From Rufibacter immobilis (GTDB lineage Bacteria > Bacteroidota > Bacteroidia > Cytophagales > Hymenobacteraceae), in NCBI RefSeq assembly GCF_003721565.1, contig NZ_RJJE01000009.1, forward strand, positions 186,001 to 250,000: a DNA stretch of 64,000 nucleotides. The letters run 5' to 3'. Each line of letters starts with the position of its first letter. The stretch's first letter is position 1. The notes below the pieces were generated by a model. The model did not search any database. It saw only the letters and a list, made by a program, of their open reading frames with translations, and had not been told where the DNA came from. This document shows, in pieces, positions 1 through 64,000 of this stretch. The position numbers and the translations under genes were made by a program.

Positions 1-700
1 GCCCCGCAAGCCCGGCATGACCCGCGATGACCTCATCAGCACCAACGCCGGTATCGTTCGTTCCGTGACCGAGAACGTGATCAAGCACTCGCCGGAGGCC
101 ATCATCATTGTGGTGTCTAACCCCCTGGACGTAATGACCTACGCGGCACACATCACCTCTAAGCTGCCCCGCACCAAAGTGATGGGCATGGCCGGTATTC
201 TGGACACCGCCCGCTACCGCGCTTTCTTGGCCGAAGAACTGAACGTTTCCCCTAAAGATATCCAGGCGGTGCTCATGGGCGGCCACGGCGATACTATGGT
301 GCCGCTTCCGCGCTACACCACCGTGGGCGGCATTCCGGTTACCGAATTGATTGATTCTGCCAAACTGGACGCCATTGTGGACCGCACCAAGAACGGCGGC
401 GGCGAGCTGGTGAAACTGATGGGCACCAGTGCCTGGTATGCGCCAGGCTCTGCGGCCGCCCAGATGGTAGAAGCCATTGTGCGCGATCAGAAACGCGTGT
501 TCCCGGTTTGCATCAAACTGGAAGGCGAATACGGCATTGACGGCACCTACCTGGGCGTACCGGTGGTGCTGGGCAAAAACGGGGTGGAACGCGTGATTGA
601 ACTCCAACTGAACGAGGACGAGATGGCCCTGCTCAAAGCCTCAGAGAAAGCCGTACGCGAAGTGATGGATGTGCTGGACAACATGCCCGCCAACGCCTAA
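1..700 (+). CDS. mdh: malate dehydrogenase, C-terminal part (5' end outside window)
   Basis: The frame is open from base 2, so the gene begins upstream of the window and about 233 C-terminal residues are present. The enzyme interconverts malate and oxaloacetate with NAD in the TCA cycle, in the cytoplasm. Visible hallmarks are RKPGMTRDDL (the mobile substrate loop with its arginines), the NPLD segment, and GGHGDTMVPL with the catalytic histidine codon at 284-286. The C-terminus LNEDEMALLKASEKAV is typical of the lactate/malate dehydrogenase family. The motifs fit malate rather than lactate dehydrogenase. The gene ends in TAA and is followed by a hairpin terminator at 725-757, so it is probably transcribed separately from the downstream nfeD gene. 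Confidence 0.95.
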   Translation, partial: PRKPGMTRDDLISTNAGIVRSVTENVIKHSPEAIIIVVSNPLDVMTYAAHITSKLPRTKVMGMAGILDTARYRAFLAEELNVSPKDIQAVLMGGHGDTMVPLPRYTTVGGIPVTELIDSAKLDAIVDRTKNGGGELVKLMGTSAWYAPGSAAAQMVEAIVRDQKRVFPVCIKLEGEYGIDGTYLGVPVVLGKNGVERVIELQLNEDEMALLKASEKAVREVMDVLDNMPANA

Positions 701-724
701 CCACATTTCAAGACCTTTTATAGC

Positions 725-757
725 AGAAGCCCGGCCGCATGGTCGGGCTTCTTTGTT
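725..757 (+). terminator. intrinsic terminator after mdh
   Basis: AGAAGCCCG at 725-733 pairs with CGGGCTTCT at 744-752, followed by TTGTTT. It lies 25 bp after the mdh stop codon. Confidence 0.8.
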
Positions 758-787
758 TATCCGGCGGCTTGTGAAGACCATGGAAAT

Positions 788-829
788 GGCGTTTAGGGCC
801 CATTTTTGGAAAAAGAGCCCCTAAACGCC
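788..829. repeat. R1 palindromic element, copy 1
   Basis: Outer arms GGCGTTTAGGG and CCCCTAAACGCC are nearly complementary and the centre is degenerate. It lies upstream of nfeD. Reading through it in frame produces a spurious N-terminal extension of that protein. Confidence 0.85.
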
Positions 830-889
830 AACCTCAGTGTTCTTGCCTATTTCCTGAAAATTACTATCTTGAAGCTGAAACAGACAAAG

Positions 890-1321
890 ATGGAACTAGA
901 GTTTTGGTGGTTTTGGCTCCTGGCAGGCATCCTGCTGCTGGTGGCGGAGATGGTGACGGGCACCTTTTACCTGCTGTGGCTGGGCGTTTCGGCGCTGGTG
1001 GCCGCGGTGTTGGCGTACCTTTTCCCGGAGCTGTACTGGCTTCCGCCGGCCGCCGCCAGCCTTTCTGGAGTTGCGCTTATCTTCCTCACTAAACCCTTAA
1101 CCGCCCGCCTGCGCCAGGTGCGGGGCTACACAGACCCGGTGCACCTGCTCACCAACCAATACGCCGAAGTGCTGGAACCCATCACCCCGGGTAAATTGGG
1201 CATTGTGCGCGTGGGCACCGAGGTTTGGTCTGCCTGCGCCCAGGAAGAACTGCTGCCGGGCCAGCGGGTACTGGTGGTGCAGCAGAGCAGCACGGTGTTG
1301 CAGGTAGTTCCTATTAAGTAA
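890..1321 (+). CDS. NfeD-like membrane protein (short form)
   Basis: A 143-residue protein of the NfeD family. It has two hydrophobic stretches near the N-terminus (roughly residues 5-30 and 32-60, with WWFWLLAGILLLVAEM and LLWLGVSALVAAVLAYLF), then a small beta-rich C-terminal domain of the OB-fold type seen in NfeD. Short NfeD proteins without the serine-protease domain typically partner an SPFH/stomatin protein. The SPFH gene at 2216 lies two genes downstream on the same strand, which supports that pairing. The start at ATG 890 (MELEFWWF) is chosen because the extension to 806 is encoded by an R1 repeat. A role in membrane-domain organisation with the SPFH partner is inferred. Confidence 0.85.
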   Translation: MELEFWWFWLLAGILLLVAEMVTGTFYLLWLGVSALVAAVLAYLFPELYWLPPAAASLSGVALIFLTKPLTARLRQVRGYTDPVHLLTNQYAEVLEPITPGKLGIVRVGTEVWSACAQEELLPGQRVLVVQQSSTVLQVVPIK

Positions 1322-1331
1322 GCTTCTTTAT

Positions 1332-2195
1332 ATGAAAAAACTTTACAGCCTTGTCCTCTCCTTCTTGCTTTGCCAAGCAGCCTGGGCCCAAGACGCTTCC
1401 TCAGACAAAGACAAGGCGCTATTACAGGAAGGCACCCGCCTCTACCAATCAGAAATGGCCTCCTGGCATGGTTCTGACCTGTTCATGGCCCAACTCAAAA
1501 CCAAGGCGAACCTGCTGGGCGGTTATCTCTCTTATCCAGACGGTGACAAAGTCAAATGCATTTTCTTCACGCGCGAAGAGCAACCTTCCGTCATTGCGCA
1601 GGCTTCCTTTGAACCCACTTTTGACCTGAAGCAGGCTACCCTGGAAGAGCAGGCCCGCCCTTTCAATGCCCGGGAGCAGGAATTGTTTACCATAAGAAAG
1701 GCGGCGCTGGCCAGAATCAACAGTGACACCTTGTTCAAAAGCTACAGCAACGCCAACCTCAACCTAATTCCCCTTATTGAGCAGGAAGAGAGAAAAGTGT
1801 ACGTTCTCACCGGGCCAACCACGCAGGGTGTTGTCCTCTTCGGAAACGATTACCTCCTCACATTTGACAAAACAAATAAAATCAGTTCTGTCAAGCAGTT
1901 GCACAAAAGTCTGATTCCCATTCAAACCAGCCCCAACGTGAAAGACGGAAAAGCTGAGCCGGCCATTGCCTCCATGCATACCCACCTCCCAGAAACCGGC
2001 GATCATTTCACGGCCACTGATATTTGCACGCTGCTTCTGTACCAGAAATTCACCACCTGGAAACACCATTATGTGGTCACTCCTAAAAATGTCTCCGTCT
2101 GGAACTGCGAAACAAACCAACTGACCACCCTCACCAAGGAAGCTTGGGAAAAAATAAATCAACACCAGCAGCAGCTGCGTGACAAAAGAAAATAA
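1332..2195 (+). CDS. secreted protein with a JAMM-like HxH...TxxD segment
   Basis: A 287-residue protein with a clear signal peptide (MKKLYSLVLSFLLCQAAWAQ), so periplasmic or outer-membrane facing. No family is recognised with certainty. The C-terminal part contains MHTHLPETGDHFTATD at about residues 215-230, which resembles the zinc-binding HxHPxx...S/TxxD core of JAB/MPN (JAMM) or DUF4329-like domains; the usual proline after the second His is Leu here. It starts 10 bp after the nfeD stop and ends 20 bp before the SPFH gene, so it is probably co-transcribed with both. A metal-dependent hydrolase role is only a hypothesis. Confidence 0.6.
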   Translation: MKKLYSLVLSFLLCQAAWAQDASSDKDKALLQEGTRLYQSEMASWHGSDLFMAQLKTKANLLGGYLSYPDGDKVKCIFFTREEQPSVIAQASFEPTFDLKQATLEEQARPFNAREQELFTIRKAALARINSDTLFKSYSNANLNLIPLIEQEERKVYVLTGPTTQGVVLFGNDYLLTFDKTNKISSVKQLHKSLIPIQTSPNVKDGKAEPAIASMHTHLPETGDHFTATDICTLLLYQKFTTWKHHYVVTPKNVSVWNCETNQLTTLTKEAWEKINQHQQQLRDKRK

Positions 2196-2215
2196 CCACT
2201 ACACCCTTTCTCATT

Positions 2216-3106
2216 ATGACCACCTCTCTCATCATTCTGGCCGCCGTCATTGTGCTCATGGCGCTTTCTATCCGCATTATTCCGCAGCAGCGGGTGGGTG
2301 TGGTGGAGCGTCTGGGCAAGTTTCAGCGGCTCATGCACCCGGGCCTGAACCTGTTCATCCCCTTCGTGGACCGAATTCGCATTTACCATGACCTGCGTAT
2401 CCAGCAGACGAACGTGCCGCCCCAAAGCGTGATCACCCGCGACAACGTGCAGGTGCTCATTGACACCATCGTGTTTTACCAGGTGGTGGGCCCTGAGCAG
2501 GCCACCTACGGCATCTTTGACTACGTGCTGGGCGTGCGCAACATCACCACCGCCACCATGCGCCAGATCATAGGCAACCTGGAACTGGACGAGACCCTGT
2601 CGGGCCGCGAGCGGATTTCGGCCGAGATCAGGACCGCCCTGGACGAAGCCACCGAGAAATGGGGCGTGCGCATTGAGCGCGTGGAGGTCATCGACATAAA
2701 ACCGCCGCTGGACATCCAGGAGGCTATGGACAAGCAGATGAAAGCCGAACGGAACCGCCGCGCCACCATTCTGGAAGCCGAAGCCGCCAAACAGGACATG
2801 ATCCTGCGCGCCGAGGGCGACCGGGCCAGCAAGATCCTGAAGGCCGAAGGTGAGCGCGCCGCCGTGGAACTGGACGCCTTGGGCCAGGCCAAAGCCATCA
2901 CGGAGATTGCCGAGGCTGAGAAAGCCCGTATCAGGCTGCTGCTGGAAGCCGGTCTGGACGAGCGGGTGCTCACCTACCGCTCCTTTGAGGCCCTGGAGAA
3001 ACTAGCCATGGGGCCGGCCAACAAAATCTTCATGCCAAGCGCCGCCGTGGAAACCCTGGGCAACATTGGTGCCATAGGCGATATGCTCAAGAGCAGCAAA
3101 GGCTAA
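2216..3106 (+). CDS. SPFH/Band 7 (paraslipin, QmcA-like) membrane protein
   Basis: A 296-residue protein with an N-terminal membrane anchor (LIILAAVIVLMALSIRII). The Band 7 domain follows: VVERLGKFQRLMHPGLNLFI at about residues 29-48, then NVPPQSVITRDNVQV and IGNLELDETLSGRE. A charged Ala/Glu/Lys-rich coiled coil comes next (AEAAKQDMILRAEGDRASKI). This order is typical of paraslipin/QmcA proteins, which oligomerise on the inner membrane and organise membrane microdomains or modulate proteases. The upstream NfeD protein is the expected partner. An R1 element begins 2 bp after the stop codon and a bidirectional terminator follows at 3161. Confidence 0.92.
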   Translation: MTTSLIILAAVIVLMALSIRIIPQQRVGVVERLGKFQRLMHPGLNLFIPFVDRIRIYHDLRIQQTNVPPQSVITRDNVQVLIDTIVFYQVVGPEQATYGIFDYVLGVRNITTATMRQIIGNLELDETLSGRERISAEIRTALDEATEKWGVRIERVEVIDIKPPLDIQEAMDKQMKAERNRRATILEAEAAKQDMILRAEGDRASKILKAEGERAAVELDALGQAKAITEIAEAEKARIRLLLEAGLDERVLTYRSFEALEKLAMGPANKIFMPSAAVETLGNIGAIGDMLKSSKG

Positions 3107-3108
3107 GC

Positions 3109-3146
3109 CCTTTAGGGGCTCTTTTTCCAAAAACAGCCCCTAAACG
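3109..3146. repeat. R1 palindromic element, copy 2
   Basis: TTTAGGGGCTCTTTTT faces AAAAACAGCCCCTAAA. The element begins 2 bp after the SPFH stop codon. Confidence 0.92.
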
Positions 3147-3160
3147 CAAAATAAAAAGAG

Positions 3161-3194
3161 AAGGCCCCGCAGTTTGTACTGCGGGGCCTTCTTT
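3161..3194. terminator. bidirectional intrinsic terminator
   Basis: AAGGCCCCGCAGT (3161-3173) pairs perfectly with ACTGCGGGGCCTT (3178-3190) around loop TTGT. An A-rich flank lies on the left and CTTT on the right. It sits between the convergent SPFH and rhomboid genes. Confidence 0.9.
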
Positions 3195-3214
3195 GGGGTT
3201 CAGGTGGAAGATCA

Positions 3215-3250
3215 GTTTAAGCCCTATTTCAGAAAAAGAGCCCCTAAACG
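3215..3250. repeat. R1 palindromic element, copy 3 (asymmetric)
   Basis: The conserved arm GAGCCCCTAAAC lies next to the rhomboid gene and the opposite arm GTTTAAGCCC is degenerate. It ends 7 bp from the rhomboid stop codon. Confidence 0.85.
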
Positions 3251-3257
3251 GAAACGG

Positions 3258-4175
3258 TTATTTCTGGCTCGCCTTGAACAGCTTCTGCTTTTCTTCTTTG
3301 GTGAGGCTCTCATACCCTGAGACCGAAATCTTGTCCAGAATCTGGTCAATCTCCATCTGCGATGGCGTTCCGTGGGCACTGGTGCCGCCGCTTGGCCCCG
3401 CTGCGGAAGAAGTGGCCGCGTACGGGCGGTCTGGGTTCTTGTAGGAAACCTTCAGCCGTGACCGCCGCTGGAACAGCCCTCTGAAGAAGTCCAGCACCGC
3501 CTGCACCGGACGGCCCCAGTCTGACCCGCGCTGTAGTTGCCTGATGTAGAAAAAGCCTAAAATGGCCCCGCCCAAGTGGGCGATATTTCCGCCGGCGTTA
3601 CTTCCCACGGCTCCGGAGATAGACAGCAGCACCATGACCGCCGCTATATACTTGATCCGGATAGGGCCCAGCAGAATGAGGTTGAACGTATAGTTAGGCA
3701 AAAGCGTGGCCGCCGCCACCATCACGGCAATCACGCTGCCAGAGGCGCCCATCATGAAAGAATCGCCGCGCAGTTGCAGGTACGGGATGGTATTGTAGGT
3801 GAGCAGGTAAAACAAGCCTCCGGCCAAGCCGCCCAGCACGTACAGGTTCACCAAACGCTTGTCGCCCAGATATTCTCTAATCAGCATCCCGAACCAGTAC
3901 AGGTTGAGCAGATTGAACAGAATGTGGAAGAACTCCAGATGGGTGAAGAAATAGGTGAACAGCGTCCAGGGCCGGTATGCGAACAGCGTGAGGTCTGAGG
4001 AAATCACGAAGAAGGTAAGCAGGTAGCTGAAAAGCCCGCCAGACCCGCTCAGGGTCATAATAGTGCGCAGGATAATCAACACTGCAAACACCACCACATT
4101 GATTAAGATGAGCTGGTGCAGGGAGTTGTTCCCCCGGCTGAACGCCGATTTGATATCGTCAAAAATACTTGTCAT
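3258..4175 (-). CDS. rhomboid family intramembrane serine protease
   Basis: A 305-residue polytopic protein. The catalytic serine motif GASGSV occurs about halfway along, the second catalytic residue is the His in AHLGGAILGF in a later helix, and the family motif HxxxN is visible as HILFNLLNLYWFG. The C-terminal 80 residues are a soluble, basic then Pro/Ser-rich tail, beyond the six-helix rhomboid core. Rhomboids cleave transmembrane segments of substrate proteins in the inner membrane. The gene lies 3 bp downstream of a second rhomboid gene (4179-4958) and the two are certainly co-transcribed. Substrates cannot be deduced. Confidence 0.92.
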   Translation of the reverse strand: MTSIFDDIKSAFSRGNNSLHQLILINVVVFAVLIILRTIMTLSGSGGLFSYLLTFFVISSDLTLFAYRPWTLFTYFFTHLEFFHILFNLLNLYWFGMLIREYLGDKRLVNLYVLGGLAGGLFYLLTYNTIPYLQLRGDSFMMGASGSVIAVMVAAATLLPNYTFNLILLGPIRIKYIAAVMVLLSISGAVGSNAGGNIAHLGGAILGFFYIRQLQRGSDWGRPVQAVLDFFRGLFQRRSRLKVSYKNPDRPYAATSSAAGPSGGTSAHGTPSQMEIDQILDKISVSGYESLTKEEKQKLFKASQK

Positions 4176-4178
4176 AGG

Positions 4179-4958
4179 TTAGTAGAAGTTATTGCGTCTC
4201 CGTTCCCAGAGTTTGAGCAAAATAAACGCAAAGAGCATCCCGCCCAGGTGGGCGAAGTGCGCTACGTTGTCGCCGGGCATACGGTTTACGCCTGAGTACA
4301 GTTCAAACGCCCCGTACATAAACACGAAATATTTGGCTTTGATGGGAATAGGGAAAAACAGCAGCATGAGTTCTGTGTTGGGGAACAGCATGCCAAACGC
4401 CATCAAAATCCCAAACACCGCCCCCGAGGCGCCCAGCATAGGGCTGTTGAGCACTACCTCACTCAGACCAGACGCGTAAGCCTTGGACTGCATGATGGCC
4501 GATGCATTGGTTGGGTTGCGGTTGAACTCCACCAGAAAAGACTCCATGTTCCGCATGTTGATCCCGGCCGTCTCCAAGAGGTTCTTAAAGTCAATAGGGT
4601 CTGGGTTCTGCATGTAGGCGGTTACCCCATCCAACACCAGGCTGATCTCATAGTACCGGATAGACGAGTACAGCAAACTGGCCCCCAATCCGGTCACCAG
4701 ATAGAAGATGAGGAAACGCTTCTCGCCCCAATAACGCTCCAGCAACGGCCCGAAGATGAATAAACTGAACATATTCCCGAACAGGTGCATGAGGTTGGCG
4801 TGCATGAACATGTGCGTTACGAACTGGTGCGGCCGGAACAACTCTGACCGCATATCATGCAGGGCAAACAGCTCAGTAGGGAAAAGCCTATCGCTCAAAA
4901 AGTACATAAGTACGTTAATGATAAGCAGGTTACGCACCATGGGCGTGATGGGTGGCAT
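4179..4958 (-). CDS. rhomboid family intramembrane serine protease
   Basis: A 259-residue rhomboid with the same catalytic pattern: HLFGNMFSLFIFGP near residue 60, nucleophile motif GASGAVFGI, and His in FAHLGGMLFAF near the C-terminus. A hydrophilic insertion of about 70 residues (rich in Asn, Met and Glu) separates the early helices from the GASG helix. Such insertions are seen in other Bacteroidota rhomboids. It is the first gene of a two-rhomboid operon. The tandem arrangement suggests duplication followed by divergence, as the two proteins share little outside the motifs. Confidence 0.92.
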   Translation of the reverse strand: MPPITPMVRNLLIINVLMYFLSDRLFPTELFALHDMRSELFRPHQFVTHMFMHANLMHLFGNMFSLFIFGPLLERYWGEKRFLIFYLVTGLGASLLYSSIRYYEISLVLDGVTAYMQNPDPIDFKNLLETAGINMRNMESFLVEFNRNPTNASAIMQSKAYASGLSEVVLNSPMLGASGAVFGILMAFGMLFPNTELMLLFFPIPIKAKYFVFMYGAFELYSGVNRMPGDNVAHFAHLGGMLFAFILLKLWERRRNNFY

Positions 4959-5154
4959 AGCGAAGGGTTTAGTAAGTACAGTAAATAGGAAACGTAGAAC
5001 CTGGGCAAAAGTATAAACCTTCGCCCATTCTCTCCCTCATAAACGGCCAAAAGTACGGGTTCTGTCTCCGCTCTACGCAGAAACGTACGTTACAGGTACC
5101 TCCTTTTGCCTATCTTAACCCCTCGTTTTATCTACGTGCTCGGCGGCCGTGCTG

Positions 5155-7011
5155 TCAGTTCCTCAGGAAAAGGTCCTGTAACTGCTCGGTCTTGAGAATC
5201 ACCAGCGTTTTCTGGCCCCCGGGCGTATAATTGGGCACCTGGCACCCAAACAGACGGTCTACCAGCGCGTTCATCTCCTGGTCACTCAGGCGGCCCGTGA
5301 GGCGGGAGGCAACCCGTTTGGCCATGGCCCGGGCCAGGTTCTCCTGCCGGTCTACCTTTAAGGCACTCTGGTTGTTTTTGTATTGCTCCAGCAGGCCTTC
5401 AATGAGTTCCCGTTCATCGCGCAGCGGAATCTCTGCCGGTATCCCGTTCACCACTAGTGTGTTGTTCCCAAAATCATTGAAGACAAACCCCAGCGCGGTA
5501 AATTCCTCAGAGAGCTCCATCACCAGAGAAAAGTCGGCGGGCGAGAGTTGCAGGGTCTGCGGGAAAAGCAGTTGCTGCGAAGCGCCCGTGCGTTTGCCCA
5601 GAGCCTGGCTGTATTTCTCGTACAGAATCCGTTCCTGCGCCGCCTGCTGGTCTACCACCATCAAGCCGGACTTTACCTGCACCATGAGGTATTTCTGGTG
5701 CACCTGCAGGGTTTTGGAACCACCGGCCACACTGCCGGCCGCCGCGAAGGCATCTTCCTCCTCGGGGAAAAGGCTGCTGTCTTCAGAAGTAGCCCGCGAC
5801 ACCTCACGGGTAGGTGTGGAGCCAAAGTATTCTCTTTCCGTTTCACGGGGCTGGCTGCCTCCTCCGGAAGCCCGGCTGGTAAAAGTGGTTGCCTGGCTAG
5901 GGGCCGAAGAAGCTCTGGGCGCCTGGGCCGGAGCCGTGTCAAAGTCCATGGAAGCCGGAAACTTCATGGGTTGCAGCGGTATATAATTCACATCGGCCCC
6001 AAAATCCAGAGACGGGGTGATGTTGTGCAGCCCCAGGCTCTGTTTCACCGCCGCGCGCACAATGGCGTACACGGTTTTCTCGTCCTCAAACTTAATCTCC
6101 GTTTTGGTGGGGTGCACGTTGATGTCAATGGTCTCGGGGGCTATTTCCAGGAACAGCACGTAGAACGGGAAGCTGTCTTTGGGCAGCAGGCCCTCATAGG
6201 CGGTGAGCACCGCGTGGTTCAGGTACTGGCTCTTGATGAAGCGGTTGTTCACGAAAAAGAACTGCTCGCCCCGGCTTTTCTTCGCAAACTCAGGTTTTCC
6301 AATGTACCCCCTCACGGTCAGAAACGGCGTGGTTTCTTCGCAGGAGGCCAACTGTTCTTTGTAGTCTTTGCCAAAGACACTCACAATGCGCTGGCTCAGT
6401 TTACCGGCGGGCAGGTTAATGACCTCCACCTCGTTCTGGTACAGGGCAAACGCAATCTCCGGGTTAGCCAGCGCCACCCGCTGGAACTCATCCAGAACAT
6501 GGCGCATCTCTACCGGATTGGTTTTAAGAAAGTTGCGACGGGCAGGCACGTTGAAAAACAGGTTCTTCACGCTTACCACCGTGCCTTCGGCCATGGCCAC
6601 CGGCTCCTGTTTGACCACCTCATTGCCTTCAATGGTGAGGCAGGTACCCAGTTCGCCTCCCCGGGGCCGGGTTTTCAGTTCTACCTGGGCCACGGCCGCA
6701 ATAGACGCCATGGCCTCTCCCCTAAAGCCCATGGTCCTGATCCGGAACAGGTCTTCGGTGGTTTTAATCTTGGAGGTGGCGTGGCGCTCAAAGCACATGC
6801 GGGCATCGGTCTCGGTCATGCCCACGCCATCATCCACCACCTGAATCAGTTGTTTCCCCGCATCTTTAATGATCAAGGTCACACTGGTGCTTTGCGCGTC
6901 TACGCTATTTTCCAACAACTCCTTCACCACGGAGGCCGGGCGCTGCACCACCTCGCCGGCGGCGATCTGGTTGGCCAGGTTCTCGGGCAATAAACGGATA
7001 ATATCTGTCAT
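5155..7011 (-). CDS. mutL: DNA mismatch repair protein MutL
   Basis: A 618-residue MutL, the ATPase that couples MutS mismatch recognition to strand processing. The N-terminal GHKL ATPase domain is clear: IRLLPENLANQIAAGEVVQR, DDGVGM, RHATSKI and RTMGFRGEA, with HPTKTEIKF further on. A Ser/Thr/Pro-rich linker (about residues 365-430) leads to the dimerisation domain. In that domain the endonuclease motif DQHA(x)2E(x)4E reads DQQAAQERILYE, so the histidine is Gln. The C-terminal CPxGRP-like motif reads PNYTPGGQKT, without the usual Cys and Arg. The start at 7011 (MTDIIRLLPEN) matches the family N-terminus; a longer frame to 7086 has no family support. Confidence 0.95.
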   Translation of the reverse strand: MTDIIRLLPENLANQIAAGEVVQRPASVVKELLENSVDAQSTSVTLIIKDAGKQLIQVVDDGVGMTETDARMCFERHATSKIKTTEDLFRIRTMGFRGEAMASIAAVAQVELKTRPRGGELGTCLTIEGNEVVKQEPVAMAEGTVVSVKNLFFNVPARRNFLKTNPVEMRHVLDEFQRVALANPEIAFALYQNEVEVINLPAGKLSQRIVSVFGKDYKEQLASCEETTPFLTVRGYIGKPEFAKKSRGEQFFFVNNRFIKSQYLNHAVLTAYEGLLPKDSFPFYVLFLEIAPETIDINVHPTKTEIKFEDEKTVYAIVRAAVKQSLGLHNITPSLDFGADVNYIPLQPMKFPASMDFDTAPAQAPRASSAPSQATTFTSRASGGGSQPRETEREYFGSTPTREVSRATSEDSSLFPEEEDAFAAAGSVAGGSKTLQVHQKYLMVQVKSGLMVVDQQAAQERILYEKYSQALGKRTGASQQLLFPQTLQLSPADFSLVMELSEEFTALGFVFNDFGNNTLVVNGIPAEIPLRDERELIEGLLEQYKNNQSALKVDRQENLARAMAKRVASRLTGRLSDQEMNALVDRLFGCQVPNYTPGGQKTLVILKTEQLQDLFLRN

Positions 7012-7382
7012 ACAAACTTCCCTGCGTAGTATAATTTTAGCGCCTTTGGTAGGTGAACCAGCCGTGCAACCGCTTGGTTCAACCAACTTTTAAGGCATAA
7101 AAGCAAAATTTTGAGTAATATTACCAGCTTAAACAGCGGCCTAACTTCCCTCACCCTCTGTTGGTTCACTGCTTTGCCTCCCCTGTCCCGGCCAATGTGC
7201 CGGACTGCCGGTAGAGGCCGAAGAGGACACCGCAGGAGGATTCGCGCTGAACATTTCCGTTTAGGAGCCGTTTTTCCCAAAACGAGCCCAAAACGCCTCA
7301 GCGCCAGCTTAGCCGCGGCTAGTTTCTCTCTGCGAAATTAGCCCTATGAAACAGTTATTCAAATTAAATTACGCGTTGCGAA
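7012..7382. other. 371-bp intergenic region between divergent mutL and the GH3 fusion gene
   Basis: It holds one R1 copy at 7258-7297. A possible 17-codon leader frame starts at ATG 7346 and overlaps the start of the 7383 gene. Promoters for both genes must lie here, but no clear TAnnTTTG box was found. Confidence 0.6.
7258..7297. repeat. R1 palindromic element, copy 4 (asymmetric)
   Basis: Conserved arm CGTTTAGGAGCCGTTTTTCC, loose arm GAGCCCAAAACG. Confidence 0.85.
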
Positions 7383-10337
7383 ATGCTAAAGCGATATAGC
7401 CTGGGGCTGTTGACGGTGGTAATGGGTGCCTGGTGGGTTCTATCGGGGTTCGGGCCCAGGGGCCGGGGCAACATTTCTGTTCAGGAGCAGCGCTGGGTTG
7501 ACAGTGTGTACCAATCCCTTACGCCAGACCAGCGGCTGGGGCAGCTCTTCATGGTGGCCGCCTACTCCAACAAAAGCCAGAGTCACGTGCGGGAAGTGGA
7601 AAGCCTGATTACCCAATATGGCATTGGCGGCGTCATGTTCATGCAGGGTGGCCCGGTACGCCAGGCCAAACTGACCAACCGTTACCAAAGTATCTCCAAA
7701 GTACCGCTGCTGGTGGCCATTGACGCCGAGTGGGGCCTGGACATGCGCCTGGACAGCAGCATGCACTTCGCCAAGCAGATGACTCTGGGCGCCCTGCCCG
7801 ATGACCACTACGTGTACCTGATGGGCCGTGAGATTGCCCTCAAGCTTAAACGCTTGGGCATCCATGTCAATTTCTCGCCGGTGGTAGACGTGAACAGCAA
7901 CCCCAAGAATCCCGTGATTGGCAACCGCTCCTTCGGCGAAAGCAAAGAGCAGGTTACGGCCCGGGGCATCGCGTACATCAAAGGTTTGCAAGACCACGGC
8001 ATTATTGCGGTAGCCAAACACTTCCCCGGCCACGGTGACACCGACGCCGATTCCCATTTCTCGCTGCCGGTGCTTACCCATGACATGGCCCGCCTCACTG
8101 AAGTAGAGTTATACCCCTTCAGGCGCTCTTTTGACGCGGGTGTCATGGGCGTGATGGTAGCCCACCTGCACGTACCCAAGCTAGATTCCATCGCCAACCG
8201 GGCGGCCACGCTGTCTCCTTATCTGGTCAATGACCTGCTCAAAGGCAAAATGCAGTATGAGGGTTTGGTGTTCACGGATGCCCTCAACATGAAAGGCGTG
8301 ACCAAATACCACAAACCCGGTGAGGTAGACGCCCTGGCCCTCAAAGCAGGCAATGACGTGCTGCTGTTTTCTGAGGATGTGCCCAAAGCCATTGCCAACA
8401 TCAAACAAGCCCTTGCTGACAGCACCATCACCGAGCAGGAAATAGAACTGCGGGTAAGAAAGATGCTGCACGCCAAGTATTGGGCAGGGTTGAACCAGTA
8501 CACCCCGGTAGAGGTAGAGAACCTCTCACAAGACCTGAGCCGTCCCGTAAGCCAGGTACTGCAGCAGCAATTGTATGAACAGGCGGTAACGGTGGTAGCC
8601 AACAAGAATGACCTGTTGCCCTTCCGGGTACTTGACACCACCGTATTTGCCACGGTAGCCGTAGGCGCTGACCTGAACAACACCTTTACCCAAACCTTGG
8701 AGAAATACGCTCCTTTCAGGAAGTTTGCCATTCCCAGCCGCTTTGCCCCAGACAGCGTGTACGCGGGCATCAAGCGAGATATAGCCGACGCCGACGTAGT
8801 GGTAGTTTCGCTCCATAAACTGAACAACAACCCCGGGAACAATTTCAACCTGTCTGGCAACGCTTTAGGGTTCATCAGGGAACTGCAGCGTGACCCCACC
8901 AAAAAAGTAGTGGTGGTGGTGATGGGCAACGCCTACAGCCTCCGGAACTTTGAATCCATTGATTGGCTGGTGTGCGGGTACGAAGACAATGACGTTTCGC
9001 GTAGGGTAGTGCCCCAGGTGCTGTTTGGGGCTTTGCCCGCCAACGGCCGCCTGCCCGTGACTGCTTCCACCAAATTTAAGGCCGGTAGCGGGATTTCTAC
9101 TCCATCCCTGAGTCGTCTTAAATATTCTATGCCTGAGAGTGTGGGCATGAATTCTTCCATTCTAAAACAGATTGACAACATTGCCTTAGAGGCCATCGCG
9201 TATGCGGCTACTCCGGGTTGTCAGGTGCTGGTGGTAAAGGACGGCACCGTGGTCATGGAGAAAGCCTACGGTCACTACACGTATGAACGCAACCAGCCGG
9301 TTACGGAGAAAACCATCTATGATTTGGCCTCCATCACCAAAGTTGCCGCCACCCTACAGGCGGTCATGTTCCTCAAAGACCAGGGCCGTCTGAAGCTGGA
9401 TGAAAGATTAGTAACCTATCTTCCGGAATTGAAGGGCTCCAACAAAGCCAGCCTTACCGTGCGCGATGTGCTGCTGCACCAGGCCGGTCTGGCCGCCCAC
9501 ATCCCCTTCTGGAAACAAACCATGGTCAACGGCACGCTCAATCCCTTGTACTATGACAGCCTCCCGTCAGTGAAGTACCCAAATCTGGTAGTTCCCGGCG
9601 TGTACAGTAACCAATCACTGGAAGATTCGGTCTGGAAATGGACGGTTACGTCTGAGCTGGTTGGAAGAAGAACCGCCAACGGCAAGTTTGAATACCGCTA
9701 CTCAGACCTGGGCCTGCACATTATGAAACGGATAGCGGAGCGCCTGCTCAACCAGCCCCTCCCCGACTTCCTGGAGCAAAACTTCTACGCCCCGCTGGGC
9801 ACCAGCACACTTACCTTTAACCCGCTGGACAAGTTCCTGAAAGAGCAGATCGCCCCAACGGCCCCAACTTCGGCTTACAAATCAGATACGCCGCTGCAAG
9901 GCACGGTGCATGATGGGAACGCGGCCCTCTTAGGGGGCAAGGCCGGGCATGCCGGTCTGTTTTCCAACGCCAATGACCTGGCCATTCTCATGCAGATGGA
10001 TTTACAGAACGGGAACTACGGCGGGCAGCAGTATTTCAAGACGCCGGTGGTGACTGAGTTCTCCCAAAATGCCAGTAAAGACAGTCGCCGCGGCCTGGGT
10101 TGGGACAAACCGGAACCCGAAGGCAACGGTCCCACCTCTGACCTGGCTCCGCTCAGCACCTTTGGGCACACCGGTTTCACAGGTACCGGCACCTGGTTAG
10201 ACCCAGAGAACAATATTATTTATATCTTTCTTTCTAACCGTGTCTATCCTGACGCAGAGAATGATAAGCTGCTCAAGTACAACATCCGGACCCGTATACA
10301 CGACGTAGTATATCAATCGTTAGAGCCTAAACCGTAA
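7383..10337 (+). CDS. glycoside hydrolase family 3 / beta-lactamase-fold fusion protein
   Basis: A 984-residue exported protein with an N-terminal signal or anchor (LGLLTVVMGAWWVLSGF). Residues about 35-370 are a GH3 domain of the NagZ (beta-N-acetylhexosaminidase) type: KHFPGHGDTDADSH carries the general acid/base His-Asp pair, and FTDALNMKGV the nucleophile Asp. A GH3 C-terminal-like segment follows to about residue 560. Residues about 590-980 form a serine beta-lactamase/penicillin-binding fold, with SxxK as SITK, the Tyr motif as YSD and a late GHTGFTGTGTW. The architecture suggests envelope peptidoglycan turnover or recycling: removal of N-acetylglucosamine plus a carboxypeptidase- or esterase-like activity. 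Similar fusions are known in Bacteroidota. The substrate is inferred. Confidence 0.9.
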   Translation: MLKRYSLGLLTVVMGAWWVLSGFGPRGRGNISVQEQRWVDSVYQSLTPDQRLGQLFMVAAYSNKSQSHVREVESLITQYGIGGVMFMQGGPVRQAKLTNRYQSISKVPLLVAIDAEWGLDMRLDSSMHFAKQMTLGALPDDHYVYLMGREIALKLKRLGIHVNFSPVVDVNSNPKNPVIGNRSFGESKEQVTARGIAYIKGLQDHGIIAVAKHFPGHGDTDADSHFSLPVLTHDMARLTEVELYPFRRSFDAGVMGVMVAHLHVPKLDSIANRAATLSPYLVNDLLKGKMQYEGLVFTDALNMKGVTKYHKPGEVDALALKAGNDVLLFSEDVPKAIANIKQALADSTITEQEIELRVRKMLHAKYWAGLNQYTPVEVENLSQDLSRPVSQVLQQQLYEQAVTVVANKNDLLPFRVLDTTVFATVAVGADLNNTFTQTLEKYAPFRKFAIPSRFAPDSVYAGIKRDIADADVVVVSLHKLNNNPGNNFNLSGNALGFIRELQRDPTKKVVVVVMGNAYSLRNFESIDWLVCGYEDNDVSRRVVPQVLFGALPANGRLPVTASTKFKAGSGISTPSLSRLKYSMPESVGMNSSILKQIDNIALEAIAYAATPGCQVLVVKDGTVVMEKAYGHYTYERNQPVTEKTIYDLASITKVAATLQAVMFLKDQGRLKLDERLVTYLPELKGSNKASLTVRDVLLHQAGLAAHIPFWKQTMVNGTLNPLYYDSLPSVKYPNLVVPGVYSNQSLEDSVWKWTVTSELVGRRTANGKFEYRYSDLGLHIMKRIAERLLNQPLPDFLEQNFYAPLGTSTLTFNPLDKFLKEQIAPTAPTSAYKSDTPLQGTVHDGNAALLGGKAGHAGLFSNANDLAILMQMDLQNGNYGGQQYFKTPVVTEFSQNASKDSRRGLGWDKPEPEGNGPTSDLAPLSTFGHTGFTGTGTWLDPENNIIYIFLSNRVYPDAENDKLLKYNIRTRIHDVVYQSLEPKP

Positions 10338-10360
10338 CTTAGCGGCAAACCTATACACGC

Positions 10361-11497
10361 ATGAAGATTGGAATTGTATGCTACCCTACTTTTGGCGGTA
10401 GCGGAGTGGTGGCCACGGAGTTAGGCAAGGCTCTGGCACAGAAGGGGCATAAGATACACTTTATCACGTACAGCCAACCTGCCCGCCTGGATTACTTCAA
10501 TGAGAACCTCTTCTACCATGAGGTGAACATCCCCAATTACCCGCTGTTCCAATACCCGCCCTATGAATTGGCGCTGGCCAGTAAAATGGTAGACATTGTG
10601 CAGTTTGAGCATTTAGATGTGCTGCACGTGCACTATGCCATTCCGCATGCCTCGGCGGCCTTTATGGCCAAGCAGATCTTACAGAGCAAAGGGATTCAGA
10701 TCCCGGTCATCACCACGCTGCACGGCACAGACATCACGCTGGTGGGCAAAGACGCTTCTTATGAACCGGTGGTCACGTTCAGCATTAACCAGTCAGATGC
10801 CGTTACGTCTGTTTCCCATGACCTGCGCAAAGAAACCTATGAGCATTTCCCTATAGAGAAAGACATTGTGGTCATTCCTAACTTTATCAATCTGGAGCGT
10901 TTTCAGAAGCAGCGGAAAGACCACTTCAAATCTGCCATTGCGCCCTTCGGGGAGAAGCTGCTGGTGCATACCTCCAACTTCAGGGGCGTGAAACGCATTG
11001 GCGACATCATCAAGATCTTCTCCAAGGTGCGGGAGAAGATTCCGTCCAAGTTGTTGCTGGTGGGCGATGGGCCGGAGCGCCCCAAAATGGAGAACCTGTG
11101 CCGCAAGCTGGGCATCTGCCAGGATGTGCGCTTTTTGGGCAAACTGGAAGCCGTGGAAGAACTCCTCTCCGTTGCCGATGTCTTTTTGATGCCCTCAGAG
11201 AAGGAAAGCTTCGGGTTGGCGGCATTGGAAGCCATGGCCTGCGAGGTTCCCGTGATCTCTTCCAACGCCGGTGGTCTGCCAGAGCTCAACGTGCACGGCG
11301 TAACCGGTTTTGTGAGCAACGTGGGCGACGTGAAAGACATGGTCAAGAACACGCTCTTCCTGCTCCAGGACGACCAGCTGCCCACCTTCAAAGCCAACGC
11401 CCTGGCCCGCGCTAAAGAGTTTGAGATAGGTAAAATTGTACCACTCTACGAACAGGTGTACCAGCAGGCCGCCGACGCAGTGCGCAGCCAAGTGTAA
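10361..11497 (+). CDS. bshA: N-acetyl-alpha-D-glucosaminyl L-malate synthase BshA
   Basis: A 378-residue GT4 glycosyltransferase that performs the first step of bacillithiol synthesis, joining UDP-N-acetylglucosamine to L-malate. The N-terminus MKIGIVCYPTFGGSGVVA is diagnostic of BshA. Also visible are LHVHYAIPHA, TLHGTDITLVG, the nucleotide-binding GDGPERP, and the C-terminal PSEKESFGLAALEAMACEVP with the EX7E pair. It lies 23 bp after the GH3 fusion gene. Neither bshB nor bshC is in the window, so the pathway is scattered. A strong R1 hairpin at 11531-11574 follows and probably ends the transcript. Confidence 0.95.
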   Translation: MKIGIVCYPTFGGSGVVATELGKALAQKGHKIHFITYSQPARLDYFNENLFYHEVNIPNYPLFQYPPYELALASKMVDIVQFEHLDVLHVHYAIPHASAAFMAKQILQSKGIQIPVITTLHGTDITLVGKDASYEPVVTFSINQSDAVTSVSHDLRKETYEHFPIEKDIVVIPNFINLERFQKQRKDHFKSAIAPFGEKLLVHTSNFRGVKRIGDIIKIFSKVREKIPSKLLLVGDGPERPKMENLCRKLGICQDVRFLGKLEAVEELLSVADVFLMPSEKESFGLAALEAMACEVPVISSNAGGLPELNVHGVTGFVSNVGDVKDMVKNTLFLLQDDQLPTFKANALARAKEFEIGKIVPLYEQVYQQAADAVRSQV

Positions 11498-11530
11498 CCT
11501 AATGCTCTTAATTCTTCTTAAAAACACTCT

Positions 11531-11574
11531 ACCCGTTTAGGGGCTCTTTTTCAGAAAAGAGCCCCTAAACGGGT
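11531..11574. repeat. R1 palindromic element, copy 5 (symmetric, terminator-like)
   Basis: ACCCGTTTAGGGGCTCTTTT pairs with AAAAGAGCCCCTAAACGGGT. It lies 34 bp after the bshA stop and could act as its terminator. Confidence 0.92.
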
Positions 11575-11609
11575 AGTACCTCACCATAAAACCTGTACCC
11601 AATATTTCT

Positions 11610-12179
11610 ATGAAACCACAGCATTCCACAGATAACCCCTGGACTACCTTAGAATCTAAACCTGTTTACAGCAACCCCTGGATCAGCGTGCGCGAAGACC
11701 AGGTGATTAACCCAGGGGGCGGGCAAGGCATTTACGGGGTGGTGTCTATGAAAAATAAGGCCATTGGAATTATTCCGGTAGATGAGGAAGGCAACACCTG
11801 GCTGGTGGGCCAGTACCGCTACCCCCTTCACGAATATTCCTGGGAGATTCCCATGGGTGGCGGCCCTGTGGAACTGGACGTGCTGGAGTCGGCTAAGCGG
11901 GAGCTCAAGGAGGAAACCGGTTTCACCGCCACCCAGTGGACCAACATCGGTCGCATCCATACCTCCAACTCCGTGACCGACGAGGAAGGCTTCATCTTTC
12001 TGGCCGAGGATTTAACTCCGGGCGAAACCGAATTTGAGGAGACGGAGGACATCAAGATCTGGAAACTGCCCTTGCCCGAAGCCGTGCGCATGGTCATGGA
12101 CAGCGAGATCACCGATGCCATTAGCGTGGCCGGCCTGCTGAAGGCCGAGAAAATCCTCTTAACCCGCCGACCTAAATAA
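11610..12179 (+). CDS. NUDIX hydrolase (ADP-ribose pyrophosphatase-like)
   Basis: A 189-residue Nudix protein. The Nudix box is at about residues 85-110: GGGPVELDVLESAKREL then KEETGF. The core REUxEExGU is intact (RELKEETGF), but the first conserved Glu of Gx5Ex7 is Leu here. N-terminal features WISVREDQV, WLVGQYRYP and SWEIPMGG match the ADP-ribose/sugar-nucleotide pyrophosphatase branch, where WEIPxG precedes the box. The probable job is removal of ADP-ribose or a related nucleotide sugar; the exact substrate is open. The flanks are R1 copies 5 and 6, so it is probably transcribed alone. Confidence 0.88.
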   Translation: MKPQHSTDNPWTTLESKPVYSNPWISVREDQVINPGGGQGIYGVVSMKNKAIGIIPVDEEGNTWLVGQYRYPLHEYSWEIPMGGGPVELDVLESAKRELKEETGFTATQWTNIGRIHTSNSVTDEEGFIFLAEDLTPGETEFEETEDIKIWKLPLPEAVRMVMDSEITDAISVAGLLKAEKILLTRRPK

Positions 12180-12218
12180 CTCTTTTCTTTGGCACTTTGT
12201 GCGGGTGGGAAGCGTTGC

Positions 12219-12254
12219 CGTTTAGAGGCTGTTTTTCCAAAAACAGGGCAAAAC
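12219..12254. repeat. R1 palindromic element, copy 6 (asymmetric)
   Basis: Conserved arm CCGTTTAGAGGCTGTTTTTC, loose arm CAGGGCAAAAC. Confidence 0.85.
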
Positions 12255-12297
12255 AAGCTTTGCCAGCCGCGCATATGGCGCTTTTCTTAATAATTAC

Positions 12298-12305
12298 TAA
12301 TTTTG
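12298..12305 (+). promoter_or_regulatory. possible -7 box TAATTTTG
   Basis: It matches the Bacteroidota TAnnTTTG consensus just upstream of the acyltransferase start at 12312. The closeness would give an almost leaderless transcript. No clear -33 TTG was seen. Confidence 0.35.
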
Positions 12306-12311
12306 GGAAAG

Positions 12312-13112
12312 ATGAAAAGGTTAACAGGAATCGGCAAAAAAATCTACTCCGTGTGGTGTACCACCTGGTTTGTGTTACCGTTTCTCACTTCTTACCCCCT
12401 GTTCAGAGTACTCATCTCTAACCCTAAGCGGTTAAAGCACGCGCATACCTTAAACCGTTTATGGTCTAAGTTCCAGTTGCGCATGTACCTGATGCCGGTC
12501 ACGGTAAAAGGCATGGAGCACCTGGACCCGGCCCAGAAATACGTCTTTGCGCCCAACCACAGCTCGTACATAGACATTCCCATGATTCTGGCCGCCGTGC
12601 CCGGTTTCCTGAACTTTGTGGGCAAGAAGTCTTTGACCAAAGTGCCGCTGTGGGGGAAAATCTATGATGCCCTCTACATCTCCGTAGACCGCGACAGCCC
12701 CATCAGCAGCGCCAAAGCCTATATCGCCTCCAAGCAAAGCCTGGATGCCGGCCGCAGCGTGGTCATTTTTCCCGAGGGGAAAATCTCGCCGGAGTCTGGC
12801 CGCAATCTGCTACCGTTCAAAGACGGTCCTTTCAAACTGGCCATTGAGAAACAGGTGCCGCTGGTGCCTATTACCATGCCGTACAACCACCTGTTCCTGC
12901 CAGACGTGAAGGGCAAACTCATCATCCGGTACCATCCGCTGGAGATGATCATCCATCCGCCTATTTCCACCATCGGGTTAACCCTGAAGGATTTGGAAAC
13001 CCTGAAGGAACAGACGTTCACCCTTATTCAACAGACTTTAGATCAGAAAAACAATGAGCACCAACATAGAAACCTTACGCCAGCTGGCGCACTTAGCCCG
13101 GCTAGAGTTTGA
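12312..13112 (+). CDS. 1-acyl-sn-glycerol-3-phosphate acyltransferase (PlsC family)
   Basis: A 266-residue membrane-associated acyltransferase that adds the second acyl chain to lysophosphatidic acid in phospholipid synthesis. Motif I is NHSSYIDIP (NHx4D), motif III is FPEGKIS, and VPLVPITMPYNH matches the fourth block. A hydrophobic N-terminal segment (VWCTTWFVLPFLTSYPLF) anchors it. The ATG at 12312 is preferred over the in-frame TTG at 12303. The 3' end overlaps the start of gatC by 59 bp in another frame. Its C-terminal tail (from EHQHRNLTP) is therefore constrained by, or an accident of, the gatC start. Confidence 0.9.
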   Translation: MKRLTGIGKKIYSVWCTTWFVLPFLTSYPLFRVLISNPKRLKHAHTLNRLWSKFQLRMYLMPVTVKGMEHLDPAQKYVFAPNHSSYIDIPMILAAVPGFLNFVGKKSLTKVPLWGKIYDALYISVDRDSPISSAKAYIASKQSLDAGRSVVIFPEGKISPESGRNLLPFKDGPFKLAIEKQVPLVPITMPYNHLFLPDVKGKLIIRYHPLEMIIHPPISTIGLTLKDLETLKEQTFTLIQQTLDQKNNEHQHRNLTPAGALSPARV

Positions 13113-13341
13113 TGAGACCAAAGAGCAGGAAATGCTCAAAGACCTGAACAACATCCTGGATTGGGTAGACCAACTCCGCCAGCTGGACACCCAGAACGTG
13201 GAACCGCTCATTCATATCTCAGAGGAACTGAACGTGATGCGCGAAGACGTGGCGCAAAATACGGTTCGGCATGAAGATGCGCTGCGGCTGGCCCCACGCA
13301 AAGACTCAGACTATTTCAGAGTTCCTAAAGTACTGGAGTAA
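13054..13341 (+). CDS. gatC: Asp-tRNA(Asn)/Glu-tRNA(Gln) amidotransferase subunit C
   Basis: A 95-residue GatC, the small subunit that stabilises GatA in the GatCAB transamidase forming Gln-tRNA(Gln) and/or Asn-tRNA(Asn). Family features are LAHLARLEFDE, an amphipathic N-terminal helix, the central LRQLDTQNVEPL, and a C-terminal strand LAPRKDSDYFRVPKVLE ending in the conserved FRVPKV. The start ATG lies inside the plsC-like gene, giving a 59-bp overlap and suggesting translational coupling. gatA and gatB are not adjacent. Confidence 0.95.
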   Translation: MSTNIETLRQLAHLARLEFDETKEQEMLKDLNNILDWVDQLRQLDTQNVEPLIHISEELNVMREDVAQNTVRHEDALRLAPRKDSDYFRVPKVLE

Positions 13342-13347
13342 GCCTGA

Positions 13348-16300
13348 ATGAAGCTTTTCCCGTTTTGGCCATCGGTGGAGCCTGGCCGTCGTTTTTTGTA
13401 TTTCCTGTTAACGGCCATGGTGCTTGGTGCCATGGCCTTAAGCTTTTACGGTTTTTTCAAAGGACAGGACCTCGTGTTCCCGCTGGAGAAACAAGCCGAG
13501 CTTTTCCCCGCCGAGGCCCATCTTTCCCCTTCATCCCCGCTGCTCACGCCCCTGCGCGTAGAAGTAAACGCCTACCTGGTCACCGAGCGGTATGTGATAG
13601 GTGACATGCAGCTTCCTCTCTGGGCCACCTGGGCCTATTTTGTGGGATTGGTGGTTGCGCTTACCTTCTTCTGGACGCTGGCCAGCACGCTTAAGCGGAT
13701 GCCATACTATGGGGCTGTGCTCCTGGGCATGCTCTGGCTCTCCACCTTCAACCTGGATTTACTGGATATCTTCTCCCAGACCAGCAACCTGTTGCTGCTG
13801 GTGGCCTTGGTAGTCTTAGGAGGAGGTAGTTTTCTGTTTCAGGCTTTCTGGACCCAGGTATCTTTTTTGCTGCGCTTTCTGTTTTTTGGCGTGCTGCTGG
13901 TGCTTCTCAGCGGAGCGCTGTTCTATTTTTCGCCGTTGCCGGCTGAGCTCACAGCCCTTCATGTGGTTAATTACAGCACCCTGGCTAGTTTTGTGGCCTC
14001 TCTGCTGTTCATGGTGTTGGTAGCCTATGAGAACCTGCACGGCCTGCTGTGGTTCAATACGCAGGCCCAACAGCCACAGAGAAGGTTTGGTTTGGTGCAG
14101 TTTGTGCTCATCAGTGTCTTGTACCTGGGTAATTTACTCCTGCTGTACCTGCGCCAAACGGGCATGCTTGATTTTGATTTCACGGGGCTTGATGCACTGC
14201 TGGTTTTCCTTTGCTCCGCACTGGTGGGCCTATGGGGACTCAAACAACGACAGGGTCAGTATCTCCGCTTTTTCAGGTTTGAAACCGAGGCCGCGCCTTT
14301 GTACCTGGTGTTGGCCCTGCTCACGTTCCTGAACCTGGGCTATGCCTTTCTGTTGGCCAATGATCCTTTGGTGCAGGCCTACCGCAGCAGCGTCATCCTT
14401 ACCCACCTGGCGTACGGGGTGGCCTTCTTTATTTATGTGCTGGTCAACTTCGGGCCGCTCATTAAGCAGAAGTTGCGGGTGTATAAAGTGGTGTATGATC
14501 CAAGGCAACTGCCTTACTTCACAGTCTACCTCATGGGTACCGTGCTGGTGGTAGTCATGCTTTTGCGCAGCAACTACGCCGCTTATTTACAGCACCAGGC
14601 GGGTTACTACAACTACCTAGGGGATCTATACCGCCAGACGGAAGACAGCCCGCTCCTGGCGGAGCAGTTTTATAACGAAGCCAGTATCCAGTCCAGAAAC
14701 AACCAGCGCTCCAGTTTCTCGCTCGCCGATCTGTACCGTTTGGGGGGCAGCCGAACGTTGGAGATGAACCGCCTGCAGGAAGCGCTGGAAAGGAAACCTT
14801 CGCCGGAGGGGTATCTGCGCTTGGCTAGCCTCTTCACTTCGTCTTCAGATTTGTTTGACCATCTGCGCATTTTGCAGGAAGGCGTGAAACGGTTCCCAGA
14901 GCATGCTCCCCTTCTGAACAACCTGGGGCTGTTGTATGGCACTACGTCCTTTGCTGACTCAGCAGGACATTATTTAGACGCAGCCTTGGCCCAAAGCAAG
15001 GAACCGGAGGTGATTCAGGCCAATCAGTTATCCTTCTTAGCCAGTCACGGTTTTGCCCAACAGGCCAAGGAATTTGCCCAAAAATACGAGGCAGGAACAT
15101 ACGGGCCCTTACTCACCAACCGGGTAGCCATTGCCCTGGCACTTGGCGCTCCTGCACCAGCAAACTTACCTGCCCTGCCCACAGATAGCACCCTCAGCAC
15201 GCAGATGTTCGCGCAGTACTATAATCGACAGCTTTTGTCTGGAACCAAGCAAGACAGTACTGCTACCTTCTCCCAACTGAACAGTCTGCTCCGGCAGGAA
15301 GAGAACCAGGCGTTTCTGGATGACCTTACTTTGATAAAATCCTTACTCTTGCAGCAAGGCACGGCTTCTCCCCCTCAACCGGCAATGGCCAAAACCACGC
15401 TTGAGTTTCTGGCGACAAACAGCGGCGGAGCGGCAGGATATTATTATGACATTCTGGGCCAGTGGATGCTCCAAAGCAAACTTTACCCCTTGGCCGCTGA
15501 ATATTTCCAGAAGGCGCGCCAGGCCGGTTACCGAGATGCCCATTTACACGCCGTGGTGGCTTCGGCTTTGGCCGGAAATTTCTCGCAGGCGCAGCAGATT
15601 ACTTTTAGTACAACTAATTTCCCAGAACCCTGGCAACAGAAGGCCGCCATGCAGGTAGCCATTGCCACCCAATTAACTCCCGTGCAAGCCGTTTCTGCGC
15701 CAGATTCGCTTAAAGTTCGTTTTTTAGAGTTACATGCCGCCGCGCTGCCCCTTGCCCAGGTAGAAGAAATAGCCAATACCATTACTACCCCGGCCCTAGC
15801 CCCGGTGGCGGCGTTGCCCTTGGTGGAACGGTACCTACAGGAAGGAAATGTTACCACGGCACAAAATCTACTCCGCATCCACTTCCCAGAAAGCTTTCCT
15901 AAGAACCTGCTCAAGTCGCAGGCCAACGTACTGCAGGCGGAGCTGTGGCGGCAAACCGGGAACTGGCAGGAACTACAAGCGCAAATAACCAAGCTTTATT
16001 TTGCGGCGCCAGATGCCGGGGTGCCACTTTATTACCAGGCTTTGCTCGCGCAGCGTAATAAAAACCCCAAGGCCGCGACTAATCTTTACAACCAGCTGTT
16101 ACGGCGGGCTCCCGGGTCTGAAGAAGGCCATCTGGCTGCCGCCGATTTCTTCGTGAACCTGAAGCAGCCCATGCGGGCTTACAACCTGTTACTGGAGGGC
16201 ATTGGCTACAACCCGGCTTCAGTGGTACTTAGAAAAGCCTATGTTAAAGTGGCGCTGGCGCAGGGCCTGCGGGACTACGCCTTGCAGGGCCTGGAGCAGC

Positions 16301-16398
16301 TGGAACCTTTGGTAAGTCCTCAGGAATACGCTACCTTTAAACAAGAAATAGAGCCCCAACTCAAGGCCAGCGAGGCCCTGCAGCAGGAATGGCAATAA
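13348..16398 (+). CDS. large multi-pass membrane protein with C-terminal TPR repeats
   Basis: A 1016-residue protein of unknown specific function. About the first 420 residues are strongly hydrophobic with around ten predicted membrane helices, such as [20 protein letters not shown] and [15 protein letters not shown]. The remainder is soluble and helical with repeated TPR-like units, including [29 protein letters not shown] and [20 protein letters not shown]. TPRs mediate protein-protein contacts, so a scaffold for an envelope complex is plausible but unproven. It starts 6 bp after gatC and ends 10 bp before the ABC ATPase gene, so it belongs to the same operon. It could be the membrane partner of that ATPase, although it has no MacB/FtsX-type fold that I can recognise. 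Confidence 0.75.
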
Positions 16399-16408
16399 CA
16401 AAAACCAT

Positions 16409-17143
16409 ATGAGCACCATCATAAAAACCGAGAATATCTCCAGGGTCTACCAGATGGGTACCGAAACCATCCACGCCCTGCGGTCCATTTCCATTGAGAT
16501 AAAGAAAGGCGAATATGTGGCGTTCATGGGTCCGTCTGGGTCCGGAAAATCCACGCTCATGAACATTGTGGGCTGTCTGGATACTCCCACCTCAGGCACC
16601 TACATCCTGAACGGGAATGACGTGAGCAACATGGCCGACAATGAACTGGCTACGGTGCGTAACAAGGAGATTGGCTTCGTGTTCCAGACCTTTAACCTCT
16701 TGCCCCGCTCCTCTTCCTTAGAGAACGTGGCCCTGCCGCTCGTGTATGCCGGGTATGGCAAAGCCGAACGGGAAGAACGCGCCATGGAAGCCCTTAACAG
16801 CGTAGGCCTGGGCACCCGCGCCCAGCACAAACCTAATGAGCTGTCTGGCGGGCAGCGCCAACGGGTAGCCATTGCCCGGGCCCTGGTGAATGACCCCAGC
16901 ATTATCTTAGCCGATGAGCCTACCGGAAACCTGGACACCAAGACCTCCTATGAGATCATGGGCCTGTTTGAGAACCTGCACGCCAAAGGCAACACCATCA
17001 TTATGGTAACCCACGAAGACGACATCGCCCATTACGCGCACCGCATTGTACGCCTGCGCGATGGCCTCATTGAGTCTGACATTATGAATGATAACATTAC
17101 GGTGCCCGCCCTACAGGCCGCCGCTTTGAATTCCTCTGAATGA
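16409..17143 (+). CDS. ABC transporter ATP-binding protein (LolD/MacB type)
   Basis: A 244-residue ATPase with Walker [11 protein letters not shown]-loop [10 protein letters not shown], signature LSGGQRQR, Walker [13 protein letters not shown] and switch His in MVTHEDD. The pattern NLLP...ADEPTGNLD is typical of the LolD/MacB/FtsE branch that drives mechanotransmission or lipoprotein-release pumps rather than substrate import. No permease of the MacB/LolC family adjoins it, so the partner is either elsewhere or the upstream membrane-TPR protein. The stop codon overlaps the next start (ATGA at 17140-17143), implying coupled translation with the adenosyltransferase gene. Confidence 0.92.
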
Positions 17144-17691
17144 AAATCTACACCAAAACCGGCGACAAAGGCGAAACTTCCCTCATTGGCGGCACCCGCG
17201 TAAAGAAATCGAGCTTACGGATTGAAGCCTACGGCACCATAGACGAGCTTAACTCCTTTATAGGCGTGGTGCGGGACCAGGAAGTGAACCAGAACCGTCA
17301 GGAGCTTTTCTCTGAGATACAGGACCGTCTGTTTACCATTGGCTCTACCCTGGCCACTGACCCCGACAAAAACGTAAAAATGCAGACCCCTGACCTCTAT
17401 GAAACCGACATCAAGTTTCTGGAGGAACAGATGGACCTGCTGGACGAGAAACTGCCTCCCCTCCGCCACTTCATCTTACCCGGCGGTCACCCAGCTGTTT
17501 CTTTCTGCCACGTGGCCCGCAGCGTGTGCCGCCGCGCCGAACGCCTGGTGATTGCCCTGCAGGAAGAATCTGAGGTAGAGGATCTGGTAGTGAAGTACTT
17601 AAACCGCCTTTCAGACTTTCTCTTCGTGCTTAGCCGTGCGCTGGGTTTTGAATTAGGAGTAAAAGAAATAACTTGGAAGCCTCGTATGTGA
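17140..17691 (+). CDS. PduO-type cob(I)alamin adenosyltransferase
   Basis: A 183-residue ATP:cob(I)alamin adenosyltransferase of the PduO/MMAB class, which transfers the 5'-deoxyadenosyl group from ATP to make adenosylcobalamin. The N-terminal ATP loop [17 protein letters not shown] is diagnostic. Further markers are [14 protein letters not shown], the FILPGG loop and [14 protein letters not shown]. Adenosylcobalamin is the cofactor of methylmalonyl-CoA mutase, whose two subunits are encoded at 54.2-58.6 kb, so this protein probably serves that enzyme. It overlaps the upstream ABC gene by 4 bp and is followed by a short terminator. Confidence 0.95.
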
Positions 17692-17702
17692 GGCTTTTTT
17701 TA
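17677..17702 (+). terminator. intrinsic terminator after the adenosyltransferase gene
   Basis: AAGCCTC (17677-17683) pairs with GAGGCTT (17690-17696), followed by a T run. The hairpin includes the last codons and the stop codon. Confidence 0.8.
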
Positions 17703-17751
17703 TTCAGAAGAGCCAGAAATACGTATACTACTCACCTATAATACCCAATAC

Positions 17752-18822
17752 ATGCAAACAGAATCCATGCCCATCCATACCACTGTGACTACCGCCAGCC
17801 AGCTGGCTGACTTAGATTTAGATAATCTGCAATTCGGGAAAGTGTTCGCAGACCACATGTTGGTCATTGACTATAAGAACGGTGCCTGGCAAGAACCGCA
17901 CATTCTGCCGTATGGCCCCATTGAAATGAGTCCGGCCATGGCCGCCATCCATTATGGCCAAGCTTTGTTTGAAGGAATGAAAGCCTACAAAACCCAGGAA
18001 GGCGAAGTGGTGCTGTTCCGTCCGCAAGACAACTGGGCGCGCTTGAACAAATCGGCGGTACGCCTGTGCATGCCGGAGATCCCCGAAGAGCTATTTATGG
18101 AAGGCCTCAAGAAACTGATCGCCTTAGACGCTGACTGGGTTCCGCAGCGCCCGGGTTACTCACTGTACATCCGCCCGGTTATGTTCGGGTCTGAAGGATT
18201 GCTGGGCGTGCGTCCGGCCACGGAGTACAAGTTTATTGTGTTCTGCAGCCCGGCCAGCAGCTATTATGCCGAGCCGGTACGCGTGAAGATTGAAGAGCAG
18301 TATACCCGGGCCGTGGAAGGCGGATTTGGGTTTGCGAAGGCCGCCGGGAACTACGGAGGTTCTTTACTGCCCGCCCAACAGGCCCACGCCGAAGGCTACC
18401 ACCAGATCATCTGGACCGATGGCCGTGAGCACAACTACGTGGAAGAATCCGGTACCATGAACGTGATGTTCGTGATTGACGGCACCCTGGTCACCCCAGC
18501 CCTGAGCACCTCCATCCTGGCCGGTATCACCCGCGACAGCGTGCTGCAACTGGCCCGCGACTGGGGCATGCCGGTGGAGGAACGCCGCATCAAAGTACAG
18601 GAGATTGTAGATGCGTACCAAGCCGGCAAACTACAAGACGCCTTCGGGACCGGTACAGCCGCCACTATTGCTCACATCAAGTCCATCACCTTCCGGGGCG
18701 AGGAAATGATGTTACCACCGGTAGCCGAGCGTACTTTCTCCAACAAGATCTCTGCGGAGTTGGATAACATCCGTTACGGATTGGCCCCAGACCCACACGG
18801 GTGGGTAGTGCCGGTAAAATAA
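17752..18822 (+). CDS. ilvE: branched-chain amino acid aminotransferase
   Basis: A 356-residue fold-type IV PLP enzyme that transfers the amino group between glutamate and the keto acids of Leu, Ile and Val. Family markers are GQALFEGMKAY, RPVMFGSEGLLGVRP, the PLP-lysine region FAKAAGNYGGSLLPAQQA, VEESGTMNVMFV, and the phosphate-binding FGTGTAATI near the C-terminus. The length and the late EERRIKVQEI segment fit the long (eukaryotic-like) IlvE class. It has its own upstream gap after a terminator, and a perfect R1 hairpin follows 21 bp after the stop. Confidence 0.95.
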   Translation: MQTESMPIHTTVTTASQLADLDLDNLQFGKVFADHMLVIDYKNGAWQEPHILPYGPIEMSPAMAAIHYGQALFEGMKAYKTQEGEVVLFRPQDNWARLNKSAVRLCMPEIPEELFMEGLKKLIALDADWVPQRPGYSLYIRPVMFGSEGLLGVRPATEYKFIVFCSPASSYYAEPVRVKIEEQYTRAVEGGFGFAKAAGNYGGSLLPAQQAHAEGYHQIIWTDGREHNYVEESGTMNVMFVIDGTLVTPALSTSILAGITRDSVLQLARDWGMPVEERRIKVQEIVDAYQAGKLQDAFGTGTAATIAHIKSITFRGEEMMLPPVAERTFSNKISAELDNIRYGLAPDPHGWVVPVK

Positions 18823-18843
18823 CCTTTCGTTGATTTTTGTATA

Positions 18844-18885
18844 AGCGTTTAGGGGCTGTTTTTGGAAAAACAGCCCCTAAACGCT
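18844..18885. repeat. R1 palindromic element, copy 7 (perfect)
   Basis: AGCGTTTAGGGGCTGTTTTT and AAAAACAGCCCCTAAACGCT are perfectly complementary 20-bp arms around a GG spacer. It lies 21 bp after ilvE, with TTTT following, so it may work as its terminator. Confidence 0.95.
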
Positions 18886-18963
18886 TTTTAGATTTTATGC
18901 GTGGGGGAAATGGATTGGCTGATGCCTTGGGAATAGCTGTTTGTCTATGGCTTTAAGAGCTAT

Positions 18964-19115
18964 GTTGTTTCATCTTATCCGGTAAGCGCTCACGGCCGCG
19001 AGGCCCCGTCTTCCCCTCTCGCACTGCCCTTGCGGCCAGGCCAGTGTAGTTGGCTCTTAGCTTCTTTCCTGCTTGGCCACAAGCGAGGTGCTCGATGGGA
19101 AGACTGGAATAGGTG
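18964..19115. repeat. 150-bp dispersed repeat, copy 1
   Basis: It shares long identical stretches with 53673-53825, including GTAAGCGCTCACGGCCGCGA and TTGGCCACAAGCGAGG. The minus strand of both copies reads the same short peptide (AARAVREGKTGPRGRERLP), because the DNA is conserved. Confidence 0.9.
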
Positions 19116-19161
19116 CAGGTAATAAGGGCTGACGTAGGTTGAGCCGGAAGCTCAGCAGGAG

Positions 19162-19193
19162 TAAACCCACCCCTACCCCTCCAAGGAGGGGAA
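19162..19193. repeat. G-rich palindrome family, half copy
   Basis: The left arm TAAACCCACCCCTACCCCTC is complete and the right arm is cut to GGAGGGG. Confidence 0.85.
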
Positions 19194-19311
19194 TTCCGGT
19201 TCAACGCGGATGAGGCGGCAATGATGGGACGTGTGGTATAGGCGTAGCGGCGGCGGAAAACCTACAGCATGAATTGAGCTCCCAAGCAAGTTCCTTACTC
19301 TAGCAGATGAA

Positions 19312-19340
19312 TCCCCTCCCGGGAGGGGTAGGGGTGGGTT
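19312..19340. repeat. G-rich palindrome family, half copy (opposite orientation)
   Basis: Short CCCCTCC, then the complete arm GGAGGGGTAGGGGTGGGTT. Confidence 0.85.
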
Positions 19341-19344
19341 CTTC

Positions 19345-19380
19345 CGTTTAGAGCCTCTTTTTCCCAAATTAAGCCAAAAC
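19345..19380. repeat. R1 palindromic element, copy 8 (asymmetric)
   Basis: CGTTTAGAGCCTCTTTTTCC with loose arm AAGCCAAAAC. Confidence 0.85.
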
Positions 19381-19424
19381 TGACTCAGTACTTGTTTTCA
19401 CTTGCGAGCGGCTGCGCCGATTTC

Positions 19425-19463
19425 CGTTTAGCGGCTCTTTTTCCTGAATCAGGGGCAAAACGG
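19425..19463. repeat. R1 palindromic element, copy 9 (asymmetric)
   Basis: CGTTTAGCGGCTCTTTTTCC with loose arm CAGGGGCAAAACGG. Confidence 0.88.
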
Positions 19464-19565
19464 CATTGCCTGGCCTGTTGCCGTGTTACCGTATTGTTGC
19501 TCTGGCACCTAGCCTATGCAGCAGGCTTGGCGCATAACCTTTTCTCCAACTTCCCTTATATCTAT

Positions 19566-19573
19566 TATCTTTG
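19566..19573 (+). promoter_or_regulatory. -7 box TATCTTTG of prfB
   Basis: An exact match to TAnnTTTG, 41 bp upstream of the prfB ATG. A matching -33 TTG at normal spacing was not found. Confidence 0.55.
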
Positions 19574-19614
19574 TACAGACGGCTAAAGCCCTATTGCTCT
19601 AGCATCATTGAACC

Positions 19615-20692
19615 ATGACCCAAGACCAGATAAAAGAATTGAAAGGCCGTGTAGAGGCGTTGAGGAGGTATCTTTGACTACGATACCAAGAAAGAACAAG
19701 TAACCGCCATAGAGGCCCAGTCTACCGCCCCTGACTTCTGGGACGATCCCAAGAAAGCCGAAACCGTACTGAAGGAAGCCAAGAGCCTGAAGACCTGGAC
19801 CGATGACTTTGAAACCACTTCCAAAGCCGTAGACGACGTGGAAGTCCTCTTCGACTTCTATAAGGAAGGCGAGGTTTCTGAGGAAGACATAGCCGCTGAA
19901 TATAAAACCGCTGAGGAAACCGTGGAAGGACTGGAGTTCAAGCGGATGCTCAGCAACGAGGAAGACCAATTGGGCGCTATTCTGGAGGTAAACTCCGGCG
20001 CGGGCGGTACCGAAAGCCAGGACTGGGCCGAGATGCTCTACCGCATGTACCTCATGTGGGGCGAGCGCAAAGGCTATCAGGTAAAGCAGATTGACTTTCA
20101 GCCCGGCGAGGGAGCGGGCATCAAATCGGCCACGTTGCAGTTTGAGGGTGATTTCGCGTATGGCTATCTGAAAGCCGAGATTGGGGTGCACCGTCTGGTG
20201 CGCATTTCGCCGTTTGACTCCGGCGGACGCCGCCACACGTCCTTCGCCTCCGTGTTTGCCTACCCCATTGTAGACGATACCATTGAGATCAACGTAAACC
20301 CCGCCGACATAGAGTGGGATACTTTCAGGTCCGGCGGAGCCGGTGGGCAGAACGTGAACAAGGTGGAAACCGCCGTTCGCCTCAAGCACAAACCTTCGGG
20401 TATTGTGATTGCCTGCCAGATTGAGCGCTCGCAGCTCATGAACAAGGAACACGCCATCAGAATGCTGAAATCGCAGCTCTACCAGATTGAGATCAACAAG
20501 CGCAACGAGGAGCGCGACAAGCTGGAAAGCACCAAGAAACGCATTGATTTCGGGTCTCAGATCAGGAACTACGTGCTGCACCCCTACAAGCTGGTGAAAG
20601 ACATTAGAACCGGCGTAGAACGCACCGACGTGCAGAACGTGCTGGACGGCGACCTGGACGACTACATCAAAGCTTACCTGATGCAGAGCTAA
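19615..20692 (+). CDS. prfB: peptide chain release factor 2 (programmed +1 frameshift)
   Basis: RF2 recognises UGA and UAA stop codons and releases the finished peptide. Translation starts at ATG 19615 and runs 20 codons to an in-frame TGA at 19675-19677. The remaining 338 residues are in the +1 frame from 19676, giving a protein of about 358 residues (join 19615-19674, 19676-20692). The joined sequence reads [12 protein letters not shown] across the shift, as in other RF2 proteins. Also visible are [14 protein letters not shown] with the SPF anticodon-like motif and [11 protein letters not shown] with the GGQ catalytic motif. A strong terminator follows. Gene callers that miss the shift will report a truncated gene starting at 19838. 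Confidence 0.96.
19663..19678 (+). promoter_or_regulatory. prfB programmed +1 frameshift signal
   Basis: AGGAGG (19663-19668), three bases, then CTT TGA C (19672-19678). This is the classical RF2 autoregulatory signal. When RF2 is scarce the ribosome pauses at UGA, and the Shine-Dalgarno-like stretch promotes slippage on CUU into the +1 frame. Confidence 0.95.
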
Positions 20693-20715
20693 TCTACGTT
20701 CTGCCTCTAGAACGG

Positions 20716-20752
20716 AAATCCCCGCCTGGCACACGTCAGGCGGGGATTTTTG
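20716..20752 (+). terminator. intrinsic terminator after prfB
   Basis: AAATCCCCGCCTG (20716-20728) pairs with CAGGCGGGGATTT (20737-20749), followed by TTG. Confidence 0.9.
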
Positions 20753-20788
20753 TTTTAGGCCTATTTCCAGAAAAAGAGCCGCTAAACG
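20752..20788. repeat. R1 palindromic element, copy 10 (asymmetric, minus orientation)
   Basis: The conserved arm GAAAAAGAGCCGCTAAACG ends 12 bp from the stop codon of the minus-strand gene at 20801; the loose arm is GTTTTAGGCC. Confidence 0.88.
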
Positions 20789-20800
20789 TATTAAAGGGAA

Positions 20801-21193
20801 TTAGCGTTTGGCTTCCTGCTCAGCGGCCTCTTCCTTATGGCCAGGAATGGGCAATACCTTGTACCGTTTCTTCCGGAGGTGGTAGTGCTTGGTGGAATCT
20901 ATGGGAGCGGAAGGCATTCCGCGCTTTCCGCCGCCTATTTTGGCTACGGGCATGTTGCTGTAAATAGTAGTGACGTCTTCAGATTGAACACCATCGGCCC
21001 CAGCAGATTCTACTACATCGCCTCTCCTGGACTTGCCCAGTCTATTAGCCCATCGGTCGGGCTTCACTTTGTAGCGGAGGTGCGGCCTCTCTTTTGGCGC
21101 CTCTATGGTTTGGGTACTGTCTGCAGGTGCCTGCGCGAAGGCGGCTCCTACCGTTAACACCAAAACGATGACAGCAAATAACTTCTTTTCCAT
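20801..21193 (-). CDS. small secreted hypothetical protein
   Basis: A 130-residue protein with a clear signal peptide (MEKKLFAVIVLVLTVGAAFAQ). The mature part is short, basic and proline-containing with low-complexity character (APKERPHLRYKVKPDRW, HLRKKRYKVLPIPGHKEEAA). No family is recognised and there are no membrane segments after the signal. It stands alone between prfB (convergent) and a divergent DUF922-like gene, which gives no functional hint. It looks like a real gene because of the signal peptide and an R1 element placed 12 bp after its stop, as for other genes in the window. Confidence 0.65.
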   Translation of the reverse strand: MEKKLFAVIVLVLTVGAAFAQAPADSTQTIEAPKERPHLRYKVKPDRWANRLGKSRRGDVVESAGADGVQSEDVTTIYSNMPVAKIGGGKRGMPSAPIDSTKHYHLRKKRYKVLPIPGHKEEAAEQEAKR

Positions 21194-21548
21194 CTTTCAT
21201 TCACTTTAGAACAGACACCTTAGAAAACGCGCTCCATGCTCATTTATTGAACCGTAGTAGCTTGGGCAGGAACAAAGCTATTTTACCTTTCATACGAAAG
21301 AAGAACAAGGACGGTATTCCAGAACTTCTTTGCGTTTAGCGGCTCTTTTTCCAGAATTGGGCCAAAACCAGAGGTGATAGCAATCAGCCCACACCAGTAG
21401 GAGTAATACGTGCTAATACTGCGGAACCTTCCTCCAAGATACTTCTTTTAATCTGGTTGGGCAAAGGAACTGATGCGCATAAGGGGCTGTTTTTCTGAAC
21501 ACATGGCGTTCGGCCTTGGCCATTTAGAACTTCGCATTTCCCTACAAC
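21194..21548. other. 355-bp intergenic region
   Basis: It holds R1 copy 11 at 21332-21368 and a decayed R1-like segment around 21477-21510 (AAGGGGCTGTTTTTCTGAAC). Nothing else was recognised. Confidence 0.6.
21332..21368. repeat. R1 palindromic element, copy 11 (asymmetric)
   Basis: GCGTTTAGCGGCTCTTTTTC with loose arm GGGCCAAAAC. Confidence 0.88.
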
Positions 21549-22718
21549 ATGATATTTTTCTCTTTTGGCTGGCACAGGAAGCACCGAAAGGAAAAGCAGT
21601 CCCCACCCAGGCCCGCTGGCCTTCACAGGTGGACTGTCCTTTTGCTTCTACCGCTTTTCTTCCTCTCGGGTGCGGGCAAACCGCCTGTCTCTCCCTCCCC
21701 CATTCTGCTGCAACAGGAAGAATTGCCTTTTACCGCCCAGCAGTTCCACATTGCCGATGTGGTGGATGAGCGGGCCAACAAAAAAGGGGTAGCGTTCCTG
21801 TTGCCCCTGCCGTCGGGCGCGGGTACTGCGCCCCAACCGGTAGATTTGCAGAACGGCAGCGTGACGGCCATCAAAAGCTATATCAAACAGAGCTTCAAAC
21901 AGAACCAGCACCTGCGGCCGGTGGTCATGCGGCTCAAGGAATTCAATCTCACCGAAACCGCCGCCGAAAAAAGCCGGGTAGCGGGAAAAGCTAAAATAAC
22001 CGTGGCGTTTGCCGTACGGCGTGAAGGCAAGCTCCTGCATTTGTTTGACTACAGCAGCGGGGCCAGCTATAACCGAGCTGCGGCAGGACCCGCTCCTACG
22101 GTGGAGCCGCTGCTCAGGAGATTACTGGCCAGTTCATTGAAATACGTGACTACCTGGGTAGAGCAGGAGGCGCCGCACAATGAGAAACTGGCCTATACCA
22201 TCAAAGTCCACTATGAAGACTACCGGCGCCACCAAAATGATGACACGCTGTTCTATGACCCCGCCCGTCCGCTCAACTGGAACGATTTTCAGGGGGGAGC
22301 CCGGGTTTCGGGAGGATTTGCGGCTTCCGTTTTCCCGGGCTTGTCCAATGACATTGAATCTACCGTGCAGGATGGCGTGATCCATGTGCGCGTCTCCACC
22401 AAACCGTACGTCCTGCGCAACCTGTCCAAAGTATTGCCTTCGGCCAAAACCGAGTACACGCTCAACCACGAGCAGCGCCACTTTGACATCCTCAAACTGG
22501 TTTCTGAGCACTACAAACAGCGCATCAGACCAGAGAAACTGACGTTGGAAGATTATGAGAGCATCATCAAATACCAGTACCTGGAAGCGCTCTGGGAAAT
22601 GGACCGCCTGCAGAAACAGTATGACCGCGAAACCGGCCACGGCACCAACCACAGCGCGCAGGAGCGCTGGAACCGGAAGATTGACGATGAACTCCGGGCC
22701 CTCAACGTAAAATCATAG
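21549..22718 (+). CDS. DUF922-like putative zinc-dependent protease
   Basis: A 389-residue protein with an N-terminal signal or anchor (WTVLLLLPLFFLSGAG, about residues 28-43) preceded by an unusually long basic leader. The C-terminal half has LNWNDFQG followed by NHEQRHFDI, an HExxHxD zinc-site pattern of the DUF922 family of putative periplasmic metalloproteases. A helical tail (YESIIKYQYLEALWEMDRLQ, then RWNRKIDDEL) is also as in that family. The N-terminal half has no recognised domain. The only ATG upstream of the hydrophobic segment is 21549, so that start is used, though the true start could be a non-ATG codon closer to the segment. The substrate is unknown. Confidence 0.75.
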   Translation: MIFFSFGWHRKHRKEKQSPPRPAGLHRWTVLLLLPLFFLSGAGKPPVSPSPILLQQEELPFTAQQFHIADVVDERANKKGVAFLLPLPSGAGTAPQPVDLQNGSVTAIKSYIKQSFKQNQHLRPVVMRLKEFNLTETAAEKSRVAGKAKITVAFAVRREGKLLHLFDYSSGASYNRAAAGPAPTVEPLLRRLLASSLKYVTTWVEQEAPHNEKLAYTIKVHYEDYRRHQNDDTLFYDPARPLNWNDFQGGARVSGGFAASVFPGLSNDIESTVQDGVIHVRVSTKPYVLRNLSKVLPSAKTEYTLNHEQRHFDILKLVSEHYKQRIRPEKLTLEDYESIIKYQYLEALWEMDRLQKQYDRETGHGTNHSAQERWNRKIDDELRALNVKS

Positions 22719-22740
22719 CCTTACCGGCACCCATAAAAGA

Positions 22741-22778
22741 AAACGGCGGTCCCTCTTTCTACAGAGGGACCGCCGTTT
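22741..22778. terminator. bidirectional intrinsic terminator
   Basis: AAACGGCGGTCCCTCT (22741-22756) pairs perfectly with AGAGGGACCGCCGTTT (22763-22778). It lies between convergent genes and is flanked by A and T runs. Confidence 0.92.
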
Positions 22779-22786
22779 TGATGCTT

Positions 22787-22812
22787 ATTCCCAAAAAACG
22801 GGCGCTAAACGC
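22787..22812. repeat. R1 element, copy 12 (right half)
   Basis: Arm CAAAAAACGGGCGCTAAACG, ending 2 bp from the nuclease stop codon. Confidence 0.75.
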
Positions 22813-22814
22813 AC

Positions 22815-23606
22815 TTACCCGAAGATCTCATTCAGCACCCCCGCCAGGCGCACGCCACCTTTCAGGAGTTGCTGGTTGAGCGTGTCTACGTAGTCAAAGT
22901 TATAGCGGTAGCTCAGTTTCTGGTCGGGGCTGGAAATGCCTTTGTACAGGTTCTCGGCAATTTGGTAAGACTCAAAGAACCACACCGGCGCCAGTTGCCG
23001 CTGCCAGGTCTTTACCTGATCCTTGGAGGCGAAGTTGATGGCCGTGGCGTATTCTGTGTAGCTCAACTGCTGGTATTCAATGAGCTGCTCGTCCCAAACG
23101 CGGTGCAGGTTGGAGGGCTGATTGAACCACTGCACCCTGATGCGGTTTCCGCCCAGATCTTCGGGTCTGCCTACGTGCATGGGCTGGTGCACATCGCCTA
23201 TCAGGTGAATGAGCAGGCGCAGGTACATCACTTTCTGGGTTTGGGAAACCTCTTTTTTCTTCAGCTCACCGGCTAGAAACTGGATGCGGGTGTAGGCGTC
23301 TGTGGCGGTGTCTTGCTGGAAGAATGCCTCTACCTCGGGCTGGCTCAGGCCTTGCTTCAGGTTCACGTAGTGCCAGTTGCCCAGGTAATTGTAGGCGGGG
23401 TCTGACTTCACGAAATCGGCCCAGTTGCTGGCCATGGCAATAGACTCATTGCCTAAGATCTGCCTGATGTTCTTCCTGGTTTTGGAGGAGATATGCCTAT
23501 CGGCGATTTCGCCCACAATGCGGTGCCCCAGCATGCCCCACGCCATGGACTGGAACGGCAGGTAGAGAAGAAACCCGAGGACGAATAGTTTTTTGAAAGC
23601 TGTCAT
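22815..23606 (-). CDS. S1/P1 family zinc-dependent nuclease
   Basis: A 263-residue secreted nuclease of the S1/P1 (phospholipase C-like fold) family, which degrades single-stranded nucleic acids and 3'-nucleotides. The signal peptide KKLFVLGFLLYLPFQSMA precedes the mature N-terminal Trp (WGMLGHRIVGEIAD). In this family that Trp and His ligate zinc. Other ligands are in NWADFVKSD, NWHYVNL and HLIGDVHQPMHVGRPEDLGG. The start at 23606 (MTAFKKLF) places the signal peptide correctly; the open frame to 23753 runs through an R1 element and is not coding. Confidence 0.93.
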   Translation of the reverse strand: MTAFKKLFVLGFLLYLPFQSMAWGMLGHRIVGEIADRHISSKTRKNIRQILGNESIAMASNWADFVKSDPAYNYLGNWHYVNLKQGLSQPEVEAFFQQDTATDAYTRIQFLAGELKKKEVSQTQKVMYLRLLIHLIGDVHQPMHVGRPEDLGGNRIRVQWFNQPSNLHRVWDEQLIEYQQLSYTEYATAINFASKDQVKTWQRQLAPVWFFESYQIAENLYKGISSPDQKLSYRYNFDYVDTLNQQLLKGGVRLAGVLNEIFG

Positions 23607-23676
23607 GCCTGATGTTGGTGGATATGATAAAAACGCAGCAAAATTAGGCATTTTAAAGCAGCTCCCGCACTGGCGC

Positions 23677-23720
23677 TTGCGTTTAGGGGCCGTTTTTCCA
23701 AAAACAGCCCCTAAACGCAA
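23677..23720. repeat. R1 palindromic element, copy 13 (symmetric)
   Basis: TTGCGTTTAGGGGCCGTTTT faces AAAACAGCCCCTAAACGCAA, with a single G/A mismatch in the stem. It lies 12 bp from the SDR stop codon, between two minus-strand genes. Confidence 0.93.
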
Positions 23721-23731
23721 TTTACGTCCTA

Positions 23732-24463
23732 TCAGAAATCCCGCACTGAGCACACCACGCCCCTGGCGATCTGCGGTTCTTTCATGAGCCGGATGATCTT
23801 CTGGGCCGCCTCTTCGGGCGAGGCCAGCGCTCCCTGTGTTTTATAATCCCGGAACTGCTGCACACTGCTGAATTGCTCCACGCTGGCTTCCCGTATCTGC
23901 TCCTGCATTTCGGTGTCAATGATGCCGGGGGCCACAGAAAACACCTGCACCCCTGTTCCTAGCTTTTCCTGCTCCAGCTGCGCCGTCTGCGACAGCATGT
24001 CCAGCGCCGCCTTGGAAGCGCAGTAAGCCGCCCAGCCGTCCTTGGGTTTCTGCCCCGCCCCGGAACTGATATTCACAATCATTTTCTGGCAGTTCTGGCG
24101 GTGCTGGTAGCTCTGCAGAAACAGGTTCATGAACATGGCGGGCACAATCACGTTCACGTCAAACACATACTCATAATGCTCGTTCTGGCTGTTGCCAATG
24201 TAGCCAATCTCACCCATCACGCCCGCGTTGTTGACCAACACCAGTTTCTGGGCATCTTCCAGGGGCCCGAACACTTTGTGCAGGTTATGCTCTACCCCGG
24301 CTATGTCTGAAAAGTCCAGCGGCTGGTGCCGGTAACGCTCATGCGTGATGGTGCTGTGGCGCGACACCCCAATGACACAGTTCTGTTCGTCTTCTTCCAG
24401 CAAGGCCTCCGCCAATGCTTTTCCCAAGCCCCGGCTGGCTCCCGTGATGATGTAGTGGTTCAT
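23732..24463 (-). CDS. SDR family NAD(P)-dependent oxidoreductase
   Basis: A 243-residue short-chain dehydrogenase. The coenzyme motif is TGASRGLG (residues 7-14), then NNAGVMGE, a catalytic Ser in VNISSGAG, and YCASK (YxxxK). The N-terminus IITGASRGLGKALAEALLEE and the SVAPGIIDTEMQEQIR region resemble sepiapterin-reductase-like and benzil-reductase-like SDRs. The substrate cannot be told from the sequence. It appears to be a single-gene unit, with its upstream side bordering a repeat-rich gap. Confidence 0.88.
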   Translation of the reverse strand: MNHYIITGASRGLGKALAEALLEEDEQNCVIGVSRHSTITHERYRHQPLDFSDIAGVEHNLHKVFGPLEDAQKLVLVNNAGVMGEIGYIGNSQNEHYEYVFDVNVIVPAMFMNLFLQSYQHRQNCQKMIVNISSGAGQKPKDGWAAYCASKAALDMLSQTAQLEQEKLGTGVQVFSVAPGIIDTEMQEQIREASVEQFSSVQQFRDYKTQGALASPEEAAQKIIRLMKEPQIARGVVCSVRDF

Positions 24464-24582
24464 GGTTATAATTAAGAATTGAGAATTAGGAATTAGGAAT
24501 GGCAGAACCTAAACCTGTGTAGCATACGCAAAAGTAACAAGTAAGAGTTTTTGCCAAAGCTGGCGAGTAGATCTTCCAGATC

Positions 24583-24622
24583 CTGTTTAGGGGGGCTTTT
24601 TCTGTAATCTGCCCCAAAACAG
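24583..24622. repeat. R1 palindromic element, copy 14 (asymmetric)
   Basis: CTGTTTAGGGGGGCTTTTTC with loose arm TGCCCCAAAACAG. Confidence 0.82.
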
Positions 24623-24657
24623 CAAGAGCCGCTCCCTCATTGGCAGCGGCTCTTGCT
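24621..24657 (-). terminator. intrinsic terminator hairpin downstream of hslU
   Basis: AGCAAGAGCCGCT (24621-24633) pairs with AGCGGCTCTTGCT (24645-24657). It lies about 230 bp beyond the hslU stop, so it would end the hslU transcript only after the heptamer array. Confidence 0.7.
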
Positions 24658-24666
24658 TATTATTCT

Positions 24667-24738
24667 CATCCTGAAAGATTCTATATGGTTTAGTAGCAGC
24701 TTTTCTAGCTCGCCCACAAGATCTTTTCAAGATGACAT
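24667..24738. repeat. GCCCACAAGATC-family repeat
   Basis: CATCCTGAAAGAT near 24668 and the unit CGCCCACAAGATCTTTTCAA ending in GATGACAT (24711-24738) form an imperfect inverted pair. Related units lie at 56115-56147 and 56276-56310. Confidence 0.65.
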
Positions 24739-24798
24739 GGAAAAGGGAATCGGGAGGAAAGAGGAAGTGACCAACAGAATAAAGACGTTTAGCGGAAA

Positions 24799-24889
24799 CT
24801 AATTCCTAATTCCTAATTCCTAATTCCTAATTCCTAATTCCTAATTCCTAATTCCTAATTCCTAATTCCTAATTCCTAATTCCTAATTA
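24799..24889. repeat. 13-unit heptanucleotide tandem array (CTAATTC)n
   Basis: Thirteen consecutive 7-bp units CTAATTC, the last reading CTAATTA. The final unit contains the hslU stop codon (TAA on the minus strand, 24887-24889). The array forms the first part of the hslU 3' untranslated region. Confidence 0.97.
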
Positions 24890-26296
24890 AAGAATATACT
24901 GGCTCAGGTCGCGGTTTTTGACCATGTCGCGGAGGCGTTCTTCCACCAGTTCTGGGGTGATCATGAGGTGGGCGTTTACCGGGATGGTGTCTGGCACATC
25001 GAACAGGATGTCATTGAGCAGGCGGCTCATGACGGTGTGCAGGCGGCGGGCGCCGATGTTCTCCACCTCGGCGTTCACCTCAAAAGAGATTTCGGCCAGT
25101 TTCTGGAGGGCTTCGTCGGTGAAGCTCAGTTCCACGCCTTCGGCCTTCAGCAACTCTTCGTATTGCTTGGTGAGGGCGTTTTTAGGGTACTTCAGAATCT
25201 GGTAGAAATCATCCTTGCTCAGGCTCTGGAGTTCCACCCTGATGGGGAAACGGCCCTGCAGCTCGGGAATCAGATCAGAAGGTTTGGCCACGTGAAACGC
25301 CCCAGCGGCAATAAACAGGATGTGGTCGGTTTTGATGACACCGTATTTGGTGTTCACGGTGCTGCCCTCCACAATGGGAAGCAGGTCACGCTGCACGCCT
25401 TCGCGGCTCACGTCTGGTCCGCCGCTGCCTTTTCCGCTGGCGCTGGCTACCTTGTCAATCTCGTCAATGAAGATAACGCCGGCGTTTTCGGCCTTCCGGA
25501 TGGCTTCCTCCTTCACCTCATCCATGTCAATGAGTTTGGTGGCTTCCTCTTCCAGGAGGAGTTTGCGGGCCTCGGCAATGGTCACCTTACGCTTCTTGGT
25601 TTTCTTGGGCAGCATGTTCCCAATCATCTCCTGAATGTTCATCATGGACATTTCATCCATGCCCGGGCCCACCACGCCCACCCCTGAAGACGGATTCTGC
25701 GCCACTTTGATGTCAATCTTGCGGTCTTCCAGTTCCCCGTTCCGGATTTTCTCGCGGAAGCGTTCGCGGGTGCGCTCGTTCAGTTCCAGATCGCTGTCAG
25801 GCATGTCGGTGCTTCCGTTGCCGGTGTTCCCGAAACCCATCATGGCCTCACGGCCACCGGACTGGTTGATGGGCGGAATAAGCGCGTCCAGGATCACTTC
25901 CTCTACCTGCTGGGCGGCCTGCTGTTTCACTTCTTCCTTCTTACGGGTCTTCACCATGTTCACGGCCTGTTCCACCAGGTCACGCACCATGCTTTCCACG
26001 TCGCGGCCCACGTAGCCTACCTCCGTGAACTTAGAAGCCTCCACTTTGGTGAAGGGCGCATCCGCGATGCTAGCCAGACGGCGGGCAATCTCGGTTTTCC
26101 CCACGCCGGTAGCGCCAATCATGAGAATGTTATTGGGTACAATCTCCTTCTGCATCTCGGGGTCGGCGTGCATGCGTCGCCAGCGGTTGCGCAGCGCGAT
26201 GGCCACATTGCGCTTGGCCTCATGCTGCCCAATAATGTATTTATCTAACTCAGCTACTATCTGTTTGGGGGTTAAATACTTGCTCGGATCTAACAT
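24887..26296 (-). CDS. hslU: ATP-dependent protease ATPase subunit HslU
   Basis: A 469-residue AAA+ unfoldase that feeds proteins to the HslV peptidase. The N-terminus LTPKQIVAELDKYIIGQHEA is diagnostic. Walker A is GATGVGKTE, the pore loop region is EVGYVGRDVESMVRDLV, Walker B is VIFIDEIDK, and sensor and C-terminal features include GARRLHTVMSRLL and the terminal RDLSQYIL that docks into HslV. The I-domain (about residues 110-240) is present. hslV is not adjacent, so the pair is split in this genome or hslV lies outside the window. The stop codon is the last part of a heptamer array. Confidence 0.96.
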   Translation of the reverse strand: MLDPSKYLTPKQIVAELDKYIIGQHEAKRNVAIALRNRWRRMHADPEMQKEIVPNNILMIGATGVGKTEIARRLASIADAPFTKVEASKFTEVGYVGRDVESMVRDLVEQAVNMVKTRKKEEVKQQAAQQVEEVILDALIPPINQSGGREAMMGFGNTGNGSTDMPDSDLELNERTRERFREKIRNGELEDRKIDIKVAQNPSSGVGVVGPGMDEMSMMNIQEMIGNMLPKKTKKRKVTIAEARKLLLEEEATKLIDMDEVKEEAIRKAENAGVIFIDEIDKVASASGKGSGGPDVSREGVQRDLLPIVEGSTVNTKYGVIKTDHILFIAAGAFHVAKPSDLIPELQGRFPIRVELQSLSKDDFYQILKYPKNALTKQYEELLKAEGVELSFTDEALQKLAEISFEVNAEVENIGARRLHTVMSRLLNDILFDVPDTIPVNAHLMITPELVEERLRDMVKNRDLSQYIL

Positions 26297-26510
26297 ATGC
26301 TATTAAGTAATGAAACGAATGGGCCGTTCTGCAACATCACACCCATTCTTAACTAGTATCTTTTTACTGAAGAAGCGGTCTTACATCTGCCGCTTCCAAT
26401 TGGGAAATCACTCTATCTGCGTTCCCGCTTTTTGGACGGCTGCCCTAAGAAAGTGGTTTTTACGCGCAATTCTACTGAACAACTGGCAAAGTGAATGAAA
26501 ATTTCTCTCT

Positions 26511-26548
26511 GTTTTGGGCCTGTTTTAGGAAAAAGAGCCGCTAAACGT
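26511..26548. repeat. R1 palindromic element, copy 15 (asymmetric, minus orientation)
   Basis: Conserved arm GGAAAAAGAGCCGCTAAACG, loose arm GTTTTGGGCC. It lies 28 bp beyond the porQ stop codon. Confidence 0.88.
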
Positions 26549-26576
26549 ACTTCTTCGCCACAGGCGGTTCTGCATT

Positions 26577-27623
26577 TCAGTCCAGCTTCTTCTTCAGGAA
26601 ACGGTTCAGGTCTGTGTTGAGGGTGAGGTAATTGCTGGCCCCGGCTACATGGTAGCTGGCGTACGTGTACTCAAACCGGAACGCATGCACTTTCACCGAT
26701 GCACCCAAGGAAACACCCGCCATACCGCCCACATTCTCCACTACCAGCTCCTTGCGGCGCAGGTGGTTGTACCCGGCCCGCAGCTGAAACCCCGGCCCCA
26801 GAATGAACTCCCCCCCTACCACAAAATGCCGCGCCAGTTTGTCCCCGAAGGTTTTTTCCTCCTTCACCTCCTCGTTGTTCTCATTGAGGGTGCCTTTCTG
26901 GTTGGGGTCCAGGTAGACAATGTCAAAGCGCTGCAACTGGTGCGCCGTGAGCGACAAGCGGAAAGGAGCATGCTCGGGTTTGTAGCTGGCGCCAATCTGG
27001 ATGTCCAGCGGAAGGTCTTCGCGCTCCCCGTTGTCATAGGGTTTGAGCATGACGCCCAGGTTGCGGATGGCCAGCCCCACCACAAAATCCTTCTCCGGAT
27101 GCTTGAAGGTTCCCCCCAGATCTACCAGAAACGCCACTGCCTGATTTCCGGCAATGCTGGAAACCGCCACTTTGGCGGTAGCGCCCAGGGTGAAAGGCTC
27201 TATGGTAGCGGCATGCGACAGGGCGAAGGCATAGTCCCGCACCCTGAAACTTCCCTCCTCCTGCCCCGCGGCATCGGTCTGAGTAAAAGCCCCGTAGTCT
27301 AAGTATTGCACCCCAATGGCGTTGCGCCCCCACCGGTTGCTCTCAAAGGTGTAGTAGGCGTTGTTCTGGCTTACATCTGCCAGGTAATTCAGGTGCGTGA
27401 GCCCCAGGTGCCGGTTGGTTTTGCCGTGCATGAGCGCGGGGTTGGAAGAAACGGCGTTCACATCCTCCAGCCCAGAGGAAATATTGATACCGCCCAACGC
27501 CGCCACCCGCGCGTGCGTGGGCACATCCAGAAACCGAAAAACAGAACGCCCTCCCACCTGCGCTGAGGTCAGTTGCACCGCGGCTACCAACAGCAGCCCC
27601 AGAAGGGAAAGGCGTTTCTGCAT
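26577..27623 (-). CDS. porQ: type IX secretion system protein PorQ
   Basis: A 348-residue outer-membrane beta-barrel protein of the PorV/PorQ family. The signal peptide MQKRLSLLGLLLVAAVQLTSAQ is followed by the family N-terminus FRFLDVPTHARVAALGG and VNAVSSNPALM. Alternating aromatic/polar strands continue to the C-terminus (LRAGYNHLRRKEL, FRFEYTYASYHVAG). In type IX secretion PorQ acts at the outer membrane with the PorU/PorZ attachment complex that processes secreted cargo. It lies downstream of lon on the same strand with a 71-bp gap that contains part of an R1 element. A PorE-like gene sits on the other side of lon. Confidence 0.9.
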   Translation of the reverse strand: MQKRLSLLGLLLVAAVQLTSAQVGGRSVFRFLDVPTHARVAALGGINISSGLEDVNAVSSNPALMHGKTNRHLGLTHLNYLADVSQNNAYYTFESNRWGRNAIGVQYLDYGAFTQTDAAGQEEGSFRVRDYAFALSHAATIEPFTLGATAKVAVSSIAGNQAVAFLVDLGGTFKHPEKDFVVGLAIRNLGVMLKPYDNGEREDLPLDIQIGASYKPEHAPFRLSLTAHQLQRFDIVYLDPNQKGTLNENNEEVKEEKTFGDKLARHFVVGGEFILGPGFQLRAGYNHLRRKELVVENVGGMAGVSLGASVKVHAFRFEYTYASYHVAGASNYLTLNTDLNRFLKKKLD

Positions 27624-27652
27624 CGTTTTTCAAAAAATCGGCCCTAAACAGA
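27624..27652. repeat. R1 element, copy 16 (partial)
   Basis: GTTTTTCAAAAAATCGGCCC then TAAACA; only one good arm remains. Confidence 0.65.
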
Positions 27653-27694
27653 CCTTCGTTTCTTTTTACCTCGCGGCCAAAGGCGCCAGGAATG

Positions 27695-30190
27695 TTATGC
27701 TTCTGCCTTGGGCTGAGCCTCCTCGCGCACCCGCAGGTCCAAGGGCTTGGCTACTTTCTCAGGCAGCAGCGCAATCTCCAGCACTTCGTCCACGCGGTCT
27801 ACGTAATGGATGTTGAGGCCTTCAATATAGTGCGCCGAGATCTCCTCTACGTCCTTACGGTTTTTGTAGCACAGAATCACGTCTTTGATACCCGCCCGCT
27901 TGGCCGCCAGTATTTTCTCTTTGATGCCACCCACCGGCAGCACCTTGCCGCGCAGGGTAATCTCACCGGTCATGGCCAGATGCGACCGCACCTTACGCTG
28001 CGTAAACACAGAGGCGATGGACGTGAAGATAGCGATACCGGCACTTGGACCGTCTTTGGGCACCGCCCCTTCGGGGAAGTGAATGTGCAGGTCGTACTGG
28101 TCAAAGAGGCGGTAATCAATGTCCATTTCGTCGGCACGGGCACGCAGGTAAGAAACCGCCGTGATGGCAGATTCTTTCATCACATCGCCTAACTGACCGG
28201 ATAAGGTCAGTTTGCCCTTGCCGCGGCTCAACAGAGATTCAATGAACAGGATGTCGCCGCCCACGGAGGTCCAGGCAAGCCCGGTTACCACGCCAGCGGT
28301 TTCATTGTCCTGGTACAGTTCTTTGTCAAAGATCTCCGGTCCCAGAATGCGCACCACGTCCTTCGGCTCCAGTTTGGCCGGAAACTCCTCTTCCATGGCC
28401 TTGGACTTAGCAATGTTCCGGATCACGGCACCCAGCTTACGTTCCAGGTTTCGGACCCCAGACTCACGGGTATAGTCTTCAATCACTTTCTGCACCGCCG
28501 CCGTTGACAGCGTCACGTCTTTGGGTTGCAGGCCATGGTCTTCCTTCAGTTTGGAAATGAGGTGGCGCTTCGCGATTTCAGTTTTCTCTTCAATGGTGTA
28601 GCCCGTCACTTCAATGATCTCCATACGGTCGCGCAGGGCCGGATGAATGGTATCCAAAGAGTTGGCCGTGGCAATGAACAGCACCTTAGAGAGGTCATAT
28701 TCCACCTCCAGGTAATTATCCTGGAAAGTATGGTTCTGCTCAGGGTCCAGCACCTCCAGCAAGGCGCTGGAAGGATCTCCGCGGAAATCTGAGTTCAGCT
28801 TGTCTACCTCGTCCAGAATCATGACCGGGTTGGAAGAACCCACTTTCTTAATCTGGCTGATGATACGGCCCGGCATAGCGCCCACGTAAGTTTTGCGGTG
28901 CCCTCTGATCTCAGCCTCATCGCGCACACCGCCCAGGGCAATACGCACGTATTTACGCCCCAATGCTTTGGCCACGGAACGACCCAGTGAGGTTTTCCCC
29001 ACGCCCGGAGGCCCGTAGAGGCAAAGAATGGGCGCCTTCATGTCATTTTTCAGCTTGAGCACCGCCAGGTACTCTAAGATACGCTCCTTCACCTTCTCCA
29101 ACCCGTAATGGTCAGTGTCCAGGATTTTCTTGGTGCGCTTCAGGTTGAAGTTGTCTTTGGTGAAATCGCTCCAGGGTAGATCCAGCAGGAATTCGCAGTA
29201 ATTGAGGGAGATAGGATATTCGGCGGCCTGCGGGTTCAGGCGGCTGAGTTTATCCAGTTCCTTGTTGAAATGTTTGGCAACCGCCTCTGGCCATTTTTTC
29301 TTGGCCGCGGCCGCGCGCATTTTCTCTACTTCCTGCTCAGGGCCATCCATGCCCAGTTCGTCCTGCAACACTTTAATTTGCTGGCGCAGGAAATAATCGC
29401 GCTGCTGCTCGTCAATGTCGGTGTGTACTTTGCTATGGATTTCCTGCTTGATTTCCAGCATCTGGATTTCACGCATCATCAATTGCAGCAGCGTAGTGCC
29501 GCGCTCCACGCCATCATTGATCTCCAGCAGTTTCTGCTTCTGGCCTACCTCCGCGTTGATGTTAGACGACAGGAAATGCATTAAGAAGCTGGGGCTGTCA
29601 ATGTTATCCAGGGCCACCTGGGCCTCCTGCGGAATCTCAGGATTCAATTTCAGGATTTTAGCCGCCGCATCCTGCAAAGACTCTACCAGCGCCTTTACCT
29701 CCTTGCTGTTCTTTTTAGGGAACGTCTCTGGGCAGTAAGACACTTTGGCCACCATAAATGGCTCCTCTTGCGTAATCTCCTCAATTTTGAAACGGCTCTG
29801 GCCCTGAATGATGATGGTGGTATTGCCGTCTGGCAGCACCAGCATTTTCAGGATTTTGGCCATGGTTCCCACCTCAAACAGATCATCTGGGGTAGGTTCT
29901 TCGGCACTCATGTTTTTCTGGGCCACTACGCCCACCGTTTTGTCGCCGCGGTAGGCTTTACGCACCAACCGCACCGATTTTTTACGGCTTACCGTAATAG
30001 GGATTACCACGCCCGGAAACAGCACCGTGTTTCTAATGGGCAATAGCGGCAAAGAGCCCGGGTTATTTTTTTCAGCGCCCTCTGAGTCATCCAATTCTGA
30101 GGTAATAATGGAGATCAATTCCCCGTTACCGTCGTCAGACAGATCGGACAACATGAGTTGCTGGAGTAGGTTCTCTTGGGTATAATTCAT
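27695..30190 (-). CDS. lon: ATP-dependent endopeptidase Lon
   Basis: An 831-residue Lon protease. The N-terminal substrate-binding domain ([19 protein letters not shown]) is followed by a coiled coil, the AAA+ module (Walker [12 protein letters not shown], Walker [12 protein letters not shown]) and the Ser/Lys peptidase domain with [11 protein letters not shown] (catalytic Ser) and [14 protein letters not shown] (catalytic Lys). Lon degrades misfolded and regulatory proteins in the cytoplasm. The start at 30190 ([12 protein letters not shown]) is chosen; the longer frame to 30256 runs into the divergent promoter region. The gene is divergent from the PorE-like gene. Confidence 0.96.
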
Positions 30191-30336
30191 ACGAAATGTA
30201 GCAGAGGGTGCCAAATTGGCAGCAATCCTCCCGTAGGTTCGGTTGTTTGTCTTCAAGATATATACTTGTCAAGAGCTGTGCCAATATATAAGCGCAAATC
30301 TGCGGGACCGGGAGTAATTTTCCCCTCAGAAAAAGC

Positions 30337-30344
30337 TACATTTG
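30337..30344 (+). promoter_or_regulatory. -7 box TACATTTG upstream of the PorE-like gene
   Basis: An exact TAnnTTTG match 46 bp before ATG 30390. It overlaps the upstream candidate ATG at 30342, which argues for the 30390 start. Confidence 0.5.
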
Positions 30345-30389
30345 GTTCGGCGTACCGGAAGCCCGATTTTCCGGAGGCTCTTTTCAGTT

Positions 30390-32390
30390 ATGTCTCGTAC
30401 TGGTTTATATCTTTATTTACTACTGTTCTGGGTGGTTGGCTTCTCTGCCCAGGCACAGACCAAATCTCCTCTGCGGTTGAAACTGCGGCCCGTGAGTGAT
30501 TCTCTCCGCCAGAGAACCCCTCAAGTGGAGCCGGTCTTGCATTTCCCCAACATCAACCGCATTCCCTATTACTACCACAAGGCAAAGTACCAGACCATCC
30601 AGAAACTGGAGAAGAAAAAGGACTGGAACAAAGTACTTCCGCTGCTGGCGGAATATGTGGGCAACTTCGGGATTGATAATTTTTATAAAGATACAAAACT
30701 TCTCTGGCGTTTGGGCCAATTGTATGAGCGTACCGGGCAGCGCGAGAAAGCCATTGCCTATTACCGCCTGGTCCTGAAACACCACCGCACCGATGTGCGC
30801 CAGGTAAAGCAATACTATGACTCCCTGGAGGAGAAAAACACGGAACTGTATGTGCCCTTGCAGTACTACTATGAGCTGGTGGAGTACCGTAAATCTGTGA
30901 GCACATTTAAACCTCCGCGCGGGGTGTACACCAACATGGGCGATGCCATCAACTCCAAAGCGGAAGACTACGGCCCGGCGGTGCACTCAGACGAAGAGCT
31001 GTTCATTTACACCTCCCGGCGCAAAGGCATCAAGGCCACCGGTACTGATGAGGACTTGTATTTCTCTAAGTATGAGAACGGTTTCTGGCAGGAAGGCCAG
31101 TCGTTTGGCAAACCCATCAACAGCATTTACAACGAAGGCTCGGCCTGTCTCAGCCGCGACGGCAAAACCCTCTACTTCGCCCGCTGCGAAAGCCCCGATG
31201 GCCTAGGCAACTGCGACCTCTACTCGGCCACCAAACTCACTGACGGTTCCTGGGGCCAGATCAAGAACCTGGGGGCCAGCGTGAACAGCAAGTCCTGGGA
31301 CTCGCAGCCTACCCTGTCGCCGCAGGAAGACACGCTGTATTTCGCCTCTGACCGTTTGGGCGGCTTTGGCATGTCAGACATTTACTTTACCTACAAGCTA
31401 AAGAGCGGGCAGTGGGCGCCGGCGCAGAACATGGGCCCCATCATTAACACCCGCGAGAGCGAGGTGAGCCCTTACTTCCACCCGCTGTACCAGGTGCTGT
31501 ATTTCAGTTCGCGCGGTCAGCTGTTGAACTTTGGGGACTTTGACATCTATAAATCGTATAGGATCAACAGCAACTGGCAGGAGCCGCGCAATATTGGGCC
31601 GTTGGTGAACGGCAAAGGCAGCGAGTATTACTTCACCATCAACGCCAACTCCACCAACCTGTACTACGCCCGCTCTGAGCCTACAGACCTCAAGAACCTG
31701 GACTTATACTCGTTTCCGCTGCCCATGGAAGCCCATCCGCTGGCGGTGACCAAGCTGACGGGCGTGCTCACCGACTCTATTTCCAATAAACCCCTCAATG
31801 GCATCATTTCCATCATTGACCTGGACAACGGCATTGAGGTAGCCTCCAAATACCTGCGCGAAGACGGCTCCTTTGACTTTGACCTCATTGACAACAGCCG
31901 CTACATGATGCTCATTCAGGGCCCTGATTTTTTCTCCATTGAAAAAGAGATCAATCTGGAGCAGGACACGGTGCTCAAAATCATGACCACGCTCATTGAC
32001 TACAGCATTCCGCTTATTTTCAAGAATCTGGAGTTTGACGAGGGCAAGGCCGAGATCAAAGAAGCCATGAAACCTACCTTAGACCGCATTGTGCTGTTCC
32101 TGGTAGACCACCCGCGCGTACGCCTCAGCATTGAAGGCCACACCGACGGCAGCGGCGACCCTAATGCTAATATTGAACTCTCACAGTGGCGCGCCTTCTC
32201 CATTCAGAAGTACCTGGAAGACAAAGGCAAGTTGGCCCCCGGCCGCATAGACGCTGTGGGCAAAGGCAGTTCAGAGCCCATCAAACCCGAACTCACCCTG
32301 GAAGACCGCGCCATTAACCGCCGCGTGGAGTTCAAACTGATCAGGCCTAAGGAGAATGAAACTGGCGGCGGCGGCGGCAGTGACTGGTAG
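30390..32390 (+). CDS. porE: PorE-like type IX secretion protein (TPR, PD40 propeller, CRD, OmpA domain)
   Basis: A 666-residue envelope protein. The signal peptide is MSRTGLYLYLLLFWVVGFSA. A TPR-like region follows (LLWRLGQLYERTGQREKAIA). Next come PD40/WD40-like beta-propeller blades (SRDGKTLYFAR, SPQEDTLYFASDRLGGFGMS, FGDFDIYKS), a carboxypeptidase-regulatory-like domain (TGVLTDSISNKPLNGIISI), and a C-terminal OmpA peptidoglycan-binding domain (IEGHTDGSGDPNANIELSQW, then RAINRRVEFKL). This four-domain order is that of PorE, which anchors type IX secretion to peptidoglycan. The alternative is a general OmpA-family PD40 protein, as Bacteroidota carry several paralogues. The start at 30390 gives a proper signal peptide. 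Confidence 0.82.
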   Translation: MSRTGLYLYLLLFWVVGFSAQAQTKSPLRLKLRPVSDSLRQRTPQVEPVLHFPNINRIPYYYHKAKYQTIQKLEKKKDWNKVLPLLAEYVGNFGIDNFYKDTKLLWRLGQLYERTGQREKAIAYYRLVLKHHRTDVRQVKQYYDSLEEKNTELYVPLQYYYELVEYRKSVSTFKPPRGVYTNMGDAINSKAEDYGPAVHSDEELFIYTSRRKGIKATGTDEDLYFSKYENGFWQEGQSFGKPINSIYNEGSACLSRDGKTLYFARCESPDGLGNCDLYSATKLTDGSWGQIKNLGASVNSKSWDSQPTLSPQEDTLYFASDRLGGFGMSDIYFTYKLKSGQWAPAQNMGPIINTRESEVSPYFHPLYQVLYFSSRGQLLNFGDFDIYKSYRINSNWQEPRNIGPLVNGKGSEYYFTINANSTNLYYARSEPTDLKNLDLYSFPLPMEAHPLAVTKLTGVLTDSISNKPLNGIISIIDLDNGIEVASKYLREDGSFDFDLIDNSRYMMLIQGPDFFSIEKEINLEQDTVLKIMTTLIDYSIPLIFKNLEFDEGKAEIKEAMKPTLDRIVLFLVDHPRVRLSIEGHTDGSGDPNANIELSQWRAFSIQKYLEDKGKLAPGRIDAVGKGSSEPIKPELTLEDRAINRRVEFKLIRPKENETGGGGGSDW

Positions 32391-32423
32391 CACAAAGAAG
32401 CTTGTAGCACATTAGCAGTAAAT

Positions 32424-32461
32424 GCGTTTAGAGGCCGTTTTTCAGAAAATAGCCCCTAAAC
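32424..32461. repeat. R1 palindromic element, copy 17
   Basis: GCGTTTAGAGGCCGTTTTTC faces ATAGCCCCTAAAC. It lies 33 bp after the PorE-like stop codon. Confidence 0.9.
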
Positions 32462-32577
32462 ACTTTTACTTTTCTTAGTTTCAAGGAAGTTATCCGCCGC
32501 CATTGCCGGTGTTCCCGCCGTTGGGTCGTTGTTGAAGTTCTCGCCAATTGCCAAGCAGACTGCCTTTGCCAACACAG

Positions 32578-32614
32578 ATTCCCCCTTTGAAGGGGGCAGG
32601 GGGATGTTTACACC
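32578..32614. repeat. G-rich palindrome, variant copy
   Basis: CCCCCTTTGAAGGGGG followed by CAGGGGGATGTTTACA. It is a relative or analogue of the CCCACCCCTACCCCTCC family. Confidence 0.55.
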
Positions 32615-32701
32615 CGCTGATTCATCTCCTGCTTTCAGTGGCGATGCCTTGCAGCTTATTTCCATTACCTTTTTTGCCAAACCTCCTGCTTTTTACTTCC
32701 T

Positions 32702-32823
32702 CGCCGTTGTTGGTGTTCTCACCGACAACCAAGACTGCCGCTCCGGTGAGCTATCCGTCTTTCGCCGTTGTTGGTGTTCTCACCGACAACCAAGACTGCC
32801 GCTCCGGTTAACTATCCGTCTTT
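32702..32823. repeat. 61-bp tandem duplication
   Basis: Units 32702-32762 and 32763-32823 are identical except around GGTGAGC versus GGTTAAC. A decayed third unit may lie at about 32516-32572 (CGCCGTTGGGTCGTTGTTGA). Confidence 0.92.
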
Positions 32824-33202
32824 GCCTTCCACGTCTTTTCCTGCTAAGCTCTTGGCGCGTGATGCGCTCTGCCCGCGTCTGTCACTTTTCTCCTTGATGA
32901 GAAAAGTGACCAAAAGAATCAAGAACCTCCGAACTCGCTGACGCTCAAACAGGCGGAGCTTCAGTAATGGTACCACCTGGCAACCGTCCTCTGCTGCGTA
33001 GGAAGCGAAGGCTGTTGCAGGTTTGTTAAGTTTAAGCGTGCTCCCGCTAAGCGCCTCGAGGCGTGCCGCCCCTGCGTTGCCCACTCCCGCAGGCAAGCCT
33101 ACTACCATTAGAGCCACTGCAACGCCTTCCTCGCCCTGAGGATGTGGCTGGAGTACGAGGCGCATGAGTTAAGGCATTGCGTATTGATCCTTGACTGCGG
33201 GA

Positions 33203-33232
33203 CTCCCCTCCCGGGAGGGGTAGGGGTGGGTT
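33203..33232. repeat. G-rich palindrome family, half copy
   Basis: CCCCTCCCGGGAGGGGTAGG, then GGTGGGTTA; same orientation and form as the copy at 19312. Confidence 0.85.
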
Positions 33233-33236
33233 AAGT

Positions 33237-33274
33237 GCGTTTAGCGGCTCTTTTTCTGGAATTAGGCCCAAAGC
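33237..33274. repeat. R1 palindromic element, copy 18 (asymmetric)
   Basis: GCGTTTAGCGGCTCTTTTTC with loose arm AGGCCCAAAGC, only 5 bp from a G-rich palindrome half, as at 19340-19345. Confidence 0.88.
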
Positions 33275-33293
33275 AAGCGACCCAGATAAAAAC

Positions 33294-33347
33294 AAAAAAA
33301 GCGTTTAGGGGCTGTTTTTGAAAAAACAGCCCCTAAACGCTTTTTTT
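33294..33347. repeat. R1 palindromic element, copy 19 (perfect 26-bp arms, terminator-like)
   Basis: Seven A, then GCGTTTAGGGGCTGTTTTT; spacer GA; AAAAACAGCCCCTAAACGC, then seven T. It is a complete bidirectional terminator structure and ends 11 bp from the stop codon of the minus-strand gene at 33359. Confidence 0.96.
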
Positions 33348-33358
33348 GGCCTGCGCTT

Positions 33359-34192
33359 CTACAGCTTAATGGAATTCCCTTTCTTGTTCCATTTAGGAAG
33401 AGGTGGAAGGGCTGGCGTTCTGTCTTCTGGCCGGGGAGCGTCTTTTTTGAGTTTACGCCCGCCCACATTCACAATGAACCCAATGCTGAACACGGAGTTA
33501 CCGGCCGTCATGAAGTCACGGTTCTTCAGCCCGAAGTTACTGCCGCTGGTGTACTGCAACTGGATAGATGGCGTCAAGGACATGCGGGTGTAGAAAATGG
33601 GCTCAAAGAAGATGTTGTCCTCGGTGGGCTGCTTCACATCATTCCGGATGAATTCACTCATGTTGAGGTAGCTCAGCCGGAGGGCGGTGCCGTAATTGAG
33701 CGTGTGCTCATTCCCGAACAGTTTCAACAGCCGTTTTTTCTTGGAGGAATAATTTACCTGTAGAAAATACTTATTGAAAGTAGTCTCCTGGCGGTCATAG
33801 GTGATCAGTCCTTCGGAGGATTTGTCTTTGTAGGTGCGGTCGCTGCTGCCGTGGCCAATACCGGCGTACACTTCCAGCACCCGGTTCTGGTTAGGCCCGA
33901 AGGTGGTAAAGTAGCCGCCCCCCGCCTCCAGCAGGTTATGCCGGAAGTCTTTCTTGTCATTGTTATTGTTCATCATGGCTCCGCTGAGCAGCACCCCCAC
34001 ATGGTCTGTGACGGCGTAGGCAGAGTTGAAACTGGCGTTTCCTTTGAGGGTAATGTGTCCGCTGGTGCTCAATTCACCTTTGGAGGTGAGCATAGGGGTA
34101 TTGGGCACGTTGGGCATGTACACAGAGGAGCAGCCGCTTACACTTACCACTCCCGCCAATAAACCCACTACACGTAGAAAGCTTTTTCTCAT
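33359..34192 (-). CDS. outer-membrane-associated lipoprotein, beta-barrel-like
   Basis: A 277-residue protein with a lipoprotein signal (MRKSFLRVVGLLAGVVSVSG then Cys-Ser-Ser, lipobox VSGC). The mature part has alternating beta-strand patterns (VLEVYAGIGHGSSDRTY, YGTALRLSYLNMSEF, FSIGFIVNVGGRKL) like the small outer-membrane-protein-beta-barrel proteins common in Bacteroidota, and ends in a Pro/Lys-rich tail. No specific family was recognised and the function is unknown. The start at 34192 is chosen because it gives the lipobox; the frame upstream to 34282 has no such signal. Confidence 0.72.
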   Translation of the reverse strand: MRKSFLRVVGLLAGVVSVSGCSSVYMPNVPNTPMLTSKGELSTSGHITLKGNASFNSAYAVTDHVGVLLSGAMMNNNNDKKDFRHNLLEAGGGYFTTFGPNQNRVLEVYAGIGHGSSDRTYKDKSSEGLITYDRQETTFNKYFLQVNYSSKKKRLLKLFGNEHTLNYGTALRLSYLNMSEFIRNDVKQPTEDNIFFEPIFYTRMSLTPSIQLQYTSGSNFGLKNRDFMTAGNSVFSIGFIVNVGGRKLKKDAPRPEDRTPALPPLPKWNKKGNSIKL

Positions 34193-34469
34193 AAAACAGT
34201 AAAAATAATCATCGGTACCAAGTGTCTTCCGCCTCTCTTTCCACAAGGCAACTTGGTATCCTTCACTCACTGCCCAAGGCAAAACCGCGCAAAGACGCTA
34301 CATCCAGGCAGCCTCTACCCTTCCGCGGTTAACGTTGATTCTGGTCTGGAAAGGTACGGATTCTAGGACTCAGGAAAAAGAACTCCGCTCCCTCTCTTGC
34401 GTTCGCGCTGCCTTCAGAAGATGCCTTCCGCCGGAGAAACCCCTATTCTCAGATGGGGAATTAATTGTC

Positions 34470-34991
34470 TTACAGTTGAATAACCTGCTGGGTATCGCCG
34501 GTACGGCAGAGAACGGAGCGTTTCTTACCCGCTACCTCTAAATTGAGGATGTTGGTTTGGTCGTCAAAGATCTCCACCAGCAGAGCGTTCTGCACCCACA
34601 CCTGGCCTGAGGTTAATTTACCCGCCGGAATCTCCAGGTACAGCCAGATGGCGTCTGCCTCTTCCTGAGCCCCTATAAATTTCTGGGCGGCGCGGGTACC
34701 ACGGGTGGTGGAGATGGCCAGGTGCGTCTGTAGATATTCAGCAATCAGTTTATTTACCCGCTCAGACCGGTCTAGCCGGATGGTAGTTTTATGCCGGCGG
34801 CTCAGGGCCTCTTCCAGGTCATCGGCGAACACCCGCACCGAAAGCTCATAGGTTTGGGTCTTTGGGTTGTAGCGGGCATCTGTGATGCTGGTATGGAAAT
34901 CATGCGCCCATCCCGTAAACGGAGCTAAAATAGCCAGCAGCAGAATACCCCCAATGGCTATTAGCAGCCCTTTCTTCCTTCTTGTTCTCAT
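34470..34991 (-). CDS. DUF6702 family membrane-anchored protein
   Basis: A 173-residue protein with an N-terminal hydrophobic segment (GLLIAIGGILLLAILAPFTG). The DUF6702 pattern follows: HDFHTSITDARYNPKTQTYE, then VRVFADDLEEALSR. A beta-rich remainder ends near QVWVQNALLVEIFDDQTNIL. Proteins of this type occur in Bacteroidota, often near M1-type metallopeptidases, and have no established activity. Here the downstream neighbour is the beta-barrel lipoprotein and the upstream neighbour is RseP, both on the same strand with gaps of 277 and 87 bp. Confidence 0.75.
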   Translation of the reverse strand: MRTRRKKGLLIAIGGILLLAILAPFTGWAHDFHTSITDARYNPKTQTYELSVRVFADDLEEALSRRHKTTIRLDRSERVNKLIAEYLQTHLAISTTRGTRAAQKFIGAQEEADAIWLYLEIPAGKLTSGQVWVQNALLVEIFDDQTNILNLEVAGKKRSVLCRTGDTQQVIQL

Positions 34992-35078
34992 TCTACTCCC
35001 CTTTAAACAGAGAAAGACGCAGTATGCTTGCGTCTTTCTCTTCTAATTTTTATCAAGAACACCTCTTGGGTGAATCTT

Positions 35079-36392
35079 CTAATTGAACAGCAATTTAAAG
35101 AAGTCATTGAAAATGGCGAAGCCCATGAGGCCCAACAGCAACACCATGCCTACTTTCTGCGCATTTTCCAGGAACTTATCTGAAGGCTTGCGGCCCGAGA
35201 TGATCTCATAGGTGAGGAACATCACGTGCCCGCCGTCCAGGGCCGGAATAGGCAGGAAGTTCATGAACGCCAGCACCATAGACAACATAGCCGTGATGGC
35301 CCAGAAATTGATCCAGGAGAAATTGCCGCCAAAGATCTGGGCAATACCAATAGGACCGCTCAAGGCTTTAGAAGGAGAAACTTCGGCTCTGAAAATCTTC
35401 GCGAACCCTTTGATGTTGGTGGTAATGACAGAGAACGCTTTCTCGGCGCCAATTGGAATAGAAGCCAGTAAACCGTACTCGCGGGTGGCCCGCGGCAATA
35501 ACAACTTAGGCATAAAACCAATGGTGCCGTCTTCCTCCACAGTGGCTTTAAGAGTCAGTTCCTGCGTTCCGCGCTCCACCTGCAGGGCAACCGGCTTTCC
35601 TTTGTTTACCTGCAGGGCCTGCTGAAACTCATGGAAAAACTGAATGGGTTGGTTGCCTACCTGTGTAATTCGGTCTCCGGGTTGCAGACCGGCGGCCGCC
35701 GCTGGGGTTTTGGCTTTTACCGCCTCTACCTGGAACGGCTCACGGGCCATAATGAAACCGGCTTTGTCACCGTCGGCAAGTTTGTCGATCAAATCAGATG
35801 GGACCGGAACCTGCACCTGCTGCCCGTTGCGCTCAACGGTGTAGGAACCGTTTTGGCCCAACAGAACATCAGGGTTGTAGACGTCCTGGAACTCCACCAA
35901 GGGCTTTCCGTTCACGGCCACAATCTTATCGCCGTCGCGGAGACCAATCTGCTCACCAATCTCGTTGGTTTCAATGCCGTACTGCACGTCTTTGGCCAGT
36001 AGGTAGCTCTCGCCATACATGTAGGTTAATGCCGCAAAAATGATGATGCCCGTAATTACGTTAAAGATGATACCGCCCATCATGACAATGAGACGCTGCC
36101 AGGCGGGCTTGGCCCGGAACTCCCAAGGCTCCGGCTCCTGTGAAAGCGAAGCGGTGTCCAAGGACTCGTCTACCATGCCCGATATCTTCACGAAACCTCC
36201 CAGCGGAATCATGCCAATCATATACTCGGTCTCGCCTACCTGCTTGCTCACCAGTTTGGGCGGAAACCCGATGGCGTATTTCTCCACCCGCATCCCAAAC
36301 CATTTGGCCGTGAGCATGTGGCCTAATTCATGTATCCCTACCAAGATGGTCAAACCCAGAATTAACTGGCCGGCCATTACTAATGCATCCAT
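35079..36392 (-). CDS. rseP: RseP-type site-2 metalloprotease
   Basis: A 437-residue inner-membrane zinc protease that cleaves transmembrane substrates. The zinc site HELGH is in the first helix (GIHELGHMLTAKWF). Two PDZ domains follow (around IGLRDGDKIVAVNGKPL and GLQPGDRITQVGNQPI), and the third zinc ligand is in PIPALDGGHVMFL near the C-terminus. Members act in envelope-stress signalling or signal-peptide clearance; the Bacteroidota substrate is not evident. It lies 87 bp downstream of dxr on the same strand. The dxr-rseP pairing is common in bacteria. Confidence 0.94.
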   Translation of the reverse strand: MDALVMAGQLILGLTILVGIHELGHMLTAKWFGMRVEKYAIGFPPKLVSKQVGETEYMIGMIPLGGFVKISGMVDESLDTASLSQEPEPWEFRAKPAWQRLIVMMGGIIFNVITGIIIFAALTYMYGESYLLAKDVQYGIETNEIGEQIGLRDGDKIVAVNGKPLVEFQDVYNPDVLLGQNGSYTVERNGQQVQVPVPSDLIDKLADGDKAGFIMAREPFQVEAVKAKTPAAAAGLQPGDRITQVGNQPIQFFHEFQQALQVNKGKPVALQVERGTQELTLKATVEEDGTIGFMPKLLLPRATREYGLLASIPIGAEKAFSVITTNIKGFAKIFRAEVSPSKALSGPIGIAQIFGGNFSWINFWAITAMLSMVLAFMNFLPIPALDGGHVMFLTYEIISGRKPSDKFLENAQKVGMVLLLGLMGFAIFNDFFKLLFN

Positions 36393-36479
36393 TGAAAGAA
36401 ATTATGAGGTCTGCGCCAAGGCATTGCACTAACAAGCCCCGCCGTTTTATGTTTTTAAGTTGATGGTTCTGGAAAAAAT

Positions 36480-37634
36480 TTACGCCTGCATCAGGCTCTC
36501 TGCCAGACGGCGCGCTTCCTGGTCGGTTTGCACATAGTCGTCCAAAGAAGGTTCGGCAATATACGCAACTTTAGCGAGACAGTCAGAAATGAGGTCAGAC
36601 ATCTCCAAAAAGCCAATCTCCTCCCGCAGAAACGCCGCTACCGCTATTTCATTGGCCGCGTTCAGGATACAGGGCGCATTCCCACCTTTCTCCATGGCTG
36701 CAAAGGCCAACCCAAGGTTCTGGAACGTGTTCAGGTCGGGCTGCTCAAAGGTAAGCTGCGGATAGTTCAGGAAGTTGAACCTAGGGAAATCTGCCTTGAG
36801 CCGCTGCGGATAATTGAGCGCGTACTGAATGGGCAGTTTCATGTCGGGCAAGCCCATCTGCGCCTTGAGCGAACCGTCTTCAAACTGAACGAGCGAATGC
36901 ACAATAGATTGCGGATGCACCACCACTTCTATCTGATCGTTCCGCAGCCCGAACAGCCATTTGGCCTCAATCACCTCCAGCCCCTTGTTCATGAGCGAAG
37001 CGGAGTCTATGGTGATTTTAGCGCCCATCTCCCAGTTTGGGTGCTTGAGCGCCTGCGCTTTGGTCACGGTCTGCAGAAACTCCCGGCTCTGGCCCCGGAA
37101 CGGACCACCGGAGGCGGTAAGGATGATTTTCTCTATGGGATTATGGAATTCGCCGGCCAGACACTGGAAAATAGCACTGTGCTCTGAGTCTACCGGATAA
37201 ATGTTGACGCCTTTCTCCCGCGCCAACTGGGTAATTAACTGCCCGGCCACCACCAGCGTCTCTTTATTGGCCAGGGCAATGGTTTTTCCCGCTTCAATGG
37301 CTTTGATGGTAGGCTGCAACCCGGCGTACCCCACCATGGCGGTAAGTACAATGTCAACCGTGTCCATCTGCACTACGCTATTCACGGCGCCCATACCGGC
37401 ATACACCTTAATTGGATACGCCTCCAGGGCCGCCCGCACCTGCTCATAGAGTTCCTCCTTGGTAATGACCACCACATTAGGCTGAAAGGCCATGGCCTGC
37501 GCAATGAGCAAATCTGCGTTGGAATGGGCGGTAAGCACCTCCACCTCAAATGCCTGTGCCTGTGCCTGTATCACGTCCAGCGCCTGCGTGCCAATGGAAC
37601 CCGTAGAGCCAAGAATAGCTATTCTTTTCTTCAT
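36480..37634 (-). CDS. dxr: 1-deoxy-D-xylulose-5-phosphate reductoisomerase
   Basis: A 384-residue enzyme of the MEP isoprenoid pathway that converts DXP to MEP with NADPH. The coenzyme loop is ILGSTGSIGTQALDVI at the N-terminus. The catalytic part shows NKETLVVAG, YPVDSEHSAIFQCL, the TASGGPF loop, NWEMGAKITIDSASLMNKGLE (with the metal-binding Glu) and VVVHPQSIVHSLVQ. It probably heads an operon with rseP. An R1 element sits 15 bp upstream of its start codon. Confidence 0.96.
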   Translation of the reverse strand: MKKRIAILGSTGSIGTQALDVIQAQAQAFEVEVLTAHSNADLLIAQAMAFQPNVVVITKEELYEQVRAALEAYPIKVYAGMGAVNSVVQMDTVDIVLTAMVGYAGLQPTIKAIEAGKTIALANKETLVVAGQLITQLAREKGVNIYPVDSEHSAIFQCLAGEFHNPIEKIILTASGGPFRGQSREFLQTVTKAQALKHPNWEMGAKITIDSASLMNKGLEVIEAKWLFGLRNDQIEVVVHPQSIVHSLVQFEDGSLKAQMGLPDMKLPIQYALNYPQRLKADFPRFNFLNYPQLTFEQPDLNTFQNLGLAFAAMEKGGNAPCILNAANEIAVAAFLREEIGFLEMSDLISDCLAKVAYIAEPSLDDYVQTDQEARRLAESLMQA

Positions 37635-38139
37635 GTAATCTTCTTGAAGCCGTTTAGAGGCCGTTTTTGCGAAATTAAGGGAAAACTGTGGGTTTGCCTA
37701 CTATGCCCCAATCCCTTCTGCCATGGCAAACTTCTAACCCTCTAAACTCTTGCCTTGCTTTTACAAGACGGCCGGAAAATCAAATGCCTCAGAAAGCTGC
37801 TTTTTACTATGCATCACCATATGCTATTAGATACTCCTTGCCAAGTTAAAGTAACTCTATCGCATGATCCTACACGCATGTGTTACAGTTGAAAACATTC
37901 TTCTCCTCTAAATAAGATAAAACGTTTTAGATTTTGCTTCTATCAGAAATTACCTTATTTTAGACAGGCGTCTATCCCTATACAAATTTACATGTAGGAA
38001 TAGAAAAATATATCTATAATCATACAAACTATTCTCTTCTCATCTTTCCTATTTAAACTAGAAGCAAAGGCAGCATATATACTTTGAAATTATTTATAAA
38101 AAATCATTAATATCTCAAAAAAAATAAACGCGCTTCAAC
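37635..38139. other. 505-bp AT-rich intergenic region
   Basis: It holds R1 copy 20 at its left end, then strongly AT-rich DNA leading to the GLPGLI gene. A near-consensus -7 box (TATACTTTG) lies about 60 bp before ATG 38140. Nothing else was recognised. Confidence 0.6.
37650..37687. repeat. R1 palindromic element, copy 20 (asymmetric)
   Basis: CCGTTTAGAGGCCGTTTTTG with loose arm AAGGGAAAACT. It marks the edge between GC-rich and AT-rich DNA. Confidence 0.82.
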
Positions 38140-38934
38140 ATGCATAAAAGACATATATTATTACTTATAAAAACACTTCTTTTACTAGTCCACTCCTATA
38201 CATTTGCACAGCAAGCCACCGGAGTTGTTTACTATGAAGACATTGAAAGCCTGGGTGCTCCAGGCGCCAATTTGAAGCCTTTTAACGCGGCATTATATTT
38301 CTCTCCAGAAGTAGCTCTTTATGTAACAAGAATAGATTCCCTGGAAAACGGCAAGAAAAACATTTCTAAAACGTATACAGATGCGAACGGGGCTGTAAAA
38401 GGCATAAAATCCAGCAGTACAGATAAAGGCCTATTTAATATAACATATCGTAAAGAGAGCAAGCTGATTAGCAATGCACGCTTTAAAAGTAATTTCACTT
38501 ATCAAGAAGCCCTGCCAGAAATTAGTTGGAAAATATCAAACCAATCAAAAGAAATAGGAGGCATAAAAGCCATCAAAGCCACTACTAAATTTAGAGGAAG
38601 AAACTACACAGCATGGTTTTCTCCAGAAATTGCGGTTCCCTTAGGCCCCTGGAAACTACAAGGGCTTCCTGGTTTGATTCTTGAGGCACACGATGACCAT
38701 AAAGAGATTCACTTCATTTTCAAAAAGATAGTTTACCCCTATAAAGGGAAAATACTTTTCCCCGAGGTAAAGGGCAATCTCCCTGATTTGACTGCATTAA
38801 AAAGAGAACAAGATCTTAACTACGAAAATAATCTGAAGTACCAAAGAGCCATTGCTGAGCAATATGCCGGTTCTATAAGCACGGAAGGGAAAACAACTGA
38901 ATATAGAAAGCGCTATTTCGAAATCTTTGAATAA
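38140..38934 (+). CDS. GLPGLI family protein
   Basis: A 264-residue exported protein with signal peptide LLLIKTLLLLVHSYTFAQ. The family motif PWKLQGLPGLILEAHD contains the name-giving GLPGLI at about residue 180, preceded by TAWFSPEIAVPLGP. GLPGLI proteins are restricted to Bacteroidota. They are often encoded next to a TonB-dependent receptor-like protein, as here (the 38938 gene begins 3 bp after this stop). Their function is not established; a periplasmic partner of the receptor is a reasonable inference. Codon use is AT-rich compared with genes on either side, suggesting acquisition as a pair. Confidence 0.9.
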   Translation: MHKRHILLLIKTLLLLVHSYTFAQQATGVVYYEDIESLGAPGANLKPFNAALYFSPEVALYVTRIDSLENGKKNISKTYTDANGAVKGIKSSSTDKGLFNITYRKESKLISNARFKSNFTYQEALPEISWKISNQSKEIGGIKAIKATTKFRGRNYTAWFSPEIAVPLGPWKLQGLPGLILEAHDDHKEIHFIFKKIVYPYKGKILFPEVKGNLPDLTALKREQDLNYENNLKYQRAIAEQYAGSISTEGKTTEYRKRYFEIFE

Positions 38935-38937
38935 CTG

Positions 38938-41559
38938 ATGCGCCACATTTTCCTTCTTATCTTCTTCATCAACGCATTTGCCCTTCATGCTCAGGATTAC
39001 CAAATAACTGGCTTCATCAAAGACAAAGAAGGAAAGCCTATTGAATTTGCCAACGTACTTCTTCTCTCTAACAAAGAAGAGGTGATTACCTATGCTATAT
39101 CAAAGCAAGGCGGGGAGTACTCTTTGAAATTTAGCGCAACAGCAGGCGACAGCTTATGGCTCTCCGTTCGTTATTTGGGGTATAACGAGTTCAGAAAAGA
39201 AATTTCTATCAATTCCACTCCTACTGTTCTCTCCATAGATGGTATTCTTACCCAAAAGAATGAGAACCTGGATGAAGTGGTTGTTATTGAATCTTCCAGA
39301 CCAATTACGGTTACGCAAGATACCATCACCTATAATCTAGACTTCCATACAGATAAGAATGAACAAACTGTTGAAGATGTTTTAAAGAAACTGCCGGGCG
39401 TTTCTGTGGCAGATGACGGCACCATTAGATATGGGAATAAGGAGATAAGCAGAATTCTGATAGACGGGGACAATTTAGTGGATGACCAGTACACCCTATT
39501 AAGTAAGAACCTGGACAGTGACCTGCTCAAAAACGTGCAGGTGCTCCGCAACTATGACGAGAATCCATTGCGCAAGAAGTTTGGGGAGGGAGATGAAGTG
39601 GCCATAAACCTATCCATAAAGGAAGACAAGAAGAACATCCTGTTTGGTAAACTAAGTGCAGGATCAGGGACGAACCAACGTTACAACACAAAATCCAATC
39701 TAGGCCTCTTAAAAGAGCAGTTCAAAGTTTTAAATATTAATGACGCCAATAACAATGGCTTCCAAACTAGCCCTAAGAACACTTATAAGAATCTAGCTTT
39801 ACAAGATTTATGGGAATACAACTCAAAAAAAGAGGCATTCGCTACACCCGTAGTTCAAAATGAAGTAAACCAACCTGGATTTCTAAAAGCAGAAGAAGCG
39901 TTACCCAACAAATCAGAGCTAGGTTCTATTACTACTTCCTACAAGTGGAACAATAACCTGAGCATTAGGTCTCTTACCTATTTCTCTAAAGACAAACTGT
40001 TCTTTGATAACAATACCTATACACGGTTTCTTACAGAAGAGCAGCCACTCACTTATACAGAACAAATTCATGCAAGGCCCGTCAACAGAAACCTTTACCT
40101 CAATACGGAATTAAAATACTACAACCAGAAAAACTGGTATACTACCTTTGAAGCCGAATATAGACGAGAGTCACCCCTATGGAATCAGGGGCTACTGCTA
40201 AATGACAAGGCTATAAAAAGCGCGTCTGAGGCTTTACAACACTATTTCAACAATCATCTATATGTCACGTACCAAGCCTCAGAGTCTTTTCTATTAGAAA
40301 ATTACGCCTATTTCTCCTATTCCAGAACAACCCAAGACTTTTTTGGACAGGGCATCAACTTTAGACAAAGATTAGAAGAGGCAGATCTACAACAATTCTC
40401 GAAAGAACGAAAAACATATGCAGGCCTGAATAGCAGACTAAAATTTTCTAATGCCAGGAGACGCATTCATTTAGCCGTAGGCATAGAGAAAGAAAATGAC
40501 CACCTACAAGCGAATATTTTCTCCTCAGAGAGCAAAATAGAGGATAGTTTACAGAGTAGCCGGAAGTTGAACTTCACCAACTTTCATGAACAAGCCAGCT
40601 ACACCTTTTACTTGCAGCAAAATAAGAGCATAGAGGTAGAGGCTGGGTTTACCCATAAGGTAACAGGCAAAGCTCTTGCAGAAGATTTTCACTTAGTGAG
40701 GAGCGGAATCACCTATCTTTTCTCAGTGCCAAAGGCAGGCAAATTCGCGCTAAATTATACCTACCGGCAACAATTGAGCGACTATAGTAGGTTTTACAAT
40801 GGGTATGCCCTCAAAGACTATAGAACCTTGGTGGGGGGAGCAACCCACTTACTTAGGGTAAACAGTAATGCACTGGGCTTCACCCATAATTACCAAGATT
40901 TGGCCAATGGCTTTTTGCTCTTCAACATTGTCTCTTACACCAGCTATGATAAAGGGTATATCACACAAAATTTTATCAACGAAGATTTTACCGTAATTGA
41001 GACAGAGGAGGGAAAAGGAGGAAGGCTCCTTTTAGCGCAAAATCAAATCACTACTTACGTGGCCCCACTCTATACAAGCTTTAAATTGGAAAGCACCTTC
41101 AGCCATACCCTTAATTATCTGTCAATTAACTTAGGACCTTTCCAAAAGGCAAAGAACTATAACGTGTCCTCCAGGTTTTCAGGAACCACCTATTTCAATT
41201 TTCCTGCTAATCTTAGATTTTCTGCTGAGTACCAGAAGAACCGTAGCACTTTCAACGAGGCTAGTTCACAGGTTAACAACTATATACTTAGCAACGAGAT
41301 TATCTTTAAGCCTAATGAGAAGCTAGTATTCACCACAAACCACAATTTCTATCACCTGTCTGGCAACAAGCATTCCTTCCTAGCGGTAACGGTAGACTAT
41401 AAACCAGAAAGGAGCAAGTGGGCTTTTCAACTTTCTGGCCAGAACCTGTTGGGTGTCCAGAACTTCCGCACCATCCAGACAAGCGATTTCAGGTATTTTG
41501 AGCAGAAAACCTTGATTAATAAACGCTACATTATGCTAATGGCACATTTACGCCTATAG
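38938..41559 (+). CDS. TonB-dependent receptor-like outer membrane protein
   Basis: An 873-residue outer-membrane protein. The signal peptide (MRHIFLLIFFINAFALHAQ) is followed by a carboxypeptidase-regulatory-like domain (ITGFIKDKEGKPIEFANVLL, about residues 22-105). A plug-like domain comes next (NLDEVVVIESSRPITV, VEDVLKKLPGVSVADDGTI, EISRILIDGD). The rest is a long beta barrel rich in aromatic strands, ending KRYIMLMAHLRL. It is translated 3 bp after the GLPGLI gene. The ligand is unknown; no sulfatase, glycosidase, SusD or metal-uptake gene is nearby. The gene shares the AT-rich composition of its partner. Confidence 0.85.
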   Translation: MRHIFLLIFFINAFALHAQDYQITGFIKDKEGKPIEFANVLLLSNKEEVITYAISKQGGEYSLKFSATAGDSLWLSVRYLGYNEFRKEISINSTPTVLSIDGILTQKNENLDEVVVIESSRPITVTQDTITYNLDFHTDKNEQTVEDVLKKLPGVSVADDGTIRYGNKEISRILIDGDNLVDDQYTLLSKNLDSDLLKNVQVLRNYDENPLRKKFGEGDEVAINLSIKEDKKNILFGKLSAGSGTNQRYNTKSNLGLLKEQFKVLNINDANNNGFQTSPKNTYKNLALQDLWEYNSKKEAFATPVVQNEVNQPGFLKAEEALPNKSELGSITTSYKWNNNLSIRSLTYFSKDKLFFDNNTYTRFLTEEQPLTYTEQIHARPVNRNLYLNTELKYYNQKNWYTTFEAEYRRESPLWNQGLLLNDKAIKSASEALQHYFNNHLYVTYQASESFLLENYAYFSYSRTTQDFFGQGINFRQRLEEADLQQFSKERKTYAGLNSRLKFSNARRRIHLAVGIEKENDHLQANIFSSESKIEDSLQSSRKLNFTNFHEQASYTFYLQQNKSIEVEAGFTHKVTGKALAEDFHLVRSGITYLFSVPKAGKFALNYTYRQQLSDYSRFYNGYALKDYRTLVGGATHLLRVNSNALGFTHNYQDLANGFLLFNIVSYTSYDKGYITQNFINEDFTVIETEEGKGGRLLLAQNQITTYVAPLYTSFKLESTFSHTLNYLSINLGPFQKAKNYNVSSRFSGTTYFNFPANLRFSAEYQKNRSTFNEASSQVNNYILSNEIIFKPNEKLVFTTNHNFYHLSGNKHSFLAVTVDYKPERSKWAFQLSGQNLLGVQNFRTIQTSDFRYFEQKTLINKRYIMLMAHLRL

Positions 41560-41652
41560 AATGCCTGAATACTGTCTTATTCACAACTACGTGCCGTTAA
41601 TTCTGTTCCCTAAATGAGGGGAAAGCCTCTAGTAAATCTTTCCCGCCGCTAG

Positions 41653-42948
41653 CTAAGGCTGCTCAGTCGGCGCGGCCAAAGCCTGTACAATGAGCTTGTC
41701 TATCTTGATGCCGTCCATGTCTACCACTTCAAAGCTGAAGTTTTTGTAGTCAAACTTCTCCCCCACCTCGGGCAGACGGCCCAGATGATGGATCACGAAA
41801 CCCGCTAGCGTGGAAAAGTCCGGGGATTTTTCTTCCAGCAATTTCTTTTTCAGGCTTTTGTTCAGTTCCCGAACGGGAACGGAGCCACTCACCAGGAACG
41901 AGTGCTGGTCGCGGCGCACTACCAGCGGCTCGGCCAGTTCATCGGTATCCGGGATGTCGCCTACAATAGCTTCCAGAATGTCATGCAGCGTGATAATCCC
42001 TTCCACGGAGCCAAACTCATCCACCACAATGCCCATGTATTGCTTGCGCAGACGGAACAGGTTCAAGACGGCATGGGCAAGCATCGTCTCGGGGATGAAA
42101 AGAGGCTCCAGCAGAATACTCCTGAGCGGCAGGTTTTTCCCCAACAGGTTCTCATAGAAATCGCGGGAAGTGAGCACGCCCACCACGTTGTCATGGGTGG
42201 TATCGTACACCGGGAACCGGGAGTGCACGCTGCGCTGCAATTTCTCCTGAATGGTCTCCAGGGAATCTTGCAGGCACACCCACTGCACGTCCATACGGTG
42301 GGTTTTAAGGTTCTTGGCACGCTGCGCCGAATAGTTGAAGATGTTCTGGTGCAGATCGCTCTCGTCTTTGTCCAGCACCCCCTGCTTGCCCGCCGTCTTA
42401 ATGATCTGCCGCAGCTCTTCTTCAGACAGCTGTTCCTCCTCTGGCTCTTTAATGCCCAGTAGTTTGATCACCAAATTGGTGGAAGCCGACAGCAACTTCA
42501 CCAGCGGCAACGTGAGCGTGGTAAACACCTTGATGATGGGAGCCACCGTAAGCGCAATCTGCTCGCTGTTGCCCAAAGCCAGGGTTTTAGGGATAAGCTC
42601 GCCAATCACGATGGAGAAATACGTGATCAACCCGATGACCAGGATAATGGAAAGCTCCTCTGAATAAGGAACAAGAAACGGAACCTTCACCAGCAGGCTC
42701 TGCATGTCATCTGAGAAAGCGGCTCCCCCGTACGCCCCAGACACAATCCCGATGAGCGTGATACCCACCTGCACGGCAGAAAGAAAATCTTCGGGTTCGG
42801 CCAGCAGTTGCAGCACCTTTTTCGCGCCCTTGCTGCCTGCCTGCGCTTTACGCTCAATCCGGCTTTTCTTCACTGAGATAATGGAGATTTCTGACAGGGC
42901 GAAGAACCCGTTGAGCAGTGTGAGGATGATGATAATAAGTAGTTCCAT
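41653..42948 (-). CDS. hemolysin/CorC family protein (DUF21, CBS pair, CorC_HlyC)
   Basis: A 431-residue inner-membrane protein. An N-terminal DUF21 (CNNM) domain has three to four helices (LLIIIILTLLNGFFALSEIS, ILVIGLITYFSIVIGELIPK). Two CBS domains follow (VHSRFPVYDTTHDNVVGVLT and GIVVDEFGSVEGIITLHD). A C-terminal CorC_HlyC domain ends FSFEVVDMDGIKIDKLIV. The family is implicated in magnesium/cobalt transport or efflux; the name hemolysin is historical. It is a single gene, with the neighbouring GH3 gene upstream on the same strand. Confidence 0.9.
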   Translation of the reverse strand: MELLIIIILTLLNGFFALSEISIISVKKSRIERKAQAGSKGAKKVLQLLAEPEDFLSAVQVGITLIGIVSGAYGGAAFSDDMQSLLVKVPFLVPYSEELSIILVIGLITYFSIVIGELIPKTLALGNSEQIALTVAPIIKVFTTLTLPLVKLLSASTNLVIKLLGIKEPEEEQLSEEELRQIIKTAGKQGVLDKDESDLHQNIFNYSAQRAKNLKTHRMDVQWVCLQDSLETIQEKLQRSVHSRFPVYDTTHDNVVGVLTSRDFYENLLGKNLPLRSILLEPLFIPETMLAHAVLNLFRLRKQYMGIVVDEFGSVEGIITLHDILEAIVGDIPDTDELAEPLVVRRDQHSFLVSGSVPVRELNKSLKKKLLEEKSPDFSTLAGFVIHHLGRLPEVGEKFDYKNFSFEVVDMDGIKIDKLIVQALAAPTEQP

Positions 42949-43030
42949 GACAAGATTTCAGTTAGAGGAACGGCTTTATGGCACGGGTGGTATGTTGTCT
43001 GCGTATTTAAACCTCAAAGAAACGCCCCCC

Positions 43031-44530
43031 TCAACGCCCGAAGATAGCCAAAAGGCCATCTGCTAGGGTGCGGTCATTGCTCAGGCGGGGCACTTTGTTC
43101 TGGCCACCCAGCTTGCCCTGCCGCTTCATGTACTGCTGAAAAGCGTCTGGCGGCAACAGCGTCACTTTTAAGGTAGCCAAAATGTTCCCGGCAATGAGAT
43201 CATCATAATAGCTGTTGCGGCGGCGCAGGTGCAGGTCCAGGGCTTTGGCAAACTGCGCTGGGTCATGGGGCGGCGTGTCAAAAGCAATGAGCCACTCATG
43301 ATAAGAGGGCGCATCGGTTTGGCTCACGTACGGCGCCACGGTGAACTCGGTCACAGCTACTTCCGGAAACTCAGCCATGGCATCTTTCAAGGCGCCCTCC
43401 ACTTCCTCGCCAATCACGTGCTCGCCAAAAGCCGAGATAAAATGCTTGAGACGGCCGCTCACCACCAGTTTATGCGGGTACAAAGACGTAAACTTCACCG
43501 TGTCGCCAATGGAATAGCCCCAGAGCCCGGCGTTGCTGTTAATAATGAGCGCATAGTTCACGCCGGTCTGCACCTCAGCCAGCGTGAGGCGACGCGGGTT
43601 GGGCTGGTGAAACTCCTCGGCGGGAACAAACTCAAAGAAGATACCGCTGTCGGCTAACAAGAGCAGCCCGGGGTCGTGCTGCTGGTTCTGGAACGCGAAA
43701 AAGCCCTCTGAAGCCGGGAATGTCTCAATAGAATCTACCTTACGGCCAATGCTCTCCAGCAGCTTGGCCCGGTACGGCGCAAAGTTCACCCCCCCGTACA
43801 CAAACAGGTTGAAGTATGGAAACACGTCTTTGATCTGCTTGCCGGTGCGGGCCATGATCTTGTCAAAGTACATCTGCACCCACGGCGGAATGCCCGAGAT
43901 GAGCGTCATGCGCTGATGCAGGGTTTCGCCCACAATGGCGTCCAGTTTGGTTTCCCAGTCTTCAATGACGTTGGTCTGGTAGCTGGGCAATTGGTTTGTG
44001 CGCAGATAACCCGGCACGTGGTGGTTCACAATACCAGACAATCGGCCGGTGTTAATGCCGGAAATCTGCTCCAGCACGGGACTGCCGCTAAGGAAGATCA
44101 GCTTCCCGTCCAGAAACTGTGCCCTTCCGGTTTCATGGATGTAATTGAGCAGCGCATTTTTGGCCCCATTGATGTGGTTGGGGATAGAATCCTGGGTAAT
44201 GGGGATGTACTTGGTGCCCGAGGTGGTACCTGAGGTTTTGGCGAAGTACAGCGGCAAACCTGGCCAGAGCACATCGCGCTCCCCTTGCTTGAGCCGGTCA
44301 AAATATGGCCGGAGCGACTCATAGTCGCGCACGGGCACGGCCTGGGTGAACTCCTGCGGGGTCTGGATGTCCTTGAAATGGTGATCTTTCCCAAAGGCGG
44401 TATTTTCGGCTTTCCTGATGATGGACTGAAACACCTGCTCCTGCGCCTGGGCCGGTTGCGCCATCCAGCGTTGCTGGCGGCTTACTACCCAGGATGCCAA
44501 TGGTTTACTCAAGAACGCTTTTATTCCCAT
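43031..44530 (-). CDS. GH3 auxin-responsive promoter family protein (ANL superfamily)
   Basis: A 499-residue protein of the GH3 acyl-acid-amido synthetase-like family, part of the adenylate-forming superfamily. The ATP-binding motif reads AKTSGTTSGTKYIPIT (about residues 92-107). Further blocks are YGGVNFAPYR, the acyl-site region FPASEGFFAFQ, GYSIGDTVKFTSL and the hinge-like SGRLKHFISAFGEHV. Plant members join amino acids to hormones; bacterial members are widespread in Bacteroidota and their substrate is unknown. The frame begins MGIKAFLSKPLASWV, a good family N-terminus. No partner genes are evident. Confidence 0.88.
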   Translation of the reverse strand: MGIKAFLSKPLASWVVSRQQRWMAQPAQAQEQVFQSIIRKAENTAFGKDHHFKDIQTPQEFTQAVPVRDYESLRPYFDRLKQGERDVLWPGLPLYFAKTSGTTSGTKYIPITQDSIPNHINGAKNALLNYIHETGRAQFLDGKLIFLSGSPVLEQISGINTGRLSGIVNHHVPGYLRTNQLPSYQTNVIEDWETKLDAIVGETLHQRMTLISGIPPWVQMYFDKIMARTGKQIKDVFPYFNLFVYGGVNFAPYRAKLLESIGRKVDSIETFPASEGFFAFQNQQHDPGLLLLADSGIFFEFVPAEEFHQPNPRRLTLAEVQTGVNYALIINSNAGLWGYSIGDTVKFTSLYPHKLVVSGRLKHFISAFGEHVIGEEVEGALKDAMAEFPEVAVTEFTVAPYVSQTDAPSYHEWLIAFDTPPHDPAQFAKALDLHLRRRNSYYDDLIAGNILATLKVTLLPPDAFQQYMKRQGKLGGQNKVPRLSNDRTLADGLLAIFGR

Positions 44531-44654
44531 GTACTGAAGTTACGGTTAGTCACTGGCAGAAGCTGGGCACCCGCAACAGTTGGACTGCCACATCTGCCTC
44601 TGCAAGCCGGTAAAGATAGTAATTTGCTTAGGTTCCTTTCCATGCCCGGCCGTT

Positions 44655-44693
44655 GCGTTTAGGGCCTCTTTTTCCAAAAACGGCCCTAAACAG
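44655..44693. repeat. R1 palindromic element, copy 21
   Basis: GCGTTTAGGGCCTCTTTTTC faces AAAAACGGCCCTAAAC, between the divergent GH3 and OsmC genes. Confidence 0.92.
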
Positions 44694-44775
44694 CATTGGC
44701 CCCTCCTTGCCCTGTACAACCAGAGTTCTTATTTTACAGTACTTATACTCATACAAACTAAAATCAACCAAAACT

Positions 44776-45213
44776 ATGGCTACAAACACTGGCACCGCTA
44801 CTTGGGAAGGCGGCCTTAAAAGCGGGAAAGGCACCGTTTCCACCCAAAGTGGCACCCTAGACGCACGTTTTTCCTTCGGGTCTAGATTTGAGGAAGGCAC
44901 CACCGGCACCAACCCCGAAGAATTGATTGGGGCAGCCCACGCCGGCTGTTTCTCCATGTTCCTGAGCAGCCTGCTGGAAAACGCGGGAACCCCGGCCACT
45001 TCTGTGAGAACCGAGGCCAAGATCACCTTGGGCAAAGACGACACCGGGCCTTTCATCAGTAAGATTGAATTAACCACAGAGGCAGACGTGCCCGGCATCT
45101 CCAACGATGACTTGCAGCAACTGGCCCAGAAAGCCAAAGAAGGCTGCCCTATTTCACGCGCGTTGGCCTCCGTGCCCGAAATCACGCTCAAGACCACCTT
45201 GAAGGGCGCGTAA
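44776..45213 (+). CDS. OsmC family peroxiredoxin
   Basis: A 145-residue OsmC-type thiol peroxidase that reduces organic hydroperoxides. The two catalytic cysteines are in the canonical contexts AAHAGCFSMFLS (about residue 57) and AKEGCPISRAL (about residue 123). The conserved Arg is in the N-terminal LDARFSFGSRFEEG and the Glu is in NPEELIGAAH. The start at 44776 (MATNTGTATWEGG) matches the family; the open frame upstream runs through an R1 element. Together with BshA and the peroxiredoxin at 45.9 kb it adds to the oxidant-defence genes in the window. Confidence 0.94.
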   Translation: MATNTGTATWEGGLKSGKGTVSTQSGTLDARFSFGSRFEEGTTGTNPEELIGAAHAGCFSMFLSSLLENAGTPATSVRTEAKITLGKDDTGPFISKIELTTEADVPGISNDDLQQLAQKAKEGCPISRALASVPEITLKTTLKGA

Positions 45214-45252
45214 ACCCCACAACCGGCCCTCCGGCAGGTATTGAATTTTCAC

Positions 45253-45260
45253 TATCTTTG
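45253..45260 (+). promoter_or_regulatory. -7 box TATCTTTG
   Basis: An exact TAnnTTTG match 18 bp before the ATG of the 45279 gene. No -33 TTG at the usual spacing. Confidence 0.5.
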
Positions 45261-45278
45261 CCCCATACAAATTAATGC

Positions 45279-45776
45279 ATGAAATCATTGGCTAGGGTTG
45301 GGTTGCGGCCGTCACGCGACCACAGAATTTCCTTCGGGGTGCAGTTGGCACTGGTTGTTTTATGGTTGGCGTACGGCCTGTTCCTCATCATGACGGAGCC
45401 GGGCAACTCCACCAATGACCGGCATTTTATCCATTATGTGTTCCTGATTCTGGCCTTGGGGTACCTGGTGTTCATTCTGGCCCAGAACACTTCTGTGTTT
45501 GGGCGTCAGTCTTACCTTGAGATCACCCCCGCCTACGTGGTGGAGAAACGCGGACATTTCAAGAAGAAAATCGCGGTTCACCTGCAGGATGTGACGGAAA
45601 TAAACTTAACTCCCGCTCAGGCCCGCTTCTCCATGCGCGACGGCAGCCGTTGCCAGGTGAGCCTCAAGCTCATCAGTACCCGTAAAGGGCAGCGGGTGGC
45701 CAAGGAGAAAATTCTGGAAGTAGCGGAAAAGCACGGCATCCCGGTAACTGAAAATTCTGGCACCAGCCGTAGATAA
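45279..45776 (+). CDS. membrane protein with PH-like domain, unknown function
   Basis: A 165-residue protein with two membrane helices (FGVQLALVVLWLAYGLFLIM and HYVFLILALGYLVFILAQ, about residues 23-75). A soluble C-terminal domain of beta-strand and helix pattern follows (YLEITPAYVVEKRGHFKKKI, VHLQDVTEINLTPAQARF, KEKILEVAEKHGIPV). This layout resembles small PH-like (bPH) membrane proteins. No specific function can be given. It has its own -7 box, and an R1 element begins 2 bp after its stop. Confidence 0.7.
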   Translation: MKSLARVGLRPSRDHRISFGVQLALVVLWLAYGLFLIMTEPGNSTNDRHFIHYVFLILALGYLVFILAQNTSVFGRQSYLEITPAYVVEKRGHFKKKIAVHLQDVTEINLTPAQARFSMRDGSRCQVSLKLISTRKGQRVAKEKILEVAEKHGIPVTENSGTSRR

Positions 45777-45778
45777 GC

Positions 45779-45817
45779 CGTTTAGGGGCTCTTTTTCCAG
45801 AAACTCGTCTAAAACAG
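45779..45817. repeat. R1 palindromic element, copy 22 (asymmetric)
   Basis: CCGTTTAGGGGCTCTTTTTC with loose arm CTCGTCTAAAACAG. It starts 2 bp after a stop codon and runs directly into a terminator hairpin. Confidence 0.88.
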
Positions 45818-45854
45818 AGGCGGCCATTCTTTGCAGAATGGCCGCCTCTGTTTT
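45811..45854. terminator. bidirectional intrinsic terminator
   Basis: AAAACAGAGGCGGCCATTCT (45811-45830) pairs perfectly with AGAATGGCCGCCTCTGTTTT (45835-45854) around TTGC. It lies between convergent genes. Confidence 0.95.
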
Positions 45855-45866
45855 TATGGCTGAAAT

Positions 45867-46505
45867 TTAGTCCAGGTTAGGCTGGGGCGTTAACCGCAGG
45901 TACGGTTTCACCACAACGTGGCCTTTGGGGAACTTGGCCTCTACTTCTTCCTGCTTCACCGATGGCAGAATCACGCAGTCCTGGCCGTTTTCCCAGTTGG
46001 CCGGGGTGGCCACGCTGTGATTGGCAGTCAGTTGCAGGGAATCAATCACCCGCAGAATCTCAGCGAAGTTACGGCCCGTGGAAGCGGGGTAGGTGAAAAT
46101 CAGTTTTACTTTCTTGTCTGGCCCAATGATGAACACAGAGCGTACCGTAAAGGTATCGCTGGCGTTGGGGTGAATCATGTCATACAGGTCAGAAACCTTA
46201 CGGTCTGGGTCCGCAATGATGGGGAAGTTGACCGTGGTGTTCTGCGTCTCGTTGATGTCGGCAATCCAGCCGTGGTGTGAGTCTATGGGGTCTACGCTCA
46301 ATGCGGCCACCTTCACGCCTCGGCGGTCAAACTCATCTTTGATTTTAGCCACTGCGCCCAGTTCTGTGGTGCAAACGGGGGTATAATCACGGGGGTGCGA
46401 AAACAGCACGGCCCAACCGTCGCCAATCCACTCATGGAAATGGAGGGTGCCTTGAGAGGTTTCTGCGGTAAAATCAGGAGCGATATCGCCAAGTCTTAAT
46501 GCCAT
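45867..46505 (-). CDS. 1-Cys peroxiredoxin (Prx6 type)
   Basis: A 212-residue peroxiredoxin that reduces hydrogen peroxide and organic peroxides. The peroxidatic cysteine is in DYTPVCTTELGAV (about residue 47). The N-terminal LRLGDIAPDFTAETSQG and the C-terminal WENGQDCVILPSV with FPKGHVVVKPYLR fit the Prx6 subgroup. A second Cys is in QDCV, but the typical resolving arrangement is absent, as expected for 1-Cys enzymes. The reductant in this organism could be bacillithiol, since bshA is present; this is inference. The upstream region is long and gene-free. Confidence 0.93.
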   Translation of the reverse strand: MALRLGDIAPDFTAETSQGTLHFHEWIGDGWAVLFSHPRDYTPVCTTELGAVAKIKDEFDRRGVKVAALSVDPIDSHHGWIADINETQNTTVNFPIIADPDRKVSDLYDMIHPNASDTFTVRSVFIIGPDKKVKLIFTYPASTGRNFAEILRVIDSLQLTANHSVATPANWENGQDCVILPSVKQEEVEAKFPKGHVVVKPYLRLTPQPNLD

Positions 46506-46841
46506 GGTTTTATTTCAGTTTCAGGTGAAAGAGCGGGTTTAAGTTCATCTACTTGCGGTCAGTCAATCTCCCCAAAGGAAGCCACCAACCTCAAATCTCT
46601 ATAGATGAAGTAGACAAATAAAGAGAGCAATTGCCAGAATTCCAACTAACCAAGTCAAAAGTTGAGGAACTGCCAGAAAAAACAGAGAACTGTTGACATT
46701 CCTGAGCGGATTTAAACCTGAGACTCAGGCATATTGAATAGGCAAAGTGCCTCAGTTCCTGTAGGTGCCTAAAACGTTTAGGGGCCGTTTTTGGAAAAAC
46801 GGCCCCTAAACGGAAAACTCAATTATGTCTGTTGAGGAAAA
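46506..46841. other. 336-bp intergenic region
   Basis: It contains the peroxiredoxin promoter side and a perfect R1 copy at 46775-46812. No other structure or small gene was seen. Confidence 0.6.
46775..46812. repeat. R1 palindromic element, copy 23 (perfect)
   Basis: CGTTTAGGGGCCGTTTTT and AAAAACGGCCCCTAAACG are perfect 18-bp arms around GG. It lies 29 bp beyond the Rrf2 gene stop. Confidence 0.96.
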
Positions 46842-47291
46842 TTAAATCTGGTTCGCCTCTTCTTCCACCATCAACGCGGTCACTTTGGAGAAATCGGCGA
46901 GGTAGGTGGTGTCCAGTATGTCACAGGTGGCATCGCGCACGCGCTTCATGAGCAGGCGTATCTCACAGGTAGACTCGTCTACGCATTCATCACATTTCTT
47001 GTAGTACAGGTGGCTCACGCAGTGCACCGGGGCCAAAGGCCCGTCAATCATCCTGATCACGTTGCCTACTGAGATCTGCGCCGGGTCTTTCACCAACGTA
47101 TAGCCGCCGTTCTTGCCGCGGGTGCTCTGCACAATCTGCTGCACTTTCAGGTCTACCAGAATGGCTTCCAGAAACTTACGCGGGATGCGCTCTGCGGTGG
47201 CAATCTCAGAGATAAGCACCAGACCACGGTCATGCTGCTTCGCCAAATAAAGAAGTGCTTTGAGCGCGTACTTGGCCTTTTTTGAAATCAT
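46842..47291 (-). CDS. Rrf2 family transcriptional regulator
   Basis: A 149-residue winged-helix regulator. The N-terminal helix-turn-helix (ISKKAKYALKALLYLAKQHD, then ISEIATAERIPRKFLEAIL) is typical of Rrf2/IscR/CymR. The effector region has Cys residues in VHCVSHLYYKKCDECVDEST and a further CEI, spaced like the iron-sulfur ligands of IscR/NsrR-type members, so it may sense iron-sulfur status, nitric oxide or redox state. It lies 22 bp downstream of dnaA on the same strand and is almost certainly co-transcribed with it, an unusual partner for dnaA. Confidence 0.9.
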   Translation of the reverse strand: MISKKAKYALKALLYLAKQHDRGLVLISEIATAERIPRKFLEAILVDLKVQQIVQSTRGKNGGYTLVKDPAQISVGNVIRMIDGPLAPVHCVSHLYYKKCDECVDESTCEIRLLMKRVRDATCDILDTTYLADFSKVTALMVEEEANQI

Positions 47292-47313
47292 AGGGTGTAG
47301 AGAAAACGCGTTG

Positions 47314-48744
47314 TTAAACCGCCTTCACCTTGAACTTCTTCTGCAGCTCCTGGATAGAAGCCTTGAATTTTTTGTCGGTGTCAATCAGGTCAGACACCGT
47401 CTGTACTGAGTGGATTACCGTGGAATGGTCGCGGCCGCCAAAATGGTACCCAATGGACTTAAGCGAATGGCTGGTGTATTCCTTCGCGAAATACATGGCC
47501 ACCTGGCGCGCCGTCACAATCTCTTTCTTGCGGGTTTTGGCTTTGAGCGAATCCAAACTCACCTGAAAATACTCGGCCACAGTTTTCTGGATGAAATCCA
47601 GGTTTACCTCGGTCTCCACATCTTCAATAATGTGCTTGAGCGCGGCTTTAGCTAGTTCCAGGTCAATCTCTTTGCGGTTCAAGGAGGACTGCGCTATCAA
47701 CGAAATCAAGACCCCTTCCAGTTCCCGCACGTTGGTGTCTACGCTGTAGGCCAGGTATTCAATCACGTTGTCTGGGATGTGGATGCCGTCACTCTGCATC
47801 TTTTTCTGGATGATGGCCATACGGGTTTCAAAGTCGGGGCTCTGCAAATCGGCGGTGAGACCCCACTTGAAGCGCGATAACAGACGCTCTTCCAAACCTT
47901 TGAGGTCACGTGGCGGACAGTCTGAGGTCATCACAATCTGCTTGCCGCTCTGGTGCAGGTGGTTAAAGATGTGGAAGAACATCTCCTGGGTTTTCTCCTT
48001 CCCGCTCAGGAACTGCACGTCGTCAATGATGAGGATATCTACCAGCAGGTAGAAATTGGCGAAATCCTGTACGTTATTGGTTTTCAGGGACTCAATGAAC
48101 TGGTTCACGAATTTCTCTGAAGACACGTACAGCACAAACTTGTCTGGGTTGTTGCCTTTGATGTGGTTGCCAATGGCCTGCACCAGGTGGGTCTTGCCCA
48201 AACCTACGCCGCCATACACCATTAAGGGATTAAAGGAAGTGGTACCGGGCTTGTTGGCCACGGCATACCCCGCTGAACGCGCCAGACGGTTGCAGTCTCC
48301 TTCAATATAATTCTCAAAGGTGTAGCTCTGGTTTAGCTGGGAGTTGAAAAAGTGCCGGTCAATGGCTTTGGACTCAAACGGGTTCTTCAGGAAGCTCCGC
48401 TCCGGGCTGTATGAATTGACAACCGCACTGGGCACTTTTTTAGTGGGGATATTTACCGTCTGGGGCTTGCTGTGGTCGTTGCCTTGGTCTACAATAATAG
48501 AGTATTCCAAACGGCCCTCAGAGCCCAGTTCCTGGAACACCACTTTCTTCAGGAGGCTTACATAATGCTCTTCCAGCCACTCATAGAAGAATTGGCTGGG
48601 CACCTGTATGGTGAGCACATTATTAGCCAAAGACAACGGCACGATGGGCTCGAACCACGTCTTGTAGCTCTGCTCGCCAATGTTGTCTTTGATAACTTGT
48701 AAACAGTTATGCCAGACGGTTGTACAGTCTTTTACCATTAACAT
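47314..48744 (-). CDS. dnaA: chromosomal replication initiator protein DnaA
   Basis: A 476-residue replication initiator. Domain I: VWHNCLQVIKDNIGEQSYKT. Domain III AAA+: Walker A GGVGLGKTHLVQAI, Walker B ILIIDDVQFL, box VII region LLSRFKWGL. Domain IV DNA binding: ARQVAMYFAKEYTSHSLKSI then FGGRDHSTVIHSV, the DnaA signature. ATG codons at 48744 and 48738 are both possible starts; the open frame to 48756 begins with TTG. No clear TTATCCACA-type DnaA boxes were seen beside the gene, so the origin is probably not immediately adjacent. It is followed by an Rrf2 regulator. Confidence 0.96.
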   Translation of the reverse strand: MLMVKDCTTVWHNCLQVIKDNIGEQSYKTWFEPIVPLSLANNVLTIQVPSQFFYEWLEEHYVSLLKKVVFQELGSEGRLEYSIIVDQGNDHSKPQTVNIPTKKVPSAVVNSYSPERSFLKNPFESKAIDRHFFNSQLNQSYTFENYIEGDCNRLARSAGYAVANKPGTTSFNPLMVYGGVGLGKTHLVQAIGNHIKGNNPDKFVLYVSSEKFVNQFIESLKTNNVQDFANFYLLVDILIIDDVQFLSGKEKTQEMFFHIFNHLHQSGKQIVMTSDCPPRDLKGLEERLLSRFKWGLTADLQSPDFETRMAIIQKKMQSDGIHIPDNVIEYLAYSVDTNVRELEGVLISLIAQSSLNRKEIDLELAKAALKHIIEDVETEVNLDFIQKTVAEYFQVSLDSLKAKTRKKEIVTARQVAMYFAKEYTSHSLKSIGYHFGGRDHSTVIHSVQTVSDLIDTDKKFKASIQELQKKFKVKAV

Positions 48745-48834
48745 CGCTTCTTCCAATCCCGCGTTTATTTGAGTGTAGAATTTTTCAGGGGGTTACAAAA
48801 ATGGAAAAAAACTCCTGAGAAAAAAACTTGAAGA

Positions 48835-49770
48835 TTACGAAATAATAACACGGTCATTCAAAGGCAGCACAGAAGCCGTTGCGGCCGTTTTTGACTTGTT
48901 TTTTCTCTGGAAGGTAAAGTCTATGCGGCCCAGGTTAATCCCCGACCAACCCACCTGATTCACCAGGGTCACGTGCCCGTCTGCGTGGGTAATTTTCTCG
49001 GGCTCGTCCAGGAACGTATGGGTGTGTCCACCAATGATGAGGTCTATGCCGCTCACCTGCCGGGCCAGTTTCCGGTCATCAATTTTGTTGTACTTATAGT
49101 CATAGCCAAGGTGCGAAAGGCATATCACCAGGTCTACTTTTTCCTGTTCTCGCAGGGTTTTCACCATTTGCCGGGCGGTAGCCACGGGATCAAGGTATTG
49201 GGTGCCGGCAAAGTGGTTATCGGCTACCAGGCCCGCCAGTTCAATCCCCAACCCGAACACGCCCACGCGCACGCCTTCTTTCACAAACACCTTGTAGGGC
49301 TCAAATCTTCCTTTTAAAATGGTGTTGGAGAAGTCATAGTTGGCAATGAGGAACGGGAACCCGGCATGGGGCAACTGTTTCTGCAAACCTTCCAGCCCGT
49401 TGTCAAAATCGTGGTTGCCCAGGGTGGCGGCATCGTAGCCCATCTGGGTCATGAGCTTGTACTCCAGCTCTCCCCCGAAGAAGTTGAAATAAGGGGTTCC
49501 CTGCCAGATGTCGCCGGCGTCCAGCAACAGCACATTAGGTTCCTGCGCCCTGATCTGCTTTACCAGCGTGGCCCGGCGGGCCATACCGCCCATGCCCCCG
49601 TTCTTGCGCCCATCATTGGGGAAAGGATCTATGCGCGAGTGCATGTCATTGGTGTGCAGAATGGTAAGTTTGATAGGGGCCGCCGCGGCAGTTCCCAAGG
49701 TAGGCAAGCCCAACACCGCCAAACCGGCCGCTCCGGCTACTGTATTCTTTATAAAATCGCGACGATTCAT
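48835..49770 (-). CDS. 5'-nucleotidase family metallophosphatase (catalytic half)
   Basis: A 311-residue exported calcineurin-like phosphoesterase matching the N-terminal domain of UshA-type 5'-nucleotidases. A Tat-like signal (NRRDFIKNTVAGAAGLAVLG) precedes ILHTNDMHSRIDPF (metal ligands Asp and His), LLLDAGDIWQGTPY, LGNHDFDNGLEG, CLSHLGYDYK and GGHTHTFLDEP. The C-terminal substrate-specificity domain of UshA is missing here but is encoded by the next gene upstream (49899-50669). The start at 49770 is chosen because it gives the twin-arginine-like signal. Its activity would be periplasmic nucleotide dephosphorylation. Confidence 0.93.
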   Translation of the reverse strand: MNRRDFIKNTVAGAAGLAVLGLPTLGTAAAAPIKLTILHTNDMHSRIDPFPNDGRKNGGMGGMARRATLVKQIRAQEPNVLLLDAGDIWQGTPYFNFFGGELEYKLMTQMGYDAATLGNHDFDNGLEGLQKQLPHAGFPFLIANYDFSNTILKGRFEPYKVFVKEGVRVGVFGLGIELAGLVADNHFAGTQYLDPVATARQMVKTLREQEKVDLVICLSHLGYDYKYNKIDDRKLARQVSGIDLIIGGHTHTFLDEPEKITHADGHVTLVNQVGWSGINLGRIDFTFQRKNKSKTAATASVLPLNDRVIIS

Positions 49771-49779
49771 CTTTTCTGG

Positions 49780-49810
49780 CATCAAGTATCGTGTAGCAAG
49801 TAGCACGATG
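49780..49810. repeat. TGCTACTTGATAC-family repeat, copy 1
   Basis: Minus-strand CATCGTGCTACTTGCTACAC, then GATACTTGATG; related to 49855-49902 and 56413-56451. Confidence 0.7.
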
Positions 49811-49854
49811 TCTGAATAATAATTCTTTGGTTAGGAGGCTGTATTGTACCAGTT

Positions 49855-49902
49855 TGTAGCATGCTAAGTCTTGCTACCTGATACGCGATTCGTGCTACTT
49901 AC
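49855..49902. repeat. TGCTACTTGATAC-family repeat, copy 2
   Basis: CTTGCTACCTGATACGCGAT, then CGTGCTACTTA, in the gap between the two nucleotidase genes. Confidence 0.65.
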
Positions 49903-50669
49903 TTAATCACTTTCACCCGGCCGTCTTTCTGGGCGGTCACGGGTTTGCCCTGGGCGGTGTGCTGCTGAATCTCTTTCATGATGGCATCACGGGCCAACAA
50001 ACCTGCTTTCTCTGACTTGAGCGCCTTTTTCAGGAAGCCCATGTTGTCGCCGCCGTTGGCCAGATAGTCTGAGATAGCCAGCGTGTAGGTCTTATTTATA
50101 TCTAAGGGCTGCCCCCCAATGGAAATGGCCTCGGCTTTGCCGTTGCGCACGGTGTAGGCGGCATTGGCGATAACCAGGATTTTGGTGCGGGCCGCGAAGT
50201 CAAACATTTCCTGCACGGTGGCGCCAGAGAGGGTAAGAACCATCATCTCGTTCTCAAAAGGCATCAGTTCAAAGACATCGCCCACGGTGATGGGACCCTG
50301 GTCAATAGGATTGCGCAGGCCGCCGTTGGTCATGCCTCCCATGTCCACGGGTTTGCCATACACGGCCATGACCTGGGTACGGCTCAGGTCGGCCACGAAA
50401 TTGCCCAGCGAGGACTCATATTCGCCTTTCTCCAGGGCCACGGGCGCCTGCCCAATCACTTCGTTCATGGTTTGGTCTACCTTGATACGGAAGGGGGCGA
50501 TGGTGCTTTCAGCGGTAGGGTCTGGGGTAATCTGGGTATTGACGGGAATATCTGTGTTGACTGACAGGCTGACCGAAGGGACTAATTCCTTCTGGCACCC
50601 GGCCAGCGCCAAGGTTATTCCAAGCCCCAGCGAAAGTCCGCGGGTCCGGAAGAGAGAAAATAGAGACAT
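49899..50669 (-). CDS. 5'-nucleotidase C-terminal-domain lipoprotein
   Basis: A 256-residue lipoprotein (signal GLSLGLGITLALAGC with lipobox LAGC). The mature part matches the UshA C-terminal domain: ESSLGNFVADLSRTQ, MTNGGLRNPIDQGPITVGDV, ELMPFENEMMVLTLSGATVQ, and the late TLAISDYLANGGDNM. In single-chain 5'-nucleotidases this domain binds the nucleoside part of the substrate. Here it is a separate membrane-anchored protein, encoded 128 bp upstream of the catalytic half on the same strand. The two probably form a split enzyme, with the catalytic part Tat-exported and this part tethered by lipid. Confidence 0.9.
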   Translation of the reverse strand: MSLFSLFRTRGLSLGLGITLALAGCQKELVPSVSLSVNTDIPVNTQITPDPTAESTIAPFRIKVDQTMNEVIGQAPVALEKGEYESSLGNFVADLSRTQVMAVYGKPVDMGGMTNGGLRNPIDQGPITVGDVFELMPFENEMMVLTLSGATVQEMFDFAARTKILVIANAAYTVRNGKAEAISIGGQPLDINKTYTLAISDYLANGGDNMGFLKKALKSEKAGLLARDAIMKEIQQHTAQGKPVTAQKDGRVKVIK

Positions 50670-51147
50670 GATTAACTACTGATTTTACCAAAGATACGGG
50701 AGCAGGCCCAATAAAAGCAACCTCCTTTACAGCGCATCTAGCTCGTTTCAGGGCAAAAACAGCCTACAACACAGTCTCTTCGGTTTCTACGCATGCCTCT
50801 TAACCTCTTGACATTGAATAAGTTTTTATGTATCATTGTTTCACATCGGTTCTATACCTGTCGCATAAGGTTTAGTAATACCGCTACTATGGCAAAGAAC
50901 GTCCCGCTCTTTTTCCTCCTGTTAAAGCGGCGGAGGCAACCTGTTTCCTGGCCTGCTTCCGCACAGCGCTTCAAGGGCATTCTCCCTTTCCGGCATATCT
51001 ATGCCGCGTATTGCCGGGCCAAGACAACGAACCTTGTATTTCCCCCGCCCAAACTGGGTCTTTCTTGTAGTTCGCGTTGCTTTTAGGCTTCTTGCTTACC
51101 AGAGCAGCGTTCCGTTCACCATCACTTCACCCCAAACCATCTACAAC
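50670..51147. other. 478-bp region without a supported gene
   Basis: An open frame at 50793-51086 has no family features and is probably not coding. The promoter of the small gene at 51148 should lie here. Nothing else was recognised. Confidence 0.55.
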
Positions 51148-51381
51148 ATGAGCACATCCTATTTACAGTACAGTAAATTCATTCTCCTGAAAGTAAGCTT
51201 TGATGCCCTGCTGTTTGAAAAGGAATTTAGGAAATGCCTGCGCCTCCTGCTCATCCATGAGATCAGGGAACTTAAGCGCTGGTGCCGGGCCACGTTCCCC
51301 AAGCGTTTCAGGGGCATTATGGGCCGGTGTTTCCGGTATTTCTGGCGCAACCGTCCGGCCGCGGCAGCCAGTAAAAAGTAG
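51148..51381 (+). CDS. small basic protein, Bacteroidota type, unknown function
   Basis: A 77-residue protein starting MSTSYLQYSKFILLKVSFDA and continuing FEKEFRKCLRLLLIHEIREL. From memory this pattern (YxxxxLxKVSFDxxLFxKEyrKsl...L...E...LkrW) recurs in a family of small uncharacterised Bacteroidota proteins, which supports a real gene. The C-terminus is strongly basic (FPKRFRGIMGRCFRYFWRN), suggesting nucleic-acid or membrane contact. The start at 51148 is chosen for the family match; the open frame extends to 51001 without support. A perfect-stem terminator lies 51 bp downstream, so it is transcribed as its own unit. Confidence 0.65.
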   Translation: MSTSYLQYSKFILLKVSFDALLFEKEFRKCLRLLLIHEIRELKRWCRATFPKRFRGIMGRCFRYFWRNRPAAAASKK

Positions 51382-51432
51382 CACTCCTTCTTGTACCTGC
51401 TTTCCTTGAACAGGATTCTATACTTCAACCGC

Positions 51433-51480
51433 CATCCCCGTTCCTGACTCTGCCCCCAGACCAGGAACGGGGATGTTGTT
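51433..51480 (+). terminator. intrinsic terminator after the small gene
   Basis: CATCCCCGTTCCTG (51433-51446) pairs with CAGGAACGGGGATG (51462-51475), then TTGTTTT, which runs into an R1 element. Confidence 0.88.
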
Positions 51481-51515
51481 TTAGGCCTGTTTTTGGAAAA
51501 ACGGCCCCTAAACGC
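51478..51515. repeat. R1 palindromic element, copy 24
   Basis: GTTTTAGGCCTGTTTTT faces AAAAACGGCCCCTAAACG. It is directly attached to the preceding terminator. Confidence 0.92.
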
Positions 51516-51592
51516 AAAGAACGCCTTCTCCCCGTTTCCGTAAGGTTCTTGATTTTGCCGTATCTTGCGGTGCCCACTAAACTGGCACTTAC

Positions 51593-52546
51593 ATGGAATC
51601 TGAAAACAAACTGCCCACGCACCCCAACGCTCCGCTGGCCACCCAGGTATTACTGGTACGCCCCGCCCGCTTCGGCGCCAACCCAGACACCGCCGCCTCC
51701 AACCCCTTCCAGCAGGAGGTTCCGGCCGGCACAGAGGCCAAGGTGCAGCAGAAGGCGCTGGACGAGTTCAACCAATTCCTGCTCCGGCTGTGGGCCGCCC
51801 GCATAGACGCCCTTGTGCTGGACGATGTGGAAGACCCCGCCACCCCCGACGCCATTTTCCCCAACAACTGGATTTCGTTCCACGAGGGCGGCAAAGTGGT
51901 GCTGTACCCCATGTTCTCCCCCACCCGCCGCCTGGAGCGCCACCCAGACCTGCTAACCCAACTGCAGCAGGAACACCAACTGCCGTTCACCCACCTCATT
52001 GACCTCTCCCATTTTGAGAACGAGGGCAAGTTTCTGGAAGGCACCGGCAGCCTTGTCCTGGACCGCCAGCACCGCATCGCGTACGCCTGCCTCTCTGCCC
52101 GCACCCACCTGGAGCCTTTGCAGGAGTTCTGCCGGCAACTAGACTACCGTCCGGTTGTGTTCCATGCGGTAGACCAGAACGGCCTGCCCATTTACCACAC
52201 CAACGTGATGCTGAGCCTGGGCGCCGACTTTGCTTTGGTTTGCCTGGAGGCTATCCCAGACGAGGAGGAACAAGGCTTTCTGCTGGAGGCTCTCATTGAA
52301 AGCGGCAAAGAGATCATTGACCTCAGTCTGGCGCAGGTGAAGAAAATGGCCGGCAACATGCTCCAGGTGCGCAACAAGGCTGGGGAGCCCGTGCTGGTGA
52401 TGTCTGAGAAAGCCTACAAAGCCCTGCGCAAAGACCAGTTTGAGGTACTGAACCAACTCACCAAAATGGTCCGTTCAGACCTGCGCACCATTGAAGCCCA
52501 CGGCGGCGGAAGCGCCCGCTGCATGCTGGCCGAGATCTTCAGGTAA
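51593..52546 (+). CDS. ctlX: amidinotransferase-fold hydrolase, CtlX-like
   Basis: A 317-residue protein of the guanidine-modifying (pentein) superfamily, matching the group annotated as citrulline utilisation hydrolase CtlX. Visible features are PDAIFPNNWISFHEGG, HFENEGKFLEGTGSLVLD (with the catalytic acidic residues), YHTNVMLSLG (catalytic His), and GGGSARCMLAEIF with the catalytic Cys four residues before the C-terminal region. Substrates in the superfamily include arginine, agmatine and citrulline; which applies here is inferred only from similarity. It is a single gene flanked by R1 elements. Confidence 0.88.
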   Translation: MESENKLPTHPNAPLATQVLLVRPARFGANPDTAASNPFQQEVPAGTEAKVQQKALDEFNQFLLRLWAARIDALVLDDVEDPATPDAIFPNNWISFHEGGKVVLYPMFSPTRRLERHPDLLTQLQQEHQLPFTHLIDLSHFENEGKFLEGTGSLVLDRQHRIAYACLSARTHLEPLQEFCRQLDYRPVVFHAVDQNGLPIYHTNVMLSLGADFALVCLEAIPDEEEQGFLLEALIESGKEIIDLSLAQVKKMAGNMLQVRNKAGEPVLVMSEKAYKALRKDQFEVLNQLTKMVRSDLRTIEAHGGGSARCMLAEIFR

Positions 52547-52606
52547 AATTTCTCTGCTTGCGGTACACATTCCCGGAGAGGGAAGATTGAATGAGCTATT
52601 TCTTAC

Positions 52607-52670
52607 CGGAGTCGGCTTTCGTTTAGGGGCCGTTTTTCTGAAAACAGCCCCTAAACGCAAGCCGACTCCG
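52607..52670. terminator. composite terminator with R1 element (copy 25) in its loop
   Basis: The outer stem CGGAGTCGGCTT (52607-52618) pairs with AAGCCGACTCCG (52659-52670). Its loop is an R1 element, CGTTTAGGGGCCGTTTTT facing AAAACAGCCCCTAAACG. It lies between the convergent ctlX-like and DUF72 genes. Confidence 0.9.
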
Positions 52671-52691
52671 TTCTGTCACAATTCTGGAAAT

Positions 52692-53441
52692 TTACAGATT
52701 CAGGATGGCCTGCTTGAGCCGCTGGGCATCTGACGTGGCGTTGCCGCCGATGGTGTTGTTGAAGAAGCACCAAACGGTTTTCCCGTCCTGGAGCCAATCC
52801 TGCGCCATATAGGCGAAGCGTTCCATTTCCTCCTCTGGGTAAGCGCCGCGGTACAGCTGTTCATGGCCGTGCAGCCGCAGATAAACCGTATTGGTGGTAG
52901 ACGCCGCCAGCGCAGGCCACTTCTTCCCGGCACTGATCACCACCAGCGTGATGTTGAATTCCTCCAGCAGTTCCAGCGCCTCCTCCGTATGCCAGGACGC
53001 GTGCCGCACCTCCAGCGCGAACACCGTGTGGGGGTACAGCTCCCGCAGAAGCGTGAAGAAATGTTTGGCCACCAGTTCATTGAAATGGAAACTGCCCGGC
53101 AACTGCACCAGCACCGGCCCCAGACGGTCGCCCATGAGCAGGAAACGGTCCATCCATTTGCGCAGCGGTTCTTCTATGTTCTGCAGGCGGTTCTCATGCG
53201 TGATGCTCCGGTGCAACTTCGGCGCGAACTTAAAGTGCACCGGTGTTTGCTCCAGCCACTTGAGAATAGTCTTCTCCATGGTGAAGTGGTAAAAGCTGCT
53301 GTTGACCTCGGTGCAGTTGAAATGCTGCGCGTAGTACGGCAGCATCTCGACTGATTTCAGGTCCTCGGGGTAAAAGATGCCGCGCCAGGCGTAGCTCCAG
53401 CCGGAGGTGCCTATGTAGAGTTGGTTTTCTGCAATGTCCAT
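52692..53441 (-). CDS. DUF72 domain-containing protein
   Basis: A 249-residue TIM-barrel-like DUF72 protein. Family features are LYIGTSGWSYAWRGIFYPED at the N-terminus, NCTEVNSSFYHF, FKFAPKLHRSITH, GPVLVQLPGSF, FALEVRHASWHTEE, and a C-terminal VWCFFNNTIGGNATSDAQRL. The family is widespread and has no demonstrated reaction; conserved acidic and aromatic residues suggest an enzyme. No operon partner. It is convergent with the ctlX-like gene. Confidence 0.93.
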   Translation of the reverse strand: MDIAENQLYIGTSGWSYAWRGIFYPEDLKSVEMLPYYAQHFNCTEVNSSFYHFTMEKTILKWLEQTPVHFKFAPKLHRSITHENRLQNIEEPLRKWMDRFLLMGDRLGPVLVQLPGSFHFNELVAKHFFTLLRELYPHTVFALEVRHASWHTEEALELLEEFNITLVVISAGKKWPALAASTTNTVYLRLHGHEQLYRGAYPEEEMERFAYMAQDWLQDGKTVWCFFNNTIGGNATSDAQRLKQAILNL

Positions 53442-53569
53442 GTTCTAGGGTTTTGCCTTAAGACGCAGGATGGGCTTTGGGGTTGTGTGTAATCGGCTTT
53501 GCCGGAGGAGTCATGAGATCTCTACTTTTATGCTTTGGGCACATGTCTTGGCTCGCCTGCCGTTTTACC

Positions 53570-53608
53570 TGTTTTGGCGCTGATTCTGGAAAAAGAGGCG
53601 CTAAACGC
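53570..53608. repeat. R1 palindromic element, copy 26 (asymmetric, minus orientation)
   Basis: Conserved arm GGAAAAAGAGGCGCTAAACG, loose arm GTTTTGGCGC. Confidence 0.87.
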
Positions 53609-53672
53609 TTTTTAGTGCTTCTTTGGCTGATGCCAATGGCTTTGCCGCTTGACTAGGGCTTTTGGTGCTGGG

Positions 53673-53825
53673 TTGTTTCATATCTTCCGGTAAGCGCTCA
53701 CGGCCGCGAGGCCCCGTCTTCCCCTCTCGCACTGCCCTTGCGGCCAGGTTAGTGCCGTTTTTTCTTAGTTTCTGCTTTTCGTTGGCCACAAGCGAGGCGC
53801 TCGAAGGAAAGACTGGAATTGGTGC
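53673..53825. repeat. 150-bp dispersed repeat, copy 2
   Basis: Partner of 18964-19115. The first 70 bp are almost identical, the middle has diverged, and the end (GTTGGCCACAAGCGAGGCGC) is conserved again. Confidence 0.9.
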
Positions 53826-53864
53826 GTTTAGTAGAGGCTGTTGGAGGCTTTATGCAGTGATCCA

Positions 53865-53922
53865 GCAAGTGTAAACCCACCCCTACCCCTCCTAGGAGGG
53901 GTAGGGGTGGGTTTACACTTGC
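53865..53922. repeat. perfect 58-bp G-rich palindrome
   Basis: Left arm GCAAGTGTAAACCCACCCCT then ACCCCTCCT; the right arm is its exact complement, 29 bp each with no spacer. Confidence 0.96.
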
Positions 53923-54011
53923 CGCATTACCGCCTGCTCCCAAAATACTTCACAGCGTCTGGAGGACCTGCTAACGTCTGCGCCGATTCCCGTTCCTGAC
54001 CTATTCTTCCA

Positions 54012-54046
54012 TAACTCAGAACTCTGGACTTAGAACTCAGGACTCC
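54012..54046. repeat. CTCAGAACTC-type short repeat
   Basis: Two near copies, AACTCAGAACTCTGGACT and AGAACTCAGGACTC. An inverted relative lies at 56002-56018 on the other side of the mutase small-subunit gene. Confidence 0.55.
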
Positions 54047-54048
54047 CA

Positions 54049-54085
54049 TCTAGCGTCTCTTTTCCTGAAATCAGGGCAAAAACGG
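54049..54085. repeat. R1 palindromic element, copy 27 (decayed, asymmetric)
   Basis: TCTAGCGTCTCTTTTCCTGA then AATCAGGGCAAAAACGG. Confidence 0.75.
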
Positions 54086-54131
54086 GTGGCGGATTTCCGG
54101 TGGGGGCCGTAGAAGTGTGTGGGCAAAAAAC

Positions 54132-54139
54132 TATCTTTA
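54132..54139 (+). promoter_or_regulatory. -7-like box TATCTTTA
   Basis: One mismatch to TAnnTTTG, 23 bp before ATG 54162. It lies downstream of the alternative start at 54117, so it supports the 54162 start. Confidence 0.4.
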
Positions 54140-54161
54140 CCCCATCATACACCCTCGTTCT

Positions 54162-55985
54162 ATGACGAATTCTAACGCTTCTGATGCCTTGTTCCCGGAG
54201 TTCAGCCCCATCACGCCCGAACAGTGGAACGAAAAAATCAGACAAGACTTAAAAGGCGCCAATCCCGCTGACCTGCACTGGCAGAGCTATGAAGGAATTG
54301 ACGTGGCCCCTTTCTATACCAAAGAGAACTTACCATCGGCGGCTCGTCCCAGCCTGTACCCAACCCTGCGTACCAGCCCCAACGGGCAGAACGACTGGCT
54401 TAACCTACAACCGGTCAGGGCCCGGGGCAAAGGCCATGAGGCCATTGACAAAGCCGCCAACGCCCTTACCCGGGGAGCCGACGGCATCCATTTCATTATA
54501 GAGCACGGCGTAGACTTTGACGTTGACTACCTGCTGCAGAACATTGCGGTGGCCGAGGTACCGGTTTCTTACACAGTTTCCACTGAGGCCGCTAATTTCC
54601 TGCACCACCTGCTCACCGGTCTGTACCGCAAAGACATTCAGTTAAGCCAGTTGCGCGGCTTTCTCAAGTGCTCGCCCATTCTCTATTCTGAGAGCTACAA
54701 GCAGCTGGACATGGAACATGCCCTGCACCTGCTGGAACAAAGCCTGGACGCTCCTAATTTTTACGCCCTCACCATCAACGGTTCGCACTTCAGTAACAAG
54801 GGCGCCACGCTGGTGCAGGAAATTGCCATTAGCCTGGCCATTGCCGTGTGCTATACCAACGGGCTCACTGAGCTTGGCTTGCCTTTGGAGAGCATCTTCC
54901 GTAACATGCAGCTCCACCTCACGGCGGGCACCAATTACTTCTTTGAGATTGCTAAGTTTAGGGCGGTGCGCCTGCTGTGGGCCAAGGTAGTGGAAGCCTA
55001 CGGTGCCCCTGCCCAGGCAGCCGGCGCCTTGCGCATCCATGCCTCTACCTCGCATTGGCACCAGGCTACGTTAGACCCGCACACGAACCTGCTGCGCCAC
55101 ACCACAGAGCTCATGAGCGCCATTATTGGCGGCGCAGATTCTGTAGAGGCGGAGCCGTTTGACAGCACCTATAAAGAAGCCAACCCCTTTAGTGAGCGCA
55201 TTGCCCGCAACCTCTCCATCATCCTGAAAGAGGAGGCGTACCTGAACAAAGCCATTGACCCGGCGGCCGGCTCCTATTATATAGAGTCCCTCACCCAGCA
55301 GATCGCGGAGAAAGCCTGGGCTCTTTTCCAGGAGATTGAGGGCTTGGGCGGCTTCATCCCCGCCTCCAACGCGGGCTTTATCCAGAACCTGCTCAAAGAA
55401 ACCAGCGAACGTAAATTCAAGGACATCGCCAGCGGCAAGGAAGTAGTGTTGGGCACCAATAAATTCCCGAACACCAACGAGAAGCACGAGTACAACCCGG
55501 AGCAATTGCTTCAAAGCCGGGAGTTTGACAATACCCGGGCCGCCTATCCTTATGAGGTGATGCGCCTGGCCACTGAACTGCACTTCCGTAAGAAACAGCG
55601 CCGTCCGTTGGCAGTGGTGGTGCACATGGGCAACGCTATTCAGGAGCACATCCATGCGTCTTTCGCGCGGGAGTTCTTCACCTGTTCCGGCTTCACCACC
55701 CAGGTGCTGCGCGTGAAAACCGTGAACGAAGCCCAGAGCGCCGTGCGTGATGTAGAGGCGCAGGTCATTGTGATGGCCGCCCCAGACCAGCAGTTCCACG
55801 AGTTTGCCGAGCAATTCGCCAAGGCCATGCGGGCCCAGCACAAACAGGGTCCGGCCCTTATCCTCGCCGATGATCCGCTGCACCTGAAAGACGAACTCCG
55901 CGACCACGGCTTTGACGAGTTCCTGTTCCAGGGCTGCGACACGAAGGAAATCATAGCCCGCATTCAGGAGAGACTAGGGGCCTAA
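54162..55985 (+). CDS. mutA: methylmalonyl-CoA mutase, small (beta) subunit
   Basis: A 607-residue subunit of the heterodimeric adenosylcobalamin-dependent mutase that interconverts succinyl-CoA and methylmalonyl-CoA. N-terminal FSPITPEQWNEKIRQDLKGA is typical of the small subunit. The barrel includes GNRKxT-like replacements and ATELHFRKKQRR. The C-terminal cobalamin-binding-like domain (VVVHMGNAIQEHIHASFARE) lacks the DxHxxG cobalamin ligand, as expected for the non-catalytic subunit. The start at 54162 (MTNSNASDALFPEF) is used. The large subunit follows 466 bp downstream across a repeat-rich gap, an unusually wide spacing for this pair. Confidence 0.94.
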   Translation: MTNSNASDALFPEFSPITPEQWNEKIRQDLKGANPADLHWQSYEGIDVAPFYTKENLPSAARPSLYPTLRTSPNGQNDWLNLQPVRARGKGHEAIDKAANALTRGADGIHFIIEHGVDFDVDYLLQNIAVAEVPVSYTVSTEAANFLHHLLTGLYRKDIQLSQLRGFLKCSPILYSESYKQLDMEHALHLLEQSLDAPNFYALTINGSHFSNKGATLVQEIAISLAIAVCYTNGLTELGLPLESIFRNMQLHLTAGTNYFFEIAKFRAVRLLWAKVVEAYGAPAQAAGALRIHASTSHWHQATLDPHTNLLRHTTELMSAIIGGADSVEAEPFDSTYKEANPFSERIARNLSIILKEEAYLNKAIDPAAGSYYIESLTQQIAEKAWALFQEIEGLGGFIPASNAGFIQNLLKETSERKFKDIASGKEVVLGTNKFPNTNEKHEYNPEQLLQSREFDNTRAAYPYEVMRLATELHFRKKQRRPLAVVVHMGNAIQEHIHASFAREFFTCSGFTTQVLRVKTVNEAQSAVRDVEAQVIVMAAPDQQFHEFAEQFAKAMRAQHKQGPALILADDPLHLKDELRDHGFDEFLFQGCDTKEIIARIQERLGA

Positions 55986-56052
55986 GCGCACAAAGTGCGC
56001 TAGTTCTGAGTTCTGAGGCTTGAGTCGTGCGTCATGAGTTGTAATTATCTCT

Positions 56053-56098
56053 CTTTCGTTTTTGGCCTGTTTTGCCGAAAACAGGTTAAAAACGAAAG
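56053..56098. repeat. R1-like palindromic element, copy 28 (terminator-like)
   Basis: CTTTCGTTTTTGGCCTGTTT faces AAACAGGTTAAAAACGAAAG. It diverges from the core but keeps the layout, 67 bp after the mutA stop. Confidence 0.75.
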
Positions 56099-56114
56099 AA
56101 GCCGCCACACTCCC

Positions 56115-56147
56115 TTGTTGTCCTCCTAAAAAGATCGTGTGGGCGAA
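56115..56147. repeat. GCCCACAAGATC-family unit (minus orientation)
   Basis: TGTCCTCCTAAAAAGATCGT then GTGGGCGAAC; inverted relative of 56276-56310. Confidence 0.7.
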
Positions 56148-56275
56148 CTAGAAAGGTTGGGGCGATGGGACAAGGAGAAGGCATTCCTTGCTCTAAAGTG
56201 TCCAGTGATGGAGAAACGCATCGGCAACAACCCAGAAGGAAAAGAAAGAGGCTTTGCATTTAGCTGACAGAGTTA

Positions 56276-56310
56276 CAGCTTGCCCACAAGGTCCTTTCAG
56301 GAGGACAAAC
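56276..56310. repeat. GCCCACAAGATC-family unit (plus orientation)
   Basis: CAGCTTGCCCACAAGGTCCT then TTCAGGAGGACAAAC. Confidence 0.7.
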
Positions 56311-56412
56311 AAGGGAAATGAAGAGTTGCCACGAAGGGTTGATGCTGGAACAAAGAGGCAGGCGCTAGAACTGAGGAGCAAACGCAGGCCATATATTTGA
56401 AAAATCAGCAGG

Positions 56413-56451
56413 GAGTCTTGCTACTTGATACCTGCTACTTGATACGAACAC
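56413..56451. repeat. TGCTACTTGATAC-family repeat, copy 3
   Basis: Tandem CTTGCTACTTGATAC and CTGCTACTTGATAC directly abut the start codon of the large mutase subunit (56452). Confidence 0.8.
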
Positions 56452-58584
<2,133 letters not shown>

Positions 58585-58613
58585 ATTTTATCTTCTTTTT
58601 ACGATGGTTTATA

Positions 58614-58621
58614 TACTTTTG
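58614..58621 (+). promoter_or_regulatory. -7 box TACTTTTG of the ATPase/TOPRIM operon
   Basis: An exact TAnnTTTG match 19 bp before ATG 58641. No clear -33 element. It suggests the operon has its own promoter and a short leader. Confidence 0.55.
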
Positions 58622-58640
58622 TATCATCAATTTAAGCACA

Positions 58641-59849
58641 ATGACAAAAACTATTAAAAAGATAGATCGGTTATTCTTAAAAAATGCAAAAATCGAGGAT
58701 TTTCGCACAATAAGAAATATTGATGTATATTTTGGGCCTGGATTAAATATTATAATAGGAAAGAATGGGTCTGGGAAAACTAATTTCTTACATTCTCTGA
58801 GCAGAGCTTTAGAATTAAGCGACAAATATTCACCCTATTCTGCACATCTCATTTTAGAAGGAGATGCAACATTTGAAATTATTTATAAGGGTTTAAAAAA
58901 AGATATTAATTTTATCAAACAAACAAAATTAAACCATAAATTAAGTGACAAATTAAACGAAGTTGAGCTTAGACTAAACAATAAAAAGATAAAAATAGAA
59001 GAAAGCATATTTACAACATTAGACAAGAAAAATATTTCATATAGCAGTATATTTATACAACACGGAACTCCAAAAAATGACCAGCCACTGATTACCTCTC
59101 CACTTTCATTTAGCATTGCAGAGGATGGGTTATCGAATGAAATATTTCACTTCTTATATGAAGGCAAAGTAAACCATTTCTTAAAAACAATATTAACTCG
59201 TTTATTTATAGAGACTAACTTAACTGATATTGAAAACCGTTCTGAAAGCAATCTAAATTCTATAATAGGATCTTTTAATAAACATTTTATAAATTTATCT
59301 GATATACTAAATCGTTTCTCTCCTATTCAAGAGATCAGATTTAACAACAACTATAATGTATTTAAGAAAGGAGAACAAGAAGAACTTATTGTTGACAATC
59401 TTTTCATTGAATTTAAAATAAACAATACTTGGCTTCCATTTTCTCAACTATCAGATGGAACTAAAAGAATTTTCTATATTATTAGTGAAATTCATTCAAT
59501 AGGATCATTTTATTATTCGAGAGGAAGAACATACTCAAGTTTGTCTCAGCCATCAATTATCTTGTTGGAAGAGCCAGAATTAGGAGTGCATCCCCATCAA
59601 CTTCATAAGTTGATGTTATTTATCAGAGAACAGGCTGAAAGCAAACAAATAATTTTAACTACACATGCACCCCAAATTTTAGACTTCATAGAAGAAGGCG
59701 AACTTGATAAAATAATTATTTCACGATACAATATTGAGACAGGTTCACAATTCTTACATTTAACTGATAGAGAAAAGGAAAAAGCAGCTCTATATATGGA
59801 AGATGAGCACTTAAGCGATTATTGGAAACATTCTACATTAGAGGAATAA
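58641..59849 (+). CDS. ABC-type AAA family ATPase (AAA_21/RloA/AbiLi-like), putative defence protein
   Basis: A 402-residue SMC/RecF-like ATPase. The N-terminal FLKNAKIEDFRTIRNIDVYF leads to Walker A GKNGSGKT (residues 40-47). The ABC signature reads LSDGTKR (270-276), Walker B is IILLEEPELGVHP (306-318), and the switch His is in LTTHAPQILDFI. Between them lies an insert of about 200 residues without recognised motifs. This form is typical of ATPases paired with TOPRIM nucleases in anti-phage systems such as AbiL, PARIS and OLD-type systems. A DUF4276-like TOPRIM gene follows 7 bp downstream. The DNA is much more AT-rich than both neighbours, consistent with transfer. A defence role is inferred. 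Confidence 0.85.
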   Translation: MTKTIKKIDRLFLKNAKIEDFRTIRNIDVYFGPGLNIIIGKNGSGKTNFLHSLSRALELSDKYSPYSAHLILEGDATFEIIYKGLKKDINFIKQTKLNHKLSDKLNEVELRLNNKKIKIEESIFTTLDKKNISYSSIFIQHGTPKNDQPLITSPLSFSIAEDGLSNEIFHFLYEGKVNHFLKTILTRLFIETNLTDIENRSESNLNSIIGSFNKHFINLSDILNRFSPIQEIRFNNNYNVFKKGEQEELIVDNLFIEFKINNTWLPFSQLSDGTKRIFYIISEIHSIGSFYYSRGRTYSSLSQPSIILLEEPELGVHPHQLHKLMLFIREQAESKQIILTTHAPQILDFIEEGELDKIIISRYNIETGSQFLHLTDREKEKAALYMEDEHLSDYWKHSTLEE

Positions 59850-59856
59850 AGGATAT

Positions 59857-60429
59857 ATGATAACAATTGGTCTTATTGGGGAAGATCCGAACGATACTCA
59901 GTCTATCACTAATTTATTATCACCTGAGTTTCATAAAGAAATAAAATTCATCACCTTATTAAAAAGAATCAATGGAAGCCAACTTGACAATCAGAAAACA
60001 AAACATTTATTAAGAAAGGAAATCGAATTTGAGAAACCTGACTTAGTCATTGCCATAAGAGATTTAGACAGTCATGAGCAGGACAATGATAAGAGAGAAA
60101 AAATAAACGAGTTTTTCATCGCAGTTAATAGGATATCTGATGGCAAATCTATAAAATTATTAAATATCCATGAGATAGAAGCATTAATATTAGCAGACAT
60201 AGAAACATTTAATTCTATATATAAAACTAATATTTCTATTACAACTGCCCCTCAAAGCATAAGTGAACCAAAAGAATTTTTGAAGTCAGCAACCTACAAA
60301 GCCAAAGGAAAGAAGTATAATGAGTCTCATAATCCTGAGATTTTTGCTCATTTAAAAATTGAAATAATAAAATCTAAATGCACCTACTTTAATACATTCA
60401 TAGAAAGATTAAGTAAAGCCTTGATATAG
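59857..60429 (+). CDS. TOPRIM-like DUF4276-related protein, putative nuclease effector
   Basis: A 190-residue protein. Its layout fits a TOPRIM/DUF4276 domain: a first strand ending in an acidic pair (IGLIGEDPNDT, Glu 9), a second acidic site DLD at residues 69-71 within LVIAIRDLDSHE, then IHEIEALILAD (104-114) and SEPKEFLKSATYKAKGKKYN followed by SHNPEIFAHLKIE. In TOPRIM nucleases such Glu and DxD residues bind magnesium. It overlaps no other gene, starts 7 bp after the ATPase gene and shares its AT-rich composition, so the two form one operon. The likely role is the nuclease or effector of the pair. A DUF4276 identity is from pattern recognition only. Confidence 0.72.
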   Translation: MITIGLIGEDPNDTQSITNLLSPEFHKEIKFITLLKRINGSQLDNQKTKHLLRKEIEFEKPDLVIAIRDLDSHEQDNDKREKINEFFIAVNRISDGKSIKLLNIHEIEALILADIETFNSIYKTNISITTAPQSISEPKEFLKSATYKAKGKKYNESHNPEIFAHLKIEIIKSKCTYFNTFIERLSKALI

Positions 60430-60620
60430 TACAGTTAAACCTATTTTGTTTAGAGAATCTAATCTCAGCTGATGTTTCTCCACTCATTTTCAAAATTAGC
60501 TAAAAACTCGCTTCCTAAAATTCTCTAAATTTCTCCGCTCCCTCATTAAACCTTCCCCCTCTGGCTTTGTCTAAAGCGGGTATCAGATACTCCCTTTACA
60601 CACTACCAAGCAAACTTTAA

Positions 60621-63200
60621 ATGAAGAAGTTCTTATTGACGCTGGGTCTGGTGTCCTCCGTGGCCGGAGGAGTAGCCATGGCCCAGGGAAAAACCCAACC
60701 CGCCGACTCCACCAAGCGAGTGGCCGGAGCCTCGGGGCTGGAAGGCGATTCCAAGCAGAAAGGCAAACCCAAGCCGTACAACCAGGTCATCACAGACAAA
60801 GCCGTTTCCAAGTCCGGTTTTTTCAAGACCCACAAAGTAGAAGACAAATACTTCTTTGAGCTGGCAGACTCTGTGCTGGGCCGCGAGATTCTGGTGGTGA
60901 ACCGTATCTCCAAAGCCGGGGCCGAGGTGCGGGCCGCCTCGGGCTACGCCGGTGACCAGATCGGCAGCGCCGTGATCATGTTTGAGAAAGGTCCAGATGA
61001 CCGCATTTTCCTGCGCAAGATCTCCTATGCCACCTACAGCCCAGACAGCACCAAGTCTATGTACCAGGCCGTGCAGCGGTCTAACATCCAAGCCATTGTA
61101 GCTTCCTTCAGCGTGGCGGCCTATGGCTCCAACGGCAAAACCACCGTTATTGACCTTACCGACTACCTCAAAGGCGAGAACGAGATTTTCTCCTTCAGCT
61201 CCGGGGCCGGCAAAACCCGTTTCCGGCTAGGCAACTTCGTGGGCGACCGCAGCTACATCCAGGATGTGCGCAGCTTCCCGCAGAACGTGGAGGTAACCAC
61301 CGTCAAAACCTACGCCCTCACCCCTGCCTCCAGCGGCGAAAGCGGACGCTCTACCCCCAGCAGCGGCGGCAGCGGTTCTTCGTCTTTGAATGGCTCGGCT
61401 ACCATTGAGGTCAATTCCTCTATGGTGGTGCTGCCCAAGAAGCCCATGCAGCCCCGTTACTTTGATCCTCGAGTGGGATATTTCACGGTTGGCTACACAG
61501 ATTTTGACGCCAATCCGCAGGGCGTAAAGGAAATCCAGATGGTGAAACGCTGGAGACTGGAGCCCAAGGAGAAAGACATGGCCAAGTACAAACGCGGCGA
61601 ACTGGTGGAGCCCAAAGAGCCCATCGTGTTCTACATTGACCCGGCTACGCCGAAGAAATGGGTGCCGTACCTGATTGCCGGGGTAAACGACTGGCAGAAA
61701 GCCTTTGAGAAAGCCGGTTTCAAGAACGCCATCATAGGCAAAGAAGCGCCAAGCGCCAAGGAAAACCCCAACTGGAGCTTAGACGATGCCCGCCACAGCG
61801 CCATTGTGTACAAGCCCTCAGAAATCCCCAACGCCAGCGGTCCCAGCATCGCGGATCCGCGCAGCGGCCAGATCATGGAAAGCCATATTAACTGGTACCA
61901 TAACGTGATGAAACTGGTGCGCGACTGGTACTTCATCCAGGCGGCCGCCATTGACCCACGCGCCCGCAAAATGGAATTCTCAGATGAGCTCATGGGCGAC
62001 CTGATCCGTTTCGTGTCTTCGCACGAAGTGGGCCACACCCTGGGGCTGCGCCACAACTACGGTTCCAGCTCAACGGTGCCGGTAGAGAACCTGCGCAACA
62101 AGAAATGGGTGGAAGCCAACGGCCACACCCCGTCTATCATGGACTACGCCCGCTTTAACTACGTGGCCCAGCCTGAGGACAACATCACCTCCAAGGGCAT
62201 TTACCCCAGAATTGGCGACTATGACCTATGGGCCATTGAGTGGGGTTACCGTGTGTTGCCTAACGCCAAGAGCGCCCAGGCCGAAGTAGCCACCCTGAAC
62301 AAGATGACCGTGGAGAAGCTGAAGAACCGCCGCCACTGGTTCGGGACGGAGACCAACCCAGACGACCCGCACTCGCAGAACGAGGACCTCAGCGACAACG
62401 CCATGAAAGCCTCTGAGTACGGCATCAAAAACCTGCAGCGCATTCTGGCCAAACTGCCGGAGTGGACCCGTGAGGAAAACGAGGGTTATGACAATCTAGA
62501 GAACATGTACGGCCAGCTCACCACGCAGTTCAACCGCTACATGGGCCACGTAGCCAAGAACATTGGCGGTATCTATGAGAACCCTAAAACGGTAGAGCAG
62601 GAAGGCCCGGTGTATGAGCGCACGCCGGCGGCTACCCAGAAAGAAGCCATGGCGTTCCTGGACAAGCAATTGTTCACTACCCCTACCTGGATGCTCGCGC
62701 CCGCAGTACTGAACAACATTGGCTCCAACCCCATGATTGTACTCTCCCGCAGCCAGCAAACCGTGCTCAACCGCCTCATCAGCAACAGCACGTTGACCAA
62801 GCTCATCTCCGGCGAAGCCATGGACGGCGCCAAGGCCTACAAAGTGACTGATTTCTTCACAGACCTGAACAACTCCATCTTCAGGGAAGTGAAAAACAAA
62901 CAGGCCATTGACGTGTACCGCCGCAACCTGCAGAAGATTTACGTGGAACAGCTGATTGACCTGGTGAAACCGGCTCCGGCCACCGCGGCCAGCAGCGCCA
63001 CGGCCAGCGCCTCCAGAAGACCTACTGCTCCTACCATGGACATTCAGCAGAGCGATGTGATTTCCGTGGCCAAGGCCGAGTTGCGCAACATCAACAACCT
63101 GATCAAATCGGCGGCCGCGTCGCAGTCAGATTCCCTGAGCAACTACCACTTGCAGGATCTCGCAGACCGCATCAATGAAGCCCTTAACCCCAGAGGTTAA
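60621..63200 (+). CDS. zinc-dependent metalloprotease (DUF5117/DUF5118/DUF4953 type)
   Basis: An 859-residue secreted metallopeptidase. The signal peptide MKKFLLTLGLVSSVAGGVAMAQ is followed by a DUF5118/DUF5117-like N-terminal half (YNQVITDKAVSKSGFFKTHK, FFELADSVLGREILVVNRIS). The catalytic part has SSHEVGHTLGLRHNYGSS, the extended HExxHxxGxxH zinc site of metzincin type, and SIMDYARFNYV with a Met-turn-like Met. The C-terminal third is helical, ending with Ala/Ser/Thr-rich and SVAKAELRNINNLI segments. Large proteins of this type are common in Bacteroidota; the substrates are unknown. A perfect-palindrome terminator follows. Confidence 0.92.
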   Translation: MKKFLLTLGLVSSVAGGVAMAQGKTQPADSTKRVAGASGLEGDSKQKGKPKPYNQVITDKAVSKSGFFKTHKVEDKYFFELADSVLGREILVVNRISKAGAEVRAASGYAGDQIGSAVIMFEKGPDDRIFLRKISYATYSPDSTKSMYQAVQRSNIQAIVASFSVAAYGSNGKTTVIDLTDYLKGENEIFSFSSGAGKTRFRLGNFVGDRSYIQDVRSFPQNVEVTTVKTYALTPASSGESGRSTPSSGGSGSSSLNGSATIEVNSSMVVLPKKPMQPRYFDPRVGYFTVGYTDFDANPQGVKEIQMVKRWRLEPKEKDMAKYKRGELVEPKEPIVFYIDPATPKKWVPYLIAGVNDWQKAFEKAGFKNAIIGKEAPSAKENPNWSLDDARHSAIVYKPSEIPNASGPSIADPRSGQIMESHINWYHNVMKLVRDWYFIQAAAIDPRARKMEFSDELMGDLIRFVSSHEVGHTLGLRHNYGSSSTVPVENLRNKKWVEANGHTPSIMDYARFNYVAQPEDNITSKGIYPRIGDYDLWAIEWGYRVLPNAKSAQAEVATLNKMTVEKLKNRRHWFGTETNPDDPHSQNEDLSDNAMKASEYGIKNLQRILAKLPEWTREENEGYDNLENMYGQLTTQFNRYMGHVAKNIGGIYENPKTVEQEGPVYERTPAATQKEAMAFLDKQLFTTPTWMLAPAVLNNIGSNPMIVLSRSQQTVLNRLISNSTLTKLISGEAMDGAKAYKVTDFFTDLNNSIFREVKNKQAIDVYRRNLQKIYVEQLIDLVKPAPATAASSATASASRRPTAPTMDIQQSDVISVAKAELRNINNLIKSAAASQSDSLSNYHLQDLADRINEALNPRG

Positions 63201-63220
63201 TCACCCTTTCTTACAACCGG

Positions 63221-63254
63221 AAAAGCTGCCCCAGATCTGGGGCAGCTTTTTTTA
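63221..63254 (+). terminator. intrinsic terminator after the metalloprotease gene
   Basis: AAAAGCTGCCCCAGA and TCTGGGGCAGCTTTT form a perfect 30-bp palindrome (63221-63250) followed by more T. Confidence 0.93.
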
Positions 63255-63260
63255 TGCTTC

Positions 63261-63298
63261 CTGTTTAGGGGCTGCTTTTCCTGAATCTGTTCAAAACT
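63261..63298. repeat. R1 palindromic element, copy 30 (asymmetric)
   Basis: CTGTTTAGGGGCTGCTTTTC with loose arm TGTTCAAAACTGG. Confidence 0.82.
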
Positions 63299-63420
63299 GG
63301 CATTTGGCACGGGTGGTCCGCCAAGGAGGCACCGCAAAAATTGACCGTGGCACGTAGACGAATTCTGCCCGCGGCCGCGTTTTCAGAGTTGGCGTACTCT
63401 TTGTATTCGTCCTGCGCGGT

Positions 63421-64000
63421 ATGAAACGATTTGAAGCGATGAAGACACTGTTCAGACTTTTGCTCCTGCTGCCTCTGGGCCTTTGTTCCCAGGCGGCGCA
63501 GGCCCAGAAAGAAACCACCCACTGGTATTTCGGGCAGAATGCGGGTATGTCTTTTGCAGACCCGGCCAACCCGGTACCGCTCAAAGACGGCGGCATGTTC
63601 AGTGAGGAAGGCTGCGCCGTGCTGTCAGACGCCCTGGGCAACCTGCTGTTCTACTCCAACGGCATGCAAGTCTGGAACCGGAACCGAAAGATCATGGCCA
63701 ACGGAGATTCCCTCAAAGGCCATGAATCGTCTACCCAGTCGGCGCTCATTCTGCCCAAGCCTGGTTCGCCGCACCTCTACTACCTTTTCACCACCGATTT
63801 TCAGGGGCAGAGCCACGGCTTGCAGTACCATCTGGTGGACATGAGCCGCAACGGCGGCCTGGGCGAAGTGGTCTCTAAAAACAATCTCATCTTCGCGCCC
63901 GTCACCGAGAAACTCACCGCCATCCGCCACCGCAACGGCCGCGACTTCTGGGTCATCACGCACCGCTGGAACAGCTCGGCGTTTTACGCCTACCTCATCT
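63421..64000 (+). CDS. secreted protein, N-terminal part (runs off the window)
   Basis: An open frame from ATG 63421 to the window end, 193 residues visible. Signal peptide: TLFRLLLLLPLGLCSQAAQA; a second ATG at 63439 could be the true start. The mature sequence begins KETTHWYFGQNAGMSF and continues EGCAVLSDALGNLLFYSNGM, VWNRNRKIMANGD and SALILPKPGSPHLYYLFTTD. This resembles the N-terminus of large Bacteroidota surface proteins that carry a beta-propeller-like domain and end in a type IX sorting or gliding-motility-associated C-terminal domain. The C-terminus is not visible, so export by type IX secretion is a guess. Confidence 0.8.
   Translation, partial: MKRFEAMKTLFRLLLLLPLGLCSQAAQAQKETTHWYFGQNAGMSFADPANPVPLKDGGMFSEEGCAVLSDALGNLLFYSNGMQVWNRNRKIMANGDSLKGHESSTQSALILPKPGSPHLYYLFTTDFQGQSHGLQYHLVDMSRNGGLGEVVSKNNLIFAPVTEKLTAIRHRNGRDFWVITHRWNSSAFYAYLI

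Follow-up and report, generated by a model that had tools for sequence, protein, structure and literature searches.

A two-gene ATPase and DUF4276 cassette of Rufibacter immobilis, probably an anti-phage system of HEC-01 type

Described systems and the Rufibacter pair

The nearest named two-gene system to the locus described here is HEC-01, one of the Hma-embedded candidates (HEC systems) of which several are antiviral according to the relevant sections of PMC12988326 and PMC12111858; in the literature apart from preprints we found no report of HEC-01 itself being tested. PARIS, composed of AriA and AriB, is presented in parts of PMC9122126 as an abortive-infection system recognised by an ATPase of the AAA_15 (at least 32 bits) or AAA_21 type (at least 27 bits) together with a DUF4435 protein (at least 27 bits), and a section of PMC12409363 has its Toprim protein cleaving tRNA. 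The same section describes the PtuA ATPase of Septu and retrons as partnered by an HNH nuclease, PtuB, and not by a Toprim protein as is predicted here. In the window, by which we mean the whole 64-kb stretch of DNA that was analysed, two plus-strand ORFs occupy the interval between two core genes (58584 to 60621) and are separated by 7 bp (59850-59856), their sizes and place being correctly given in the initial annotation.

56452..58584, plus strand: mutB, methylmalonyl-CoA mutase subunit, 710 aa, flanking core gene
58585..60475, no strand: AT-rich insert of about 1.89 kb, right edge approximate
58614..58621, plus strand: TACTTTTG, possible Bacteroidetes -7 box read from the sequence, 19 bp upstream of the ATG
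58641..59849, plus strand: ATPase gene, 402 aa, intact ORF, ABC type (SMC/PtuA/AAA_21-type)
59857..60429, plus strand: DUF4276 gene, 190 aa, intact ORF, predicted Toprim nuclease
60621..63200, plus strand: metalloprotease-like protein, 859 aa, flanking core gene

The names of both flanking genes are those of the initial annotation and are tentative. TACTTTTG fits the Bacteroidetes -7 consensus TAnnTTTG and is regarded as a candidate promoter element only; a clear -33 box was not seen on inspection upstream of the ATPase gene.

The pair shares with PARIS the combination of an ABC ATPase with a separate Toprim protein, and an invariant Glu and a DxD motif occur in both. Indeed the ATPase scores above the PARIS thresholds for AAA_21 (83.5 bits, E 3.7e-23, cut-off 27) and AAA_15 (69 bits, E 7.8e-19), and its single best PADLOC model is AriA (3.6e-24), ahead of HEC-01A (PDLC04175, 1.2e-21) and mad3 of MADS (6.2e-21). 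AriB is however a DUF4435 protein, whereas DUF4276 (PF14103; 49.9 bits, E 6e-13, cut-off 30.2) is the sole Pfam family of protein 2 at E<=1, and neither DUF4435 nor RloB (PF13707) is matched at that level. Membership of PARIS and of RloAB was accordingly rejected, PARIS having already been set aside on the DUF4435 criterion in the initial annotation. In profile-profile comparison by hhalign the alignment of protein 2 and its relatives gives a probability of 0.5% with six DUF4435 (AriB-type) proteins and of 0.08% with RloB, low values which, the comparison alignments being small, only mean that no link between the sequence profiles is found, while DUF4276 proteins sampled from the class are reached at 95.9% (E 6e-9). 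These alignments hold 10 of 26 fetched DUF4276 loci, 6 of 11 DUF4435 loci (a 528-aa DUF4435 ORF, L116, being left out) and 15 of 20 RloB loci. The proposal that the pair fits AbiL-like or RloAB-like systems more closely is not supported, RloB being unmatched and AbiLi being only the 16th-best PADLOC model of the ATPase (E 3.8e-16); AbiLii is not among the 12 PADLOC matches of protein 2, and a kinship with AbiL is likewise not supported.

HEC-01, which was missing from the candidates named initially, has models of similar size to the window proteins, and its HEC-01B model (PDLC04188) is matched by protein 2 at E 2.6e-8, although with a low score of 31.9 bits and over residues 74-187 only (PADLOC). 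For the ATPase, AriA outscores HEC-01A. Furthermore the pair is not Hma-embedded but flanked by mutB and the metalloprotease gene, and no Hma match was found at E<=1e-15 among 43 window proteins or 87 neighbours of relatives. Judged by sequence, the pair belongs to the DUF4276/HEC-01 type, within which it forms a divergent subgroup, and the earlier suggestion that it may be a distinct subtype was a fair one. The ATPase matches mad3, but the pair stands alone: the only mad3 match among the 43 other window proteins (E 3.2e-32) is probably an ABC-transporter-type ATPase at 16409-17140. No second PADLOC defence system was found among these 43 proteins at E<=1e-15, the two matches there, of one protein each, having been rejected as probably that ATPase and Lon at 27698-30256, the latter presumed from its translation.

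Conserved motifs and the candidate active site

The motif positions given in the initial annotation for both proteins were all right, and its description of an ABC ATPase with a Toprim-type, DUF4276-like partner agrees with Pfam scores above the curated cut-offs and with the predicted fold. The ATPase, for which 1144 proteins match at E<=1e-5, was aligned with the sequences of 42 of 47 reference loci (43 sequences in all), and all 43 match HEC-01A at E<=0.001.

58758..58781, plus strand: Walker A GKNGSGKT, residues 40-47; G40, N42, G45 and K46 in 43/43
59448..59468, plus strand: ABC signature LSDGTKR, residues 270-276; S271, G273 and R276 in 43/43
59568..59585, plus strand: Walker B and catalytic Glu EEPELG, residues 310-315; E310 and E311 in 43/43
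59811..59843, plus strand: C-terminal tail LSDYWKHSTLE, residues 391-401; W395 in 43/43, S398 in 41/43

The H-loop residue H342 is likewise kept in 43/43, and the C-terminal tail is a possible docking element for the nuclease. A natural fusion of ATPase and nuclease was not found among the matches listed (120 of 1144).

Protein 2 is matched by 127 proteins at E<=1e-3, its own entry counted, and 41 proteins out of 120 listed matches were aligned; 34 of the 41 match HEC-01B at E<=0.01, and one relative (L054) matches no model at 1e-3. In a fold search OLD C-terminal domains rank 1, 3, 7 and 8 in the VIA list, by which the fold is predicted to be Toprim-type and OLD-like; AriB of PARIS is absent from the 50 VIA rows listed, which excludes nothing.

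59881..59895, plus strand: E9-D13 (EDPND), Glu of the metal site with the acid at +4; E9 and D13 in 41/41
60061..60069, plus strand: DLD 69-71, Toprim DxD; D69 and D71 in 41/41
60172..60180, plus strand: EIE 106-108, second metal-site residues; E106 in 40/41, E108 in 41/41
60271..60273, plus strand: K139, possible catalytic lysine, tentatively assigned; K in 40/41

The reference residues of the class 2 Burkholderia OLD protein, as given in part of PMC6755086, are E400/E404, D455/D457, T506/E508 and K562, and we propose E9/D13, D69/D71, E106/E108 and K139 as their respective counterparts, a pairing made by motif order and within-motif spacing and not by superposed coordinates. A full candidate OLD-type two-metal site (the Glu, the +4 acid, DxD, first-helix residues and Lys) would thereby be kept in 40-41 of the 41 proteins. 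The likeness to OLD and to GajA of Gabija has its limits, since the window system consists of two separate proteins, identity is 9%, the motif distances differ, and two of the seven residues are replaced (E404 by D13, T506 by E106). Invariant Glu, Asp and Glu residues, in a Toprim-like pattern, are also common to the DUF4276, DUF4435 and RloB alignments. DxD is replaced by D-x-Y/F in 8 of the 10 class-sampled DUF4276 proteins but retained in the clade; the intact motif is however neither unique nor a difference from all HEC-01B proteins, since two relatives of HEC-01B type from the same family (L058, L059) keep HDLD together with SPKE.

Relatives, sites and the variable interval

A profile scan of named genomes with the alignment gave 47 loci, where an earlier single-sequence scan had given none, and in 46 of them an ATPase match lies directly upstream on the same strand, partial in three cases (L069 and L090, both truncated at a contig end; L104, a 98-aa in-frame piece), while the sole locus without one (L105) lies at a contig edge. 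By title, 45 of the 47 are Bacteroidota/Bacteroidetes, the others being one Ignavibacteria and one Rhodothermia bin. The ATPase and DUF4276 distance matrices agree (Mantel r 0.73 over 46 pairs, a value reached in none of 2000 permutations), as would also be expected from linked inheritance alone; the distant L058 and L059 were left out of the GC, Mantel and ATPase sets, and L060, whose protein is a retron NDT, out of the clade counts. Of 150 genomes of the family, 7 give a match of some kind, the own genome included: the clade type occurs in the latter and in G065, G099 and G071, the last of which carries the pair twice, at separate sites (L056, L057), and the distant HEC-01B type in G087 and G019. 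The match in G082 was rejected as a retron NDT protein. In the class, PF14103 matches 23 of 198 genomes (15 above cut-off), DUF4435 10 and RloB 23, and a tblastn search confined to the PF14103 loci places the clade in at least 6, own included.

Clustering of all 411 neighbouring proteins within 5 kb assigns the 51 clade loci to about 46 different sites, loci on short contigs having few neighbours to compare; groups sharing at least two neighbour families in like positions are L062/L072/L078, L081/L088, L068/L107 and L100/L101. In the first group, from three Flavobacterium genomes, the pair is flanked by an adenylosuccinate lyase gene and an IMP dehydrogenase-like gene, possibly owing to a shared insertion site or to vertical inheritance. 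Among the nearest neighbours (87 proteins, 45 loci) the Pfam families met most often include adenylosuccinate lyase, PheT, EF-G and RadC, no transposase or integrase is among the 25 of 122 neighbour families listed, seven PADLOC models are matched by one protein each at E<=1e-15, and a defence-island placement was not found. Compared with its flanks, the pair has the higher AT content in 48 of 49 loci, with a mean GC difference of -0.09, and in the window the difference of -0.24 exceeds that of all 49. This is the pattern of a lone transferable cassette, which speaks against housekeeping, yet it is not the pattern of a defence island.

The sharp contrast in composition that had been pointed out is borne out by a GC content of 0.290 in the pair against 0.531 in the remainder of the window. 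AT-rich DNA begins directly after the mutB stop codon (58582-58584), and similarity to 11 same-genus intervals restarts at about 60475-60480, the right edge of the insert. Besides the pair the insert holds no recombinase-like ORF, and instead of long terminal repeats such as mark a mobile element only short, imperfect ones were found; there is no tRNA gene in the window, and RNA elements within or beside the pair amount to two matches, both far under the gathering scores. The pair is a single copy in its genome and lies about 10 kb from a gene at 47317-48756 on the minus strand which, from its translation, we take to be dnaA. Elsewhere in the window there is a second AT-rich stretch at 38140-41559 (GC 36-41% over 38001-41000), presumably encoding GLPGLI-like (264 aa) and outer-membrane/TonB-like (873 aa) proteins.

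Within the genus the pair is present in 1 of 16 genomes and the protease gene in all 16 (own included), the protein being 78-88% identical in the 15 others. The notion of a core gene at a conserved site, which the initial annotation had raised against its own reading, does not hold in view of this count and of the many sites elsewhere. mutB adjoins the protease gene in 12 of the 16 and lies elsewhere in the other four, whose intervals are therefore uninformative, and it is 95.8-97.5% identical in the other 11 genomes in which the two are adjacent. A Pfam search with one representative per type of cargo revealed an Mrr endonuclease in L041 (Mrr_N 2.6e-33, Mrr_cat 1.9e-35), and with a near-identical 305-aa ORF in L040, L046 and L047 an Mrr-type gene is found in 4 of 12 intervals, so that the pair occupies an interval that also receives a restriction-type gene. 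Further cargo consists of a PAS protein with a 118-aa ORF (L039, L040), a 225-aa ORF that matches no Pfam family (L044, L045, L047), DUF6843 (L043) and a Y1/RAYT-like transposase (L042; L039 and L040 have ORFs resembling it), and two intervals are free of cargo (L051, 214 bp; L053, 260-263 bp) with no ORF of at least 60 aa. Counting all 12 genomes, the interval occurs with six kinds of cargo and in two empty versions, and appears to be a small spot of turnover. A single gain of the pair in the genus is the simplest history. Palindromic repeats around GAGTCTGGAGACTC occur in four intervals (L039, L040, L042, L051), three of which have the RAYT-like Y1 transposase ORFs, and this suggests a REP element system as a possible cause of the turnover of the interval.

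Proposed function and its alternatives

We consider it probable that the pair was acquired horizontally and is a two-gene anti-phage cassette of HEC-01 type (AAA_21 ATPase and DUF4276) in which the ATPase would control a two-metal Toprim nuclease. The anti-phage role proposed in the initial annotation is a likely one because both proteins match PADLOC anti-phage models, the operon is conserved, the distances of the two proteins agree, and a predicted Toprim fold coincides with conserved site residues, and furthermore because only one genome of the genus has the pair, in an interval with Mrr genes, and because of the AT-richness and the same build in PARIS. By analogy with PARIS, as treated in parts of PMC9122126 and PMC12409363, the ATPase would be expected to be a sensor and scaffold gating the nuclease on a phage signal. 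It may dimerise in the manner of SMC, Rad50 and PtuA and bind and restrain the DUF4276 protein, perhaps via its conserved C-terminal tail, until a phage-derived signal changes its state and the DUF4276 protein is released or activated; the latter, as an OLD-type two-metal Toprim nuclease, would then cut nucleic acid and halt the infected cell. Complex formation, restraint, trigger, substrate and abortive infection are all inferred here, and the odds are about equal for host tRNA as the substrate, which the analogy to PARIS favours, and for DNA, the substrate of OLD and Gabija, which the structural likeness to OLD favours. A more specific version is possible but doubtful: the clade would be a lineage of ATPase-gated Toprim nucleases centred on Bacteroidota, moving as a solitary recombinase-free islet from one core-gene interval to another, and would have reached translation arrest by tRNA cutting separately from PARIS in the DUF4276 branch.

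An ATPase clamp with a Toprim nuclease might also serve genome upkeep as a RecF/Rad50-like pair for DNA repair or chromosome maintenance, but the patchy presence (1 of 16 genomes in the genus, at least 6 of 198 in the class), the spread over about 46 sites and the foreign composition are unlike housekeeping and make this improbable. The two-gene operon with its adjoining ATPase match in 46 of 47 loci, the solitary placement and the Pfam text for AAA_21 ('putative AbiEii toxin, Type IV TA system') would suit a selfish toxin-antitoxin-like pair, in which the DUF4276 protein is a toxic nuclease and the ATPase its antidote without a dedicated phage trigger. Such pairs are common on plasmids, but no plasmid relative was found at E<=1e-5, nor was any match found for carriage of the pair by plasmids, phages or viruses. 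Single-gene deletions of PARIS were moreover non-toxic and a TA system was ruled out by its authors (PMC9122126), and we therefore regard a toxin-antitoxin-like pair as rather unlikely. That the pair is a decayed or catalytically idle remnant merely resembling a system is barely credible, since in the window neither frame is broken and no catalytic motif is missing, even though the pair is a single copy in one genome of the genus and disrupted frames or truncated ORFs occur among the relatives (e.g. L104, L107).

For the probable anti-phage cassette two consequences follow. DUF4276 is an unnamed domain, and neither 'DUF4276' nor 'PF14103' was found in a full-text search of open-licence papers; the proposed complete OLD-type two-metal site would allow a handful of point mutations to test its activity directly. 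As the pair is solitary, neighbourhood searches around defence islands could furthermore miss the clade.
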